A DNA stretch of 64,000 nt from Eleftheria terrae (GTDB lineage Bacteria; Pseudomonadota; Gammaproteobacteria; Burkholderiales; Burkholderiaceae_C): contig NZ_CP106951.1 in the NCBI RefSeq assembly GCF_030419005.1, forward strand, positions 4,278,001 through 4,342,000, written 5' to 3'. A program made the translations under genes and the position numbers. Positions within the stretch are counted from its first letter, which is position 1. Each line of letters begins with the position of its first letter. Below, piece after piece: positions 1-64,000 of this stretch. The notes under the pieces are model-generated. The model worked only from the letters and a program-made list of their open reading frames with translations. It ran no database searches and was not told the origin of the DNA.

Positions 1-598
1 AGACCTTGGAGCCGGCGACGATGGCCACCAGGGGGCGCTTGGGATTGTCGAGTGCCTTGGTGATGGCATCGATCTCGGCGGCCAGCAGCGGCCCGGCGCA
101 GGCGACCTTGGCAAATTGCGCGATGCCATAGGTGGACGCTTCGGCGCGGTGGGCGGTGCCGAAGGCATCGTGCACGAAGATGTCGCACAGCGCGGCCAGC
201 TTGCGGGCCAGTTCCTCGCTGTTCTTCTTCTCGCCCTTGTTCAGGCGCACGTTCTCCAGCAGCACCACCTGGCCCGGCTGCACCTGCACGCCGTCGACCC
301 AGTTGGACACCAGCGGCACCTCGCGGCCGAGCAGCTCGCCCAGGCGCTTGGCCACCGGGGCGAGCGAGTCCTCGGGCTTGAATTCGCCCTCGGTCGGGCG
401 GCCCAGGTGGGAGGTGACCATCACCGCGGCGCCGGCGTCCAGGGCCTGGCGGATGGCGGGGATGGAGGCGCGGATGCGGGTGTCCTCGGTGATGTTGCCG
501 GCGTCGTCCTGGGGCACGTTCAGGTCGGCGCGGATGAAGACGCGTTGGCCCTGGACCTTGCCCTGGCTGATCAGATCGGAAAAGCGCAGTACGTTCAT
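1..598 (-). CDS. pgk: phosphoglycerate kinase, N-terminal part (cut by window edge)
   Basis: Glycolytic and Calvin-cycle enzyme that transfers phosphate between 1,3-bisphosphoglycerate and ADP in the cytoplasm. About 199 N-terminal residues are visible. The protein opens [15 protein letters not shown], followed by the substrate-loop signature [13 protein letters not shown] and later [13 protein letters not shown] and [11 protein letters not shown]. The last visible residues, [13 protein letters not shown], are the typical end of the PGK N-domain. The ATG at 598 is the natural family start. The C-terminal nucleotide-binding domain lies before base 1. Identification is secure; only the missing half cannot be judged. 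Confidence 0.96.
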
Positions 599-735
599 GC
601 TCGTTCTCTGTTTTCGATAAGGAAGACCGGCGCGGCCGGGGCAGGGCAGGCCCGCCTTCGTCCGCGAACAACAGAGGGATTGTGCCGCGCCCGGCCGGGA
701 CGTCCGGCTCCGAGTGGTTACGGCGGCCTCGCGCC

Positions 736-1065
736 TTACCAGCCGAGGCCGATGCGCAGCGGCAGGAAGACCGCCATGCCGACCAGGATGGTGCCCAGGA
801 TGCCGCGGCGCCAGAAGTAGTAGCCGGCCGCCGCCAGCGTGGCGGGCAGGCGGGCGTCCTGCAAGGTGGCGAGCAGGTGGCCCTGGGTCATCAGCACCTC
901 AGGCGCGATGACCGCGCCCAGCGCCGCCAGCGGCGCATAGCGCAGGCCGCGGCGCACCCAGCCGGGCAGCGGCAGGTCCTGCTCGGGGATCAGGAAGAAG
1001 GCGCGGGTGAGCACCGTGATGAAGGTCAGCCCGAGGATGGTGAGGATGGTCTCCCAGGTGCTCAT
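736..1065 (-). CDS. azlD: AzlD-type branched-chain amino acid export subunit
   Basis: Small (109 aa) inner-membrane partner of AzlC. AzlCD (BrnFE/YgaZH) pairs export branched-chain amino acids and some analogues. The sequence begins [24 protein letters not shown] and has about four hydrophobic segments, including [14 protein letters not shown] and [20 protein letters not shown], which fits the family size of about 100-110 aa. The ATG at 1065 overlaps the azlC stop by four bases (ATGA), so the two are almost certainly co-translated. An upstream in-frame extension would run inside azlC and is rejected. Substrate specificity cannot be read from the sequence. Confidence 0.9.
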
Positions 1066-1814
1066 CGTGTCGACTCCTCGCGACGCGCGCGCGAGCGGCG
1101 GTGGGCCTGCTCGGCCGCCTCGATGGCCAGCCCCACTGCCACGGCGGCGGCGATCGCAACCAGGATGTTGAGCTTGAGCGGCAGCGCGTAGGCCGCGACC
1201 GCCGCAGCCGCGGCCGTGCCGCAGGCCAGCCAGGTGGCCTTGTCCTGCAGCATCGAGCAGGTGATGCCCAGCAGGGCCAGCACGCCGGCGAAGCCCAGGC
1301 CCCATTCGACCGGGATGACATTGGCCAGCGCAATGCCGGCCATCGACGAGCCCTGCCAGGCCACCCAGTTCATTGTCACGCCGCCCCAGAAGTAGGGCAG
1401 CTGCTCGGGCACCGGCCCGGCATCGGGGAAGCGCTTCATGAACATCACGTAGTTCAGGTCACCGCTGACATAGCCCACCAGGCAGCGCTGCCAGCGCGGC
1501 AGGTGGGCGAAGTAGGGCCGCCACATGGCGCTGAAGATGACGAAGCGCAGGTTGATGCACAGCGCGGTGGCCCAGACCACCCAGATGGGCGCGCCGGAGG
1601 CGATCAGCGGGATGGCGGTGAGCTGGGCGCTGCCGGCGAACACCAGCAGCGACATCAGCACCGCCAGGGGCACCGGCAGGTCGTTCTTGACCATGGCGAC
1701 GCCGGTCACCAGCCCCCAGGCAGCCACGCCCAGTGAGAGGTTGAGCATGTCGCGCGCGCCACGGCGGAATTCCGGGTGGCGGGCGATGGCGCGGGCGGGG
1801 GCGAGGGCGGACAT
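1062..1814 (-). CDS. azlC: AzlC family branched-chain amino acid permease
   Basis: Large subunit (250 aa) of the AzlCD exporter in the inner membrane. It carries the family hallmark FAGSAQ near residue 60, the segment INLRFVIFSAMWRPYF, and multiple hydrophobic helices through LGFAGVLALLGITCSML and LNILVAIAAAVAVGLAIEAA. It ends in a basic cytoplasmic tail ([14 protein letters not shown]). The gene precedes azlD with a 4-base overlap. Known members export leucine, isoleucine, valine and methionine; which of these this one handles is not visible. Confidence 0.92.
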   Translation of the reverse strand: MSALAPARAIARHPEFRRGARDMLNLSLGVAAWGLVTGVAMVKNDLPVPLAVLMSLLVFAGSAQLTAIPLIASGAPIWVVWATALCINLRFVIFSAMWRPYFAHLPRWQRCLVGYVSGDLNYVMFMKRFPDAGPVPEQLPYFWGGVTMNWVAWQGSSMAGIALANVIPVEWGLGFAGVLALLGITCSMLQDKATWLACGTAAAAAVAAYALPLKLNILVAIAAAVAVGLAIEAAEQAHRRSRARREESTR

Positions 1815-1899
1815 GCAAGCAGCGGTAAAACCACCATTCTCGCCGCCCCGGTTGAAAGCCCGCTGAGCGCGGGCGCCGGCCCTTGCGGTCGGCCGGGTC

Positions 1900-2493
1900 T
1901 CAGAAGCGCATGCCGATGCCGATGCCGAGCAGCAGCGGGTCGACCTTCAGGCGGCCCAGCTTGTCGCCGGCGGCGCTGACGTCGGTGCGGATCTGCACCT
2001 TCTTCAGGTCGAGGTTGAGGTAGAGGTTCTTGCTCAGCGCGTAGTCCACCCCCGCCTGCAGCGCCAGGCCGACGCTGTTCTTGTCGATGCTCACGCCCGC
2101 CGGCAGGTCGATGCTGGAGAAGCGGGTGTAGTTGATGCCGGCGCCCAGGTAGGGCTTGAAGCCGGCCGTCGCGTCGAAGTGGTACTGCAGCAGCAGCGTG
2201 GGCGGCAGGTGCTTGAGGCTGCCGATGCGGGTGTCGCCGGAGCGCACCGTGTGCTTCTGCGGATAGGTCAGGACCAGCTCGGCCGCCAGGTTGGGCGTGA
2301 AGAAGTAGGAGACGTCGAACTCGGGGATGACCTTGTCGTTGACGTTCAGGTCCAGTCCGGTGCTGTCTTTGTTGGCGCTGTCCAGGTTCACCGCGCGCAC
2401 ACGCAGCAACCAGGGCTGGTCTTCGGCCTGGACGGCAGGGGCGAGGGTGGCCAGGGCCAGGGCGACGACGCCGGTGAGGGTCTTGATCTTCAT
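1900..2493 (-). CDS. ompW: OmpW family outer-membrane protein
   Basis: An eight-stranded outer-membrane beta-barrel of 197 aa, the usual OmpW size. A Sec signal peptide (MKIKTLTGVVALALATLAPAVQA) ends at an AxA site, followed by alternating-residue strands such as PWLLRVRAVNLDSANKD, TLLLQYHFDATAGFKPYLGAGINYT and YLNLDLKKVQIRTDV. The chain ends with a C-terminal phenylalanine (GIGIGMRF), the assembly signal recognised by BamA. OmpW proteins are hydrophobic-compound channels often induced under stress or low oxygen. No regulator box was recognised upstream. It stands alone between azlCD and metF. Confidence 0.93.
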   Translation of the reverse strand: MKIKTLTGVVALALATLAPAVQAEDQPWLLRVRAVNLDSANKDSTGLDLNVNDKVIPEFDVSYFFTPNLAAELVLTYPQKHTVRSGDTRIGSLKHLPPTLLLQYHFDATAGFKPYLGAGINYTRFSSIDLPAGVSIDKNSVGLALQAGVDYALSKNLYLNLDLKKVQIRTDVSAAGDKLGRLKVDPLLLGIGIGMRF

Positions 2494-2626
2494 GTTGTGT
2501 CGAGAGAGCTTGCGGGGAACATTCCCGACACGTATTGCACGGCCCGGCGGCCGTGGCGGCCTTGCCCGAGGTCAAAGGCCGGCGGCGGTGGCTGCGGCGC
2601 CTCGCCGGCCCTTGAGACAGGTCAGG

Positions 2627-2661
2627 GCCTGAGGCAGCGGCGGCGCGCCCCTGCCTCAGGC
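2627..2661 (-). other. 11-bp perfect inverted repeat overlapping the metF stop codon
   Basis: GCCTGAGGCAG at 2627-2637 and CTGCCTCAGGC at 2651-2661 are perfectly complementary, with a 13-base loop. The metF stop codon (2656-2658) lies inside one arm. No T-run follows on the minus strand, so this is not a classical intrinsic terminator. It could be an mRNA 3'-end stabiliser or a Rho-linked stem-loop. Confidence 0.4.
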
Positions 2662-3504
2662 GGCCAGGCCGAGCCGGCGGCAGATCTCGGTGGTGGCGGT
2701 GGCCTGGTTCATCGTGTAGAAGTGGAAGCCGGGGGCGCCTTCGCGCCGCAGGCGGTCGCACAGCTGGGTCACCACGTCGAGGCCGAAGGCCTGGATCGAG
2801 TCCCGGTCGTCACCGAAGGCCTGCAGCCGGCTGCGGATCCAGCGCGGGATCTCGGCGCCGCAGGTGTCGGAGAAGCGCATCAGCTGGGTCGAGTTGGTGA
2901 TGGGCATGATGCCGGCGATGACCGGAATGTCCAGCCCCATGCGCCGCACGTCGTCGACGAAGCGGAAGTAGGCGTCCGCGTTGTAGAAGTACTGCGTGAT
3001 GGCCACATCGGCCCCGGCCCGTACCTTGGTGGCGAAGGCCTGCAGGTCGGCTTCCGGCGAGCGGGCCTGCGGATGGGTCTCGGGATAGGCGGCCACCTCG
3101 ATGTGGAAGTGGTCGCCGGTCTCGGCTCGGATGAAGGCGACCAGGTCGCTGGCATGGCGGAACTCGCCGAATCCGCCGTAGCCGGAGGGCAGGTCGCCGC
3201 GCAGCGCGACCAGGCGGCGGATTCCGTCCTGGCGGAACTGCTGCAGCTTCTCGCGGATGCTGTCCTGGGACGCGCCGATGCACGAGAAGTGCGGCGCGGC
3301 GTCATGGCCCTCGGCCAGGATGGCACGCACCGCCTGCAAGGTGCCGTCCTGCGTCGAGCCGCCGGCGCCGTAGGTCACCGAGCAATAAGCTGGCTGCAGC
3401 GCATAGAGCTTCTGGCGCACGGCGGCCAGCTTGTCGACCCCGTCGGGCGTCTTGGGCGGGAAGAATTCGAGGCTGACCGGCAAGCGGTGCGGGGATGGAG
3501 TCAT
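2656..3504 (-). CDS. metF: 5,10-methylenetetrahydrofolate reductase
   Basis: Flavoenzyme (282 aa) that reduces 5,10-methylene-THF to 5-methyl-THF, the methyl donor for methionine synthesis. Family features seen: the N-terminal VSLEFFPPKTPDGVDKL, YCSVTYGAGGST, the TIM-barrel folate/FAD segments ALRGDLPSGYGGFGEF and ADVAITQYFYNADAYFRFVDD, and PVIAGIMPITNSTQL. The start ATG at 3504 overlaps the tlyA stop by four bases. The gene is the last of ahcY-tlyA-metF, so expression probably follows the SAH riboswitch upstream of ahcY. This links methyl-group supply to S-adenosylhomocysteine level. Confidence 0.97.
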   Translation of the reverse strand: MTPSPHRLPVSLEFFPPKTPDGVDKLAAVRQKLYALQPAYCSVTYGAGGSTQDGTLQAVRAILAEGHDAAPHFSCIGASQDSIREKLQQFRQDGIRRLVALRGDLPSGYGGFGEFRHASDLVAFIRAETGDHFHIEVAAYPETHPQARSPEADLQAFATKVRAGADVAITQYFYNADAYFRFVDDVRRMGLDIPVIAGIMPITNSTQLMRFSDTCGAEIPRWIRSRLQAFGDDRDSIQAFGLDVVTQLCDRLRREGAPGFHFYTMNQATATTEICRRLGLAA

Positions 3505-4283
3505 CGTGGTTCCTCTGGCGCCGGGGCGGCGCCAAGGGCCGCCCAGACGAAAAATTCGCGGTTGCCGTCGCCGCCGGTGATGGGGCTGTCGAAATAGTCG
3601 TGCACCTGCCAGCCGAGCGCCGCGCAGCCTTCGCGCACGCGGGCCTCCAGCAGCGGGTACTGGCTCGCGTCCTTCACCAGGCCGCCCTTGCCGACATGGG
3701 CGGGCCCGACCTCGAACTGCGGCTTCACCAGCAGCAGCGCGTCGCCGCCGGGCGCCAGCCAGCCGGCCAGCGAGGGCAGCACGCGGGTCAGGGGGATGAA
3801 GGAAAGGTCAGCCACCACCAGGCCGAAGCGCTGGCCGTGGCATTCGGTGGCGAAGCGCGAGCCGCTCCAGTCGCGGGCGTTGACACCCTCGAAGGCCAAC
3901 ACGCGGGCGTCGGCCTGCAGCCGCGGATGCAGCTGGCCGTGGCCGACGTCCACGCCCACCACGCGGGCGGCGCCGCGCTGCAGCAGCACGTCGGTGAAGC
4001 CGCCGGTGCTCTGGCCGACGTCGAGGCAGTCGCGGCCGCGCACGTCCAGGCCGGTGTGGGCGAGCGCGCCGTCCAGCTTGAGGCCGCCGCGCGAGACGAA
4101 GCGCAGCTCGGCGTCGTCGAGCAACTGCAGCGCGCTGCCCTCGGGCAGCTCTTCGCCGGCCTTGCGCACCACGGCCCAGCCGCGCGGGCCCTGCCACTGC
4201 ACGGCCGCGCGCTCGATCAGGCGCTGGGCCGCCGAGCGGCTCGGTGCCAGGCCCTGGCTCACCAGCAACTGGTCGGCGCGCAT
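3501..4283 (-). CDS. tlyA: TlyA family S4-domain RNA methyltransferase
   Basis: A 260-aa protein with an N-terminal S4 RNA-binding domain (MRADQLLVSQGLAPSRSAAQRLIE) and a C-terminal FtsJ-like Rossmann methyltransferase (CLDVGQSTGGFTDVLLQRGA, then VGVDVGHGQL, LVVADLSFIPL and LLVKPQFEVG). Characterised TlyA enzymes 2'-O-methylate rRNA cytidines; the old name hemolysin A is misleading. It sits 19 bases after ahcY and overlaps metF by four bases. Being SAM-dependent, it is a logical passenger in an operon that removes the product inhibitor SAH. The exact rRNA target in this organism is not known from sequence. Confidence 0.92.
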   Translation of the reverse strand: MRADQLLVSQGLAPSRSAAQRLIERAAVQWQGPRGWAVVRKAGEELPEGSALQLLDDAELRFVSRGGLKLDGALAHTGLDVRGRDCLDVGQSTGGFTDVLLQRGAARVVGVDVGHGQLHPRLQADARVLAFEGVNARDWSGSRFATECHGQRFGLVVADLSFIPLTRVLPSLAGWLAPGGDALLLVKPQFEVGPAHVGKGGLVKDASQYPLLEARVREGCAALGWQVHDYFDSPITGGDGNREFFVWAALGAAPAPEEPR

Positions 4284-4302
4284 CGTGGCAGGCCCGTGGC
4301 GA

Positions 4303-5748
<1,446 letters not shown>

Positions 5749-5820
5749 TCGTTTCTCCAAGAGGAAAAACCGCTGTGCACTGGGGGCTGGAGGGTCGAGC
5801 TCACCCGGCAGGACACATGC

Positions 5821-5925
5821 GGGTGAGCGCGGTTGCAAATGAAGTTCCGAGCCTGGGGCCGGATGCTGGCGGCGCGCTGGCGGGGGCCAGGGCGGCAGCG
5901 GGGCCTTGCAACGCTCCTCGGAAGG
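5821..5925 (-). promoter_or_regulatory. SAH riboswitch controlling ahcY-tlyA-metF
   Basis: In the 5' leader of ahcY the minus strand reads CCGAGGAGCGTTGCAA, then about 50 bases later CCCAGGCTCGGAA, then ACCGCGCTCACCC. This matches the known SAH riboswitch aptamer, whose core is GAGGAGCG-UUGCAA ... CAGGCUCG ... CGCUC. P1 is perfect: 5917-5923 pairs with 5845-5851. The GAGCG/CGCTC pairing of the family is present (5912-5916 with 5825-5829). A TACAAT -10 hexamer at 5931-5936 would start the RNA right at the aptamer. Downstream, GGGTGAGC (5799-5806) can pair with GCTCACCC (5821-5828), which contains one aptamer strand, so it is a plausible switching hairpin. SAH riboswitches are known to turn expression on when SAH accumulates. 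Confidence 0.93.
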
Positions 5926-6105
5926 CTGCAATTGTAGACAGCCGGCGGCCGCTTGTGGGGCGTTTCGGTGCCATTCGCGTTTTTCGGCCCGCAAAACCGG
6001 TAGGATTCCGCTTCGCGCCACCCCGGCGCCGTCGGCCTGCCGCCGTTTGAAGAGCCCCAGTGAGCCAGCGCTCACCCCTCGCGGGCTCGTCTGGAGTACT
6101 TGTTC

Positions 6106-7707
<1,602 letters not shown>

Positions 7708-7714
7708 GGCGCGC

Positions 7715-8494
7715 ATGCGGCCGCTGGCCGACTGGCCGCCCGGCGAGCGCCGGGCGCTGCGGGGCGTCTTCACCGACATCGACGACACGCTGACCTGCGA
7801 CGGCGCCATCGAGCCCGAGGCGCTGCAGGCCCTGCATGCCCTGCGCGAGGGCGGCCTGGTGGTGATCGCGGTCACCGGCCGGCCGATGGGCTGGTCGCTG
7901 CCCTTTGCCAGCCGCTGGCCGGTGGCGGCCATCGTGCCCGAGAACGGCGCGCTGGCCCTGCTGCCCGACGGGCGGCAGTGGTTCGTGCAGGACGCGGCGA
8001 CCCGCGCCCGCAACGCCCGGCGCCTGGCCGACGTGGCGGCGCGGGTGCTGGCCGAGGTGCCGGGCGCCGCGCTGGCGCAGGACAGTGCGGGCCGCCTGAC
8101 CGACATCGCCATCGACCATGGCGAGTTCGCCTGCCTGCCGCCAGAGCGCATCGAGCAGGTGGTGGCGCTGATGCGCTCCGAGGGGCTCACCGCGACGGTC
8201 AGCTCCATCCATGTCAACGGCTGGATCGGCAGCCACAGCAAGTGGACCGGCGCGGTCTGGATTGCTCGGGAATTGCTCGGCGTTGACCTCTTTGCCGAAC
8301 TCGACCGCTGGGCTTACGTCGGCGACTCCACCAACGACCAGGTGATGTTCGAACGCTTCCGCCACAGCGTGGGCGTGGCCAACATCGCGCGCTTCGTGCC
8401 CCGGCTGGCACACCTGCCACGCTATGTGACCCGGGCGGAGCGCGGCCGCGGTTTTGCCGAGCTGGCGCGGGCGCTGATCGCGGCGCGGGCATGA
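7715..8494 (+). CDS. HAD superfamily (IIB, Cof-like) hydrolase
   Basis: A 259-aa cytoplasmic phosphatase-type protein. All four HAD motifs are visible: motif [12 protein letters not shown] (nucleophile Asp plus acid/base Asp), motif [10 protein letters not shown], the motif III lysine in [10 protein letters not shown], and motif [15 protein letters not shown]. The cap segment between motifs II and III fits subclass IIB, which includes sugar-phosphate phosphatases and Cof proteins. It follows prfC by seven bases and is probably co-transcribed. The substrate is not inferable; a phosphosugar is the family norm. Confidence 0.85.
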
Positions 8495-8526
8495 AAAAGC
8501 CGCCCGGGCCGGGTGGCCGGGGCGGC
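8494..8526 (-). terminator. intrinsic terminator of metK
   Basis: Perfect hairpin: GCCGCCC (8499-8505) with GGGCGGC (8520-8526), extended by GGCC/GGCC around a four-base loop. Read on the minus strand, the stem is followed by TTTTT (8498-8494). It lies about 56 bases after the metK stop and abuts the stop codon of the convergent HAD gene. Confidence 0.8.
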
Positions 8527-8581
8527 GTCCTGGTGCCTGGAAGGCGGGGCCGGGCCTGCCATGCGGCAGGCTGCGCACGCC

Positions 8582-9760
8582 TTACAGGCCGGCGGCGGCG
8601 CGCAGGGCGGCTGCCTTGTCGGTGGCTTCCCAGCTGAACTCGGGCTCTTCGCGGCCGAAGTGGCCGTAGGCGGCCGTCTTGGAATAGATCGGGCGCAGCA
8701 GGTTCAGCATCTGGATGATGCCCTTGGGCCGCAGGTCGAAGTGCTCACGCACCAGGGCCGCGATCTTGTCATCGGGGATCTTGCCGGTGCCTTCGGTGTA
8801 GACCGTGATGTTCATCGGCTGGGCCACGCCGATGGCATAGGCCACCTGGATCTGGCACTGCCGCGCCAGGCCGGCCGCGACGATGTTCTTGGCCACGTAG
8901 CGGGCGGCATAGGCGGCCGAGCGGTCGACCTTGGACGGGTCCTTGCCCGAGAACGCACCGCCGCCGTGCGGGCAGGCGCCGCCGTAGGTGTCGACGATGA
9001 TCTTGCGGCCGGTCAGGCCGCAGTCGCCCTGCGGGCCGCCGATCACGAAACGCCCGGTCGGGTTGACCAGGTAGCGGGTTTCCTTCAGCCACTCGGCCGG
9101 CAGCACCGGCTTGATGATCTCTTCGATGACGCCTTCGATGAACTCGGGCTTCATCTTGGTGCCGTCGCTCATCTCCGGCGAATGCTGGCTGGACAGCACC
9201 ACCGTGTCGATGCTGTGCGGGCGACCGTCGACGTAGCGCATCGTGACCTGGCTCTTGGCGTCCGGGCGCAGCCAGGGCAGGCGGCCGTCCTTGCGCAGCT
9301 GCGCCTGGCGCTCGACCAGGCGGTGGGCGTAGTAGATCGGCGCGGGCATCAGCTCGGGCGTTTCGTCGCAGGCGTAGCCGAACATCAGGCCCTGGTCGCC
9401 GGCGCCCATGTTGAGGTGGTCGTCGGAGGCGTGGTCCACGCCCTGGGCGATGTCGTTGCTCTGCTTGTCGTAGGCCACCAGCACCGCGCAGCCCTTGTAG
9501 TCGATGCCGTACTCGGTGTTGTCGTAGCCGATGCGCTTGATGGTGTCGCGTGCGACCTGGATGTAGTCGACATGCGCGTTGGTGGTGATTTCGCCGGCCA
9601 GCACCACCAGGCCGGTGTTGCACAGGGTCTCGGCCGCCACGCGGGAGCGCGGGTCCTGCTCGAAGATCGCGTCTAGGATGGCGTCCGAGATCTGGTCGGC
9701 CACCTTGTCCGGATGACCCTCGGACACGGATTCAGAAGTGAAGAGAAAATCGTTCGCCAC
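8582..9760 (-). CDS. metK: S-adenosylmethionine synthetase
   Basis: Makes S-adenosylmethionine from methionine and ATP. The 392-aa protein has the expected [19 protein letters not shown], the hexapeptide-type signature [12 protein letters not shown], the P-loop-like [19 protein letters not shown] and [12 protein letters not shown] near the C-terminus. The ATG at 9760 gives the canonical start. It ends in a strong intrinsic terminator. With ahcY, tlyA and metF only a few kilobases away, the window holds most of the activated-methyl cycle. No known SAM riboswitch class was recognised in its leader. Confidence 0.98.
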
Positions 9761-9856
9761 GGTGTGACTCCAATAAGTTGACCCTGGGACGCGTTGCCGG
9801 CACAGGTGTTTGGAGGTGCGGCGAACGCTTTAGCGGTACTTGTTGGACCAATGTCC

Positions 9857-9870
9857 AGCGAGGCCTCGCT
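9857..9870. promoter_or_regulatory. 14-bp palindrome in the metK/lpx divergent intergenic region
   Basis: AGCGAGGCCTCGCT is a perfect palindrome about 97 bases upstream of metK. Next to it, TGGAC-CAAT-GTCCA (9844-9857) forms a small hairpin. The 175-base divergent region holds no other recognisable element. A repressor operator is possible but unproven, since GC-rich palindromes also arise by chance. Confidence 0.3.
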
Positions 9871-9935
9871 ATCCTTGGACCCCGCGCCGCCCCGCAAGTT
9901 GTTCTTTAAACCGGCGACCGCGCGATTATAGAAAC

Positions 9936-10814
9936 ATGCTCACTCTCTTTCGCTTGCTTTCTCGGTGCCCCCTGAGGGTTTTGCACGTCTTTGGCTCCAT
10001 TCTTGGCTGGCTGACCTGGTGGGGCTCGCCGACCTACCGTCGCCGTTTCCGCGAAAACGTCACGCAGGCCGGCCTGCCGTGGGCCCGGGTGCGTCCGGCG
10101 ATCGCGGCGGCGGGGCAGATGGTGATGGAGCTGCCCTGGCTGTGGATGCGTCCGGCCGACCGGCCGTTCGGCGACCGGGTGACATGGACCCGCAGCGAAT
10201 TGATCCATGAGGCCTACGCCGCCGGCCGCGGCGTGATCTTCCTCACGCCGCACCTCGGCAGCTTCGAGGTGACGGCGCAGTCGTATGCCGAGCTGTTCGG
10301 GCCGCGGCACGGCCCGTTGACGGTGTTGTACCGGCCGGCCCGCAAGGCGGCCATCCGTCCCATCGTCGATGGCGGGCGCCAGCGCCCCGGACTGGCCACG
10401 GCGCCGGCGACGCTGGCCGGCGTGCGGCAGATGATCCGTGCGCTGCGCCAGGGGCAGGCAGTGGGCCTGCTGCCGGACCAGGTGCCACCGGAAGGGCTGG
10501 GCGTGTGGGCGCCGTTCTTCGGCCGCCCGGCCTACACCATGACGCTGGCTGCCCGGCTGGCTCAGCAGACCGGCGCCCGGGTGCTGCTGACCTGGGGCGA
10601 GCGACTGCCGCGTGGACGGGGCTACCTGGTGCATGTGAGCGCATTGGACGAGCCGCTGCCGGAAGCGGGCGAGGATCAAGCACAATCGGCCGCCGCCCAG
10701 ATCAACCAAGCGATGGAACGACTCATCCTCCAGTGCCCCCAGCAGTACCTCTGGGGCTATCACCGCTACAAGGAGCCGCGCCAGGACCCGCAGTTCCAGG
10801 CGGGGGCCCGCTGA
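9936..10814 (+). CDS. LpxL/HtrB-like lysophospholipid acyltransferase
   Basis: Predicted inner-membrane acyltransferase (292 aa) of the lipid A late acyltransferase family. Seen: an N-terminal hydrophobic segment (VLHVFGSILGWLTWW), the catalytic-type motif TPHLGSFE (H-x4-E rather than the commoner H-x4-D), LLPDQVPPEGLGVWAPFFG and the C-terminal QYLWGYHRYKEP. The ATG at 9936 has no clear ribosome site, but GATTATAGA lies immediately upstream, so the message may have almost no leader. A second family member follows two bases after its stop. Acyl donor and order of action on lipid A are not inferable. Confidence 0.85.
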   Translation: MLTLFRLLSRCPLRVLHVFGSILGWLTWWGSPTYRRRFRENVTQAGLPWARVRPAIAAAGQMVMELPWLWMRPADRPFGDRVTWTRSELIHEAYAAGRGVIFLTPHLGSFEVTAQSYAELFGPRHGPLTVLYRPARKAAIRPIVDGGRQRPGLATAPATLAGVRQMIRALRQGQAVGLLPDQVPPEGLGVWAPFFGRPAYTMTLAARLAQQTGARVLLTWGERLPRGRGYLVHVSALDEPLPEAGEDQAQSAAAQINQAMERLILQCPQQYLWGYHRYKEPRQDPQFQAGAR

Positions 10815-10816
10815 GC

Positions 10817-11692
10817 ATGGGCGCACGACTGCTGATCGGCCTGCTGTGGCTGTTGCATTGGCTGCCGCTGCCCTGGCTCGCGGCGCTGGGGCGGGGGCTG
10901 GGGCGGCTGTTGTACCGGCTGGCCGGGTCGCGGCGGCGCATCGCGCTGCGCAACATCGAGCTGTGCCTGCCTGCGCTCGGCCCCGCCGAGCGCGAGGCGC
11001 TGGCGCGTGACCACTTCCAGTGGCTGGCCCGCAGCATCCTGGAGCGCTCGCTGCTCTGGTATGCGAGCGAAGCGCGGCTGCGCCGGCTCATCCACGTGGA
11101 AGGCGACGTCGGCCTGGCCGACCGCAGCGAGCGCCCGGTGATGTGGCTGGTGCCGCACTTCATGGGGCTGGACGTGGCGGGCGCCGCGGTGCAACTCTAT
11201 GGCCAGAAGACCGCGGCTTCCATCTACCAGGCGCAGAGCAACAAGGTTTTTGACGCCGCCATCCGCAAGGGGCGGCTGCGCTTCGGCCGTTCGCAGATCT
11301 TCTCGCGGCAGGAGTCGGCCAAGCCGCTGATGCGCTGCATCAAGCAGGGCTCGCCCTTCTTCAACCTGCCGGACATGGACTTCGGCCGCCAGGACGCCGC
11401 CTTCGTGCCCTTCTTCGGCGTGCCGGCCGCCACGCTGCTGGCGCCGTCGCGCATGGCGCGTGCGCTGAACATGGTGGTGCAGCCGGTGGTGGCCGAGATC
11501 CTGCCTGGCGGCCAGGGCTATCGCGTGCGCTTCCTGCCGCCCTGGAGCCACTTCCCGACCGACCAGCCCGAGGCCGACGCCTTGGCGATGAACCGCTGGA
11601 TCGAGTCCGAGATCCGGCAGAACCCGGCGCAATACCTCTGGGTGCACAAGCGCTTCAAGACGCGGCCGGACGGGGAGCCGAAGCTGTATTGA
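10817..11692 (+). CDS. lpxL: lipid A biosynthesis lauroyl-type acyltransferase
   Basis: Second late acyltransferase (291 aa) placed directly after the first. It has a membrane anchor (LLIGLLWLLHWLPLPWL), arginine-rich NIELCLPALGPAEREALAR, the classical H-x4-D motif in VPHFMGLD, NLPDMDFGRQDAAFVPFFG and the C-terminal QYLWVHKRFKTRP. These features match LpxL/LpxM more closely than the preceding paralogue does. It probably adds a secondary acyl chain to Kdo2-lipid A at the inner-membrane inner face. Tandem lpx paralogues between metK and dapF are a recurrent betaproteobacterial arrangement. Lauroyl versus myristoyl specificity cannot be told. Confidence 0.9.
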   Translation: MGARLLIGLLWLLHWLPLPWLAALGRGLGRLLYRLAGSRRRIALRNIELCLPALGPAEREALARDHFQWLARSILERSLLWYASEARLRRLIHVEGDVGLADRSERPVMWLVPHFMGLDVAGAAVQLYGQKTAASIYQAQSNKVFDAAIRKGRLRFGRSQIFSRQESAKPLMRCIKQGSPFFNLPDMDFGRQDAAFVPFFGVPAATLLAPSRMARALNMVVQPVVAEILPGGQGYRVRFLPPWSHFPTDQPEADALAMNRWIESEIRQNPAQYLWVHKRFKTRPDGEPKLY

Positions 11693-11881
11693 GCGCCCGG
11701 CCGGGCGTCTGGCAGCGGGCAGTGCATCCACCGCGACGCGCACGCGGCGCCGCGGCGCCCGGCATGCGGGCAGGCAGGCACGCCTCTGGCAGGGCAGGGG
11801 CGGGGCTGCTCCGCGCTCTCCGCCCTCCTTCGGCCGCCCTGAGTCGTCTCTGCTCGCCAGCCGGCGGATAATCGCCCCCTT

Positions 11882-12733
11882 ATGAAGCTGCGCTTTACCA
11901 AGATGCAGGGCGCGGGCAACGACTTCGTCGTGCTCGATGCGACCCGCCAGCCCCTGGACCTGGGCCCCGACGACTACCGCCGGCTGGCCGACCGGCGCTT
12001 TGGTGTCGGTGCCGACCAGATCCTGATCGTGGGACCGGCGCCGGAGCCCGGCATCGACTTCAGCTACCGCATCGTCAATGCCGACGGCAGCGAGGTCGAG
12101 CAATGCGGCAACGGCGCCCGCTGCTTCGCCAAGTTCGTGCACGACCGGGGCCTGAGCACGAAGGCCGCCATCCGCGTGCGCACGATCAGCGGCGTGATCG
12201 AGCCTCGCCTGCAGGCCGACGGCCGCGTCACGGTGGACATGGGCACGCCGGTGTTCGAGCCGGCCCGCGTGCCCTTCGACACGAGCGGCCTGCAGCCGCG
12301 GGCGCTGGGCGAGGCCGAGCAATGGCCGCTGGCGCTCGGTGCCGACACCGCCTGGGTGGCGGTGGCCTCCATGGGCAACCCGCATGCGGTGCTGCGCGTC
12401 GATGATGTCGACACCGCGCCGGTGGCCGACTGGGGGCCGCAGATCGAGCGGCACCTGCGCTTTCCGCGGCGCGTCAACGCCGGCTTCCTGCAGGTGGTGT
12501 CGCGCCGCCAGGTGCGCCTGCGTGTCTTCGAGCGGGGCGCCGGCGAGACGCTGGCCTGTGGCACCGGCGCCTGCGCGGCGGTGGTCTGCGGCATCCGGCT
12601 GGGCTGGCTCGACCGCGAGGTCGAGGTCGAGACCCGTGGCGGGCGGCTGCGCATCGAATGGCCGGGCGGCGATGCGCCGGTCTTGATGACCGGGCCTGCC
12701 GTGACGGTCTTCGAAGGCGAGATCGACCTCTAA
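11882..12733 (+). CDS. dapF: diaminopimelate epimerase
   Basis: Converts LL- to meso-diaminopimelate for peptidoglycan and lysine synthesis. The 283-aa protein begins [20 protein letters not shown] and shows both active-site cysteines in [15 protein letters not shown] and [26 protein letters not shown] and the C-terminal [14 protein letters not shown] are also typical. GATAAT at 11867-11872 lies only nine bases before the ATG with no ribosome site between, suggesting a very short or absent leader. The 189 bases upstream hold nothing else recognisable. Probably heads the run dapF-DUF484-xerC. Confidence 0.97.
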
Positions 12734-12807
12734 CCCCTCGGCCAGGTGGTGCCGCTTGCCGACCCCGTGCCTGCCGCCGTCCTCGGCCCTTCACCACGAC
12801 CCGAATC

Positions 12808-13485
12808 ATGAGCATCCAAGGTATCACCGAAGACGACATCGCCAACTACCTGGCGAACACCCCCGGCTTCTTCGAGCGGCAGACCGAGCTGCTGGCGACC
12901 ATCCGGCTGACCAGCCCGCACGGCAACCGGGCCGTCTCGCTGCAAGAGCGGCAGATGGAGCTGCTGCGCGAGAAGAACAAGGGCCTGGAGCTGAAGCTGG
13001 TCGAGATGATCCGCCACGGCCAGGAGAACATGGCCATCGCCGACCGGCTGCACCGCTGGACGCGTGCTGTCATGCTGACCACCGAGCCGGCCGAGATCCC
13101 GGCCCTGATGGTGCGCGAGCTGAAGGACCAGTTCATGATCCCGCAGGCCGGCATCCGGGTGTGGGGCGTGGCGCCGGCGTATGCGGGGCACGATTTTGCG
13201 CAAGGCGTGAAGGACGACACCCGCTCCTTCGCCACCAGCCTGACCTTGCCCTACTGCGGCGTCAATTCCGGCTTCGAGCCGGTGTCCTGGCTGGACGACC
13301 CGGCCAGCGTGATGTCGGTGGCCCTGGTGCCGCTGCGTCACGGCATGAACCTGCCGGCCTTCGGCCTGCTGGTGCTGGCCTCGCCGGACCCGACGCGCTA
13401 CAGCGCCGACATGGGGACCGAGTTCCTGATGCGGGTGGGTGAGCTGGCCAGCGCCGGCCTGTCGCGGCTGCTGCCGCCCGTTTGA
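12808..13485 (+). CDS. DUF484 family protein
   Basis: A 225-aa cytoplasmic protein of unknown biochemical function that almost always lies between dapF and xerC in proteobacteria, as here. Seen: MSIQGITEDDIANYLANTPGF and FERQTELLATIRLTSPHGNR, then a coiled-coil-like stretch (LQERQMELLREKNKGLELK) and a C-terminal GAF-like domain (VALVPLRHGMNLPAFGLLVL, followed by SPDPTRYSADMGTEFL). The ATG at 12808 matches family starts; the in-frame extension back into dapF is rejected. A link to chromosome dimer resolution or cell-wall growth is inferred from position only. Confidence 0.88.
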   Translation: MSIQGITEDDIANYLANTPGFFERQTELLATIRLTSPHGNRAVSLQERQMELLREKNKGLELKLVEMIRHGQENMAIADRLHRWTRAVMLTTEPAEIPALMVRELKDQFMIPQAGIRVWGVAPAYAGHDFAQGVKDDTRSFATSLTLPYCGVNSGFEPVSWLDDPASVMSVALVPLRHGMNLPAFGLLVLASPDPTRYSADMGTEFLMRVGELASAGLSRLLPPV

Positions 13486-13502
13486 TTCCGGGCCGGGCCG
13501 CC

Positions 13503-14420
13503 ATGGACGCGCGCATCGAGCGATACCTGGAGCACCTGCGCGTGGAGCGCCGGGTGGCGCCGCTCACGCTCGACACCTATGCGGCCGAGCTGGCCGTCCT
13601 GGCCGCGATGGCCGCCGAGGCGAAGCTGTCGCTGCAGGAGGTGCAGCCCCACCATGTGCGCCGCTGGATGGCCACGCTGCATGGGCAGGGGCGTTCCGGC
13701 CGCACGCTGGGCAAGACGCTGAGCGCCTGGCGCGGGCTGTTCCGCTGGCTGGGCCGGGAGGGCGAGGTGGCGCTCAACCCGGTGGACGGCGTGCGCCCGC
13801 CCAAGTCGCCCAAGCCGCTGCCCAAGGCCTTGTCGGTGGAGCAGTCGATGCAGCTGGCCGACCTGCAGCAGCCCGACGCCGATCCGGTGCTGGAGGCGCG
13901 TGACCGCTGTCTGGTCGAGATGCTCTATGGCTGCGGCCTGCGCATCAGCGAGCTGGTCGGGCTGGATGCCGAGGCCAGCGCGCAGGCCAAGGGCTATGTG
14001 GACCTGGCCGCGGCCGAGGCGCATGTGCTCGGCAAGGGTGCCAAACGGCGCGCAGTGCCGATCGGCTCGGCCGCGCTGGCTGCGCTGCAGTCGTGGCTGG
14101 CACGGCGGCCGGCACTGCTGCGGGGCGATGCGGCGCCGCTCTTCGTGAACGAGCGCGGCACCCGGATGACGCCTCAGCAGGTGCGCGTGCGGCTGAAGCA
14201 GCGCGCCATCCAGGCCGGCGTGCCGACCCATGTGCATCCCCACATGCTGCGGCACTCCTTCGCGTCCCACCTGTTGCAGTCCAGCGGCGACCTGCGGGCG
14301 GTGCAGGAGCTGCTGGGACATGCCAGCATCGCCACCACCCAGGTCTATACCCGTCTGGACTTCCAGCACCTGGCCAAGGTCTACGACGCCGCCCATCCAC
14401 GCGCCAAGCGCAACACCTGA
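13503..14420 (+). CDS. xerC: tyrosine recombinase XerC
   Basis: Site-specific recombinase (305 aa) that acts with XerD at dif to resolve chromosome dimers. All catalytic residues are visible: R147 (GCGLRISELVGL), K178 (LGKGAKRR), H247 and R250 (HPHMLRHSF), H273 (LGHAS) and the nucleophile Y282 (TTQVYTRLDF). The N-terminal SAM-like core-binding domain (residues 1-90) has the expected length. The ATG at 13503 begins MDARIERYLEHL, the family start. It follows the DUF484 gene by 17 bases. There is no integrase-type accessory gene or att-like repeat nearby, so this is the housekeeping recombinase. Confidence 0.95.
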   Translation: MDARIERYLEHLRVERRVAPLTLDTYAAELAVLAAMAAEAKLSLQEVQPHHVRRWMATLHGQGRSGRTLGKTLSAWRGLFRWLGREGEVALNPVDGVRPPKSPKPLPKALSVEQSMQLADLQQPDADPVLEARDRCLVEMLYGCGLRISELVGLDAEASAQAKGYVDLAAAEAHVLGKGAKRRAVPIGSAALAALQSWLARRPALLRGDAAPLFVNERGTRMTPQQVRVRLKQRAIQAGVPTHVHPHMLRHSFASHLLQSSGDLRAVQELLGHASIATTQVYTRLDFQHLAKVYDAAHPRAKRNT

Positions 14421-14462
14421 TTCCGGGCCCGCCGGGCCCCCAGCAAGTCGAGCAAGAAGTTC

Positions 14463-15647
14463 ATGAAAGTCATCACACTGCGCGAAGGCAAGGAGCGTTC
14501 GCTGCTGCGCCGCCATCCCTGGGTCTTCCAGGGCAGCATCGCCCGCGGCGGCGGCGACGCCGGCGAAACGGTGAAGATCGTCTCCAGCGACGACCGTTTC
14601 CTCGCCTGGGGCGCCTACAGCCCCACCTCGATGATCCGCGTGCGGGCCTGGAGCTTCGACGAGGCCGAGCGCATCGACGCCGGCTTCTTCGAGCGCCGCA
14701 TCCGCCGGGCGCTGGCCGTGCGCGAACGCCTGCCGGTGGCCAGCGACGCGGTGCGGCTGATCCACGGCGAGGCCGACGGCTTGCCGGGGCTGATCGTGGA
14801 TCGCTACGGCGACACGCTGAGCGCGCAGTTCCTGTCGGCGGGCACCGAGCGCTGGAAAGCCACCATCGCCGACCTGCTGCTGCAGGCGACCGGCCTCAGC
14901 CGGCTCTACGAGCGGTCCGACTCCGGTGTGCGTGGCCTGGAAGGCCTGCAGCCCGTGACCGGCTGGCTGCGCGGCGAGGGGGCCACCGAGCTGACCATCC
15001 GCGAGCACGAATGGCAGCTGACGCTGGACGTGGCGCAAGGCCACAAGACCGGCTTCTACCTGGACCAGCGCGACAACCGCAAGCTGTTTGCCGAGACCGT
15101 GCGGCACTTCGGCTTCCAGCGGGTGCTGAACTGCTATTGCTACACCGGTGGCTTCAGCGTGGCCGCGCTGGCGGGCGGGGCTGCCGAGGTCGTCAGCGTG
15201 GACTCCTCCGGCCCGGCGCTGGAGCGGGCCGAGGCGCATGTGCGGCTCAACGGTTTCGAGGCGGCCCGCCACCAGGCGCTTGACGCCGACGTCAACGAGA
15301 CGCTGAGGCGCTTCCTGAAGGAAGGCCGCAGCTTCGACGCCATCGTGCTGGACCCGCCGAAGTTCGCGCCCACCGCCTCGCATGCCGAGCGGGCGGCGCG
15401 GGCCTACAAGGACATCAACCGGCTGGCGTTCAAGCTGCTGGAGCCGGGCGGCGCGTTGTTCACCTTCTCGTGCTCGGGGGGCATCGGCAACGAGCTGTTC
15501 CACAAGATCGTGGCCGGTGCCGGCATGGACGCGCAGGTCGACGGCCTGATCTATGCCCACCTGGGGGCGGCGCCCGACCATCCGATGACGATCAACTTCC
15601 CCGAGGGGGAGTACCTGAAGGGCCTGGTGATCCTGAAGAGCGCCTGA
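14463..15647 (+). CDS. rlmI: class I SAM-dependent rRNA (cytosine) methyltransferase, RlmI type
   Basis: A 394-aa enzyme with an N-terminal PUA RNA-binding domain (MKVITLREGKERSLLRRHPWVF, residues 1-80) and a C-terminal Rossmann methyltransferase. Seen: KTGFYLDQRDNRK, the SAM loop NCYCYTGGFSVAALAGGA, VVSVDSSGPALE, the catalytic-type DPPKFAP and FTFSCSGGIGNELF. RlmI makes m5C in 23S rRNA. It lies 42 bases after xerC and is convergent with lysA. RlmI and other members of this PUA-methyltransferase group cannot be separated with certainty by eye. Confidence 0.88.
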   Translation: MKVITLREGKERSLLRRHPWVFQGSIARGGGDAGETVKIVSSDDRFLAWGAYSPTSMIRVRAWSFDEAERIDAGFFERRIRRALAVRERLPVASDAVRLIHGEADGLPGLIVDRYGDTLSAQFLSAGTERWKATIADLLLQATGLSRLYERSDSGVRGLEGLQPVTGWLRGEGATELTIREHEWQLTLDVAQGHKTGFYLDQRDNRKLFAETVRHFGFQRVLNCYCYTGGFSVAALAGGAAEVVSVDSSGPALERAEAHVRLNGFEAARHQALDADVNETLRRFLKEGRSFDAIVLDPPKFAPTASHAERAARAYKDINRLAFKLLEPGGALFTFSCSGGIGNELFHKIVAGAGMDAQVDGLIYAHLGAAPDHPMTINFPEGEYLKGLVILKSA

Positions 15648-15699
15648 CGCCGGCCGGCCGTCGCCGGCAGGGCGGCCCGCCGGGCACGGCGGGTGGCGC

Positions 15700-16968
15700 T
15701 CAGGCGAGCAGGTGCTCGCCGCGGAACAGTTCGGTGGCCGCTTCGCGTTCGCGCACCAGATGGGCCTGAGCGCCCACCACCATCACCTCGGCGGCGCGGC
15801 CGCGGGTGTTGTAGTTGCTGGCCATGCTCATCGAATACGCCCCGGCCGACAGCACCGCCAGCCGGTCGCCGGCGCGCACCGCCAGCTCGCGGTCGCGGCC
15901 CAGCCAGTCGCCCGATTCGCAGACCGGGCCGACCACGTCGTAGCTGGCGGCGGGCTCGTCGCGGCGCAGGCAGGGCTCGATGCGCATGTAGGCCTGGTAC
16001 ATGGCCGGGCGCATCAGGTCGTTCATCGCCGCATCGACCACGCAGAAATTCTTCGCCTCGCCGGGCTTGAGGTAGAGCGCCTCGGTCAGCAGCACGCCGG
16101 CATTGCCGACCAGCGAGCGGCCCGGCTCCATCATCACGGTGCGATGGCCATGGCCGCGTGCGTCGATGCGCGCCAGCAGCTGGCCGATCAGCGCATCGGC
16201 TGCCGGCGGCTGCTCGTCGGTGTACTGGATGCCGAGGCCGCCGCCGAGGTCGAGGTGGTGCAGCACGATGCCGGCCGCCTCGATGGCCTCCACCAGGTCG
16301 AGCACGCGGTCCAGGGCGTCCAGGTAAGGGCCGGGGGCGGTGATCTGCGAGCCGATGTGGCAGTCGATGCCAGCCACCGACAGGCCCGGCAGCTCGGCCG
16401 CGCGGCGGTAGGCCTGCAGCGCGCGTTCGTGAGCGATGCCGAACTTGTTGCCCTTGAGTCCGGTGGAGATGTAGGGATGGGTGTTGGCGTCCACATCGGG
16501 ATTGACGCGCAGGCTCACCGGGGCGACGCGGCCGCAGGCCACCGCCACTTCGGAGAGCACCTCCAGCTCGGCTTCGCTCTCGACGTTGAAGCACAGCACG
16601 CCGGCTTCGAGGGCGCGGCGCATTTCGGCACGGGTCTTGCCAACGCCGGAGAACACCACCTTGCGCGGGTCCGCGCCGGCAGCCAGCGCCCGCTCCAGCT
16701 CACCGCCGGAGACGATGTCGAAGCCGCAGCCCGCACGCGCGAACGTCTGCAGCACGGCCAGGTTCGAATTGGCCTTCATTGCATAGCAGACCAGGTGGGG
16801 CCGGCCGGCGAAGCCGCGCTGGTACGGCGCCAGCGCAGCCAGCATGGCGGCCTGCGAGTAGACGTAGAGCGGCGTGCCGTGGCGGGCCGCCAGCTCGTTG
16901 AGCGAACAGTCTTCGAGGAAGAGCTCCTGGCCGCGATAGGACAGGAAGGGGGAGCCGGGCAGGGTCAT
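15700..16968 (-). CDS. lysA: diaminopimelate decarboxylase
   Basis: PLP enzyme (422 aa) catalysing the last step of lysine synthesis, meso-DAP to lysine plus CO2. Seen: the PLP lysine in CYAMKANSNLAVL, HIGSQIT, the PLP phosphate-binding GGGLGIQY, MEPGRSLVGNAG and the cysteine motif GPVCESGDWLGRDREL near the C-terminus. Alanine racemase-like barrel N-terminal, beta-sandwich C-terminal. Its ATG overlaps the lptM stop by four bases, a pairing conserved across proteobacteria. Together with dapF four kilobases away it covers the end of the DAP/lysine route. Confidence 0.97.
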   Translation of the reverse strand: MTLPGSPFLSYRGQELFLEDCSLNELAARHGTPLYVYSQAAMLAALAPYQRGFAGRPHLVCYAMKANSNLAVLQTFARAGCGFDIVSGGELERALAAGADPRKVVFSGVGKTRAEMRRALEAGVLCFNVESEAELEVLSEVAVACGRVAPVSLRVNPDVDANTHPYISTGLKGNKFGIAHERALQAYRRAAELPGLSVAGIDCHIGSQITAPGPYLDALDRVLDLVEAIEAAGIVLHHLDLGGGLGIQYTDEQPPAADALIGQLLARIDARGHGHRTVMMEPGRSLVGNAGVLLTEALYLKPGEAKNFCVVDAAMNDLMRPAMYQAYMRIEPCLRRDEPAASYDVVGPVCESGDWLGRDRELAVRAGDRLAVLSAGAYSMSMASNYNTRGRAAEVMVVGAQAHLVREREAATELFRGEHLLA

Positions 16969-17147
16969 CGGGAGGCGGGGGTGGAGGCGGCGGGGGCCGA
17001 CGCCGCAGGGGCGGCGGCGGAAGCAGGCGCGGCGGGCCGGGGTGCGGCGCCGGGCAGGTAGAGCGGCCCTTTCTGCCCACAGGCCGATAGGCCCAATGCC
17101 AGAGCAGTGAAGAGACCGGCGGCTAGAATCGGGGCCCGTTTCGACAT
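16965..17147 (-). CDS. lptM: LptM (YifL-like) small lipoprotein
   Basis: A 60-aa lipoprotein. The signal peptide ends in a lipobox (LALGLSACGQKGPLYLPG); the CGQKGPLYLP sequence after the acylated cysteine is the hallmark of the YifL/LptM family. The rest is an Ala/Pro-rich tail. LptM has been shown in Escherichia coli to promote oxidative maturation of the LPS translocon LptD. It is the first gene of lptM-lysA and its start lies only 18 bases from that of the divergent cyaY, so each gene's promoter must lie inside the other gene. Confidence 0.92.
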   Translation of the reverse strand: MSKRAPILAAGLFTALALGLSACGQKGPLYLPGAAPRPAAPASAAAPAASAPAASTPASR

Positions 17148-17165
17148 CCGGCGATTCTACTGGCG

Positions 17166-17522
17166 ATGACGCTCGACCCCACCCCGCTCTCCGACGCCGA
17201 GTACCACACCCGTGCGCATGCCGTGCTGGCCGCCATCGAGGCGCGCGTGGACCAGCTGCTGCAGGAGGACGTGGTCGACATCGACAGCCAGCGCACCGGC
17301 GGCCTGCTGGAGCTGAGCTTCCCCAACGGCAGCAAGCTCATCATCAACACCCAGCCGCCGCTGCACGAGATCTGGCTGGCGGCCCGCTCGGGCGGCTACC
17401 ACTACAAGTACGTCAACGGCCGCTGGCTCGACACCCGCAGTGCGCAGGACTTCTTCGATGCACTGTCGGCCAATGCGAGCGAGCAGGCCGGCTGCAGCCT
17501 GCGCTTCGACCCGCCTGCCTGA
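17166..17522 (+). CDS. cyaY: CyaY, bacterial frataxin
   Basis: Iron-binding regulator of Fe-S cluster assembly (118 aa). Frataxin features: acidic helix 1 (LSDAEYHTRAHAVLAAIEARVDQLL, with EDVVDIDSQRTGGLLEL), the sheet segment GSKLIINTQPPLHEIWLAA, and GGYHYKYVNGRWLDTRSAQDF. The ATG at 17166 fits the family N-terminus. A TAGAAT -10-like hexamer sits at 17122-17127 inside the divergent lptM gene. Adjacency of cyaY and lptM-lysA is widespread in proteobacteria. Confidence 0.95.
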   Translation: MTLDPTPLSDAEYHTRAHAVLAAIEARVDQLLQEDVVDIDSQRTGGLLELSFPNGSKLIINTQPPLHEIWLAARSGGYHYKYVNGRWLDTRSAQDFFDALSANASEQAGCSLRFDPPA

Positions 17523-17550
17523 GCCTTTCAGCCTGGCCTTCCCGCTCCCG

Positions 17551-17615
17551 GTGAGGTGAGGTGAAGTGAGGTGAGGTGAGGTGAGGTGAGGTGAGGTGAG
17601 GTGAGGTGAGGTGAG
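17551..17615. repeat. GTGAG pentanucleotide microsatellite, 13 copies
   Basis: Thirteen consecutive GTGAG units with one substitution (third unit GTGAA at 17561-17565). The array lies 28 bases after the cyaY stop and about 110 bases before the convergent mrcA stop. The purine-rich strand has no C in the array. The short intergenic remainder to 17727 shows nothing else clear. Confidence 0.95.
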
Positions 17616-17727
17616 GCCGGGCCACTGCCGGGCTCCGCGGTTCGGCTCCATGTTGGCTGGCTTGGGCGAGACGCTGCCTTCCTCGTCCCGCCGGCGCACA
17701 GCCGCCCGGCAGGGGGGGCGGCCGCGC

Positions 17728-20088
17728 TCAGTTGCGGAACAGGTCCAGGATGCTGCGGCGCTCGTCTTCGCTGGTGGCCGGCGGCGCCGGGTCATCCAGG
17801 CCCAGGCTGCTGACGCCGGCGCCCCGCGTGAACTCCTCGTAGAACCACTCGCCACCCAGGTGCACCAGGCCTTCCGGCGGGGTCGGCTCCTGCACCGGCA
17901 CGCCCTTCAGCGCATGTGCCATGTAGTCGATCCAGATCGGCAGCGACAGGCCACCACCGGTCTCCCGGCTGCCCAGCTTGCGCGGCGTGTCGTAGCCCAC
18001 CCACACCACGCCGACCAGCGTCGGCTGGTAGCCGGCGAACCAGGCGTCCAGCGAATCGTTGGTGGTGCCGGTCTTGCCGTAGATGTCGGGTCGCTTGAGC
18101 GTGGCCTGGGCCTTGGCCGCAGTGCCGAAGCGGGCCACGTCCTGCAGCATGCTGCCCATCACGAAGGCGTTGCGGGCATCGATCGTGCGCATCGACTCCT
18201 GCAGCGGCGGCGGGGCGGTCTCTGCCAGCACGCGGCCCTTGGTGTCGGTGACGCGGGTGACCAGGTAGGGGTTGACGCGGTAGCCGCCATTGGCGAACAC
18301 CGCATACGCCGACGCCATCTGCAGCGGCGTGACCGAGCCGGCGCCCAGCGCCATCGTCAGGTAGGCCGGATGCTTGTCGGCATCGAAGCCGAAGTGGGTC
18401 GCCCACTCCTGGCCGTAGGCCGGCCCGATGGACTGCAGCACGCGGATCGACACCATGTTCTTGGACTTGGCCAGCCCGCGCCGCAGCGACATCGGGCCGT
18501 CGAAGGTGCCGTCGTAGTTCTTCGGCTCCCAGGGCTGGCTGCCGGTGCTGCCGGCGTTGAAGAACAAGGGGCCGTCGTTGACGACGGTGGCGGGCGAAAA
18601 GCCCTTCTCCAGCGCCGCCGAGTAGATGAAGGGCTTGAAGCTGGAGCCGGGCTGGCGCCAGGCCTGCGTCACATGGTTGAACTTGTTCTTGGCATAGTCG
18701 AAGCCGCCCACCAGCGAGCGGATCGCGCCGCTGCGCGGGTCGAGCGCGATCAGTGCACCTTCGACCTCGGGCAGCTGGGTGATGGACCACTCGCCCTTGC
18801 TGCCCTGCACCAGGCGGATCACCGCGCCGCGGCGGATCTGTACCTTGGGATTGGCCTTGGGCGACAGGCCCGATTCGACCGGCTTGAGCCCGGCACCGGT
18901 GATGGTCACATCGTCGCCGTTCTGCAACACCGCCACCACCTTCTTGGGGCTCACCTCGATGGCCACTGCCGCACGCAGCTCGTCGTTGTCGGGGTGGTCC
19001 ACCAGGGCTTCGGCAATGCGCGTGTCGAGCTCATGGCTGTCGTCGGGCAGGTTGATGTAGCCCTCCGGTCCACGGTAGACCTGGCGCCGCTCATAGTCGA
19101 GCAGGCCCTTGCGCAGGGCCCGGTAGGCCACCGCCTGGTCGCTCGCCTTGATGGTGGTGTAGACGTTGAGGCCGCGGGTGTAGGCCTCGGCGCCGTACTG
19201 GTTGTGGATCAGCATGCGCGCGGTCTCGGCCACGTACTCGGCGTGCACCGGCACCGCCTGCGGCTGCCGGTACTTCAGCTCCTGGGCGCGAGCCTCGTCG
19301 TGCTGTTCCTTCGTGATCACGCCGGTCTCCAGCATGCGCTGGATGATGTACTGCTGTCGTTTTTTCGCCCGGGGCGGATTGACGATCGGGTTGTACGCCG
19401 CTGGCGCCTTGGGCAGGCCGGCCAGCATGGCCGCCTCGGCCACCGTGATGTCCTTGAGCTGCTTGCCGAAGTAGGTCTCGCTCGCCGCGGCGAAGCCGTA
19501 GGCGCGCTGGCCGAGGTAGATCTGGTTCATGTAGAGCTCGAGGATCTGCTCCTTGGTGAGCTTGCTCTCGATCTCCAGGGCCAGCAGGATCTCGTAGATC
19601 TTGCGGGTGAAGGTCTTCTCGCTGGAGAGATAGAAGTTGCGCGCCACCTGCATCGTGATGGTGGAGGCGCCCTGCCGGCTCGACTCGGTGAAATTGGCCA
19701 GCCCGGCCCGCAACACGCCCACGTAGTCGACACCGCTGTGCTGGTAGAACCGCGAGTCCTCGATGGCCAGCACCGCGTCCTGCATGACCTTGGGGATCTC
19801 CTTGATCGGCACGAACTTGCGGCGTTCCTCGCCGAACTCGCCGATCAGCACGCTGTCTTCCGAGTACACCCGCATCGGCAGCTTGGGCCGGTAGTCCATC
19901 AGGCCGCTGAGCTCCGGAAGGTGTTGGTAGGCGATGGACAGGGCGATGCCGCCCACCATCAACCCGGCGAAGGCGCCGGCCAGCACGATGCCCGCCATCC
20001 AGGCAAAGGTCTTGAACATCCAGCGGGCCCAGGGAGCAAGGGAGGTGCCTGCCGAAGAGGGTCGTGCAGGGCGCTCGGAATCGGTCAT
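17728..20088 (-). CDS. mrcA: penicillin-binding protein 1A
   Basis: Bifunctional class A PBP (786 aa) that polymerises and cross-links peptidoglycan in the periplasm. N-terminal membrane anchor (WMAGIVLAGAFAGLMVGGIAL, residues about 29-50); GT51 glycosyltransferase with AIEDSRFYQHSGVD, GASTITMQVARN and KIYEILLALEIE; an OB-like insert; transpeptidase with SxxK in GSSFKPFIYSAALEK, SKN in LAKSKNMVSIRV and KTG in YGKTGTTNDSLDAWF. Divergent from pilMNOPQ, the standard ponA-pilM arrangement. Its length and order of motifs are normal, with no broken residue seen. Confidence 0.97.
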   Translation of the reverse strand: MTDSERPARPSSAGTSLAPWARWMFKTFAWMAGIVLAGAFAGLMVGGIALSIAYQHLPELSGLMDYRPKLPMRVYSEDSVLIGEFGEERRKFVPIKEIPKVMQDAVLAIEDSRFYQHSGVDYVGVLRAGLANFTESSRQGASTITMQVARNFYLSSEKTFTRKIYEILLALEIESKLTKEQILELYMNQIYLGQRAYGFAAASETYFGKQLKDITVAEAAMLAGLPKAPAAYNPIVNPPRAKKRQQYIIQRMLETGVITKEQHDEARAQELKYRQPQAVPVHAEYVAETARMLIHNQYGAEAYTRGLNVYTTIKASDQAVAYRALRKGLLDYERRQVYRGPEGYINLPDDSHELDTRIAEALVDHPDNDELRAAVAIEVSPKKVVAVLQNGDDVTITGAGLKPVESGLSPKANPKVQIRRGAVIRLVQGSKGEWSITQLPEVEGALIALDPRSGAIRSLVGGFDYAKNKFNHVTQAWRQPGSSFKPFIYSAALEKGFSPATVVNDGPLFFNAGSTGSQPWEPKNYDGTFDGPMSLRRGLAKSKNMVSIRVLQSIGPAYGQEWATHFGFDADKHPAYLTMALGAGSVTPLQMASAYAVFANGGYRVNPYLVTRVTDTKGRVLAETAPPPLQESMRTIDARNAFVMGSMLQDVARFGTAAKAQATLKRPDIYGKTGTTNDSLDAWFAGYQPTLVGVVWVGYDTPRKLGSRETGGGLSLPIWIDYMAHALKGVPVQEPTPPEGLVHLGGEWFYEEFTRGAGVSSLGLDDPAPPATSEDERRSILDLFRN

Positions 20089-20270
20089 GTGTTTCCTAAC
20101 GAGGTCGGCCGCATTATAGAAATTGGACCCGCGGCTCCCCAGACCTCGATCAGGGGTGCCGCGGCGACCGCGCTTTCGGCTCCAATCCGGGTCCTCAGGG
20201 TTGTCCCGAAATGGCCGTTTTTGACCCCTTTTTCGAGGGTCAAAGAAACGCCCAAACCGTGAAAAAATCT

Positions 20271-20299
20271 TTGTTGCTCAAAGGGTTTACTGATAGCAT
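20271..20299 (+). promoter_or_regulatory. candidate sigma-70 promoter of pilMNOPQ
   Basis: TTGTTG (20271-20276), a 17-base spacer and TAGCAT (20294-20299) lie in an unusually AT-rich stretch 53 bases before the pilM start. Just upstream TTGACCC (20221-20227) and GGGTCAA (20237-20243) form a 7-bp inverted repeat that could be an operator. Confidence 0.5.
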
Positions 20300-20351
20300 T
20301 GAAGTAACTTATTAACAATCCGGCGCACTTACTTGCGCGTTGGAGGGACCT

Positions 20352-21431
20352 TTGAGCTTTCTTGACGTTTTGTTGGGCCGCAAGCATGCGCCGCTTGTCG
20401 GCTTGGACATCAGCTCGTCCAGCGTGAAGCTGGTGGAGTTGGGCCAGAACGCCGCGGGTGAGTACGTGGTTGAGCGATTTGCGACGGAAAGTTTCGAGAA
20501 GGGCTGGATTGCAGACGGCCAGATCGAGAAGTTCGACGAAGTGGCCGACGCCGTGCGCCGCGTGGTGGTGAAGAGCGGCACCCGCACCAAGCATGTCGCG
20601 ATGGCGATGCCGCAGTCCGCGGTCATCACCAAGAAGATCATGTTGCCGGCCGGCCTGCGCGAGGAAGAGCTCGAGCTGCAGGTCGAATCCGAAGCCAACC
20701 AGTACATCCCGTTCTCGCTCGATGAAGTGAGTCTGGACTTTTGTGTGGTCGGCCCGAGCCCCACTTCCGCTGGCGACGTGGAAGTGCTGATTGCCGCATC
20801 GCGCAAGGACCGCGTGCAGGACCGCCAGGGTCTGGCCGAGGCTGCCGGGCTCAAGCCGGTGGTGCTGGACATCGAGTCCTATGCCTCTCGCCTGGCGGTG
20901 GGTCGGCTGGTGACCACGCTGCCCAACGAGGGCCGTGACTCGCTGGTGGCGCTGTTCGAGATCGGTGCCGAGACCACCAGCCTGAAGGTGCTGCGCGACG
21001 ACGAGTTGCTGTACGACCGCGACCAGGCCTTCGGCGGCTCGCAGCTGACCCAGCTGATCTCGCGCCAGTACGGCTTCTCGTTCGAGGAGGCCGAGCAGAA
21101 GAAGCTGTCCAACGACCTGCCGGAAGACTACGAGCAGTCGATCCTGATGCCCTTCGTCGACAGCCTCTCGCAGGAGATCGGCCGGGCGTTGCAGTACTTC
21201 TTCACCAGCACGCCGCACCACAAGGTGCACTACGTGATGCTGGCAGGCGGCAGCGCGGCGCTGCCCGGCCTGAAGGAGCGCGTGACCGAGCAGACCGGCT
21301 TCGCTTCGATGGTGGTCAACCCCTTCGAAGGCATGAAGCTGGGCTCCAGCGTGCGTGAAAGCAAACTGCGCCGCGAGGCGCCTTCGTACCTGACCGCCTG
21401 TGGTCTCGCGATGCGGAGATTCCTGCAATGA
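20352..21431 (+). CDS. pilM: type IV pilus inner-membrane platform protein PilM
   Basis: Actin-like cytoplasmic protein (359 aa) that binds PilN and couples the pilus motor to the PilNOP alignment complex. Seen: PLVGLDISSSSVKLVEL (ATP phosphate 1 loop), MAMPQSAVITKKIMLP, VVLDIESYASRLAVGRL and VMLAGGSAALPGLKE. The TTG at 20352 is chosen because GGAGGG lies at 20342-20347, a good distance ahead; the alternative TTG at 20340 would overlap that site. First gene of pilMNOPQ, with a 4-base overlap into pilN. Confidence 0.95.
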   Translation: MSFLDVLLGRKHAPLVGLDISSSSVKLVELGQNAAGEYVVERFATESFEKGWIADGQIEKFDEVADAVRRVVVKSGTRTKHVAMAMPQSAVITKKIMLPAGLREEELELQVESEANQYIPFSLDEVSLDFCVVGPSPTSAGDVEVLIAASRKDRVQDRQGLAEAAGLKPVVLDIESYASRLAVGRLVTTLPNEGRDSLVALFEIGAETTSLKVLRDDELLYDRDQAFGGSQLTQLISRQYGFSFEEAEQKKLSNDLPEDYEQSILMPFVDSLSQEIGRALQYFFTSTPHHKVHYVMLAGGSAALPGLKERVTEQTGFASMVVNPFEGMKLGSSVRESKLRREAPSYLTACGLAMRRFLQ

Positions 21432-22054
21432 TCCTGATCAACCTGCTCCCCCACCGGGAGGAAAAGCGCCGTCGGCGCAAGCAGGCGTTTTTCGCTGCGC
21501 TCGGCTTCTTCGCCGGCGTCGGGGCCTTGGTCGTCGGCGGCTGGTATACGCTGCTGCAATTGCAAATTTCCGAGCAGGAAGACCGCAATCAGACGCTGAA
21601 GCAGGCCATCGCCCAGCTCGACGAGCAGATCAAGGACATCGCGACGCTGCGTGCCGAGATCGATGCCCTCAAGGCGCGGCAGAAAGCGGTCGAAGACCTG
21701 CAGACGGATCGCAACATGCCGGTCCACCTGCTCAATGAACTGGTCAAGCAGACGCCCGAAGGCGTCTACCTGGCCAAGATCCGCCAGGACGGCCAGGCCG
21801 TCACCGTCAGCGGCATCGCACAGACCAACGAGCGGGTGTCCGAGCTGCTGCGCAACACGGCCTACAACTCCGAATGGCTGGAGCGGCCGGAACTGGTGGA
21901 GATCCGTGCCACCAACGTGATGGGCGCGGATCGTGAGCAGAAGCGGTTGTTCGAGTTTTCGATGCGTGTGGCCCTCAAGCGGCCGCAAGGCAGCGAAGAG
22001 GACCCGGCCGCTGCCGGTGGTGCCGCGGGCAAGAAGGCCCCCAAGCGTTCCTGA
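21428..22054 (+). CDS. pilN: type IV pilus assembly protein PilN
   Basis: Bitopic inner-membrane protein (208 aa). The cytoplasmic N-terminus carries the PilM-binding signature MILINLLPHREEKRRRRKQ; one membrane segment follows (FFAALGFFAGVGALVVGGWY), then a coiled coil (QLDEQIKDIATLRAEIDALK) and a ferredoxin-like periplasmic domain. The tail is Lys/Ala-rich (KKAPKRS). The ATG overlaps the pilM stop (ATGA). It forms a heterodimer with PilO in the alignment complex. Confidence 0.95.
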   Translation: MILINLLPHREEKRRRRKQAFFAALGFFAGVGALVVGGWYTLLQLQISEQEDRNQTLKQAIAQLDEQIKDIATLRAEIDALKARQKAVEDLQTDRNMPVHLLNELVKQTPEGVYLAKIRQDGQAVTVSGIAQTNERVSELLRNTAYNSEWLERPELVEIRATNVMGADREQKRLFEFSMRVALKRPQGSEEDPAAAGGAAGKKAPKRS

Positions 22055-22068
22055 TCAGGGCACAAGGC

Positions 22069-22767
22069 ATGGCTAAACAGTCTTACAACATCAACTTCAG
22101 CGAACTGTCGGACGAAGTCGTCTCGCAGTTCCGCGGGCTGGACCCCAACCAGCCCGGCCAGTGGCCGGTGCTGCCGAAGGCACTGGCCTGGCTCGTCGCC
22201 GCCGTGCTGGTGGTGGTGCTCGGCTGGTTCCTGCTGCTTTCGGGCGAAACCGCTCGCCTGGAAGCCGAGCGCAACAAGGAGCCACAACTCAAGGGCGAGT
22301 ACCGCGACAAGCTCACCCAGGCAGTCAACCTGGAAGAGCTGCGCAAGCAGCGCCTGCAGGTGCAGGAATACGTGACGCAGCTGGAGAAGCAGCTGCCGGG
22401 CAAGGCCGAGATGGACGCCCTGCTGTCCGACATCAACCAGGCCGGCCTGGGTCGGGGCCTGCAGTTCGAGCTGTTCAAGCCGGGCCAGGTGCTGGTGAAG
22501 GACTATTACGCCGAGCTGCCGATCTCGATCCGGGTGACGGGCCGCTACCACGACATCGGCGCCTTCACGGCGGACGTGGCCAACCTGTCGCGCATCGTGA
22601 CCCTGCATGGCGTGAACATCACCACGCCGCCCAAGGACAGCGGTGTCGGGGTGTTGAGCATGGAAGCGACGGCGCGGACCTACCGCTATCTGGACCAGGC
22701 CGAACTGGAGGCGCAGCGCGCCGCTGCCGCGAACGCGAAGAAGGCGAAGGGAGGCAAGAAGAAATGA
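22069..22767 (+). CDS. pilO: type IV pilus assembly protein PilO
   Basis: Inner-membrane partner of PilN (232 aa). A short cytoplasmic head is followed by one membrane helix (ALAWLVAAVLVVVLGWFLLL), a periplasmic coiled coil (LEELRKQRLQVQEYVTQLEK) and the ferredoxin-like fold with PISIRVTGRYHDIGAFTADV. The basic tail (KKAKGGKKK) overlaps the pilP start codon by four bases. Fourteen bases separate it from pilN. Together PilNO set up the periplasmic ring joining the motor to the secretin. Confidence 0.95.
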   Translation: MAKQSYNINFSELSDEVVSQFRGLDPNQPGQWPVLPKALAWLVAAVLVVVLGWFLLLSGETARLEAERNKEPQLKGEYRDKLTQAVNLEELRKQRLQVQEYVTQLEKQLPGKAEMDALLSDINQAGLGRGLQFELFKPGQVLVKDYYAELPISIRVTGRYHDIGAFTADVANLSRIVTLHGVNITTPPKDSGVGVLSMEATARTYRYLDQAELEAQRAAAANAKKAKGGKKK

Positions 22768-23300
22768 GCGTCCGTCTAAGGGCCGTGTCCGGCGCACTCA
22801 TTGCCGTCGCGCTGCTGGGCGGTTGCGACGGTGGGCAGGAAGAGCTTCAGGTCTGGATGGACCAGCAGAAGCGCGAAGTCAAGCCCAACGTCAAGCCGAT
22901 CGAGCCGCCGAAGAAATTTGATCCACAGCCCTATGCCGCGGCCGAAGGCGTGGAGCCTTTCAGCCAGCAGAAGCTCACCGTGGCACTGAAGCAGGAAGCG
23001 CGTCAGACCAATGCCATGCTGGCTGGCGAGCTGAACCGGCGCAAGGAGCCGCTGGAGGCCTATCCGCTGGACAGCATGGCCATGGTCGGCACCGTGGCCC
23101 GCAAGGGGCAGCAAGTGGCCTTGCTGAAAGTGGATGCCTTGTTGTACCAGGTGAAGGTCGGCGACCACCTGGGGCAGAACTACGGCCGTATCACCAAAAT
23201 CACCGAGACGGAGGTCGCTCTCCGGGAGATTGTTCAGGACGCTGCAGGCGAGTGGATCGAACGCACCAGCAGCCTCCAGCTTCAGGAGACCGCGCAATGA
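22764..23300 (+). CDS. pilP: type IV pilus lipoprotein PilP
   Basis: Inner-membrane lipoprotein (178 aa) linking PilNO to the secretin PilQ. A lipobox is visible (LIAVALLGGCDGGQ), followed by a disordered linker (KPNVKPIEPPKKFDPQPY) and the beta-sandwich domain with LDSMAMVGTVARKGQQVALLK and VKVGDHLGQNYGRITKITE. The ATG at 22764 (ATGA overlap with pilO) gives the natural signal peptide; the open frame further upstream lies inside pilO and is a shadow. The stop overlaps the pilQ start in the same way. Confidence 0.95.
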   Translation: MSVRLRAVSGALIAVALLGGCDGGQEELQVWMDQQKREVKPNVKPIEPPKKFDPQPYAAAEGVEPFSQQKLTVALKQEARQTNAMLAGELNRRKEPLEAYPLDSMAMVGTVARKGQQVALLKVDALLYQVKVGDHLGQNYGRITKITETEVALREIVQDAAGEWIERTSSLQLQETAQ

Positions 23301-25462
23301 ACAAGATGTTTATCAACGCCAAGACCCACCCGCTGCGCCGCGCCGCGCTGGGCCTGTCGCTGCTGGTGGCCCCTGTGCTCGCCTGGGCGCAGAACGCCAT
23401 CCAGTCGATCAACAGCAGCCAGCAGTCGGGCGCCGAGGTGGTGCGCATCGAGTTGTCGCAGCCGCTGGCGGCCGTGCCGTCGGGCTTCACCATCCAGTCG
23501 CCCCCGCGCATCGCGATTGACCTGCCGGGCGTGACCAACGCCATGGGCCGCTCTTCGATCGAGTTGAACCAGGGCAATCTGCGCTCGGCCAGCGTGGCCC
23601 AGGCCGGTGAGCGCACCCGCCTGGTGCTGAACCTGAAGCAGGCCTCGAACTACACCGCCCAGCTGCAAGGCAAGACGCTGCTGCTGGTGCTGGAGAACGG
23701 TGGCGTCGCTGCCGCCCAGAGTGGCACCCAGGCCAAGTCCGAGCAGCCGGTGCACTTCGCCGAGAGCATGAACCGCAACCAGCTGGCGCTGAAGGACGTC
23801 GACTTCCGTCGCGGCCAGGACAATGCCGGCCGCGTCGTGGTGGAGCTGCCCAACAACCAGGTGGGCGTGGACATTCGCCAGCAGGGCCAGAGCCTGGTGG
23901 TCGAGTTCCTGCGCTCGACGCTGCCCGAGAACCTGCGCCGCCGCCTCGACGTGACCGACTTCGGCACGCCGGTGCAGACCGTCACCACCTCGCAGTCGGG
24001 CGACCGGGTGCGCATGGTCGTGGAGCCGCGCGGCAACTGGGAGCACAGCGCCTACCAGACCGACACGCAGTTCGTGCTGGAAGTGCGTCCGCAGAAGCAG
24101 GACCCCAACAAGCTGGTGCAAGGCCCCGGCTTCCAGGGCGAGAAGCTGTCGCTGAACTTCCAGAACATCGAAGTGCGCGCGCTGCTGCAGGTGATTGCCG
24201 ACTTCACCAACTTCAACGTGGTGACCAGCGACACCGTGGCCGGCAATGTGACGCTGCGCCTGAAGGACGTGCCCTGGGACCAGGCGCTCGACATCATCCT
24301 GCAGGCCAAGGGCCTGGGCATGCGCAAGTCCGGCAACGTGCTGTGGATTGCGCCGAAGGACGAGATCGCCACCAAGGAGAAGCTCGACCTCGAGGCCAAG
24401 CAACAGGTGACCCAGCTCGAGCCGCTGCGCACGCAGAGCTTCCAGCTGAACTACACCAAGGCCGAGGAAGTCACCAAGGGCCTGCTGGGCCAGACGGGCG
24501 GCATCTCCAATGCCAAGCCGATGCTGACCCCGCGCGGCAGCGTGATCTTCGAAGCCCGGACCAACCAGATCTTCGTGACCGACATCCCCTCCAAGCTGGA
24601 GGAGGTGCAGCAGCTGATCAGCAAGATCGACATCCCGGTGCGCCAGGTGATGATCGAGGCGCGCATCGTCGAGGCCAATGACAACTTCGGCCGCCAGCTC
24701 GGCGTGCGGCTGGGCTCGGCCGACCTGCGCGGCATCCGCGGCGGCACCCCGGGCTGGGGTGTCGGCAGCGGCGACAGCCGCGTCGCGGTGACCGGCACCT
24801 ACATGGGCGTCGGCGAGCAGACGGTGCAGGCCGAGAAAACGGGTGGCAGCTATGTGCCGAACACCTACTTCGTGAACTTGCCGGCACAGGCGGTCTCGGG
24901 CACCAACCCGGCCAGCTTCGCCCTGTCCCTGTTCAGTTCCTCGGCCAACCGTTTCCTGAATCTGGAACTGTCGGCCCTGGAAGCCGACCGCAAGGGCAAG
25001 GTGGTGTCCAGCCCGCGGGTGATCACGGCCGACCAGGTGAAGGCGCTGATCGAGCAGGGCACCGAGCTGCCCTACCAGGTGGCCACCTCCAGCGGCGCGA
25101 CCTCGATCGCCTGGCGCAAGGCCAACCTGAAGCTGGAAGTCACGCCCCAGATCACGCCGGAAGGCAACATCATCCTGGACGTCGACATCAACAAGGACAG
25201 CGTGGGCCAGACCACCCCGGCCGGCCTGGCGATCAACACCAAGCACGTGCAGACGCAGGTCCTGATCGAGAATGGCGGCACGGTGGTGATCGGTGGCATC
25301 TTCGAGCAGGAAGAGCGTGACGAGGAAAGCAAGGTGCCGCTGCTCGGTGACGTACCAGTGCTGGGCCACCTGTTCAAGACCAAGGGCCGTGTCGCGGACA
25401 AGACCGAGCTGCTGGTCTTCCTGACGCCGCGCGTCATCTCGGACCGCACGGCGGTTCGCTGA
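23297..25462 (+). CDS. pilQ: type IV pilus secretin PilQ
   Basis: Outer-membrane secretin (721 aa) through which the pilus passes. Signal peptide to AWAQN; two AMIN peptidoglycan-binding domains in the first 300 residues (IELSQPLAAVPSGFTIQSPP is the first); an STN/N0 domain (LSLNFQNIEVRALLQVIADF); N1 (QVMIEARIVEANDNFGRQLG); and the secretin core with VVSSPRVITADQVKALIEQG and the closing VPLLGDVPVLGHLFKTKGR. The ATG at 23297 overlaps pilP. Length and domain order are normal for betaproteobacteria. Confidence 0.97.
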   Translation: MNKMFINAKTHPLRRAALGLSLLVAPVLAWAQNAIQSINSSQQSGAEVVRIELSQPLAAVPSGFTIQSPPRIAIDLPGVTNAMGRSSIELNQGNLRSASVAQAGERTRLVLNLKQASNYTAQLQGKTLLLVLENGGVAAAQSGTQAKSEQPVHFAESMNRNQLALKDVDFRRGQDNAGRVVVELPNNQVGVDIRQQGQSLVVEFLRSTLPENLRRRLDVTDFGTPVQTVTTSQSGDRVRMVVEPRGNWEHSAYQTDTQFVLEVRPQKQDPNKLVQGPGFQGEKLSLNFQNIEVRALLQVIADFTNFNVVTSDTVAGNVTLRLKDVPWDQALDIILQAKGLGMRKSGNVLWIAPKDEIATKEKLDLEAKQQVTQLEPLRTQSFQLNYTKAEEVTKGLLGQTGGISNAKPMLTPRGSVIFEARTNQIFVTDIPSKLEEVQQLISKIDIPVRQVMIEARIVEANDNFGRQLGVRLGSADLRGIRGGTPGWGVGSGDSRVAVTGTYMGVGEQTVQAEKTGGSYVPNTYFVNLPAQAVSGTNPASFALSLFSSSANRFLNLELSALEADRKGKVVSSPRVITADQVKALIEQGTELPYQVATSSGATSIAWRKANLKLEVTPQITPEGNIILDVDINKDSVGQTTPAGLAINTKHVQTQVLIENGGTVVIGGIFEQEERDEESKVPLLGDVPVLGHLFKTKGRVADKTELLVFLTPRVISDRTAVR

Positions 25463-25509
25463 GGCGGCGTGGGCTCTGCAATCGATAAGACAATCTGAGG
25501 GTGTTTGAA

Positions 25510-26274
25510 ATGAAGTTGATGAAGTTGGCCGTGGCAGCGGCAGCGCTGGCTGCGCTGGCAGCTTGCGGTGGTGGCGGAGGCAGTGCGGGCTCCAACCCCT
25601 TCGGCGAAAACAACAAGGGCGACAACGACGCCATTCCGGTGAGCAATGCGCAGCCGTCGCAGCGCAACTTCACCATCGCGGCCGAGGACGTCGACCTGAA
25701 TTGGTACAACAAGCAGGAAGAGACGACCCTCAACATCACCATCGGCGATACCGCGGGCCTGCCGGCTGGTGTTGGTTCCACGGTTCAGTTCGCAGTCGAG
25801 TACGGCTATCTGGCGAACTCCACCTGCAAGGTGGTACTGGCTGGCGACGCCACGTCGAAGTTTGCCCGCTGCGGTGTGGGGATCTTGACCGGGATGCCGT
25901 TGCCGACCACGCTGCCGACCGGCGTGACGGTGATGGCGTGGATGGAAGGCGAAGAGGCCTACGTCGATACCAACGGCAATGGCAAGTACGACGCCAATGA
26001 GCCGTTCTGGGACAGCGGCCAGCCCTTCATGGATGTGGACAACAACCACATCTACGAAGAAGGCGTGGATCGCATCGTGGTCGGCACCACGTCCGGCAGC
26101 AAGCTGCCGGGTGTCGGCACTGTGGCCTGTGCTGCAGGGCCTGCCACCGAGGAGCGCTTCTCGATTCCGGACTCCATGCCGAACACCTGCGACGGCAAGT
26201 GGGGCAAGACCCTGATCCGCGCGGTGATGACCCTGGAAGCGAAGGCACCCGAGGAAGCCGCCAGCGGCAATTGA
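25510..26274 (+). CDS. uncharacterised lipoprotein with EF-hand-like calcium loops
   Basis: Not recognised as a named family. 254 aa; the signal peptide ends in a lipobox with the acylated cysteine at C19 (LAALAACGGGGGS), followed by a Gly-rich linker. The middle looks like a beta-rich secreted domain. D153-E164 (DTNGNGKYDANE) fits a canonical EF-hand/dockerin loop, and D175-D187 (DVDNNHIYEEGVD) looks like a second, looser loop. Six further cysteines after C19 could form disulfides. GAGGGTG just upstream supports the ATG at 25510. It sits between pilQ and aroK, which are usually adjacent in this synteny block, so a pilus- or surface-related role is tempting but unproven. Confidence 0.8.
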   Translation: MKLMKLAVAAAALAALAACGGGGGSAGSNPFGENNKGDNDAIPVSNAQPSQRNFTIAAEDVDLNWYNKQEETTLNITIGDTAGLPAGVGSTVQFAVEYGYLANSTCKVVLAGDATSKFARCGVGILTGMPLPTTLPTGVTVMAWMEGEEAYVDTNGNGKYDANEPFWDSGQPFMDVDNNHIYEEGVDRIVVGTTSGSKLPGVGTVACAAGPATEERFSIPDSMPNTCDGKWGKTLIRAVMTLEAKAPEEAASGN

Positions 26275-26299
26275 GGTTTCCGCCAGCATCCGTGCACCA

Positions 26300-26863
26300 G
26301 TGAGCGCTTCCGCCTCGGCCGCCTCGATCGCCCTGGTGGGCCTGCCCGGCAGCGGCAAGTCCACGGTGGGGCGCCAGCTGGCGCGGCGCTGCGGCTTGCC
26401 CTTCGTGGACAGCGACGCGGTCATCGAGGAGCGGTTGGGCGAGCCCATCCGCTCCTTTTTCGATCGTGAAGGCGAAGATCGCTTCCGCGACGTCGAGGAG
26501 CAGGTGCTGGCCGAGGTTGCCTCGCGCGGCGGCGTGCTCTCCACCGGCGGTGGCGCCGTGCTCCGCCCGGCCAACCGGCGCCTGCTGAAAGAGCATGCGG
26601 TGGTGGTCTACCTCTACTCCACGCCGGAGGAGCTGTTCCGCCGCCTGCGGCACGACACACAGCGCCCCCTGCTGCAGGTGAGTGACCCGCTGGCGAAGCT
26701 GCGCAGCCTGCACGGGCAGCGCGACCCACTCTACCGCGAATGCGCCGACTTCATCGTCGAGACCGGTCGCCCCTCGGTGACCGCCCTGGTCAACCTGATC
26801 CAGATGCAGCTCGAACTCTCCGGTGCGGTGCCGCCGGTGCCACCGGCGCAGCCTGCACGCTGA
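26300..26863 (+). CDS. aroK: shikimate kinase
   Basis: Phosphorylates shikimate in the chorismate pathway (187 aa). Walker [17 protein letters not shown], substrate-binding [23 protein letters not shown] and [26 protein letters not shown] are all typical, as is the lid region [12 protein letters not shown]. The start is a GTG at 26300 with a poor ribosome site, 25 bases after the lipoprotein gene. The protein is slightly longer than average at the C-terminus. It pairs with aroB just downstream. Confidence 0.95.
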
Positions 26864-26897
26864 CCGGCCCGGCAGGGACGCGCTTACACTGGCGCCC

Positions 26898-27995
26898 ATG
26901 CACACGCCTCACGCTTCCGTGGCCATCGACCTGGCCGACCGCAGCTACGACATCCGCATCGGCACCGGCCTGCTGGGCGACGAAGCCAGCTACGCCGGCC
27001 TCCCGGCAGCCGCCTGTGCCGTCATCGTCACCAACGAGACCGTCGCGCCACTGTATGCCGCGCGGGTGCGCCAGGCCCTCTCCGCCCGCTATGCCCGCGT
27101 GCTGGAGATCCAGCTGCCGGATGGCGAGGTGCACAAGGACTGGGACAGCCTGAACCGCATCTTCGACCGGCTCCTCGAAGCCGGTTGCGACCGCAAGACC
27201 GTGCTGTTCGCCCTGGGGGGCGGCGTCATCGGCGACATGACGGGGTTTGCCGCTGCCTGCTACATGCGCGGCGTGCCCTTCGTCCAGCTGCCCACCACCT
27301 TGCTGGCCCAGGTCGATTCCTCGGTGGGCGGCAAAACCGCCATCAACCACCCGCGCGGCAAGAACATGATCGGCGCCTTCTACCAGCCGCTCAGGGTGCT
27401 GGCCGACCTGGACACGCTCGATACCCTGCCGCCACGCGAACTGTCGGCCGGCCTGGCCGAAGTCATCAAGTACGGGCCGATTGCGGACCCGTCCTTCCTC
27501 GACTGGATCGAGTCGCACCTCGACGCGCTGCTGGCGCGCGACAAGGCGGCGCTGGCGCATGCGGTTCAACGTTCCTGCGAGATCAAGGCCTGGGTGGTGG
27601 GGCAGGACGAACGGGAAAGCGGGCTGCGCGCGATCCTCAACTTTGGCCACACCTTCGGCCATGCCATCGAGGCCGGCCTCGGTTATGGGGAATGGCTGCA
27701 CGGCGAAGCGGTCGGCTGCGGCATGGTCATGGCCAGCGAGCTGTCGGCCCGGCTCGGGCTGGTGGGCGCCGACTTCGTCGAGCGCATGCGCCGGCTGATC
27801 CAGCGCGCCGGGCTGCCGGTAGCCGGCCCGCGCGCCTTGTCGGCGAGCCGCTATCTCGAGCTGATGCGGGTCGACAAGAAATCCGAGGGCGGGGAGATCC
27901 GCTTCGTGGTCGTCGAGGCGCTTGGCCGCGCCGGCATGCGGGGCGCGCCTGATGCGCTGGTGGCGCAGGTGATCGAGGCCCACACCGAACGCTGA
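26898..27995 (+). CDS. aroB: 3-dehydroquinate synthase
   Basis: Second enzyme of the shikimate pathway (365 aa), NAD- and metal-dependent. Seen: [21 protein letters not shown], the nucleotide-binding [51 protein letters not shown] and the metal-ligand histidines in [11 protein letters not shown] and WLHGEAV. The ATG at 26898 begins [26 protein letters not shown] (26885-26890) precedes the ATG by seven bases with no ribosome site, hinting at an extra leaderless promoter inside the operon. Confidence 0.97.
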
Positions 27996-28009
27996 GGCGC
28001 CAGCCGCGC

Positions 28010-29119
28010 ATGCTTGCTCCCTACGCCAGCCGTCCCGAACAGTCGCGCGGGCGCCGCCATCCGGAGCCGCCGGCCCCGACCCGCAACGACTACCAGCGCG
28101 ACCGTGACCGCATCGTGCACAGCACCGCGTTCCGGCGGCTGGTCTACAAGACCCAGGTGTTCCTCAACCACGAGGGCGACCTGTTCCGCACCCGCCTCAC
28201 GCACTCGCTCGAAGTGGCCCAGCTGGGCCGCTCGGTGGCTCGAACCCTGGGGCTGCACGAGGATCTGGTGGAGGCGATCGCGTTGGCCCATGACCTCGGC
28301 CACACGCCCTTCGGCCATGCGGGCCAGGATGCGCTGAACGACTGCATGCGCGAGCATGGCGGCTTCGAGCACAACCTCCAGAGCCTGAGGGTCGTGGATG
28401 AGCTGGAAGAGCGCTATCCCGCCTTCGACGGCCTGAACCTCAGCTTCGAGACCCGCGAGGGCATCCTCAAGCACTGCTCGCGTGAAAACGCGCAGCGGCT
28501 CGGTCCGGTGGCTGCCCGCTTCCTGGAGCGCACCCAGCCCAGCCTGGAAGCCCAGCTGTGCAACCTGGCGGACGAGATCGCCTACAACGCGCATGACATC
28601 GACGACGGCGTGCGCTCCGGCCTGCTGACGCTGGAGCAGCTGGAGGAGGTGGACCTGTTCGCCCGCTACCGAGCTGCGGCCTGCCGCGAACATCCGCAAC
28701 TGACAGGGCGCCGGCTGTTGTTCGAGGCCATACGTCGCATGCTGTCTGACCAGGTGTACGACGTCATTGCCAGCACCCGGGCCCGGCTTGCCGAGCACGA
28801 GCCCGCCAGCGCGGACGAGGCACGCCGCCTGCCGCCCCTGCTGTGCTTCAGCGCCTCGATGCAGGCCGACGGCGCGGCGCTCAAGCGCTTTCTGCGCGCC
28901 AACCTCTACCGGCATCCACAGGTCACCGACACCACCAGCCGCGGCAAGCGGGTCGTCAAGGACCTCTTCGAGGCCTACGTTGGCGACCCGGCCCAGATGC
29001 CGCCAGCCTATGCCGGCGCGCCGCGCCTGCACCGGGCGGTGGCTGACTACATCGCCGGCATGACCGACCGCTTCGCCATTCGCGAGCACGAGCGCCTGAC
29101 CCGCCAGCGGCTGTTCTGA
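28010..29119 (+). CDS. dgt: dGTP triphosphohydrolase-like HD-domain protein
   Basis: Probable deoxynucleoside triphosphate triphosphohydrolase (369 aa). HD metal-binding residues are visible in order: H in [14 protein letters not shown] in [28 protein letters not shown] and the final D in [15 protein letters not shown]. The shorter length places it with the Dgt-like type 2 group found downstream of aroB in betaproteobacteria. It begins 14 bases after aroB. The huge hexanucleotide repeat starts 24 bases after its stop. Substrate (dGTP or mixed dNTPs) cannot be settled by eye. Confidence 0.93.
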
Positions 29120-29143
29120 CCCGCCGTCCGCCTGGGCCTGGCC

Positions 29144-29917
29144 CTTGGGCTTGGGCTTGGGCTTGGGCTTGGGCTTGGGCTTGGGCTTGGGCTTGGGCTT
29201 GGGCTTGGGCTTGGGCTTGGGCTTGGGCTTGGGCTTGGGCTTGGGCTTGGGCTTGGGCTTGGGCTTGGGCTTGGGCTTGGGCTTGGGCTTGGGCTTGGGC
29301 TTGGGCTTGGGCTTGGGCTTGGGCTTGGGCTTGGGCTTGGGCTTGGGCTTGGGCTTGGGCTTGGGCTTGGGCTTGGGCTTGGGCTTGGGCTTGGGCTTGG
29401 GCTTGGGCTTGGGCTTGGGCTTGGGCTTGGGCTTGGGCTTGGGCTTGGGCTTGGGCTTGGGCTTGGGCTTGGGCTTGGGCTTGGGCTTGGGCTTGGGCTT
29501 GGGCTTGGGCTTGGGCTTGGGCTTGGGCTTGGGCTTGGGCTTGGGCTTGGGCTTGGGCTTGGGCTTGGGCTTGGGCTTGGGCTTGGGCTTGGGCTTGGGC
29601 TTGGGCTTGGGCTTGGGCTTGGGCTTGGGCTTGGGCTTGGGCTTGGGCTTGGGCTTGGGCTTGGGCTTGGGCTTGGGCTTGGGCTTGGGCTTGGGCTTGG
29701 GCTTGGGCTTGGGCTTGGGCTTGGGCTTGGGCTTGGGCTTGGGCTTGGGCTTGGGCTTGGGCTTGGGCTTGGGCTTGGGCTTGGGCTTGGGCTTGGGCTT
29801 GGGCTTGGGCTTGGGCTTGGGCTTGGGCTTGGGCTTGGGCTTGGGCTTGGGCTTGGGCTTGGGCTTGGGCTTGGGCTTGGGCTTCGGCTTCGGCTTCGGC
29901 TTCGGCTTCGGCTTCGG
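29144..29917. repeat. giant hexanucleotide array: (CTTGGG)x123 then (CTTCGG)x6
   Basis: From 29144 to 29881 the unit CTTGGG is repeated 123 times without a single visible change (738 bases). From 29882 to 29917 it continues as six copies of CTTCGG. The plus strand is therefore GGG-CTT-GGG-CTT, the G3N3 spacing of a G-quadruplex, enough for about 30 consecutive quadruplexes. It lies between dgt and a transposase-like gene. Both strands are open in translation (Gly-Leu or Ser-Pro repeats), but there is no credible start signal, so it is treated as non-coding. It fills nearly all of the 845-base gap between dgt and the next gene. Confidence 0.98.
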
Positions 29918-29922
29918 CTGTA

Positions 29923-29936
29923 AAATGGGGTCAGAC
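29923..29936 (+). repeat. left 14-bp inverted repeat of the RAYT element
   Basis: AAATGGGGTCAGAC, followed by CCATTT, so the left end is itself partly palindromic (AATGGGGTCAGACCCATT with one missing C). It is exactly complementary to the right repeat 779 bases away. Confidence 0.8.
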
Positions 29937-29964
29937 CCATTTCGCCTTCACCCGGCTTACCATC

Positions 29965-30696
29965 TTGGCCCGACTTCCCCGACTGGTGGTCCCCGGACTG
30001 CCCCACCATCTCGTCCAGCAGGGACACCACCACCAACCCGTCTTCGAGACCGACGACGACTACCACGCCTATCTGCAGGCGCTGCGCGATGCGGCGCTGA
30101 CCTACCAGGTGGCCATCCATGCCTATGCGCTGCTGCCCACCGGCGTGCACGTGCTGGCCACCCCGGCCGACGCCACCGGGCTGAGTCGAATGATGCAGGC
30201 GGTCGGGCGGCGTTATGTCGCCTGGCACAACCGCGTGCGCGGGCGGTCGGGCACCTTGTGGGAAGGCCGCTTTCGCGCCACCGTGCTTGATCCTCAAGAG
30301 CATTTGCTGGCCACGATGCTGTACGTGGATACCGCCATACAGCGGGCCGACCCGAGCCTCGACCCTGCCAGATGGCCGTGGAGCAGCTATGCCCACCACC
30401 TGGGACGACGCAGCGAGCCCTTCCTGACCGCGCACCGGCTGTACTGGGCCTTGGGCAACACACCGTTCGACCGTGAGGCGCGGTACCAGGCGCTTGCCGA
30501 GCGGGGCCTGTCGTCCGCGCAACTCCGGCAGATCGGCGACGCCACATGGAAGGGCTGGGCGCTTGGCTCGGCCAGCTTCACGGCCTCCCTTTCACAGGCC
30601 ACGGATCGTCCGCTTGCACCAAGAAAGCGCGGGCGCCCCAAAAAGGACTTAACTCTGTCCCCAATTAAAGATCAGAAGGAGGTCATGAATGATTAA
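29965..30696 (+). CDS. RAYT-like (Y1/HUH) transposase with degraded active site
   Basis: A 243-aa protein recognisable as a REP-associated tyrosine transposase relative: MARLPRLVVPGLPHHLVQQG, SRMMQAVGRRYVAWHNRVRG, TLWEGRF, ARWPWSSYAHHLG, HRLYWALGNTPF and a basic RKRGRPKK tail. Key positions differ from the usual family pattern. The HUH region, normally NHVHLL, reads TGVHVL, so the first metal histidine is a glycine (residue 60). The GRY motif is GRF, and the usual NPVRAG segment is TAIQRAD. The frame is intact. Translation starts at a TTG at 29965 without a good ribosome site. It may be catalytically dead or domesticated. Confidence 0.8.
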   Translation: MARLPRLVVPGLPHHLVQQGHHHQPVFETDDDYHAYLQALRDAALTYQVAIHAYALLPTGVHVLATPADATGLSRMMQAVGRRYVAWHNRVRGRSGTLWEGRFRATVLDPQEHLLATMLYVDTAIQRADPSLDPARWPWSSYAHHLGRRSEPFLTAHRLYWALGNTPFDREARYQALAERGLSSAQLRQIGDATWKGWALGSASFTASLSQATDRPLAPRKRGRPKKDLTLSPIKDQKEVMND

Positions 30697-30701
30697 GTCG
30701 A

Positions 30702-30715
30702 GTCTGACCCCATTT
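30702..30715 (-). repeat. right 14-bp inverted repeat of the RAYT element
   Basis: GTCTGACCCCATTT, the exact reverse complement of 29923-29936. It ends nine bases before a TTGACT hexamer that may serve as the -35 box of gltB. Confidence 0.8.
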
Positions 30716-30723
30716 GTTTTGTC

Positions 30724-30751
30724 TTGACTTGTAAATGGCGCCCGGTATCCT
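30724..30751 (+). promoter_or_regulatory. candidate gltB promoter at the edge of the mobile element
   Basis: TTGACT (30724-30729), a 16-base spacer and TATCCT (30746-30751) lie about 40 bases before the gltB ATG. The -35 box is close to consensus, the -10 box is weak. Its position directly beside the right inverted repeat means the insertion may have shaped gltBD transcription. Confidence 0.4.
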
Positions 30752-30789
30752 CCCGCGTTATCCCTAACGATGATGAGACGGAGTGCGCC

Positions 30790-35538
<4,749 letters not shown>

Positions 35539-35563
35539 GCACGAGCGAGCGAGGAGTTAAGAA

Positions 35564-37030
35564 ATGGGTAAAGTCACCGGCTTCATGGAGTACGAGCGCG
35601 TCGAGGAAGGCTACGAGGCCGCCCCGACCCGCCTGAAGCACTACAAAGAATTCGTCATCGGCCTGAAGGAAGAGGACGCACGGGTGCAGGGCGCCCGCTG
35701 CATGGACTGCGGCATTCCGTTCTGCAATAACGGCTGCCCGGTCAACAACATCATCCCGGACTTCAACGACCTGGTGTACCGCAACGAGTGGCGCAGCGCG
35801 ATCGAGGTGCTGCACTCGACCAACAACTTCCCGGAGTTCACCGGCCGCATCTGCCCCGCGCCCTGCGAGGCGGCCTGCACGCTGAACTTCAATGACGAGC
35901 CGGTCGGCATCAAGTCGATCGAGCGCGCCATCATCGACCGTGCCTGGTCCGAGGGCTGGGTGGCGCCGCAGCCGCCCAAGTTCAAGAGCGGCAAGAAGGT
36001 GGCGGTGGTCGGCTCCGGCCCCGCCGGGCTGGCGGCCGCACAGCAGCTGGCCCGCGCCGGCCACGAGGTGGTCGTGTTCGAGAAGAACGACCGGCTCGGC
36101 GGCCTGCTGCGCTACGGCATTCCCGACTTCAAGATGGAGAAGTCGCACATCGACCGGCGCATCAAGCAGATGGAGGCCGAGGGCGTGCAGTTCCGCACGG
36201 GCGTGCTGGTGGGCAAGATGCCCGAGGGTTCGAAGGTCACCAACTGGGCCAAGGAAAGCATCTCGCCCGAGCAACTGGCCAAGGACTTTGACGCGGTGCT
36301 GCTGGCCGGTGGCGCCGAGCAGCCGCGCGACCTGCCCGCGCCGGGTCGCGAGCTGGCGGGCGTGCACTTCGCGATGGAGTTCCTGCCGCAGCAGAACAAG
36401 ATCAATGCCGGTGACAAACTGAAGGACCAGATCCGCGCCGAAGGCAAGCATGTCATCGTGATCGGCGGTGGCGACACCGGCAGCGATTGCGTTGGCACCT
36501 CGAACCGCCACGGCGCCAAGAGCGTGACGCAGTTCGAGCTGATGCCGATGCCGCCCGAGGAAGAGAACAAGGCGCTGACCTGGCCCTACTGGCCCTACAA
36601 GCTGCGCACCTCCTCCAGCCACGAGGAAGGCTGCGAGCGCGAGTTCGCCATCGCCACCAAGGAGTTCATCGGCGAGAACGGCAAGGTCACCGGCATCCGC
36701 ACCGCCCGCGTGGAATGGAAGGACGGCAAGATGGTCGAGGTGCCCGGCTCGGAGCAGGTGCTGAAGGCCGACCTGGTGCTGCTGGCCATGGGCTTCGTCA
36801 GCCCGGTCGCGTCGGTGCTCGACACCTTTGGCGTTGACAAGGACGCCCGTGGCAATGCGAGGGCGAGTACCGACTTCCTGGGGGGCTACCAGACCAGCGT
36901 GCCCAAGGTCTTCGCGGCGGGTGACATGCGCCGTGGCCAGTCGCTGGTGGTGTGGGCGATCCGCGAAGGCCGCCAGGCGGCTCGCTCGATCGACGAGTTC
37001 CTGATGGGCGCGAGCGATCTGCCCCGCTGA
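35564..37030 (+). CDS. gltD: glutamate synthase small subunit
   Basis: Beta subunit (488 aa) that feeds electrons from NADPH to GltB through FAD and two 4Fe-4S clusters. Seen: the cluster cysteines in [17 protein letters not shown] and [16 protein letters not shown]-binding [20 protein letters not shown], and NADPH-binding [18 protein letters not shown]. The C-terminal [18 protein letters not shown] is typical. A GAGGAG ribosome site precedes the ATG at 35564, 25 bases after gltB. Transcription of gltBD very likely ends at the strong hairpin at 37208-37238. Confidence 0.98.
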
Positions 37031-37207
37031 GCAAGCGGGCCTGCAGGGCGGGGCCTGCCGTGGCCCCGCGGACGCCGCCGCCTCCGGGCGGCGCTGTTGT
37101 TCCCGGGGCTCAAACGTGGGCTGGGCGCAACATTTGCTTCGCGCGCGATATGCCCCCTCCAGGGGGGTACACGGGAAGGCCCCGGTGTTTTCCCCTATCA
37201 TCGGACC

Positions 37208-37238
37208 GCCGGTGCGCCAAGGCGCCGGCTTTTTTTTT
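37208..37238 (+). terminator. strong intrinsic terminator directly in front of mlaF
   Basis: GCCGGTGC (37208-37215) pairs with GCGCCGGC (37222-37229), an 8-bp stem with one G-U pair and a six-base loop, followed by nine T residues (37230-37238). It would end gltBD messages. The mlaF ATG begins only 13 bases later with no ribosome site between. The rest of the 221-base gap after gltD shows no clear feature. Confidence 0.85.
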
Positions 37239-37251
37239 CCGACTGCCGCCG

Positions 37252-38079
37252 ATGTCGCCTCCTTTCACCCTGCAACCGCCGGCCACGCCGCTCGTCGAGC
37301 TGCGTGGGGTGACCTTCGGCTATGGTGACCGGCTGATCCTGCAGGATGTGAGCCTGACGGTGCCGCGCGGCAAGGTGGTGGCCCTGATGGGCACCTCCGG
37401 CGGTGGCAAGACCACCGTGCTGCGGCTCATCGGCCGGCAGGTGGCGCCCCAGGCCGGGCAAGTGCTGTTCGACGGTGCCGACCTCGGCGCGATGGACCGC
37501 GACCAGCTTTACGCTGCGCGCCACCGCATGGGCATGCTGTTCCAGTTCGGCGCCTTGTTCACCGACCTGTCGGTCTTCGACAATGTGGCCTTCCCGCTGC
37601 GTGAGCACACCCGGCTGAGCGCCACCATGATCCGCGACCTGGTGCTGATGAAGCTCAACGCTGTCGGCCTGCGCGGTGCCCGCGACCTGATGCCCAGCGA
37701 GATTTCCGGCGGCATGGCGCGCCGGGTGGCCCTGGCCCGTGCCATCGCGCTGGATCCGGACCTCATCATGTATGACGAGCCCTTCGCCGGCCTGGACCCG
37801 ATCTCGATGGGCGTCGCCGCCCGCCTGATCCGCGACCTCAACCAGGCCCTGGGCGTCACCAGCATCGTCGTTTCACATGATGTGGACGAGACCTTCCTGA
37901 TCGCCGACCACGTGATTTTCCTGGCCAACGGCCGCATCGCCGCCCAGGGCACGCCCAGCGAGATGCGTGCTTCCCGCGACCCGCTGGTGCGCCAGTTCGT
38001 CGATGCCGCGGCGGACGGCCCGGTGCGCTTTCACTACCCGGCGGCAGGCGTGGCCGACGACTTCAGGATGGGGCACTGA
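37252..38079 (+). CDS. mlaF: phospholipid transport ATP-binding protein MlaF
   Basis: Cytoplasmic ATPase (275 aa) of the MlaFEDB complex, which moves phospholipids between the inner membrane and the periplasmic carrier MlaC to keep outer-membrane asymmetry. Walker A MGTSGGGKTTVLRL, signature EISGGMARRVALARAI, Walker B LIMYDEPFAGLDPI and the H-loop VVSHDVDET are all intact. The ATG at 37252 is the only plausible start ahead of the LVELRGVTFGYG strand. There is no ribosome site, and a strong terminator ends just 13 bases upstream, which raises the question of how it is transcribed and translated. Confidence 0.95.
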   Translation: MSPPFTLQPPATPLVELRGVTFGYGDRLILQDVSLTVPRGKVVALMGTSGGGKTTVLRLIGRQVAPQAGQVLFDGADLGAMDRDQLYAARHRMGMLFQFGALFTDLSVFDNVAFPLREHTRLSATMIRDLVLMKLNAVGLRGARDLMPSEISGGMARRVALARAIALDPDLIMYDEPFAGLDPISMGVAARLIRDLNQALGVTSIVVSHDVDETFLIADHVIFLANGRIAAQGTPSEMRASRDPLVRQFVDAAADGPVRFHYPAAGVADDFRMGH

Positions 38080-38082
38080 CCG

Positions 38083-38868
38083 ATGCTCGGCTTCCTGCAT
38101 CCCCGGCGGGTCGGCGCGGCCGTGCGCGGCAAGCTGGCCGACGTCGGCTATTCGGCCCGGCTGCTGGGCCAGCTGGTGCTGCTGGCCGGGCGGGTCTTTG
38201 CCCGTGGCCGGCTGGTGGTGGACCAGCTGCATTTCCTCGGCAACTACTCGCTGGCGATCATCGGCGTGTCGGGCCTGTTCGTCGGCTTCGTGCTCGGGCT
38301 GCAGGGCTACTACACGCTGCAGCGCTACGGCGCCGAGCAGGCGCTCGGCCTGCTGGTCGCCCTGTCGCTGGTGCGTGAGCTGGGGCCGGTGGTGTCGGCC
38401 CTGCTGTTCGCCGGCCGTGCCGGCACCTCGCTCACGGCGGAAATCGGCCTGATGAAGGCCGGCGAGCAGCTGGCGGCGATGGAAATGATGGCGGTCGACC
38501 CGGTGTTGCGGGTGCTTGCGCCGCGGTTCTGGGCCGGTGTCATTGCAATGCCCTTGCTTGCCGCGGTGTTCAGCGCGGTCGGCATCATCGGCGGCTGGGT
38601 GGTGGGGGTGCTGATGATCGGCGTGGACCCGGGCGCCTTCTGGTCCCAGATGCAGAGCGGTGTCGATGTCTGGACCGATGTCGGCAACGGCATCGTCAAG
38701 AGCCTGGTGTTCGGCGTCACGGTGACCTTCGTGGCGCTGCTGCAGGGCTTTGAATGCAAGCCGACGCCCGAAGGCGTGTCCCGCGCTACCACGCGCACGG
38801 TCGTGATGGCTTCGTTGTCGGTGTTGGCACTCGACTTCGTGCTGACCGCGCTGATGTTCTCGATTTGA
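38083..38868 (+). CDS. mlaE: phospholipid transport permease MlaE
   Basis: Inner-membrane permease (261 aa) of the Mla complex. Family features: [51 protein letters not shown] (the conserved MlaE core), [25 protein letters not shown] and the late helices [19 protein letters not shown]. It starts four bases after the mlaF stop, so the two are translationally close. About five to six membrane segments are apparent, as expected. Confidence 0.96.
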
Positions 38869-38920
38869 CGAATGTATAAAGGAAAGGCCGCTGCGAGCCG
38901 CGGCGGCCGAGGAGTGGACG

Positions 38921-39409
38921 ATGCAAAAGTCTCGCCATGACCTGTGGGTCGGCCTGTTCGTGATGCTGGGTGCGGGCGCCATCGTGTTCCTGGCCCTGCA
39001 GGCGGCCAACCTGCTCAGCGTGTCCTTCGAGGACACCTATGTGGTCGACGCGCGCTTCGACAACATCGGCGGCCTGAAGCCGCGGGCGCCGGTCAAGAGC
39101 GCAGGCGTGGTGGTCGGCCGGGTCGAATCCATCACCTTCGATGACAAGACCTACCAGGCGCGCGTGCGGCTGGAACTCGAGCGCCGCTTCGCCTTCCCGA
39201 AGGACAGCTCGGCCAAGATCCTCACCTCCGGCCTGCTCGGCGAGCAGTACCTGGGCCTGGAGCCCGGCGCCGAGGAGGCCACGCTGGCTCAGGGCGACGT
39301 CATCACCCAGACGCAGTCGGCGGTGGTGCTGGAAAACCTGATCGGCCAATTCCTGTACAACCGCGCCGCGGACGGTCCCGGCGCCCAGTCTGGAGCCAAC
39401 AAGCCATGA
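38921..39409 (+). CDS. mlaD: phospholipid-binding MCE protein MlaD
   Basis: Membrane-anchored periplasmic MCE-domain subunit (162 aa) that forms the hexameric lipid channel on MlaE. One N-terminal membrane helix (DLWVGLFVMLGAGAIVFLALQ) is followed by the MCE core (YVVDARFDNIGGLKPRAPVK and SAGVVVGRVESITFD), then LTSGLLGEQYLGLEPGAEEA. A clear GAGGAG ribosome site precedes the ATG at 38921. The stop overlaps mlaA by four bases. Length is typical for the short proteobacterial form. Confidence 0.96.
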   Translation: MQKSRHDLWVGLFVMLGAGAIVFLALQAANLLSVSFEDTYVVDARFDNIGGLKPRAPVKSAGVVVGRVESITFDDKTYQARVRLELERRFAFPKDSSAKILTSGLLGEQYLGLEPGAEEATLAQGDVITQTQSAVVLENLIGQFLYNRAADGPGAQSGANKP

Positions 39410-40227
39410 AGCAGCCGCCCGTCCCCCTTGTCCCGCGCGTCCCGCGCATGCGCCTGGGCGTGACGCTGGCGGCCGCGGCGCTGCTGCTGGGTTGCGCCAC
39501 CAACAACCCGCGCGATCCGCTCGAGCCGATGAACCGCAAGATCTACGCCTTCAACGAGGCGGTGGACGAAGCGGTGCTGGAGCCGGTGGCCGTCAAGTAC
39601 CGGGACGTGGTGCCGAGCCCGGTGCGCACCGGGGTGGGCAACTTCTTCTCCAACCTGGGCGATGCCTGGTCGGCCGTCAACGGCTTCCTGCAGTTCAAGC
39701 TGGAGACTGGCCTGAAGAACACGATGCGCTTCGGGCTGAACACCCTGTTCGGCCTGGGCGGCGTGCTCGACATCGCGACCGAGGCCGGCATCGAGGCCGA
39801 GGATGAGGACTTCGGCCAGACGCTGGGCCGCTGGGGCGTGGGCGCCGGCCCCTACCTCGTGCTGCCCCTGCTCGGGCCGTCCACCGTGCGCGACACGGCG
39901 GCGCTGCCGCTGGACGCGAGGGCCGAGAGCTGGCCCTTCCGGCATGACGCGACCACGGCCTACGGCGCGCTCGCGCTGCGCGTGGTCGATGCCCGCGCCA
40001 ACCTGCTGGGTGCCACCGGCATGCTGGACGATGCCGCGCTCGACCCCTACCTGTTCGTGCGCGACGCCTACCTGCAGCGGCGCCAGAGCCTGGTGTACGA
40101 CGGTGACCCGCCCGCCACCGAGGAGCCGCGCGAGGACGGCACCGATGGCGAGGAGCCGGGCGCCGCGACCCCGCAGCCGGACGTGCCGGCTGCGGCGGAG
40201 CCGCCGGCTTCGGCCGCGAGCCAGTAA
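39406..40227 (+). CDS. mlaA: MlaA (VacJ) outer-membrane lipoprotein
   Basis: Outer-membrane lipoprotein (273 aa) that extracts mislocalised phospholipids from the outer leaflet and passes them to MlaC. The lipobox LLLGCATNN is followed by DPLEPMNRKIYAFNEAVDEA, then LGDAWSAVNGFLQFK, FGQTLGRWGVGAGPYLVLPL and LGPSTVRDTAAL, all hallmark VacJ segments. The C-terminal 45 residues are Glu/Pro/Ala-rich and look disordered. The gene lies within the mla operon, unlike Escherichia coli where mlaA is elsewhere. The ATG overlaps mlaD (ATGA). Confidence 0.96.
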   Translation: MKQPPVPLVPRVPRMRLGVTLAAAALLLGCATNNPRDPLEPMNRKIYAFNEAVDEAVLEPVAVKYRDVVPSPVRTGVGNFFSNLGDAWSAVNGFLQFKLETGLKNTMRFGLNTLFGLGGVLDIATEAGIEAEDEDFGQTLGRWGVGAGPYLVLPLLGPSTVRDTAALPLDARAESWPFRHDATTAYGALALRVVDARANLLGATGMLDDAALDPYLFVRDAYLQRRQSLVYDGDPPATEEPREDGTDGEEPGAATPQPDVPAAAEPPASAASQ

Positions 40228-40373
40228 GGGCGGTGCAGCCCGCGCCGACGTTTCACATCGAAACGATGGCGGCGCTTGGCCGGCGGCCTACCACAAGAAC
40301 CAATTTCCGCGTCACGGGTCTGACAGCGGAGTCGATGAAAAAATGGCGGCTTGACCGCCCCGAAAGGAAAGCA

Positions 40374-40988
40374 ATGATCCGTCGTAGTTTCGCCACCGCC
40401 TGCCTCAGCATGCTGATGGCCGTGACCGCACCGGCATGGGCGCAGCAGGCGCCGGATGCCCTGGTGAAGGAAGTCTCCACCGAAGTGATGGATGCGGCCC
40501 GCGAGGACAAGGCCATCCAGCAGGGCGACGTGCAGCGCGTCATCACGCTGGTCGATTCGAAGATCATGCCGCATGTGGATTTCGAACGCATGACGGCCTC
40601 CGCGGTCGGCCGTTACTGGCGCCAGGCCTCGGCGGAGCAGAAGCAGCGCCTGCAGACCGAGTTCAAGCAACTGCTGGTGCGCACCTATGCCGGCGCGCTG
40701 GCACAGGTCAAGGACCAGCGGGTGGTGATGAAGCCGATGCGTGCGTCGCCCGAGGACAAGGAAGTGATCGTGCGCAGCGAGGTGCGCGGCAAGGGTGATC
40801 CGGTGCAGATGGACTACCGCCTGGAGAAGACCGCGGACGGCTGGAAGATCTACGACGTCAACGTGCTGGGCGTCTGGCTGGTCGAGAACTACCGCAACAG
40901 CTTCGCCCAGGAAATCAGCCAGGGCGGCATTGACGGCCTGATCAGCAAGCTGGCCGAGCGGAACAAGTCGGCCGGCTCGCGCGGCTGA
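40374..40988 (+). CDS. mlaC: periplasmic phospholipid carrier MlaC
   Basis: Soluble periplasmic shuttle (204 aa) between MlaA and MlaD. The signal peptide MIRRSFATACLSMLMAVTAPAWAQQ is cleaved after AWA. The mature chain shows the Tol-Tol-Ttg2 family pattern: IMPHVDFERMTASAVGRYWRQAS, EFKQLLVRTYAGALA and MDYRLEKTADGWKIYDVNVLG. The ATG at 40374 has an AAAGGA ribosome site; in-frame ATGs upstream (such as 40266 and 40335) lack both ribosome site and signal peptide. 146 bases separate it from mlaA, with only a small GGCGG/CCGCC hairpin seen there. Confidence 0.95.
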   Translation: MIRRSFATACLSMLMAVTAPAWAQQAPDALVKEVSTEVMDAAREDKAIQQGDVQRVITLVDSKIMPHVDFERMTASAVGRYWRQASAEQKQRLQTEFKQLLVRTYAGALAQVKDQRVVMKPMRASPEDKEVIVRSEVRGKGDPVQMDYRLEKTADGWKIYDVNVLGVWLVENYRNSFAQEISQGGIDGLISKLAERNKSAGSRG

Positions 40989-41000
40989 GGAAGGCAGCCG

Positions 41001-41279
41001 GTGCTGTTGCTGCCGTCCACGCTCACCGTCCGCGAGGCGGCCGACACCTTGCGCCTGCTGGAGCAGGGCCTGCGGTCCTCGGGTGACACCCTGGTGATCG
41101 ACGCGGCCGGCCTGCAGCACTTCGACTCGTCGGCGCTGGCCGTGCTGCTCGAATGCCAGCGGCAGGCGAGTGCCGAAGGCAAGCGCTGCGAGGTGCGCCA
41201 GATGCCACTGCAGCTGAAGAAGCTGGCCGGGCTCTACGGCATCGCGGAGCTGCTGCCGGTGGAGGTGGCCGCGGCCTGA
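41001..41279 (+). CDS. mlaB: STAS-domain protein MlaB
   Basis: Small cytoplasmic STAS protein (92 aa) that binds MlaF and stabilises the MlaFEDB transporter. Seen: a short N-terminal strand LLLPSTLTVREAADTLRLLEQGL, DTLVIDAAGLQHFDSSALAVLLE (the STAS loop with the conserved serine) and the C-terminal LYGIAELLPVE. The GTG at 41001 gives the family length. It starts 12 bases after mlaC and is the last gene of the mla operon, closed by a bidirectional terminator. Confidence 0.92.
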   Translation: MLLLPSTLTVREAADTLRLLEQGLRSSGDTLVIDAAGLQHFDSSALAVLLECQRQASAEGKRCEVRQMPLQLKKLAGLYGIAELLPVEVAAA

Positions 41280-41312
41280 CTCGCCGCGCCACGTGCGCTG
41301 CTGCTTGACGAA

Positions 41313-41338
41313 AAAAACGGCTCCTCGGAGCCGTTTTT
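41313..41338. terminator. bidirectional terminator between mlaB and hexR
   Basis: AAAAACGGCTCC (41313-41324) and GGAGCCGTTTTT (41327-41338) form a perfect 12-bp stem whose ends give a T-run on either strand. It serves the mla operon from the left and zwf-hexR from the right. Confidence 0.9.
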
Positions 41339-41363
41339 CTTTGCCTGCGCGCCGCGCCTGCGT

Positions 41364-42221
41364 TCACTCGGCCGGGTGGGCGTAGCGCTTGGCGCGCAGG
41401 TTGCGCTTGATCTCCTGCAGCAGCGGTCGCAGGTGCTCGCCCAGCCGCAGCGCCACGCCGGTGGTCAGGATGTCGATGATCATCAGGTGCAGCAAGCGTG
41501 ACACCATCGGGCTGTAGCGGTCGTAGTCTTCCGGATGGTCGGCCGCCAGCAGGATCTGCGCATGCTGGGTCAGCGGCGAGCCGCTGGCGGTGATGACGAT
41601 GGTGGTGGCGCCCTTCTTGCGCGCGATCTCGGCGGCGTCGAGCAGGTCGCGGCTGCGGCCGGAATTGCTGATGATGACCGCGCAGTCGCCCGGCTGCAGC
41701 ATGGTGGCGCTCATCACCTGCACATGGCCGTCGCTGTAGGCCACCGCGTTGACGCCCAGGCGGAAGAATTTGTGCTGCGCGTCCTGCGCCACGATGCCGG
41801 AGTTGCCGACGCCGTAGAACTCGATGCGGCGGCCGTCACGGCCGGCCTGGGCGAGCGCGTCCATCGCCCGGTCAAAGGCATGGCTGGCGGCATCGTTGCG
41901 GAACTTCAGCAGGGCCGAGACGGTGTTGTCGATCACCTTGACGATGATGTCGGCCGGCTTGTCGTCCTCGTCCACCGAGCGGTGCACGAAGGGCACGCCT
42001 TCGTTGACGCTGCCGGCCAGCTTGAGCTTGAAGTCGGCCAGGCCGTCATAGCCCACGCTGCGGCAGAAGCGCACGACGGTGGGCTTGCTGACATGCGCCC
42101 GCTCGGCCAGCTCGGCCACCGGCAGGCTGGCGAAGCTGCGCGGGTCGGCCAGCACGAGCTTGGCCACCCGCTGTTCGGCCGGCGGCAGGGCAGGAATGGA
42201 CGCCTTGATGCGGTCGAGCAT
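41364..42221 (-). CDS. hexR: HexR, RpiR-family regulator of sugar catabolism
   Basis: Transcription factor (285 aa) with an N-terminal RpiR helix-turn-helix (VAELAERAHVSKPTVVRFCR, residues about 35-55) and a C-terminal SIS domain (IEFYGVGNSGIVAQDAQHKF, then DCAVIISNSGRSRDLLDAAE). HexR proteins repress zwf, edd/eda and related genes and are released by 2-keto-3-deoxy-6-phosphogluconate. The gene follows zwf by 47 bases on the same strand, and a HexR-like box lies between zwf and tal. This supports the assignment and suggests autoregulation. Confidence 0.92.
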   Translation of the reverse strand: MLDRIKASIPALPPAEQRVAKLVLADPRSFASLPVAELAERAHVSKPTVVRFCRSVGYDGLADFKLKLAGSVNEGVPFVHRSVDEDDKPADIIVKVIDNTVSALLKFRNDAASHAFDRAMDALAQAGRDGRRIEFYGVGNSGIVAQDAQHKFFRLGVNAVAYSDGHVQVMSATMLQPGDCAVIISNSGRSRDLLDAAEIARKKGATTIVITASGSPLTQHAQILLAADHPEDYDRYSPMVSRLLHLMIIDILTTGVALRLGEHLRPLLQEIKRNLRAKRYAHPAE

Positions 42222-42268
42222 GATGATGCCTTCTCTTCCTCAGCGCTGCGCCGCGGCGGGGGGCACCG

Positions 42269-43720
42269 TCATTGCTCTTCCGACCAGCTGTAGCCGTCGC
42301 GCGCGACCAGTGCGCTGGCCGCGGCCGGGCCCCAGCTGCCCGCCGGATAGCTGCGCAGGCCATTGCTGCCGTCGGCTTCCCAGGTGTCCAGGATGGGCTC
42401 GACCCAGCGCCAGGCCTGTTCCTGTTCGTCGGAGCGCACGAACAGGTTGAGCCGGCCGGCAATGGCGTCCAGCAGCAGCCGTTCGTAGGCGCCGACCCGC
42501 TCGCTCGGGAAGGCCTTGTCGAAGTCCAGGTCCAGGAAGACCGGCGACAGCGCTTCGCTCTGGCCGGTGCCCTTGGCGGCCAGCAGGTGCAGCTCCAGCC
42601 CGTCTTCCGGCTGCAGCTTGATGACCAGCTTGTTGGACTGGCTGCTGCCGCCGGGGAAGATGCTGTGCGGCGCCGGGCGGAAGTTGACGACGATCTCCGC
42701 ATCGCGCGCCGCCAGGCGCTTGCCGGTGCGCAGGTAGAAGGGCACGCCGGCCCAGCGCCAGTTCTGCACCTCGGTGCGCAGCGCCACGAAGGTCTCGGTG
42801 TGGCTGCCGGACGGCACCTTGGCCTCGTCGAGGTAGCCCACCACCGCCTTGCCGTCGACCGTGCCGGCCCGGTATTGGCCGCGCACCACGTCGCGCCGCA
42901 CGCTCTCGGCGGTGAAGGGCTTGAGCGAGCGCAGCACCTTCAGCTTCTCGTCGCGGATGGCATCGGCGTCGGCGCTGGAAGGCGGCTCCATCGCGATCAT
43001 GGTCAGCAGCTGCAGCGCATGGTTCTGAATCATGTCGCGCAGGGCGCCGGTGCGGTCGTAGAAGTCGCCGCGGGTGCCCACCCCCAGGCTCTCGGCCAGG
43101 GTGATCTGGATGTTGGCGATGCTCTCGCGGCGCCACAGCGGCTCGAACAGCGCGTTGCCGAAGCGCAGCGCCGACAGGTTCTGCACCGAGGGCTTGCCCA
43201 GGTAGTGGTCGATGCGGAAGGCCTGGTTCTCCTGGAACACCGAGCGCACCACCCGGTTGATCTCCTGCGCGCTCTGCAGGTCGTGGCCGAGCGGCTTCTC
43301 GAGCACCACCCGCACCTGCGGCCCGTTGAGGCCGGCAGCGCCGAGCTGCTCGCAGATCACCGGGAAAAGGTGCGGGCTGGTGGCCAGGTAGAGCACCGCG
43401 GTGTCGGCATTGCGCTCGTCCAGCCAGCTCTTGAGGCGCTGATAGTGCTCGGGCTGCGACAGGTCCATGCGGCGGTAGAACAGCAGCTCCGCGAAGCGGG
43501 CGAACTCTTCGTCAGTGGGCCGCTTGGGCGTGTCGACGTCCTGGAAACGGTCCTTCAGCCATTGCCGGTACTGCTCGTCGGACTGGTCGTCGCGAGCCAC
43601 CGCCAGGATGCGGCCGCCGGACGGCAGCTTGCCATGGCGAAACGCCTGGAAGAGGGCCGGCATCAGCTTGCGCCAGGTGAGGTCGCCGGTGCCGCCGAAG
43701 AAGACGAGGTCGAAGGACAT
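42269..43720 (-). CDS. zwf: glucose-6-phosphate 1-dehydrogenase
   Basis: Oxidises glucose-6-phosphate to 6-phosphogluconolactone, feeding the Entner-Doudoroff and pentose phosphate routes (483 aa). Seen: the nucleotide-binding FFGGTGDLTWRKLMPAL, EKPLGHDLQSAQEINR, the substrate-binding RIDHYLGKPSVQNL and the C-terminal GPAAASALVARDGYSW. The ATG at 43720 begins MSFDLVFFGG; a longer in-frame extension covers the divergent promoter region and is rejected. Divergent from tal-pgi, forming one compact sugar-phosphate regulon with hexR. Confidence 0.97.
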   Translation of the reverse strand: MSFDLVFFGGTGDLTWRKLMPALFQAFRHGKLPSGGRILAVARDDQSDEQYRQWLKDRFQDVDTPKRPTDEEFARFAELLFYRRMDLSQPEHYQRLKSWLDERNADTAVLYLATSPHLFPVICEQLGAAGLNGPQVRVVLEKPLGHDLQSAQEINRVVRSVFQENQAFRIDHYLGKPSVQNLSALRFGNALFEPLWRRESIANIQITLAESLGVGTRGDFYDRTGALRDMIQNHALQLLTMIAMEPPSSADADAIRDEKLKVLRSLKPFTAESVRRDVVRGQYRAGTVDGKAVVGYLDEAKVPSGSHTETFVALRTEVQNWRWAGVPFYLRTGKRLAARDAEIVVNFRPAPHSIFPGGSSQSNKLVIKLQPEDGLELHLLAAKGTGQSEALSPVFLDLDFDKAFPSERVGAYERLLLDAIAGRLNLFVRSDEQEQAWRWVEPILDTWEADGSNGLRSYPAGSWGPAAASALVARDGYSWSEEQ

Positions 43721-43800
43721 GGTGAAAGTCGGTAACCGATGAGGAACGCGGATCTCGCCGCAGACCCGCCCCGCTGATGCGGGCCGGAGGGGAAGGGGCG

Positions 43801-43815
43801 TGTAATAAAGTTTCA
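43801..43815. promoter_or_regulatory. candidate HexR operator between zwf and tal
   Basis: TGTAATAAAGTTTCA matches 12 of 15 positions of the enterobacterial HexR consensus TGTAATTAAATTACA. It lies 80 bases upstream of the zwf start. The minus-strand TTATTA inside it could be part of the zwf -10 region, so bound repressor would block transcription. Confidence 0.5.
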
Positions 43816-43904
43816 GCGGATGATGCCGGCAATCGGCGGCAGCGTCAATCGAGGACGCTGGCACCGGCCGGGCGGGCGCGGACGGCCGGCGGTCGAGTTA
43901 CGAA

Positions 43905-43923
43905 AAGGTTACCGGGTAACCTT
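43905..43923. promoter_or_regulatory. 19-base perfect palindrome with GGTTACC half-sites upstream of tal
   Basis: AAGGTTACC-G-GGTAACCTT is perfectly symmetrical. A third copy of the same heptamer (GGTAACC, 43731-43737) sits next to the zwf start, and extra GTTAC elements flank the palindrome at 43897-43901 and 43924-43928. A TACTAT -10-like hexamer (43926-43931) immediately follows. The symmetry suggests a repressor or activator dimer site for tal-pgi. The 321-base zwf-tal gap shows nothing else apart from the HexR-like box. Confidence 0.5.
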
Positions 43924-44041
43924 GTTACTATGCAAGCCCGGCCCTGTGGCCCGCACCCGAGGGCCCCGGTCGCGCGCTGTCGCCGGGGTGCCGCGCGGGG
44001 GCGCGACAATGGCTCTTTCGCGTACCGATTCTGGATACAGC

Positions 44042-44989
44042 ATGACTTCCCTCGACTCCCTCAAGCAGTACACCACCGTGGTGGCCGACACCGGCAACTT
44101 CCGGCAGCTCGCGCAATTCGCCCCGCGCGACGCGACCACCAACCCCTCCCTGATCCTGAAGGCGGTGCAGCAGGCCGACTACCTGCCGTTGCTGAAGGAC
44201 ACCGTGGCCGCGCATGCCGGCGAGCCGATGGACGAGGTGGTCGACCGCCTGCTGGTGCGCTTCGGCCTGGAGATCCTGAAGGTCGTGCCGGGCCGGGTCT
44301 CCACCGAGGTCGACGCCCGCCTGAGCTTCGACACCGCCGCCACCATCGCGCGGGCCGAGCGCATCATGGGCTGGTACGAGGAAGCCGGCATTGGCCGTGA
44401 CCGGGTGCTGATCAAGATCGCCTCCACCTGGGAGGGCATCCAGGCGGCCAAGGCACTGGAGCACCAGGGCATCCATTGCAACCTGACGCTGCTCTTCGCC
44501 TTCTGCCAGGCGGTGGCCTGCGGCGAAGCCGGCGTGCGTCTGATCTCGCCCTTCGTCGGCCGCATCTACGACTGGTACAAGAAGTCGGCCGGCGCCTCCT
44601 GGGACGAGCAGGCCAATGCCGGCGTGAACGATCCGGGCGTCAAGTCGGTCACCCAGATCTACAACTACTACAAGCACTTCGGCATCGAGACCGAGGTGAT
44701 GGGCGCCAGCTTCCGCAATGCCGGCCAGATCACTGCGCTGGCCGGTTGCGACCTGCTGACCATCAGCCCCGAGCTGCTGGCCCAGCTGCAGGCGAGCGAC
44801 GCGCCGGTGGAGCGCCGGCTGGACGCGGCCGCCGCCCGGAGCGCGCCTGTCAAATTCGTGAGCTACAACGAGTCCTGCTTCCGCTTCGCGCTGAACGAGG
44901 ACGCGATGGCGACCGAGAAGCTGGCCGAAGGCATCCGCGCCTTCGCCGCCGACGCGGTCAAGCTCGAAGCCATGATCCAGGCCCTCTGA
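44042..44989 (+). CDS. tal: transaldolase
   Basis: Pentose phosphate enzyme (315 aa) moving a three-carbon ketol unit between sedoheptulose-7-phosphate and glyceraldehyde-3-phosphate. Seen: [16 protein letters not shown], the Schiff-base lysine in [32 protein letters not shown], the phosphate site [11 protein letters not shown] and the late [20 protein letters not shown]. This matches the TalB class. The ATG at 44042 begins [18 protein letters not shown], the family start; upstream in-frame sequence is promoter DNA. It leads the tal-pgi-HAD operon. Confidence 0.97.
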
Positions 44990-45078
44990 GCAGGGCGAAC
45001 CGGCGCACCGCCCGGTGACGCGGCCCCCGGCGGGCCGCGCCCGGGCCGGTGCGCCCGAACCACCGGAGATCCATCCCC

Positions 45079-46677
45079 ATGCCGACTGCACCTCGCTGCG
45101 ACCGGACCACTGCCTGGGCCGCGCTCCAGGGACACTTCCAGGCCCACGGCCGCGACTTCGACCTGCGCGAGGCTTTCGCCCGCGACCCGGGCCGCTTCGA
45201 CAGCCTGAGCCTGCAGGCGCCGGAGGTCTTTGCCGACCTGTCCAAGAACCGCCTCGACCTCGCCACCGTCAAGCTGCTGTGCGAGCTGGCCCGTGAATGC
45301 GGCCTGGAAGCCCGGCGCGACGCGATGCTGGCCGGCGAGCCGATCAACCACACCGAAGGCCGTGCGGTGCTGCACACCGCCTTGCGCGCGCCGCAGGGGC
45401 AGGGCCCGTTCAGCGACGAGGTGCACGAGGTGCTCGACCGCATGCTGGCCTTCGCCGAGGACGTGCGCGACACGGCCCGCAGCGGCATCCGGCACATCGT
45501 CAACATCGGCATCGGCGGCTCCGACCTGGGCCCGCAGATGGTGGTGCCGGCGCTCGACGCCTTCGTGCACCCGGGGCTGACCTTCCACTTCGTCTCCAAT
45601 GTCGACGGCCACGACATCGCGCCGGTGCTACGCCGGCTCAAGCCGGAGGAGACGCTGTTCATCATCGCCTCCAAGACCTTCACGACCCAGGAGACGATGG
45701 CCAACGCGCAGGTCGCCAAGGCCTGGTTCCTGCAGCACGGCGGCACCGACACGCGGCGCCACTTCGTCGGCACCACCACCAACGTCAAGGCGGCCGCGGA
45801 ATTCGGCATCGACACCACCTTCGGCTTCTGGGACTGGGTGGGCGGGCGCTATTCGCTGTGGTCGGCCATCGGCTTGCCGATCGCGCTGGCCGTGGGTGCG
45901 GAGCACTTCCGCGAACTGCTGGCCGGTGCGCATGCGATGGACCGCCACTTCGCCGAAGCCCCGCTGCCGCAGAACCTGCCGGCCCTGCTGGGCCTGCTGG
46001 ACGTCTGGTACCGCAACTTCCACGGTTTCGGCAGCCGCAGCGTCGCGCCCTACCACCAGGGCCTGAAGCGCCTGCCGGCCTACCTGCAGCAGCTGGAGAT
46101 GGAAAGCAACGGCAAGTGCGTCGACCTGGACGGCGAGGCACTGCCTTTCGCCACCTCGCCGGTGGTGTGGGGCGAGCCGGGCACCAATGGGCAGCATGCC
46201 TACTTCCAGATGCTGCACCAGGGCACGGACGTCATCCCGGTCGAGTTCATCCTGGTCAAGCGGCCGACGCATGGCCATGCCGACCTGCAGGCCAAGCTGC
46301 TGGCCAACGGCCTGGCCCAGGCCCAGGCCCTGATGCTGGGCAAGACGACTGAGCAGGCACGTGGCGAGAAGGCGCCGACCGCCTCTGCCACGCTGGATGC
46401 CCAGACGCTGGCACGCCACCGCACCTTCCCCGGCAACCGCCCCAGCACCACGCTGCTGCTGGAGCAGCTGACGCCGCGCAGCCTGGGCGCGCTGATTGCG
46501 CTCTACGAGCACCGCGTTTTCACCAGCGGCGTGCTGTGGGGCATCAACAGCTTCGACCAGTGGGGCGTGGAGCTGGGCAAGGCCTTGTGCAACGACTTGC
46601 TGCCGCGCCTGGCCTCGGGCGACACGGCGGGCCTGGACAGCTCGACGGCCGGGCTGCTGAAGAAGGTCCGCGCATGA
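45079..46677 (+). CDS. pgi: glucose-6-phosphate isomerase
   Basis: Interconverts glucose-6-phosphate and fructose-6-phosphate (532 aa). Seen: NHTEGRAVLHTALRAP, VNIGIGGSDLGPQMV, NVDGHDIAPVLRRL, SKTFTTQETMANA, the PGI signature VVWGEPGTNGQHAYFQMLHQ and NSFDQWGVELGKAL near the C-terminus. The ATG at 45079 has a GGAG ribosome site about ten bases ahead. It starts 89 bases after tal and overlaps the following HAD gene by four bases. Confidence 0.97.
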   Translation: MPTAPRCDRTTAWAALQGHFQAHGRDFDLREAFARDPGRFDSLSLQAPEVFADLSKNRLDLATVKLLCELARECGLEARRDAMLAGEPINHTEGRAVLHTALRAPQGQGPFSDEVHEVLDRMLAFAEDVRDTARSGIRHIVNIGIGGSDLGPQMVVPALDAFVHPGLTFHFVSNVDGHDIAPVLRRLKPEETLFIIASKTFTTQETMANAQVAKAWFLQHGGTDTRRHFVGTTTNVKAAAEFGIDTTFGFWDWVGGRYSLWSAIGLPIALAVGAEHFRELLAGAHAMDRHFAEAPLPQNLPALLGLLDVWYRNFHGFGSRSVAPYHQGLKRLPAYLQQLEMESNGKCVDLDGEALPFATSPVVWGEPGTNGQHAYFQMLHQGTDVIPVEFILVKRPTHGHADLQAKLLANGLAQAQALMLGKTTEQARGEKAPTASATLDAQTLARHRTFPGNRPSTTLLLEQLTPRSLGALIALYEHRVFTSGVLWGINSFDQWGVELGKALCNDLLPRLASGDTAGLDSSTAGLLKKVRA

Positions 46678-47309
46678 GCCGCGGCGTGGTATTCGACTTC
46701 GCCGGCGTGGTGTTTCGCTGGCGGCCGCTGGAGCTGCTGCAGCAGGTGCTGCCGCAGCGGGTGCCGCACGAGGACGCGGCCCGCGGGATCGCGGCCAGCC
46801 TGTTCCAGTCCTTCGAGGTGGGCAGCGACTGGGCCTGCTTCGACCGCGGCACGGTGGGCGAGGACGAGCTGGTGGCCCGCATCTCCGCCCGCACCGGGCT
46901 GGCGGCGTCAGAGGTCAGGGCGGTGGTGGACGCCATCCCGGCCCACCTGGAGCCGCAGGCGCCGACGGTGGCGTTGATGCGCCGGCTGAAAGCGGCCGGT
47001 CACCGGCTGTTCTTCCTCTCGAACATGCCGGCACCCTACGCAGACCATCTGGAGCGGCAGCACACCTTCTTCGAGTGGTTCGACGACGGCATCTTCTCGG
47101 CCAGGGTGCAGCTGATCAAGCCCGAGCCGGCCATCTTCCAGGAGGCGGCCCGCCGCTTCGGCCTGGTGCCGGCCGACAGCGTGTTCATCGACGACCATGC
47201 TGGCAATGTCGAGGTCGCGCGCAGCCTGGGCTGGCAATCGGTGCAGTTCCTCGACGCTGCGCAGGTCGAGTCGGACCTGCGCGCCAGCGGCTGGGCGGTG
47301 GCCGACTGA
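46674..47309 (+). CDS. HAD-superfamily phosphatase-like protein
   Basis: A 211-aa HAD protein resembling the YihX/haloacid dehalogenase-like group. Motif I is VVFDFAGVVFRW: the nucleophile Asp is present, but the second acidic residue found in typical phosphatases is Ala, in the same position as Gly in DFGGV-type members. Motif II is FFLSNMPAPY, motif III K is in LIKPEPAIF and motif IV is SVFIDDHAGNVEVA. The ATG overlaps the pgi stop (ATGA). Co-translation with pgi suggests a sugar-phosphate substrate, as for YihX (glucose-1-phosphate), but this is inference. Confidence 0.82.
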   Translation: MSRGVVFDFAGVVFRWRPLELLQQVLPQRVPHEDAARGIAASLFQSFEVGSDWACFDRGTVGEDELVARISARTGLAASEVRAVVDAIPAHLEPQAPTVALMRRLKAAGHRLFFLSNMPAPYADHLERQHTFFEWFDDGIFSARVQLIKPEPAIFQEAARRFGLVPADSVFIDDHAGNVEVARSLGWQSVQFLDAAQVESDLRASGWAVAD

Positions 47310-47360
47310 GAGCCGCCCGGCGGCGGGCCGGTTGCGGGCCGCCGCCAGCCAGGCAGGGGC

Positions 47361-48494
47361 TCAGGCGCTGTCCCGGGCCTTCAGCCGCCACAGCGAGGTG
47401 AGCTCGCGGGCACGCGCCTGGTGGAGCGGGTCGCCGGGGTCGCTGGCCTTCGGATGCTGCGGCCGCGCATCGAGCCGGCCAGCCACTTGCAGGCCGCCGG
47501 CCTCGATCCACTGCAGCAGCTGCTCACGCGGGCGCAGGCCCAAATGTTCGGCCAGGTCCGACAGGATCAGCCAGCCTTCGCCGCCCGCTGCCAGGTGGCC
47601 GGCCAGGCCGCCGAGGAAGCCGCGCAGCATGCGGCTGTCAGGGTCGTAGACCGCATGCTCCAGCGCCGAGCTGGGGCGCGCCGGCACCCAGGGCGGGTTG
47701 CACACCACCAGCGGGGCCCGGCCTTCCGGGAAGAGATCGGCCTGCTGCAGCGCCACACGCGGGGCAAGCCCCAGGCGGGCGACGTTGTCGCCGGCGCAGG
47801 CCAGCGCCCGGACGTCCATGTCGGTGGCCACGATGCGCTCGACGCCGCGCTGTGCCAGCACGGCCGACAGCACGCCGGTGCCGGTGCCGATGTCGAAGGC
47901 CAGTGTCGTGCCGGGCGGCAGCGGGGCGCGCGCCACCAGGTCCACGTACTCGCCGCGCACCGGCGAGAACACGCCGTAGTGCGGGTGGATGCGGCCACGC
48001 AGTGCCGCAATCTCGACGCCCTTCTTGCGCCACTCGTGCGCGCCGATCAGCCCGAGCAGCTCGCGCAGCGACGCGACGTATGGCTCGTCGGACCCACCAT
48101 AGGCTTCCTGGCAGGCCGCCGCCACGTCGGGCGCACGGCGCAGCGGCACGTGGTGGTCGGCGTCGAAAGGGATCAGCACCATGCCCAGCGTGCGTGCCCG
48201 CTGGGCCTGCGCCTGGCGATGGAAGTGGAAGGCCTCGGCTGGCGAGCCGGCCGGCTTGCGCGGCTTGCGGTCGATGCGCCGTGCCAGGGCCTGCAGCAGC
48301 TGCCGGGCATTCTGGAAATCGCCGCGCCACAGCAGGCCGGTGCCTTCACAGGCAAGCCGGTAGGCGGTGTCGGCATTCAGGCGGTCGTCGGCCACCTGCA
48401 CCCGCCGCGGCGGCGGCACGCCGGCCTCGGAGCGCCAGCGGGCGCTGCGCGCCTCACCGGCTTCGGACCATTGCAGTTGCGCTGCCTCGCTCAC
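47361..48494 (-). CDS. class I SAM-dependent methyltransferase (NPPW type)
   Basis: A 377-aa protein. The C-terminal half is a Rossmann methyltransferase: TTLAFDIGTGTGVLSAVLAQ (SAM loop), IVATDMDVRALACA and the NPPW motif in VVCNPPWVPARPSSA, as in glutamine/adenine N-methyltransferases of the PrmC/RlmG group. The N-terminal 180 residues contain a helical region (RLACEGTGLLWRGDFQNARQ, QALARRI) of unknown role. The GTG at 48494 overlaps the upstream gene's stop (GTGA), making it the third gene of a tight M20-DUF2817-methyltransferase operon. Target molecule unknown. Confidence 0.8.
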   Translation of the reverse strand: MSEAAQLQWSEAGEARSARWRSEAGVPPPRRVQVADDRLNADTAYRLACEGTGLLWRGDFQNARQLLQALARRIDRKPRKPAGSPAEAFHFHRQAQAQRARTLGMVLIPFDADHHVPLRRAPDVAAACQEAYGGSDEPYVASLRELLGLIGAHEWRKKGVEIAALRGRIHPHYGVFSPVRGEYVDLVARAPLPPGTTLAFDIGTGTGVLSAVLAQRGVERIVATDMDVRALACAGDNVARLGLAPRVALQQADLFPEGRAPLVVCNPPWVPARPSSALEHAVYDPDSRMLRGFLGGLAGHLAAGGEGWLILSDLAEHLGLRPREQLLQWIEAGGLQVAGRLDARPQHPKASDPGDPLHQARARELTSLWRLKARDSA

Positions 48495-49597
48495 GGCGCG
48501 GTTCCCGGCCGGCCCTGCAGTCCCTGCAGGGCTTGCAGCGCCGCTTCGCGGCCTTGCGCCACCAGCTGGGCCTTCCAGTCGTCGGCATCGACGTAGAACG
48601 CGTCGCGCAGCTGGCGCTTGATCTGCCGTGCCTGTTCCGGCGGGGCTTCGGGGTGGTTCTCCAGCCATTGCTCGGCCCGCAGGGCCTGGAAGACATCAAG
48701 CAGCGGCAGCGTGCCGAACTCCAGCGCGATGCCGGTGTAGCGCAGCTCGGGTCGGCCGTCGAACACCACCGGCCACAGCGTGCCGGTCAGGCGCGCCGAG
48801 CTGGAACTGCCCTCGTCGACCGAGGTCACCTGCGGCCCCCACCACGCGCGTGCCCGGGCCAGCTCGGCCGGCTCGTAGCGCGAGGCGAAGATGCGCTCGC
48901 CATGCCCGCGCGGGCCGAGGCCGGTGTGCAGGTCGATCCAGGCCAGCTCCTGCGTGTGGCGCAGGTGGTCCTGCAGCACCGCGCGCAGCGTCTGGTGGCT
49001 CCAGGTGGGGTTGCGGCCGCCGTAGTACAGGCCGTCCTCGTGGCTGTGCTGGCCCTGCGACACCGCCGACTGGAAGGCGGCCACGCCGCGCTCGGCCAGG
49101 TAGGCGGCAATGGCCTGCTCCACCTCCGGCGTGGGCGGCCATTCGCGCGGCAGCAGCAGCGCATGCAGCTCGGCATAGGCCGGGTTGTCGGGCAGCGGGC
49201 GGCTGAAGTCGTGGAAGTTGCGGTTCAGGTCGACGTTCTCCTGCGTCACCCGGCGCCACCACGAAAACCCGTAGGGGTTGAGGCCATGGATGTAGAGCAC
49301 CGCCACACCGCTGTCGCGCACCGCCTGCAGCCAGGCGGCATCGTGCAGCAGGGCGACCTGGATGCCGGAGCCGGCATAGCCCTCCACGCCATGGCAGGCG
49401 CTGCTGATCATGAGCACCCGGGCGGCATCGCGCGGGCCGTGGCGGCAGACGTCCATCGACAGCGTCTCGCCGTCGCGGCCCAGCAGGGGATGCACATGGT
49501 GCTCCACGTCCAGCCCCGCCTGCTCGCAGGCGGTGAGGAACTTCTGCCTCGCCTCGGCATAGCTTTGCGAGTAACCCTCGCTCGGATGGTGGCTCAT
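48491..49597 (-). CDS. DUF2817 family metallocarboxypeptidase-like protein
   Basis: A 368-aa protein of the DUF2817 group, related to M14 zinc carboxypeptidases. Seen: the H-x2-E pair in SSACHGVEGYAGSGIQ, the substrate-binding-type RNF in ENVDLNRNFHDFSRP, the later histidine in WIDLHTGLGPRGHGE, and YTGIALEFGTLPL with a probable catalytic glutamate. No signal peptide, so probably cytoplasmic. The ATG at 49597 overlaps the M20 peptidase stop (ATGA). It is the middle gene of a three-gene operon. A peptide or amino acid conjugate is the likely substrate; nothing more specific can be said. Confidence 0.83.
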   Translation of the reverse strand: MSHHPSEGYSQSYAEARQKFLTACEQAGLDVEHHVHPLLGRDGETLSMDVCRHGPRDAARVLMISSACHGVEGYAGSGIQVALLHDAAWLQAVRDSGVAVLYIHGLNPYGFSWWRRVTQENVDLNRNFHDFSRPLPDNPAYAELHALLLPREWPPTPEVEQAIAAYLAERGVAAFQSAVSQGQHSHEDGLYYGGRNPTWSHQTLRAVLQDHLRHTQELAWIDLHTGLGPRGHGERIFASRYEPAELARARAWWGPQVTSVDEGSSSSARLTGTLWPVVFDGRPELRYTGIALEFGTLPLLDVFQALRAEQWLENHPEAPPEQARQIKRQLRDAFYVDADDWKAQLVAQGREAALQALQGLQGRPGTAP

Positions 49598-50787
49598 CGC
49601 GGCGTGCTCAGCCACATCTCGGCCATGCGCACCCACAGGGTGGCGCCGAGCGGCAGCAACTCGTCGTTGAAGTCGTAGCTGGGGTTGTGCAGCATGCACG
49701 GGCCCATGCCATGGCCGCCCTCGCGGTGCGTGCCGTCGCCGTTGCCGATCAGGAAGTAGGCGCCCGGCTTCTCCTGCAGGAAGTAGCTGAAGTCCTCGGC
49801 GCCCATGGTGGGCTCGAAGTCAAGCACGTTCTCGGCTCCCACCACGTCGGCCATCACGCGGCGGGCGAGCTCGGTCTCGGCCGGGTGGTTGATGGTCGGC
49901 GGGTAGTTGCGCTCGAAGCGGAACTCGCACTCGCAGCCGAAGGCCGCGGCGGTGTGGCGGGCGATCTCCTCCATGCGCCGCTCGATCAGGTCGAGCACCT
50001 CCAGCGTGAAGGTGCGCACCGTGCCCTGGATCTCGCAGCTGTCGGGCACCACGTTGGTGGCCTCGCCGGTGTGGATCATCGTGACCGAGATCACCCCGGC
50101 GTCGATGGGCCGCTTGTTGCGCGTGATGATGGTCTGGAAGGCCTGTACCAACTGGCAGGCCACCGGCACCGGGTCGATGCCGTTGTGCGGCATCGCCGCA
50201 TGCGCGCCCTTGCCGCGGATGACGATCCTGAACTCGTTGCTCGATGCAAAGCAGGGCCCGTTCTTGATCGCGAATTGGCCCACCTTGAGGCCCGGCCAGT
50301 TGTGCATGCCGAACACCGCTTCCATCGGGAACTGGTCGAACAGGCCCTCGCGGATCATTTCGCGGGCGCCGCCGCCGCCTTCCTCGGCCGGCTGGAACAG
50401 CAGGTAGACGGTGCCATCGAAGTTGCGGTGCTTGGCCAGGTGGCGGGCCGCGCCCAGCAGCATCGCGGTGTGGCCGTCGTGGCCGCAGGCGTGCATCTTG
50501 CCCGGGTGGCGGCTGGCATGCGGGAAGTGGTTGTGCTCGGTCATCGGCAGGGCGTCGATGTCGGCACGCAGGCCCACCGCGCGGTTCGAGCTGCCGTTCT
50601 TGACGATGCCCACCACGCCGGTCTTGGCCAGGCCGCGGTGGATGGGGATGCCCCAGTCCGTCAGCGCGCGGGCGATGACGTCGGCGGTGCGTTGTTCTTC
50701 GAAGCAGAGCTCCGGGTGGGCATGGATGTCGCGCCTCAAGGCCGCGACCTCGGCGCTTTCGGCCAGGATGGATTCGATCAGCTGCAT
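49594..50787 (-). CDS. M20-family amidohydrolase/peptidase
   Basis: A 397-aa metal-dependent hydrolase of the IAA-amino acid/hippurate hydrolase type (M20D). Seen: LRRDIHAHPELCFEEQRTAD, the metal site KMHACGHDGHTAMLLGAA, the catalytic glutamate in FQPAEEGGGGARE, GMHNWPGLKVGQFAIKNGP, the dimerisation loop RGKGAHAAMPHNGIDPV and the final ligand histidine in CMLHNPSYDFND. GGAG lies nine bases ahead of the ATG at 50787. First gene of the minus-strand operon, divergent from the molybdopterin enzyme. N-acyl amino acids are the usual substrates. Confidence 0.92.
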   Translation of the reverse strand: MQLIESILAESAEVAALRRDIHAHPELCFEEQRTADVIARALTDWGIPIHRGLAKTGVVGIVKNGSSNRAVGLRADIDALPMTEHNHFPHASRHPGKMHACGHDGHTAMLLGAARHLAKHRNFDGTVYLLFQPAEEGGGGAREMIREGLFDQFPMEAVFGMHNWPGLKVGQFAIKNGPCFASSNEFRIVIRGKGAHAAMPHNGIDPVPVACQLVQAFQTIITRNKRPIDAGVISVTMIHTGEATNVVPDSCEIQGTVRTFTLEVLDLIERRMEEIARHTAAAFGCECEFRFERNYPPTINHPAETELARRVMADVVGAENVLDFEPTMGAEDFSYFLQEKPGAYFLIGNGDGTHREGGHGMGPCMLHNPSYDFNDELLPLGATLWVRMAEMWLSTPR

Positions 50788-50961
50788 CGGGGGGAACTCC
50801 AGACGGGGCCGCCGTCGGGCGGGGGCCTGGCGGCAGGGGAGAACCAGTTTAGCCCCGCCGGGACGAGGCGGGGGAAGTTCACAGCAAAAGCATTCCAGCC
50901 GCTCGGGCAGCCATCGCCCGGCCGTGGAAGAATCGGGGTTCCCACCCGCAAGAGGCCCACG

Positions 50962-53040
50962 ATGTCCACCCCTGTCCTTCCCCTCGCCGCCGGCGTTGCG
51001 AGCGGCACGCGCACGGTGCGCGCGGCCTGCCCGCACGACTGCCCCGACACTTGTGCGATTCGCGTCACGGTGGAGGACGGCCGGGCGGTCAAGGTACAGG
51101 GCGACCCCGACCACCCGCCCACCCATGGCGCGCTGTGCCAGAAGGTGTCGCGCTATCCGGAGCGCACCTACCACCCGGACCGGGTGCTGCAGCCGCTGCG
51201 CCGCGTCGGCCCCAAGGGCAGCGGGCAGTTCGAGCCGGTCAGCTGGGATCAGGCGCTGGGCGACATCGCGGCGCGGCTGGGCGCCATCGCGGCCCGCGCG
51301 CCGGAGGCCATCGTGCCCTACAGCTATGCCGGCACCATGGGCCTGCTGCAGGGCGAGAGCATCGCCGCCCGCTTCTTCAACGCCCTGGGCGCCTCCCGGC
51401 TGGACCGCACCATCTGCGCCAGCGCCGGCGGCGATGCGCTGCTGGCCACCTACGGCGGCAAGGTCGGCATGCACCTGGAGCATTTCGCCGAGAGCCGGCT
51501 GATCCTGATCTGGGGCAGCAACTCGATCGCCTCCAACCTGCATTTCTGGACCCTGGCGCAGCAGGCCAAGCGGGCCGGCGCCAAGCTGGTCTGCATCGAC
51601 CCGCGCAAGACCGAGACCGCCGACAAATGCCACCAGCACATCGCGCTGCGGCCCGGCACCGACGGCGCGCTCGCCCTGGGCCTGATGCACGAGCTGGTTG
51701 TCAACGACTGGCTGGACCACGACTACATCGAGCGCCACACCGCCGGCTGGCCGGCGCTGCGCGAACGGGCGCTGCAGTGGCCGCCCGAGCGGGTGGCGGA
51801 GGTCTGCGGCATCAGCGCCGACGAGGTGCGGCAGCTGGCGCGCGACTACGCCACCACCCGCCCGGCCGCCATCCGGCTCAACTACGGCATGCAGCGGGTG
51901 CGCGGCGGCGGCAACGCCGTGCGGCTGGTCGCGGTGCTGCCCTGCCTGGTGGGCGCCTGGCGCCATCGCGCCGGCGGCCTGCTGCTGTCGGCCTCCGGCT
52001 GGTTCCCGGTGGACCGTGCCGCCCTGCAGCGGCCCGACCTGCTGCGCGGCCGGCAGCCACGCACCATCAACATGAGCACCATCGGCGACGACCTGCTGCG
52101 CGAAGCCTCGCCCGGCTTCGGCCCGAAGATCGAGGCGCTGGTGGTCTACAACAGCAATCCGGTGGCGGTGGCCCCGGAGTCGGCCAAGGTGGTGCAGGGT
52201 TTCGCCCGCGACGACCTGTTCACCGTGGTGCTGGAGCATTTCCTGACCGACACCGCCGACATGGCCGACTACGTGTTGCCCGCCACCACCCAGCTGGAGC
52301 ACCTCGACGTGCACACCAGCTACGGCCACACCTATGCCCTGCTGAACGAGCCGGCCATCGCGCCGCTCGGCCAGGCGCGGCCGAACACCCAGATCTTCCG
52401 CGACCTGGCCGCCCGCATGGGGCTGGACGACCCCTGCCTGCAGGAAAGCGACGAAAGCCTGGCGGCCTCGGCCTTCAGCCGGGATGTCGACCTGCAGACG
52501 CTGCGCCGCCAGCACTGGGTCAAGCTGCCGTTGCCGGAGGCCCCGTTCGCCGAGGGCGGCTTCCCGACCGCGTCGGGCCGCTGCGAGATCGACGCGGCGG
52601 CCGCCGGTGGCACGCCCGACCATGTGCCCAACTACGAGTCGGCCGCCTCCACGCCCGAGCTGGCGCGGCGCTACCCGCTGGCCATGATCTCGCCGCCGGC
52701 GCGCAACTTCCTCAACTCGTCCTTCGTCAACGTCAAGAGCCTGCGTGACATCGAAGGCGAGCCGCTGCTGGAGATCCACCCCGACGACGCCGCTGCCCGC
52801 GGCATCGCCGACGGCCAGCGCGTGTGCGTCTTCAACGACCGCGGCGAACACCGCTGTGCGGCGCGCGTCTCGCTGCGGGCGCGGCCCGGCGTGGTCAACG
52901 GCCTGGGCATCTGGTGGCGCAAGTTCGGCGTCGACGGCACCAATGTGAACCAGCTGACCCACCAGCGCCTGACCGACCTGGGCCGCGCGCCCTGCTTCTA
53001 CGACGTGCTGGTGGAGGTGCGGCCGGAGGAGGGCGCCTGA
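50962..53040 (+). CDS. molybdopterin-dependent oxidoreductase (DMSO reductase superfamily)
   Basis: A 692-aa catalytic-type subunit. The N-terminal 4Fe-4S motif uses C23, C27, C31 and C59 (ACPHDCPDTCAI and HGALCQK). Cofactor-binding segments follow: YSYAGTMGLLQGESIA, LILIWGSNSIASNLHFW, VCIDPRKTETADKCHQHI and the C-terminal molydopterin dinucleotide domain (LLEIHPDDAAARGIADGQRV). No twin-arginine signal is seen, so it is probably cytoplasmic. No partner Fe-S or membrane subunit gene is adjacent. Members of this stand-alone group are often annotated as formate dehydrogenase-like, but the substrate is unknown. Confidence 0.88.
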   Translation: MSTPVLPLAAGVASGTRTVRAACPHDCPDTCAIRVTVEDGRAVKVQGDPDHPPTHGALCQKVSRYPERTYHPDRVLQPLRRVGPKGSGQFEPVSWDQALGDIAARLGAIAARAPEAIVPYSYAGTMGLLQGESIAARFFNALGASRLDRTICASAGGDALLATYGGKVGMHLEHFAESRLILIWGSNSIASNLHFWTLAQQAKRAGAKLVCIDPRKTETADKCHQHIALRPGTDGALALGLMHELVVNDWLDHDYIERHTAGWPALRERALQWPPERVAEVCGISADEVRQLARDYATTRPAAIRLNYGMQRVRGGGNAVRLVAVLPCLVGAWRHRAGGLLLSASGWFPVDRAALQRPDLLRGRQPRTINMSTIGDDLLREASPGFGPKIEALVVYNSNPVAVAPESAKVVQGFARDDLFTVVLEHFLTDTADMADYVLPATTQLEHLDVHTSYGHTYALLNEPAIAPLGQARPNTQIFRDLAARMGLDDPCLQESDESLAASAFSRDVDLQTLRRQHWVKLPLPEAPFAEGGFPTASGRCEIDAAAAGGTPDHVPNYESAASTPELARRYPLAMISPPARNFLNSSFVNVKSLRDIEGEPLLEIHPDDAAARGIADGQRVCVFNDRGEHRCAARVSLRARPGVVNGLGIWWRKFGVDGTNVNQLTHQRLTDLGRAPCFYDVLVEVRPEEGA

Positions 53041-54137
53041 TGCGGCTGGCGCGCTGGCTGGCCGGCGGCACGGTGGCCGGACTCGCCGCGGTGGCCGGGC
53101 TGGGGCTGGCCGGCTGCGGCAGCCTCGGCTACTACACGCAGTCGATGCGCGGCCACCTGTCGATGATGCACAGCGCCCGGCCGGTGCCCGAATGGCTGGG
53201 CGAAGCGGGCACCACCGAGCCGCTGCGCAGCCGGCTGCTGCTGTCGCAGCGCATGCGCGACTTCGCCGTCAGCGAGCTGAAGCTGCCGGACAACGACAGC
53301 TACCGCCGCTACGCCGACCTGCAGCGCCCGGCCGCGGTGTGGAACGTGGTGGCGGCGCCCGAGCTGAGCCTGAAGCTCAAGACCTGGTGCTTCCCGGTGG
53401 TGGGCTGCGTCGGCTACCGGGGCTATTTCGACAAGGCCGAGGCCGACCGGGTGGCCGCCGAACTGCGGGCCGAGGGCCTGGAGGTGTCGGTCTACGGCGT
53501 GCCGGCGTATTCCACGCTGGGCTGGTTCGACGACCCGCTGCTCAACACCTTCATCCACTACCCGGAAGGCGAGCTGGCCCGGCTGATCTTCCACGAGCTG
53601 GCCCACCAGATCGCCTATGCCAAGGGTGACACCACCTTCAACGAATCCTTCGCCACCGCGGTGGAGCGCATCGGCGGGCAGCGCTGGCTGGCCGAGCATG
53701 CCGACGCGGCCGCGCGCGAGGAATACGAACGGTTCGACGCCAGGCGCCAGGACTTCCGCGCGCTGACGCTGGCCTGGCGGGAGCGCCTGGCCGCGCTCTA
53801 CCAGGAGCCGCTGCCGCCGGAGGCCATGCGGGCCCGCAAGGCCGAGCTGTTCGCCCAGATGCGGGCCGAGTACAACACGATGAAGCAGGCGCGCTGGGGC
53901 GGCTATGCCGGCTACGACGGCTGGTTTGCGCGAGCCAACAACGCTTCGCTGGGCGTCCTGGCGGCCTATAACGAACTGGTGCCGGCCTTCGAGCGCCTGT
54001 TCGACGCGCAGGGCGGCGACTTCCAGCGCTTCTACGACGAAGTGCGCCGCCTGGCCGAGCTGCCACGCGAGCAACGCCGCCAGGCGCTCGGCCTGCCGGC
54101 CGTGGCGGCGCCATCAACCGGAGCTTCCGCACCGTGA
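53040..54137 (+). CDS. lipoprotein aminopeptidase-like zinc protease (PF10023 type)
   Basis: A 365-aa predicted lipoprotein. Lipobox LGLAGCGSLGYYTQ (acylated cysteine about residue 23), then a gluzincin-type zinc site: HELAH in LARLIFHELAHQIAYAKGD, with the third ligand glutamate likely in TTFNESFATAVERIGG. These segments match the putative aminopeptidase family of gram-negative bacteria. The ATG at 53040 shares a base with the preceding stop (TGATG), so it is translationally coupled to the molybdopterin enzyme. Activity and cell location (probably the periplasmic face) are inferred. Confidence 0.85.
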   Translation: MRLARWLAGGTVAGLAAVAGLGLAGCGSLGYYTQSMRGHLSMMHSARPVPEWLGEAGTTEPLRSRLLLSQRMRDFAVSELKLPDNDSYRRYADLQRPAAVWNVVAAPELSLKLKTWCFPVVGCVGYRGYFDKAEADRVAAELRAEGLEVSVYGVPAYSTLGWFDDPLLNTFIHYPEGELARLIFHELAHQIAYAKGDTTFNESFATAVERIGGQRWLAEHADAAAREEYERFDARRQDFRALTLAWRERLAALYQEPLPPEAMRARKAELFAQMRAEYNTMKQARWGGYAGYDGWFARANNASLGVLAAYNELVPAFERLFDAQGGDFQRFYDEVRRLAELPREQRRQALGLPAVAAPSTGASAP

Positions 54138-54463
54138 GCCACGACCAAGAGATCCACCTGCAGCGCGAACACGGCCTGGGCCTGGCACGCGCCCGCGAGC
54201 TGGCGGCCCAATGGGCCGAAGATGCCGAGGAGCAGTACGGCATGGCCTGCCGCATCGAGGAAGGCGAGACGAGCGACCTGCTGTACTTCAGCCGTGACGG
54301 CGTGCAGGGCACGCTGGCCGTGGAGCCGGCCCGCCTGGTGCTGCAAGCCCGCCTGGGCGGGCTGCTGGCGGGGTTCCGGCAGGTCGTCGAGGCGCGGGTG
54401 GCGCGCAAGCTCGACGAATTGCTGGCCCTGGAATGCCAACGCCCGTCGCAGCGCAAGGGCTAG
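54134..54463 (+). CDS. polyhydroxyalkanoic acid system (PHA granule region) family protein
   Basis: A 109-aa soluble protein resembling the small PHA_gran_rgn family: HLQREHGLGLARARELAAQW, then YGMACRIEEGETSDLLYFSR, GVQGTLAVEPARLVLQARLG and GGLLAGFRQVVEARVARKLDELL. The pattern is a helix followed by a START-like sheet. The GTG at 54134 overlaps the aminopeptidase stop (GTGA). Family members are found near polyhydroxyalkanoate genes, but none is adjacent here. The function is not established. Confidence 0.75.
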   Translation: MSHDQEIHLQREHGLGLARARELAAQWAEDAEEQYGMACRIEEGETSDLLYFSRDGVQGTLAVEPARLVLQARLGGLLAGFRQVVEARVARKLDELLALECQRPSQRKG

Positions 54464-54548
54464 TGCCCGGCCACCAGAGGGACGATGGAGCCAGGCACTG
54501 GAGGGTGTTGCGGCATGCCGGGCGGGCGGGGAATGCCGCCCGCGGCCA

Positions 54549-54803
54549 TCACTTCAGCGATTCGATCAGGTCGATGTAGTCCTGCATGGCCTGCTCGCTG
54601 GTCTTGCCCTTGAGCGTGTTCCAGGCATCCCACTTCGCGCGGCCGACGAAATCGGTCATGCCGGGGCGGTCGCCCTCCACGTCACCGGTGCTGGCCTGCT
54701 TGTAGAGCGCGTAGATCTTCAGCAGCGTCATGTTGTCGGGCTTCTCGGGCAGCGACTTCGATTCGGCGACGGCTTGCTCGAAGCGGGCTTTCAGGTCGGA
54801 CAT
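54549..54803 (-). CDS. acyl-CoA-binding protein
   Basis: Small four-helix ACBP (84 aa) that binds long-chain acyl-CoA in the cytoplasm. Family residues: FEQAVAESKSLPEKPDNMTL, LKIYALYKQASTGDVEGDRPG and AKWDAWNTLKGKTSEQAMQDYI, including the conserved Tyr, Lys and Trp of the ligand pocket. The ATG at 54803 has a perfect AAGGAG ribosome site; an in-frame extension upstream is rejected. ACBPs are common in eukaryotes and scattered among bacteria, so this copy may trace to an old transfer. Divergent from the LysR gene. Confidence 0.93.
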   Translation of the reverse strand: MSDLKARFEQAVAESKSLPEKPDNMTLLKIYALYKQASTGDVEGDRPGMTDFVGRAKWDAWNTLKGKTSEQAMQDYIDLIESLK

Positions 54804-54911
54804 GGATGCGATCTCCTTGGATGAAAACGGATGCGCTGCGCATCGTAGTGCATGGGCATGCGGGCGCACCCCCGATGCGGTCAGTCCTTCATGTAGTTAC
54901 ACTGCCGGCTC

Positions 54912-55835
54912 GTGGAAACCAAGTGGTTAGAAGATTTCGTCAGCCTGGCAGAGACGCGCAGCTTCTCGCGTTCCGCGCAATTGCGCCATGTCACGCAACC
55001 GGCCTTCTCGCGGCGCATCCAGGCACTGGAAGGCTGGGTCGGCATCGACCTGGTGGACCGGTCGTCCTACCCCACCCGGTTGACGCCAGCCGGCGAGACC
55101 TTCCTCGCGCAGGCGCTCGAGATCCTCGGCACCTTGCAGGCCACCCGCAACATGATGCGCGGCCATCGCTCGGCCGGGCAGGACATGATCGAGTTCGCGG
55201 TGCCGCACACGCTGGCCTTCAGCTTCTTCCCGCACTGGGTGATGAGCCTGCGCAAGAGCTTCGGCGCGGTGAAGAGCCGGCTGATCGCGCTGAACGTGCA
55301 CGACGCGGTGATGCGCATGGCCGAAGGCAGCTGCGACCTGCTGATCGCCTATCACCATGCGTCGCAGCCATTGCAGCTCAACCCTGACCGCTACGAGATG
55401 CTGAGCCTGGGGCAGGAGACGCTCGCCCCCTACGCCAAGGCCGGGCCCGACGGCCAGCCGCTGTTCCGCATTCCGGCCCGGCCCAGCGAGCGGGTGCCTT
55501 TCCTCAGCTACGCCTCCGGTGCCTACCTGGGCCGGCTGGTCGACCTGATCACCAAGCGTTCGCCAGTGCCGCTGAACCTGGACGCCATCTACGAGACCGA
55601 CATGGCCGAGGGCCTGAAGGCGATGGCCCTCGAAGGCCATGGCCTGGCCTTCCTGCCCGCCAGCTCGGTGAAGAAGGAGCTGCGGGCCCGCCGCCTGGTG
55701 CTGGCCGCGCCGGCCGGCTCGCACGAGGTGGTGATGGACGTGCGCATCTACCGCGAGCGGCCCGAGGCCGCCAAGCACGTGCGCCATGGCGTGCAGGCGC
55801 TGTGGGACTACCTGCGCGAAACACGTCACGCTTGA
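54912..55835 (+). CDS. LysR-family regulator, HypT-like
   Basis: A 307-aa LysR regulator. The helix-turn-helix is FSRSAQLRHVTQPAFSRRIQALE (residues 19-40). The opening METKWLEDFVSLAETRSFSR resembles Escherichia coli HypT/YjiE (ETKWLYDF), a hypochlorite-responsive regulator. Effector domain segments include EFAVPHTLAFSFFPHWV, SYASGAYLGRLVDLITKRS and ALEGHGLAFLPASSV. The GTG at 54912 has no ribosome site, but TACACT (54898-54903) ends eight bases upstream, consistent with a leaderless message. Target genes are not evident; ACBP is the divergent neighbour. Confidence 0.85.
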   Translation: METKWLEDFVSLAETRSFSRSAQLRHVTQPAFSRRIQALEGWVGIDLVDRSSYPTRLTPAGETFLAQALEILGTLQATRNMMRGHRSAGQDMIEFAVPHTLAFSFFPHWVMSLRKSFGAVKSRLIALNVHDAVMRMAEGSCDLLIAYHHASQPLQLNPDRYEMLSLGQETLAPYAKAGPDGQPLFRIPARPSERVPFLSYASGAYLGRLVDLITKRSPVPLNLDAIYETDMAEGLKAMALEGHGLAFLPASSVKKELRARRLVLAAPAGSHEVVMDVRIYRERPEAAKHVRHGVQALWDYLRETRHA

Positions 55836-55979
55836 CGCCCTGGTGCGCGGGCGGCGGTCGCCGCCGCTCGCGCCGCTGCCGATAATCGGCGCCACGGGCC
55901 GCACCGCCGGCCCGCCATCCGGCCGCAGAGCCGGCAAGCGACGCCAGGGGCCGCGCAGTGCTCCGGAGGAATACACATC

Positions 55980-58211
55980 ATGGGCTGGGCAGGGCTGGTG
56001 ACAGCCGTCGTGATCACCTGCGCGCTCGCGCCGCTGCTGTTGCGGCTGCGCGCGCTGGCCGAATGGCGCTTGCCGTCGAGCGTGCAGCGCCGTCCGGGGC
56101 CGCCGCGCCTGCAGGCCACGGTGGAGGACCTGTTCGCGCCGATCGATGCCGAATTGCGGGAGCTTGGCTTCGTGCCCAGCCATGCCGCCGAGCTGCGCGC
56201 CACGCCACGCGGCCTCACCCCGTGGCAGCCGCTGCGGCTGTACCGGCACCGGCACTATCCGATGATCGCGCAGCTGGCCGGGCCGCCGGGGGCGCAATGG
56301 CCGAACCTGCCCCTGCTGGAGCTGTATGCCGAGGTGAAGGAAGGCCTGGTGGTCGCCACCAGCAACCGGCCATGGCGGCAGGTGCCGCCACACCAGCTGG
56401 TGCTGAAGTCGGGCGGGGAGCGGTTCGCCAGCGTGCGGTCCCAGTACGAGCGGCAACTGGCCGCCATGCATGCCGAAGGCCTGCCCGACTTCCTGCCGTG
56501 GGGCGACGCGGCTGACATCGAAGCCCGCCTGGAATCCTTCGAGCAGCGCTTGCTGGAGGCGGCTCTCCAGCGCGGCTGGTGTACGGCCGACGGCGAGACC
56601 CTGGCCTTCGCCCCAAGCCGCTTGCTGGACCTGGCCTGGCGGCAATGGCGCCACGACCGCGAGCTGGCCGCGCTGCTGCGCGACACCGGCGTGCCGGCCA
56701 CCCTGCGCGAGCGGCAGGCCCCGCTGGAACGCAGCCTGGCCCTGTTTGTGGCGACCAAGGCACGGCCGCGGGCCCGAGTGGCGCCGGCTGTCCAGTGGAC
56801 GCTTTACCTCGCCAGCAGCCTGCCGCTGCTGCTCGCCTGCGCGGTGGTGGGCGGGCCGCTGTCGGCCTTGCTGGCGCTGCCGGTGCTGGCCCTGCACGAC
56901 CTGGGGCGCTGGGCCGCCTTGCGGGCGTGCGGCGAGCGCAACCCGCAGCTGGGCCTGTGGCCCCTGGTCGGCGGCCCCGGCTTCGACGCCGAGCGCCGCC
57001 CCGCGCCGAGGGAGCGCACGCTCCTGCTGCTGGCAGGCGCGCTGCCTGGCCTGCTGCTGGGCGGCCTGCTCTGGGTCGCGGCGCCGGAGCTGCCGGCGTT
57101 GCGGCTGCTGGCTGGCTGGCTGTGGCTGCTCAATGGCATTTCCCTGCTGCCGCTGCCGCCCCTGCCGGGAGCCGAAGGGCTGGCGATGGTGGACGTCCGC
57201 CGCCGCCCAGCGGTGCGGCTGGCCTGCGAGGCGCTGTGTGCGCTCGCTATCGCCGCATGGTGCTGGCACCTGGGCTGGCAGCCGGCCGCCGCACTGGCGG
57301 TGCTCTTGCTCGCGCTGCGCGCGCCTGGCTGGCGAGCGCTGCTGCGGCAAAGCCGCTTCGAACGGCGCTACCGGGCGGCAGCGCGCCGGCAGCCGCCGCC
57401 CGATGCCCGCGCCATCGCCCGGCTGTGCTTCCAGTTGCTGGAACGCATGTGCCCGGCCGCCGCGCTGAGCCAGCGCATCCCCATGGTCGAGGCCCTGCTT
57501 GCGCGACTGCGTGCCAAGGACGGCCGGCCGGCCCAGCTGCTGCCGCTGGCGGTGCTGCAGCTGGGCGTGCTGGTGCCGGTACTGGCGCTCGCGCCGGCCG
57601 CACTGGATGGGTTGATGCAGGCCCGCGCCGGCCTGGCAGGTGGGTCGCGGCCGGACGCCTCGGCCGAGGCCCGGCTGCGGGCGCTGGACATCGGCGCCCT
57701 GGCCGCCGCGCTCGACCCCCGCCCGCAGCGGCAAGGTGCCTCCGAACTGGCGCTGGCAGCCCTGGCCCAGCGCACCGGCGCGCCCCTGCCGCCCGAGGTG
57801 CGCGAGCTCTACCTCGCGCGCGACGGGCTGGACGCCGGCACCGGCCTGAACCTGCTGCCCAGTGCCGACGTGCAGCCGCTGCGGGACAACCGGCCGCGCC
57901 TGGCGGCCCAGCTCGGCGCCCGGCTGCGCGAACTGCACCCCAGGCAGCCGGTGCCGCGCGTCGAGCAGGCCTGCGCGACGCCCGCCACCGCGGCCTGCCA
58001 GGTGGCGCTCGAGCAGGTGCTGTCCTGGCTGCAGGTCGGCCAAGTAGAGGGCCGGCCGCTGCTGCTCCACCCCCGGCCCGAGGGGCGAGGCTGGCGGCTG
58101 GTGTCGCTCGACACCGAGCAGGGCCGCCTGGCCGAGGAGGCCGGGCTGCGCGAGTTGCTGCAACAGCGCTGGCGAGAGGGTCAGGGGGTGCCGGCTTCGG
58201 CCGCCGAGTGA
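55980..58211 (+). CDS. membrane protein with degenerate M50-like core and C-terminal SUKH-like domain
   Basis: Not assigned to a named family. 743 aa. One N-terminal membrane helix (residues 3-21), a soluble region to about 265, a hydrophobic core of about five helices (272-303, 347-367, 371-393, 413-445, 518-540) and a soluble C-terminus. ALPVLALHDLGRWAALRACG followed by LGLWPLVGG has the layout of a site-2 protease HExxH helix, but the motif is HDLGR (306-310). LLNGISLLPLPPLPGAEG (383-400) mirrors the M50 N-x-LPxxPLDGG helix without the aspartate. Residues 590-735 (TGAPLPPEVRELYLARDGLD, NLLPSADVQPLRDN) resemble an SMI1/KNR4 fold. GGAGG precedes the ATG. Confidence 0.8.
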   Translation: MGWAGLVTAVVITCALAPLLLRLRALAEWRLPSSVQRRPGPPRLQATVEDLFAPIDAELRELGFVPSHAAELRATPRGLTPWQPLRLYRHRHYPMIAQLAGPPGAQWPNLPLLELYAEVKEGLVVATSNRPWRQVPPHQLVLKSGGERFASVRSQYERQLAAMHAEGLPDFLPWGDAADIEARLESFEQRLLEAALQRGWCTADGETLAFAPSRLLDLAWRQWRHDRELAALLRDTGVPATLRERQAPLERSLALFVATKARPRARVAPAVQWTLYLASSLPLLLACAVVGGPLSALLALPVLALHDLGRWAALRACGERNPQLGLWPLVGGPGFDAERRPAPRERTLLLLAGALPGLLLGGLLWVAAPELPALRLLAGWLWLLNGISLLPLPPLPGAEGLAMVDVRRRPAVRLACEALCALAIAAWCWHLGWQPAAALAVLLLALRAPGWRALLRQSRFERRYRAAARRQPPPDARAIARLCFQLLERMCPAAALSQRIPMVEALLARLRAKDGRPAQLLPLAVLQLGVLVPVLALAPAALDGLMQARAGLAGGSRPDASAEARLRALDIGALAAALDPRPQRQGASELALAALAQRTGAPLPPEVRELYLARDGLDAGTGLNLLPSADVQPLRDNRPRLAAQLGARLRELHPRQPVPRVEQACATPATAACQVALEQVLSWLQVGQVEGRPLLLHPRPEGRGWRLVSLDTEQGRLAEEAGLRELLQQRWREGQGVPASAAE

Positions 58212-58289
58212 GGCCCGGCGCGGCCGCCCGTTCTGGTATTAACCCTGAGGCGTCATGCAGGGCCTGCATAAGGTCTCGTGGAAACAGCA

Positions 58290-58306
58290 TTGGCATCGCG
58301 TTTGCC
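58290..58306 (+). promoter_or_regulatory. candidate sigma-54 promoter of the acidic amino acid ABC transporter
   Basis: TTGGCATCGCGTTTGCC has the invariant GG (58292-58293) and GC (58304-58305) separated by ten bases, the defining -24/-12 spacing, and TTGGCA/TTTGC match the consensus well. It lies in the 500-base gap between the membrane-protein gene and the first binding protein, about 405 bases before that start. The remaining gap shows no credible gene and no obvious activator site. Acidic amino acid transporters of this type are RpoN-dependent in Pseudomonas. Confidence 0.5.
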
Positions 58307-58711
58307 TCGGCCGTACAGTTCGCCGCCAATCGACACCCCCGCCCCAGACCCGCCGAGCCTTCGATGAACCGCGCGCCTGCCAGACTCGCACCTGCTGCTG
58401 CCGGCCTTGCGCCCGCGGTGCCGGCATCGCGGCAGCGGCCCTCGGCGTCTTCACGCTCGTTCGCACAACGCCCCAAACAGGGGCGCCGGGCCGCGGCCCG
58501 GGTGGGCGGCAGCCCCTTCCCGCACGCAAGAAACCCCCACGGTTTGCCAAATGGGACCTCGCCAGCCGAGTTCCGATCGCAGACACTCCCGGCGCGCGCG
58601 ACATCACGCAGCGCTGATCAGGGCAGGCGCGACCGGCGCCTGCAGCGTTCGCGCCTTCGGCACCCCCGGGGCAGTGAATGCGGTTTTCTTGTAGTGGGTG
58701 AGGGTAGATCG

Positions 58712-59620
58712 ATGTTTTCCAGTGCTTGGGCACGCGCCGCTGGCGTTTCTCTGGTGGCCGGCAGTGCCGCCTTCTTGCAACTGACCCCGGCGCAGGCCGG
58801 CCCGGTGCTGGAGCGCATCCGCGCCAGCGGCACCATCACGCTGGCACACCGCGATTCCTCGGTACCGTTCTCGTATGTGGATGCGGACAAGAAGCCGCTG
58901 GGCTATGCGGTCGATGTCTGCCTGAAGCTGGCCGAGGCGGTGCGCAAGCACCTGCAGCTGAAGGCGATCAAGCCCAATTTCGTGCTCGCCAGCGCGGCCG
59001 ATCGCATGCCGATGATCGTCGAGGGCAAGGCCGACCTGGAATGCGGTTCGACCAGCAATAATGCCGAGCGCCGCAAGACGGTGGCCTTCACGGTGCCGCA
59101 CTACATCACCGGCGCCCGCTACATGGTGCGCTCGGACAGCAAGATCGAGGACCTGCCGCAGTTCGAGGGCAAGAAGCTGGTGTCCACCAAGGGCACCACG
59201 CCGATGCGCGCGGTTGACGCCGCCAACAAGGAACGGCTCTTGCGTATCACCGTGCTCGAGGCCGCCGACCATGCCAGCGCCACCGACATGGTGGAGAAGG
59301 GCCTGGCCGACGGTTTCGCAATGGACGACGTGCTGCTGTACGGCGTGATCTCCTCGCGGCCCGACCCCGGCAAGCTGAAGGTGGTGGGCAAGTTCCTGAC
59401 CATCGAGCCGCTGGCGATCATGCTGTCCAAGGACGATCCCGAGTTCAAGAAGATCATCGATGAAGAGATGAAGCGATTGATTCAGAGCCACGAGATTCAC
59501 CCCATCTATGAACGGTGGTTCCAGCGTCCCATCCCGCCGCGCAATGTGTCGCTCAACCTGCCCATGAGCTACCTGCTGAAGGACTTCTGGAAATACCCGA
59601 CAGACCAGGTCCCGTTCTGA
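58712..59620 (+). CDS. amino acid ABC transporter substrate-binding protein (first copy)
   Basis: Periplasmic binding protein (302 aa) of the family 3/GltI type. The signal peptide MFSSAWARAAGVSLVAGSAA ends near PAQAGP. Mature segments: LERIRASGTITLAHRDSSVP, FSYVDADKKPLGYAVDVCLK, VEGKADLECGSTSNNAERRK and the C-terminal IYERWFQRPIPPRNVSLNLP. It is clearly paralogous to the next gene (both end IPPRN-x-NxPMS). The open frame extends far upstream, but only the ATG at 58712 gives a signal peptide. A weak GAGGG lies about ten bases ahead. Confidence 0.9.
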   Translation: MFSSAWARAAGVSLVAGSAAFLQLTPAQAGPVLERIRASGTITLAHRDSSVPFSYVDADKKPLGYAVDVCLKLAEAVRKHLQLKAIKPNFVLASAADRMPMIVEGKADLECGSTSNNAERRKTVAFTVPHYITGARYMVRSDSKIEDLPQFEGKKLVSTKGTTPMRAVDAANKERLLRITVLEAADHASATDMVEKGLADGFAMDDVLLYGVISSRPDPGKLKVVGKFLTIEPLAIMLSKDDPEFKKIIDEEMKRLIQSHEIHPIYERWFQRPIPPRNVSLNLPMSYLLKDFWKYPTDQVPF

Positions 59621-59653
59621 TGCCAAGCTGACGCGCCCCGGAGCCCGCGGGCA

Positions 59654-59688
59654 CTACGTAGTTCTGCGTAGACGCGGGTCTCTAGAAT
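59654..59688 (+). promoter_or_regulatory. candidate operator and -10 box upstream of gltI
   Basis: CTACGTAG (59654-59661) is repeated as CTGCGTAG (59664-59671), ten bases apart, i.e. one helical turn. TAGAAT (59683-59688), a common -10 form, follows. This suggests an independent promoter for the second binding protein with a two-site activator or repressor region. Confidence 0.4.
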
Positions 59689-59738
59689 GCCACCCTTTGA
59701 AGACCCGCCGGGTCAATGCTCAACCAATAGGAGCCTCT

Positions 59739-60632
59739 ATGAAGAAGCCTCTGCTCGTCCTGGCCGCAGCCCTGCTGGCCGCAGGTGCGGCGCAAGCCGA
59801 CACGCTCAACAAGATCAAGGAGACCGGCAAGGTCGTGATGGGAGTGCGTGACTCCTCCGGCGTGCTCTCCTACACCCTGGGCAATGGCAAGTACGCCGGC
59901 TTCCACGTGAACCTGTGCGAGGTCATCGTCAACAACATCCGCAAGGACCTGAAGCTGGACAAGTTCACCGTGGAGTACATCCCGGTGACGTCGCAGAACC
60001 GGATCCCGCTGGTGCAGAACGGCACGGTCGACATCGAGTGCGGCTCCACCACCAACAACCAGGCACGCCAGCAGCAGGTCGGCTTCGCGCTGACCACCTT
60101 CGTGACCGAAGTGCGCATGGCGGTGAACGCGAAGTCGGGCATCGACACGATCGCCAAGCTCAACGGCAAGACCGTCGTGACGACCACCGGCACCACCTCG
60201 GTGCAGCACCTGCGCAAGCATGAGCGCGGTGCGGGCCTGGACTTCAAGGAAATCTTCGGCAAGGACCACGCCGATTCCTTCCTGATCCTGGAAGCCGGCC
60301 GTGCCGACGCCTTCGTGATGGACGACTACATCCTGGCCGGCAACATCGCCAACTCCAAGAACCCGGCGGACTTCAAGGTCGCCGGCGAGGCCCTCTCGGT
60401 CGAGCCGATCGCGATCATGTTCCGCAAGGATGACCCGGCCTTCAAGAAGGCGGTGGACGACCAGATCCGCGCCCTGATGAAGAGCGGCGAGTTCGAGAAG
60501 CTCTACAAGAAGTGGTTCGAGTCGCCGATCCCGCCGCGCAACACCAACCCGAACGTGCCGATGAGCGCGGCACTGAAGGCGGCGGTCGCCAACCCCAACG
60601 ACAACCCGATGGAAAGCTACGCCAAGAAATAA
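59739..60632 (+). CDS. gltI: glutamate/aspartate ABC transporter substrate-binding protein
   Basis: Periplasmic binding protein (297 aa) for acidic amino acids. Signal peptide MKKPLLVLAAALLAAGAAQA, then DTLNKIKETGKVVMGVRDSS, YAGFHVNLCEVIVNNIRKDL, VDIECGSTTNNQARQQQVGF, VTTTGTTSVQHLRKHER and KWFESPIPPRNTNPNVPMS, matching GltI/AatJ. A TAGGAG ribosome site precedes the ATG at 59739. A terminator follows, separating it from the permease genes; partial read-through would give more binding protein than membrane subunits, a common arrangement. Confidence 0.95.
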   Translation: MKKPLLVLAAALLAAGAAQADTLNKIKETGKVVMGVRDSSGVLSYTLGNGKYAGFHVNLCEVIVNNIRKDLKLDKFTVEYIPVTSQNRIPLVQNGTVDIECGSTTNNQARQQQVGFALTTFVTEVRMAVNAKSGIDTIAKLNGKTVVTTTGTTSVQHLRKHERGAGLDFKEIFGKDHADSFLILEAGRADAFVMDDYILAGNIANSKNPADFKVAGEALSVEPIAIMFRKDDPAFKKAVDDQIRALMKSGEFEKLYKKWFESPIPPRNTNPNVPMSAALKAAVANPNDNPMESYAKK

Positions 60633-60644
60633 GGCGTGCAGGAG

Positions 60645-60681
60645 AAAGACCCGCCCGCCTGGCGTGGGTGGGTCTTTTTTT
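60645..60681 (+). terminator. intrinsic terminator/attenuator between gltI and gltJ
   Basis: AAAGACCC (60645-60652) pairs with GGGTCTTT (60670-60677), extended inward by GCCC/GGGT-type pairs, and is followed by a run of seven or more T. It lies 13 bases after the gltI stop and 108 bases before gltJ. Confidence 0.85.
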
Positions 60682-60788
60682 CTTGAAGGACGGTGGGCTC
60701 CGCCCATGAACCGGCAGCCGGCTGGCCGTCCGAAATCACTTGAGCAGTCCGAGGACCGTTTGCCGCGTGTCCGAGGAGGAGGAGTTTG

Positions 60789-61499
60789 ATGGATTTGCAA
60801 TCCACATGGCAGACCTTCATGCAAGACCGCGGGGACGGCATCACCTATGTCGACTGGGTGCTGTCTGCCTGGGGGTGGACGCTGAGCATCGCAGCGTGTG
60901 CATGGGTGCTGGCCCTGCTGATCGGATCGCTGGTCGGCACGCTCCGCACCGTGCCGAGCAAGCCGCTGCAATGGCTGAGCAATACCTGGGTCGAATTGTT
61001 CCGCAATGTTCCGCTCCTGATCCAGGTGTTCCTCTGGTATCAGGTGCTGCCGGTGGTGTTCCCGTCGCTGCAGAAGCTGGACACCTTCGTGCTGGTGGTC
61101 TTCGCGCTCGGTTTCTTCACCTCGGCGCGTATCGCCGAGCAGGTGCGGGCGGGCATCCAGTCCTTGCCGCGCGGCCAGTTCATGGCCGGCTCGGCCATCG
61201 GCCTGACGCGCGCGCAGACCTACCGCTACGTGATCCTGCCGATGGCCTTCCGCATCGTGCTGCCGCCGCTGACCAGCGAGGCGATGAACATCATCAAGAA
61301 CTCCTCGGTGGCCTTTGCCGTCGGCATCGGCGAGATGGTGCTCTATGCCCAGCAAGCCGGGGCGGAGCTGTCGGCCGAGGTGCCGGCCTACCTGATCGTG
61401 ACCGTGTTCTACGTCATCTCTGCCTTCGCGGTGAACCGACTGATGGCCTTCGTCGAGTCGCGGGTGCGCGTGCCCGGCTATGTCGGGGGGTCGAAGTAA
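60789..61499 (+). CDS. gltJ: glutamate/aspartate ABC transporter permease GltJ
   Basis: Inner-membrane permease (236 aa) of the acidic amino acid transporter. Membrane segments include WTLSIAACAWVLALLIGSLVG and LVVFALGFFTSARIAEQ; the EAA loop that contacts the ATPase is visible in AEQVRAGIQSLPRGQFMAGS. VELFRNVPLLIQVFLWYQ is typical of the HisMQ/GltJ group. GGAGGAG lies just upstream; ATG at 60789 is preferred to an adjacent in-frame TTG. The stop is directly followed by the gltK ATG. Confidence 0.96.
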   Translation: MDLQSTWQTFMQDRGDGITYVDWVLSAWGWTLSIAACAWVLALLIGSLVGTLRTVPSKPLQWLSNTWVELFRNVPLLIQVFLWYQVLPVVFPSLQKLDTFVLVVFALGFFTSARIAEQVRAGIQSLPRGQFMAGSAIGLTRAQTYRYVILPMAFRIVLPPLTSEAMNIIKNSSVAFAVGIGEMVLYAQQAGAELSAEVPAYLIVTVFYVISAFAVNRLMAFVESRVRVPGYVGGSK

Positions 61500-62153
61500 A
61501 TGAATCTCGATCTTTCGTTCTACAACTGGGAACTCATCTCCAACTTCGTCCAGAAGGGCTTCCTGTTCAGCCTGCAGCTCACGCTGGTGGCGATGATCGG
61601 CGGCATCCTGCTGGGCACGGTGCTGGCGATGATGCGACTGTCCAGCGTCAAGGCGCTGCAGTGGGTCTCGGCCGGCTATGTCAACGGCCTGCGGTCGATT
61701 CCGCTGCTGATGGTCATCCTGTGGGTCTTCCTGCTGCTGCCCGAGGGCATTGGCGCGGAGCGCTCGGCGCTGGTGACCTTCACGCTGTTCGAGGCGGCCT
61801 ACTACTCGGAGATCATGCGGGCCGGCATCCAGTCGATCCCGCGTGGGCAGGTGTATGCCGGCCAGGCCATCGGCTTGAGCTATGGGCAGAACATGCGCTT
61901 CGTGATCCTGCCCCAGGCTTTCCGCAACATGCTGCCGGTGCTGCTGACGCAGACCATCATCCTGTTCCAGGACACCTCGCTCGTCTACGTGATCGGCGCC
62001 TACGACCTGTTCAAGGGCTTCGAGACCGCGGGCAAGACCATGGGTCGTCCGGTCGAGGCCTACCTGGCCGCCGCGGTGGTCTACTTCGTGATCTGCTTTG
62101 CGCTGTCCCAGCTGGTGAAACGCCTGCAGAAGAAAATTGCGATCGTCCGCTGA
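61500..62153 (+). CDS. gltK: glutamate/aspartate ABC transporter permease GltK
   Basis: Second permease (217 aa). Segments: GFLFSLQLTLVAMIGGILLG, NGLRSIPLLMVILWVFLLLP, the EAA loop EAAYYSEIMRAGIQSIPRGQ and the late QTIILFQDTSLVYVIGAYDL. It begins at the base right after the gltJ stop, with a ribosome site inside the gltJ coding end (GGGGGG), so the two are translationally coupled. GltJ and GltK form the heterodimeric membrane channel. Confidence 0.96.
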   Translation: MNLDLSFYNWELISNFVQKGFLFSLQLTLVAMIGGILLGTVLAMMRLSSVKALQWVSAGYVNGLRSIPLLMVILWVFLLLPEGIGAERSALVTFTLFEAAYYSEIMRAGIQSIPRGQVYAGQAIGLSYGQNMRFVILPQAFRNMLPVLLTQTIILFQDTSLVYVIGAYDLFKGFETAGKTMGRPVEAYLAAAVVYFVICFALSQLVKRLQKKIAIVR

Positions 62154-62192
62154 GCATCGGCTCTCAGCGGCTTTGAATCTGGAGACGACAAC

Positions 62193-62936
62193 ATGTCGGC
62201 AATGATCGAAATCAAGAACGTCAGCAAGTGGTACGGATCGTTCCAGGTGCTGACCGACTGCACCACCAGCGTCCAGAAGGGCGAAGTGGTGGTGGTCTGC
62301 GGGCCGTCGGGTTCGGGCAAGTCCACGCTCATCAAGACCGTCAACGCGCTGGAGCCCTTCCAGAAGGGCGACATCCTGGTCGAGGGCGTCTCGGTCGGCA
62401 ACCCGAAGACCAACCTGCCCAAGCTGCGTTCGCGGGTGGGCATGGTGTTCCAGCACTTCGAGCTGTTCCCGCACCTGAGCGTGACCGAGAACCTCACGCT
62501 CGCGCAGATGAAGGTGCTGGGCCGCAGCAAGAGCGAGGCGATGAGCAAGGGCCTGAAGTACCTGGACCGGGTGGGCCTGTCGGCGCACAAGGACAAGTTC
62601 CCCGGCCAGCTTTCCGGCGGCCAGCAGCAGCGCGTGGCGATTGCCCGGGCGCTCAGCATGGACCCGATCGTGATGCTGTTCGACGAACCCACCTCGGCGC
62701 TCGACCCCGAGATGGTTGGTGAAGTGCTGGACGTGATGGTGCAGCTCGCCCAGGAAGGCATGACGATGATGTGCGTCACCCACGAAATGGGCTTCGCGCG
62801 CAAGGTCAGCCACCGGGTGATCTTCATGGACCAGGGCAAGATCATCGAGGACTGCAAGAAGGAAGAGTTCTTCGGCAACCCCGAGGCCCGCTCGCCGCGT
62901 GCCAAGGAATTCCTGTCGAAGATCCTGCAGCACTGA
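62193..62936 (+). CDS. gltL: glutamate/aspartate ABC transporter ATP-binding protein GltL
   Basis: ATPase (247 aa) of the acidic amino acid importer. Walker [17 protein letters not shown]-loop [12 protein letters not shown], signature [15 protein letters not shown], Walker [17 protein letters not shown] and H-loop [12 protein letters not shown] are all intact. A GGAGA site precedes the ATG at 62193, 39 bases after gltK. Last gene of the transporter operon; a hairpin with a short T-run follows at about 63013. Confidence 0.96.
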
Positions 62937-63012
62937 GCGCGTGACCGGCAGGGCTGCCGCGAGGCGGGGCCTGCCGGACCTGCTGCGCTGGGGCCGCGGC
63001 CCTGCTTCACGA

Positions 63013-63039
63013 AAAGGGCCTGCGGGCCCTTTAGTTTTT
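63013..63039 (+). terminator. probable terminator of the glt transporter operon
   Basis: AAAGGGCC (63013-63020) pairs with GGCCCTTT (63025-63032) around a four-base loop; AG and then TTTTT (63035-63039) follow. It lies about 77 bases after gltL. Confidence 0.65.
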
Positions 63040-63156
63040 GGTGGCGCCGGTCGCCTTCAGGCAATGCGCCGGCTGCCCTCGGCTTCCGGGCGGGCGCGGT
63101 GGCGGATCGGCGCAAGGCCGGGCCGCCCCTGACGGCGGGGCCCACTGCAGCCAACC

Positions 63157-64000
63157 ATGAACCAGCGCCCCCCTTCCATTCCCGGCCTTGTCGCTGCCTG
63201 CACGGCCGCCGGCCATCTCGTGCTGGCGCAGCTACTGGCCGGCTCCGCCCGGGCGTGGCGCTGGATCGCCGGGCTGCTGGCCGGGCTGTGCCTGCTCGCA
63301 GCGCTGCTGCCCGCCGCTGCAGCGCCGGCCGGGGTGCCGCCGCACACGGTGCGCCTGCACTTCCACCGGCCGCAGCACGACTATGCCGGCTGGGGGCTGC
63401 ATGTGTGGGGCGAGGCGCTGGCCCTGCGCCGTGCAGTGACCTGGCAGCAGCCCATGGAGCCCGCCGGCCTGGACGCCTACGGCATCTACTTCGATGTGCC
63501 GCTGCAGCCCGGGGCGAGCTCCTTCCTCTTCATCCTGCACCGCGGCGACACGAAGAACGTGGCGCAGGACCAGCGCCTGGAACTGCCGGTGCACGGCCGT
63601 GAGGTGTGGTTGATGGCCGACACGGCGACGCTCTTCAGCAGCCCGCCGGAGATCCAGGCCGACTTCGCGCTGGGGCTCGAGTTGCAACGCCTGTCGGCCC
63701 ACCAGGTGCGCCTGGCCTGGGCCAGCGCCGGCGGGGTGGTGGCGGTGCTGGCCATCGGCAGCCTGCTGGCGTTTCGCCGTCTGGCGGCGGCGCGCCGGCA
63801 GCTGGTCCGGCAGGTGGCCGGCCTGGTGGAGGCTCAGCGAGACTGGCAGCGGCAGGCCGAACGCGCACCGTCTGGCGCCGATGACGAGCTGACCGGCCTG
63901 CCCACCCGTGCCTCACTGCAACGCGCGCTGGATGCGGCCTTGCGGCGCGCCAGGCGCCATGGCCGGCCGCTGGCCGTGTTGTTCATCGATCTCGACGGTT
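63157..64000 (+). CDS. membrane GGDEF protein with periplasmic pullulanase-associated (CBM41-like) domain, 3' end missing
   Basis: 281 residues are visible, open to the window edge. Residues 34-56 form a membrane anchor or signal. Residues 64-165 match the pullulanase-associated domain pattern: VRLHFHRPQHDYAGWGLHVW, GLDAYGIYFDVPLQPG, FLFILHRGDTKN and REVWLMADTATLFSSPPEI. A second membrane helix (about 185-206) leads to a short coiled segment and the start of a GGDEF domain (DDELTGLPTRASLQRALDAA, then LAVLFIDLDG). This suggests a sensor that binds an alpha-glucan-like ligand outside and makes (or senses) cyclic di-GMP inside. The GG[DE]EF active site itself lies beyond the window. The ATG at 63157 lacks a clear ribosome site. 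Confidence 0.85.
   Translation, partial: MNQRPPSIPGLVAACTAAGHLVLAQLLAGSARAWRWIAGLLAGLCLLAALLPAAAAPAGVPPHTVRLHFHRPQHDYAGWGLHVWGEALALRRAVTWQQPMEPAGLDAYGIYFDVPLQPGASSFLFILHRGDTKNVAQDQRLELPVHGREVWLMADTATLFSSPPEIQADFALGLELQRLSAHQVRLAWASAGGVVAVLAIGSLLAFRRLAAARRQLVRQVAGLVEAQRDWQRQAERAPSGADDELTGLPTRASLQRALDAALRRARRHGRPLAVLFIDLDG

Follow-up and report, generated by a model that had tools for sequence, protein, structure and literature searches.

How did a run of 123 identical hexamers come to lie between dgt and gltB in the Eleftheria terrae chromosome, and does it do anything there? We analyzed a window of 64,000 nucleotides, which is the whole stretch of DNA under study. A regular-expression count found 123 perfect CTTGGG units (29144–29881, + strand, 738 bp) adjoining six perfect CTTCGG units (29882–29917, + strand), the second block of a mosaic; this is exactly the composition given in the original prediction. 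A degenerate edge of 24 bp with CCTGGG- or CCTGGC-like units (29120–29143, + strand) lies to the left. TRF agreed with the count, placing the array at 29133–29919 with period 6, 131 copies, and 99% matches, the top-scoring of nine rows in the window. The G-rich strand is the + strand, on which the unit can also be read as GGGCTT. A 24-base stretch of the repeat had 125 matches in the genome and its reversed-pattern control had none, which excludes chance for the array. A coding role was considered and set aside: the frames across the repeat are open (GLGLGL on the + strand, SPSPSP on the − strand), but our home-made gene caller puts no gene there. Ten perfect GTGAG units at 17566–17615 form a second short-unit array within the window.

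The array starts 24 bp past the stop (29119) of dgt (28010–29119, + strand), an open reading frame for a dGTP triphosphohydrolase-like protein with the Pfam domains PF01966 (HD) and PF13286 (HD_assoc). On the right side, CTG is followed by TAAAATGGGGTCAGACCC (29921–29938, + strand, with AATGGGGTCAGACCC at 29924–29938), the 5′ flanking motif of a RAYT/Y1_Tnp-like gene; the spacer comparison made this motif the right border of the dgt spacer. The RAYT-like gene itself (29965–30696, + strand) has a TTG start and encodes 243 amino acids, and a motif search found an inverted copy of its flanking motif, AATGGGGTCAGACTC, at 30700–30714 on the − strand. Then comes gltB, identified by Pfam as the large subunit of glutamate synthase (30790–35538, + strand). 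Its start is likely the ATG at 30790 rather than the mechanically called TTG at 30724, to judge from the sequence and from matching starts in congeners. The three genes are co-oriented. A motif scan of 29050–30860 found a sole promoter-like site, TTGACT-16-TATCCT (30724–30751, + strand; mean of 0.2 in shuffles), upstream of gltB and downstream of both the array and the RAYT-like gene. The same hexamers, at equal spacing, are readable before gltB in the congeners G002 and G006.

Long runs of this unit are rare. At least eight perfect GGGCTT copies occurred in seven of the 399 family genomes and three of the 398 phylum genomes (own genome in both); as the two sets share 12 genomes by handle, this amounts to 9 of 785 distinct genomes, a count in which long arrays may be missed by draft genomes. 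The reversed unit, used as a control at the same threshold, was present in one family genome and two phylum genomes. The longest run outside the own genome had 16 copies in the 785 genomes and, by match positions, 12 in the phylum set. In viral contigs, 19 stretches matched the search, and the longest run had 20 copies. We inspected seven arrays of 8–16 copies in six other family genomes, and none of these loci matched dgt, the RAYT-like gene, or the start of gltB. The literature matches listed held nothing on (GGGCTT)123 or on a gltB-linked RAYT-like gene, which is no proof of absence.

The corresponding loci of relatives indicate when the array arose. In eight of eight congeners the RAYT-like gene is followed by gltB, and in six of them (not G003 and G004) dgt precedes it. 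The array was absent from all eight loci, where hexamer runs did not exceed two copies; only one of the eight congeners (G002) had at least four GGGCTT copies anywhere, and these were away from the gltB locus. No hexamer run of three or more copies was found in the 29 relatives' loci that carry the RAYT-like gene. Measured from the dgt stop to TAAAATGGGG or a one-base variant of it, the spacer is 801 bp with the array, versus 22 bp in G006, 18 bp in G002, 12 bp in G005, and 5 bp in G008. This comparison covers the four congeners with a motif located by the script; dgt is missing from the locus in G003 and G004. The script found no TAAAATGGGG motif in G001 and G007, but a variant is readable by eye in G001 about 28 bp past the dgt stop, and none was found in G007. 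The lengths suggest that the array either expanded within a short spacer or took its place. There was no sign at the array of insertion as a mobile block, as judged without a dedicated search for target duplications. The recent expansion proposed in the original prediction is thus supported as a recent origin in the lineage, and (GGGCTT)n, which it suggested looking for at the dgt–gltB junction of related genomes, was found in none of the eight loci.

The array does not stand alone in its genome. We took a census of perfect arrays with a minimum of 24 bp and four copies in 118 stretches (2.358 Mb, about a third of the genome), leaving out the window and two stretches, L080 and L086, that had been picked by content. 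The census gave 38 arrays, all with units other than CTTGGG: two with 5-bp units, 16 with 6-bp units, 16 with 7-bp units, two with 8-bp units, and one each with 9-bp and 12-bp units, so that 34 were arrays of 5- to 7-mers. Thirty of the 38 were intergenic according to the home-made gene caller, which assigned 75.8% of the sequence to genes; the nominal binomial p for this excess, 2e-12, is overstated because clustered arrays are treated as independent. The longest census array has 146 bp and 20.9 copies, and (GGGCTT)123, with its 738 bp, is fivefold longer. The array is therefore an outlier of the genome's class of short-unit arrays. The model decides whether such a length is to be expected in the tail of that class: among the extrapolated 113 arrays the expected number as long as (GGGCTT)123 is 2e-8 under an exponential and about 0.9 under a power-law tail. 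Units of 1–4 nt, sought at lower thresholds in 464 kb, gave one (GC)6 and one T9. Prokaryotes are generally poor in repeats of 1–3 nt, as described in the excerpted text of PMC4060949, so this scarcity is weak evidence for mismatch repair. The sample from relatives is thin, with two arrays in 280 kb of G002, none in 120 kb of G008, and none in the 196 kb of 24 named-relative loci.

The census arrays are also clustered. Twenty-five of the 38 have another within 200 bp (adjoining blocks with different units being counted as separate arrays), whereas random placement of points gave a mean of 0.3 and a maximum of 6 within 250 bp in 2000 trials. Examples are GCCTGCT (20.9 copies) adjoining GCCTGCC (12.7 copies) at L084 13150–13378, and GCCAGT (16.5 copies) with CCAGCT (18.3 copies) at L194 10132–10339. 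A second long G3-type hexamer array, GGACTG with 14.8 copies, lies at L209 12419–12507. The only other array in the genome with at least four perfect copies of the unit studied here, (CCAAGC)9, is internal, adjoins a (CAAGC)15 array, and lies about 80 kb from (GGGCTT)123. It belongs to a run of different arrays of about 400 bp, called intergenic, at L080 8977–9379 (G000:C2:4226977–4227379), with the successive units TTGGGGA, GGTGTTG, GCCCG, CCGAG, CAAGC (15.2 copies), and CCAAGC (9.0 copies). Some neighboring arrays are, like CTTGGG and CTTCGG, a single base apart, or else a single step apart in length; others are not. In the congener G002, TGCTCG, GGCTTG, and GGTTCG blocks follow each other. 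The CTTCGG block, which had been read as an older or differently mutated border, is therefore of a kind seen in the genome's other arrays and in one congener. Two 7-mer arrays (L087 15739–15861 and L178 17598–17744) lie inside genes according to the home-made caller; as a copy change of a 7-bp unit would shift the reading frame, these may be phase-variable genes or errors of the caller.

Arrays of this sort have been described in other bacteria. The intergenic VNTR/SSR arrays with 6- to 9-bp units of Burkholderia pseudomallei have 4 to 21 copies in the part of the survey available (PMC1853098). The arrays of E. terrae resemble them in that units are mostly of 6–9 bp and the arrays are mostly intergenic, clustered, and many per Burkholderiales genome; the difference is the 123 copies reached here. 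The same source also mentions duplicated repeat regions, longer than 200 bp and in the extreme close to 6000 bp; by total length alone, the array may therefore hold no record. Its densities, 69.9 and 102.1 arrays/Mb against 16.1/Mb here, rest on different criteria and are not comparable (PMC1853098). The quadruplex heptamers GGGNATC of Xanthomonas and Nostoc occur, in the excerpt of PMC4692102, as 2–26 units with a preference for four. They share with our array the short unit with a G3 tract, the non-coding excess, and the capacity to form quadruplexes, and their average 5′ distance to an ORF, 28 nt, compares with the 24 nt that separate our array from the dgt stop (PMC4692102). In contrast to these repeats, in which one unit is used genome-wide (PMC4692102), the array is a hexamer with 123 units at a single locus; its unit GGGCTT forms two arrays of at least four perfect copies in the genome, and 28 of the 38 census arrays have no G3 tract. 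The array is most likely an extreme case of a known kind, the intergenic 6-bp microsatellite.

The RAYT-like gene has a history of its own. Besides the congeners (L041–L048), it precedes gltB at 19 loci from other genera (L009–L022, L024–L027, and L032), namely Massilia, Telluria, Rugamonas, Extensimonas, Delftia, Comamonas, and one Burkholderiaceae MAG; in the Rugamonas locus L012, about 1.2 kb separates it from gltB. This distribution over several Burkholderiales genera indicates that the gene is old at the gltB locus. The fetched flank contained dgt in only one of the 19 loci (L015), so among the loci examined the dgt–RAYT order is mainly a feature of the array's genus. The protein scored 39.7 bits against NCBIfam NF047646 (cut-off 80) and, at a looser threshold, 18.1 bits against Pfam Y1_Tnp (cut-off 23); Pfam at E 0.001 made no call for it, and a Y1_Tnp profile search of the genome at E 0.001 found no member. 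A profile search related it to PDB 4er8 (E 0.0003). The position of the HxH motif reads G60-V61-H62, and Tyr120 is kept. The gene is single-copy and flanked by inverted GGGGTCAGA motifs, and the flanking motif GGGGTCAGAC has two copies only in the genome (at most one mismatch). It is therefore a sequence relative of RAYT/TnpAREP and of the IS200/IS605 Y1 transposases (NF047646; PDB 4er8) with inverted flanking motifs, but differs from them in the lost HxH, the single copy, and a motif that occurs twice instead of as dispersed REP palindromes; it adjoins the array and is not part of it.

The loss of catalytic residues extends to relatives. Among the nine genomes of the genus, the HxH is kept in none and the Tyr in five, and the match is free of internal stops in all nine. 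In the 19 gltB-linked loci of other genera the HxH is kept in 15 and all three residues in nine, so that Tyr or HxH is lost in 10. By comparison, H-x-H and Tyr are kept in all 10 loci without gltB in the fetched flanks, five of which are distant (28–30% identity, Clostridia) and one of which (L031) lies on a contig that stops 10 bp past the gene. Pairwise dN/dS of the gene in four genomes of the genus was 0.17–0.31, with dS of 1.0–1.6, near saturation. The gltB-linked protein is likely an exapted dead transposase; that it now binds hairpins as a regulator is a guess. The superfamily tree of PMC6006769, as described in the excerpt, took only sequences with HuH and Y, so catalytically degraded lineages would not have entered it.

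Several other origins of the array have to be weighed. The array of the cell could be shorter than the published one, if the assembler or polisher had added or homogenized units; the copy number is read from one assembly (four contigs, 7.03 Mb), and its 738 bp are absolutely identical. Four contigs suggest long reads, however, and a short-read graph is expected to collapse a perfect repeat of 738 bp. Several other arrays in the genome are interrupted or mosaic, so there was no blanket homogenization, and we consider inflation of this kind unlikely. The G-rich hexamer with G3N3 spacing does recall eukaryotic telomeres, but the telomere-like role once suggested for it is contradicted by its place, 4.307 Mb into a contig of 5.456 Mb and between co-oriented genes, and by the internal position of the nine-copy array of the same unit; that it is a telomere or replicon-end repeat is hardly credible. 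The original prediction had also linked the array to the adjacent HUH-type transposase, as whose product or substrate it might be seen. Such an enzyme is next to the array, and Y1 transposases need single-stranded DNA, of which the lagging strand is an important source in the excerpted text of PMC6006769; here, the G-rich strand probably serves as the lagging-strand template. Yet the gene sits at gltB without the array in the 19 loci of other genera and in the eight congeners, the HxH is gone throughout the genus, and one single-copy gene faces arrays spread genome-wide, which makes this origin very improbable.

A functional quadruplex or R-loop element is a further alternative. Either the (GGGCUU)n transcript or the (GGGCTT)n non-template strand would fold and attenuate transcription from dgt into the RAYT-like gene, both of which have the G-rich strand as their non-template strand. 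As originally noted, the array satisfies the sequence rule for G-quadruplexes, four G3 tracts with loops of 1–7 nt, its loops being of 3 nt. ViennaRNA favored the quadruplex for (GGGCUU)4, with −12.6 kcal/mol against −9.4 without it, but for (GGGCUU)8 the values were −27.0 and −26.0, a near-tie with a GC/GU hairpin that arises because the unit also self-pairs through GC and GU. When DNA folding was computed with quadruplexes disallowed, the G-strand gave a weak hairpin not clearly better than those of shuffles (z −0.97). No terminator-like site was found between dgt and gltB, where shuffles gave 5.2 on average, which counts in favor of this reading. Against it, the congeners do without the array, and gltB has a promoter-like site of its own downstream, so it need not depend on transcription that crosses the array; the insulation between dgt and gltB proposed earlier is not supported. 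G3 content was also tried as a driver of array length and rejected, since the census arrays with G3 tracts on either strand (n = 10) were not longer than the others (n = 28; one-sided Mann–Whitney p 0.85). The quadruplex potential is real as far as the sequence goes, and the evidence does not make a quadruplex the cause of growth. A functional role of this kind seems to us quite improbable.

The array is very probably an intergenic microsatellite (a VNTR-type SSR) that expanded in place in the short dgt–RAYT spacer. The perfect units, the position in a spacer, the congeners without an array, the block of a one-base variant, and its rank as the largest of many arrays all argue for this reading, which draws on one isolate of the species, a sampled third of the genome, and a home-made gene caller. 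Its growth would have begun with a small G/C-rich seed, through slipped-strand mispairing or template switching. Mismatch repair corrects loops of up to about 4 nt, and loops of 5–7 nt largely escape it. Such an escape would fit both the unit sizes of the census and the presence of mutS and mutL homologues, which scored above the family cut-offs; loss of mismatch repair was rejected as the cause, as both homologues are present. The only mutL match above the cut-off lies on a 784-kb contig (G000:C3:129510–131156), and mutS is on the 5.46-Mb contig C2. The dnaA gene at C2:3,492,507–3,493,928, together with the cumulative GC skew calculated over the sampled stretches (minimum at about 3.456 Mb, maximum at about 0.65 Mb), places the array, at 4.307 Mb, in the rightward replichore, where its G-rich + strand would be the lagging-strand template. 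Folding and slippage could be favored there, although the explanation needs no quadruplex. The array most likely has little function, as it follows dgt and precedes a promoter-like site able to serve gltB alone; read-through from dgt into the RAYT-like gene may be affected, and that would be the most that it does.

A more active variant of expansion can be conceived, in which a process of the lineage seeds and rewrites intergenic arrays of 5–7 bp, with the unit shifting by about one base along the clusters. (GGGCTT)123 would then be an array in runaway growth, driven by folding of the G-strand on the lagging template, and its length would change within a culture. We regard this variant as doubtful; if true, eukaryotic repeat expansion would have a counterpart in bacteria, one that goes beyond the 20–30 units seen in the surveys consulted. 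A separate question is why a transposase relative persists beside gltB once its catalytic residues are gone. If the length is real, it is several times above the maxima in the available parts of the published surveys (21, PMC1853098; 26, PMC4692102) and in our scans (16 and 20), and the locus would allow one to study, in a natural setting, how a long quadruplex-capable repeat arises and is tolerated in a bacterium with mismatch-repair genes.
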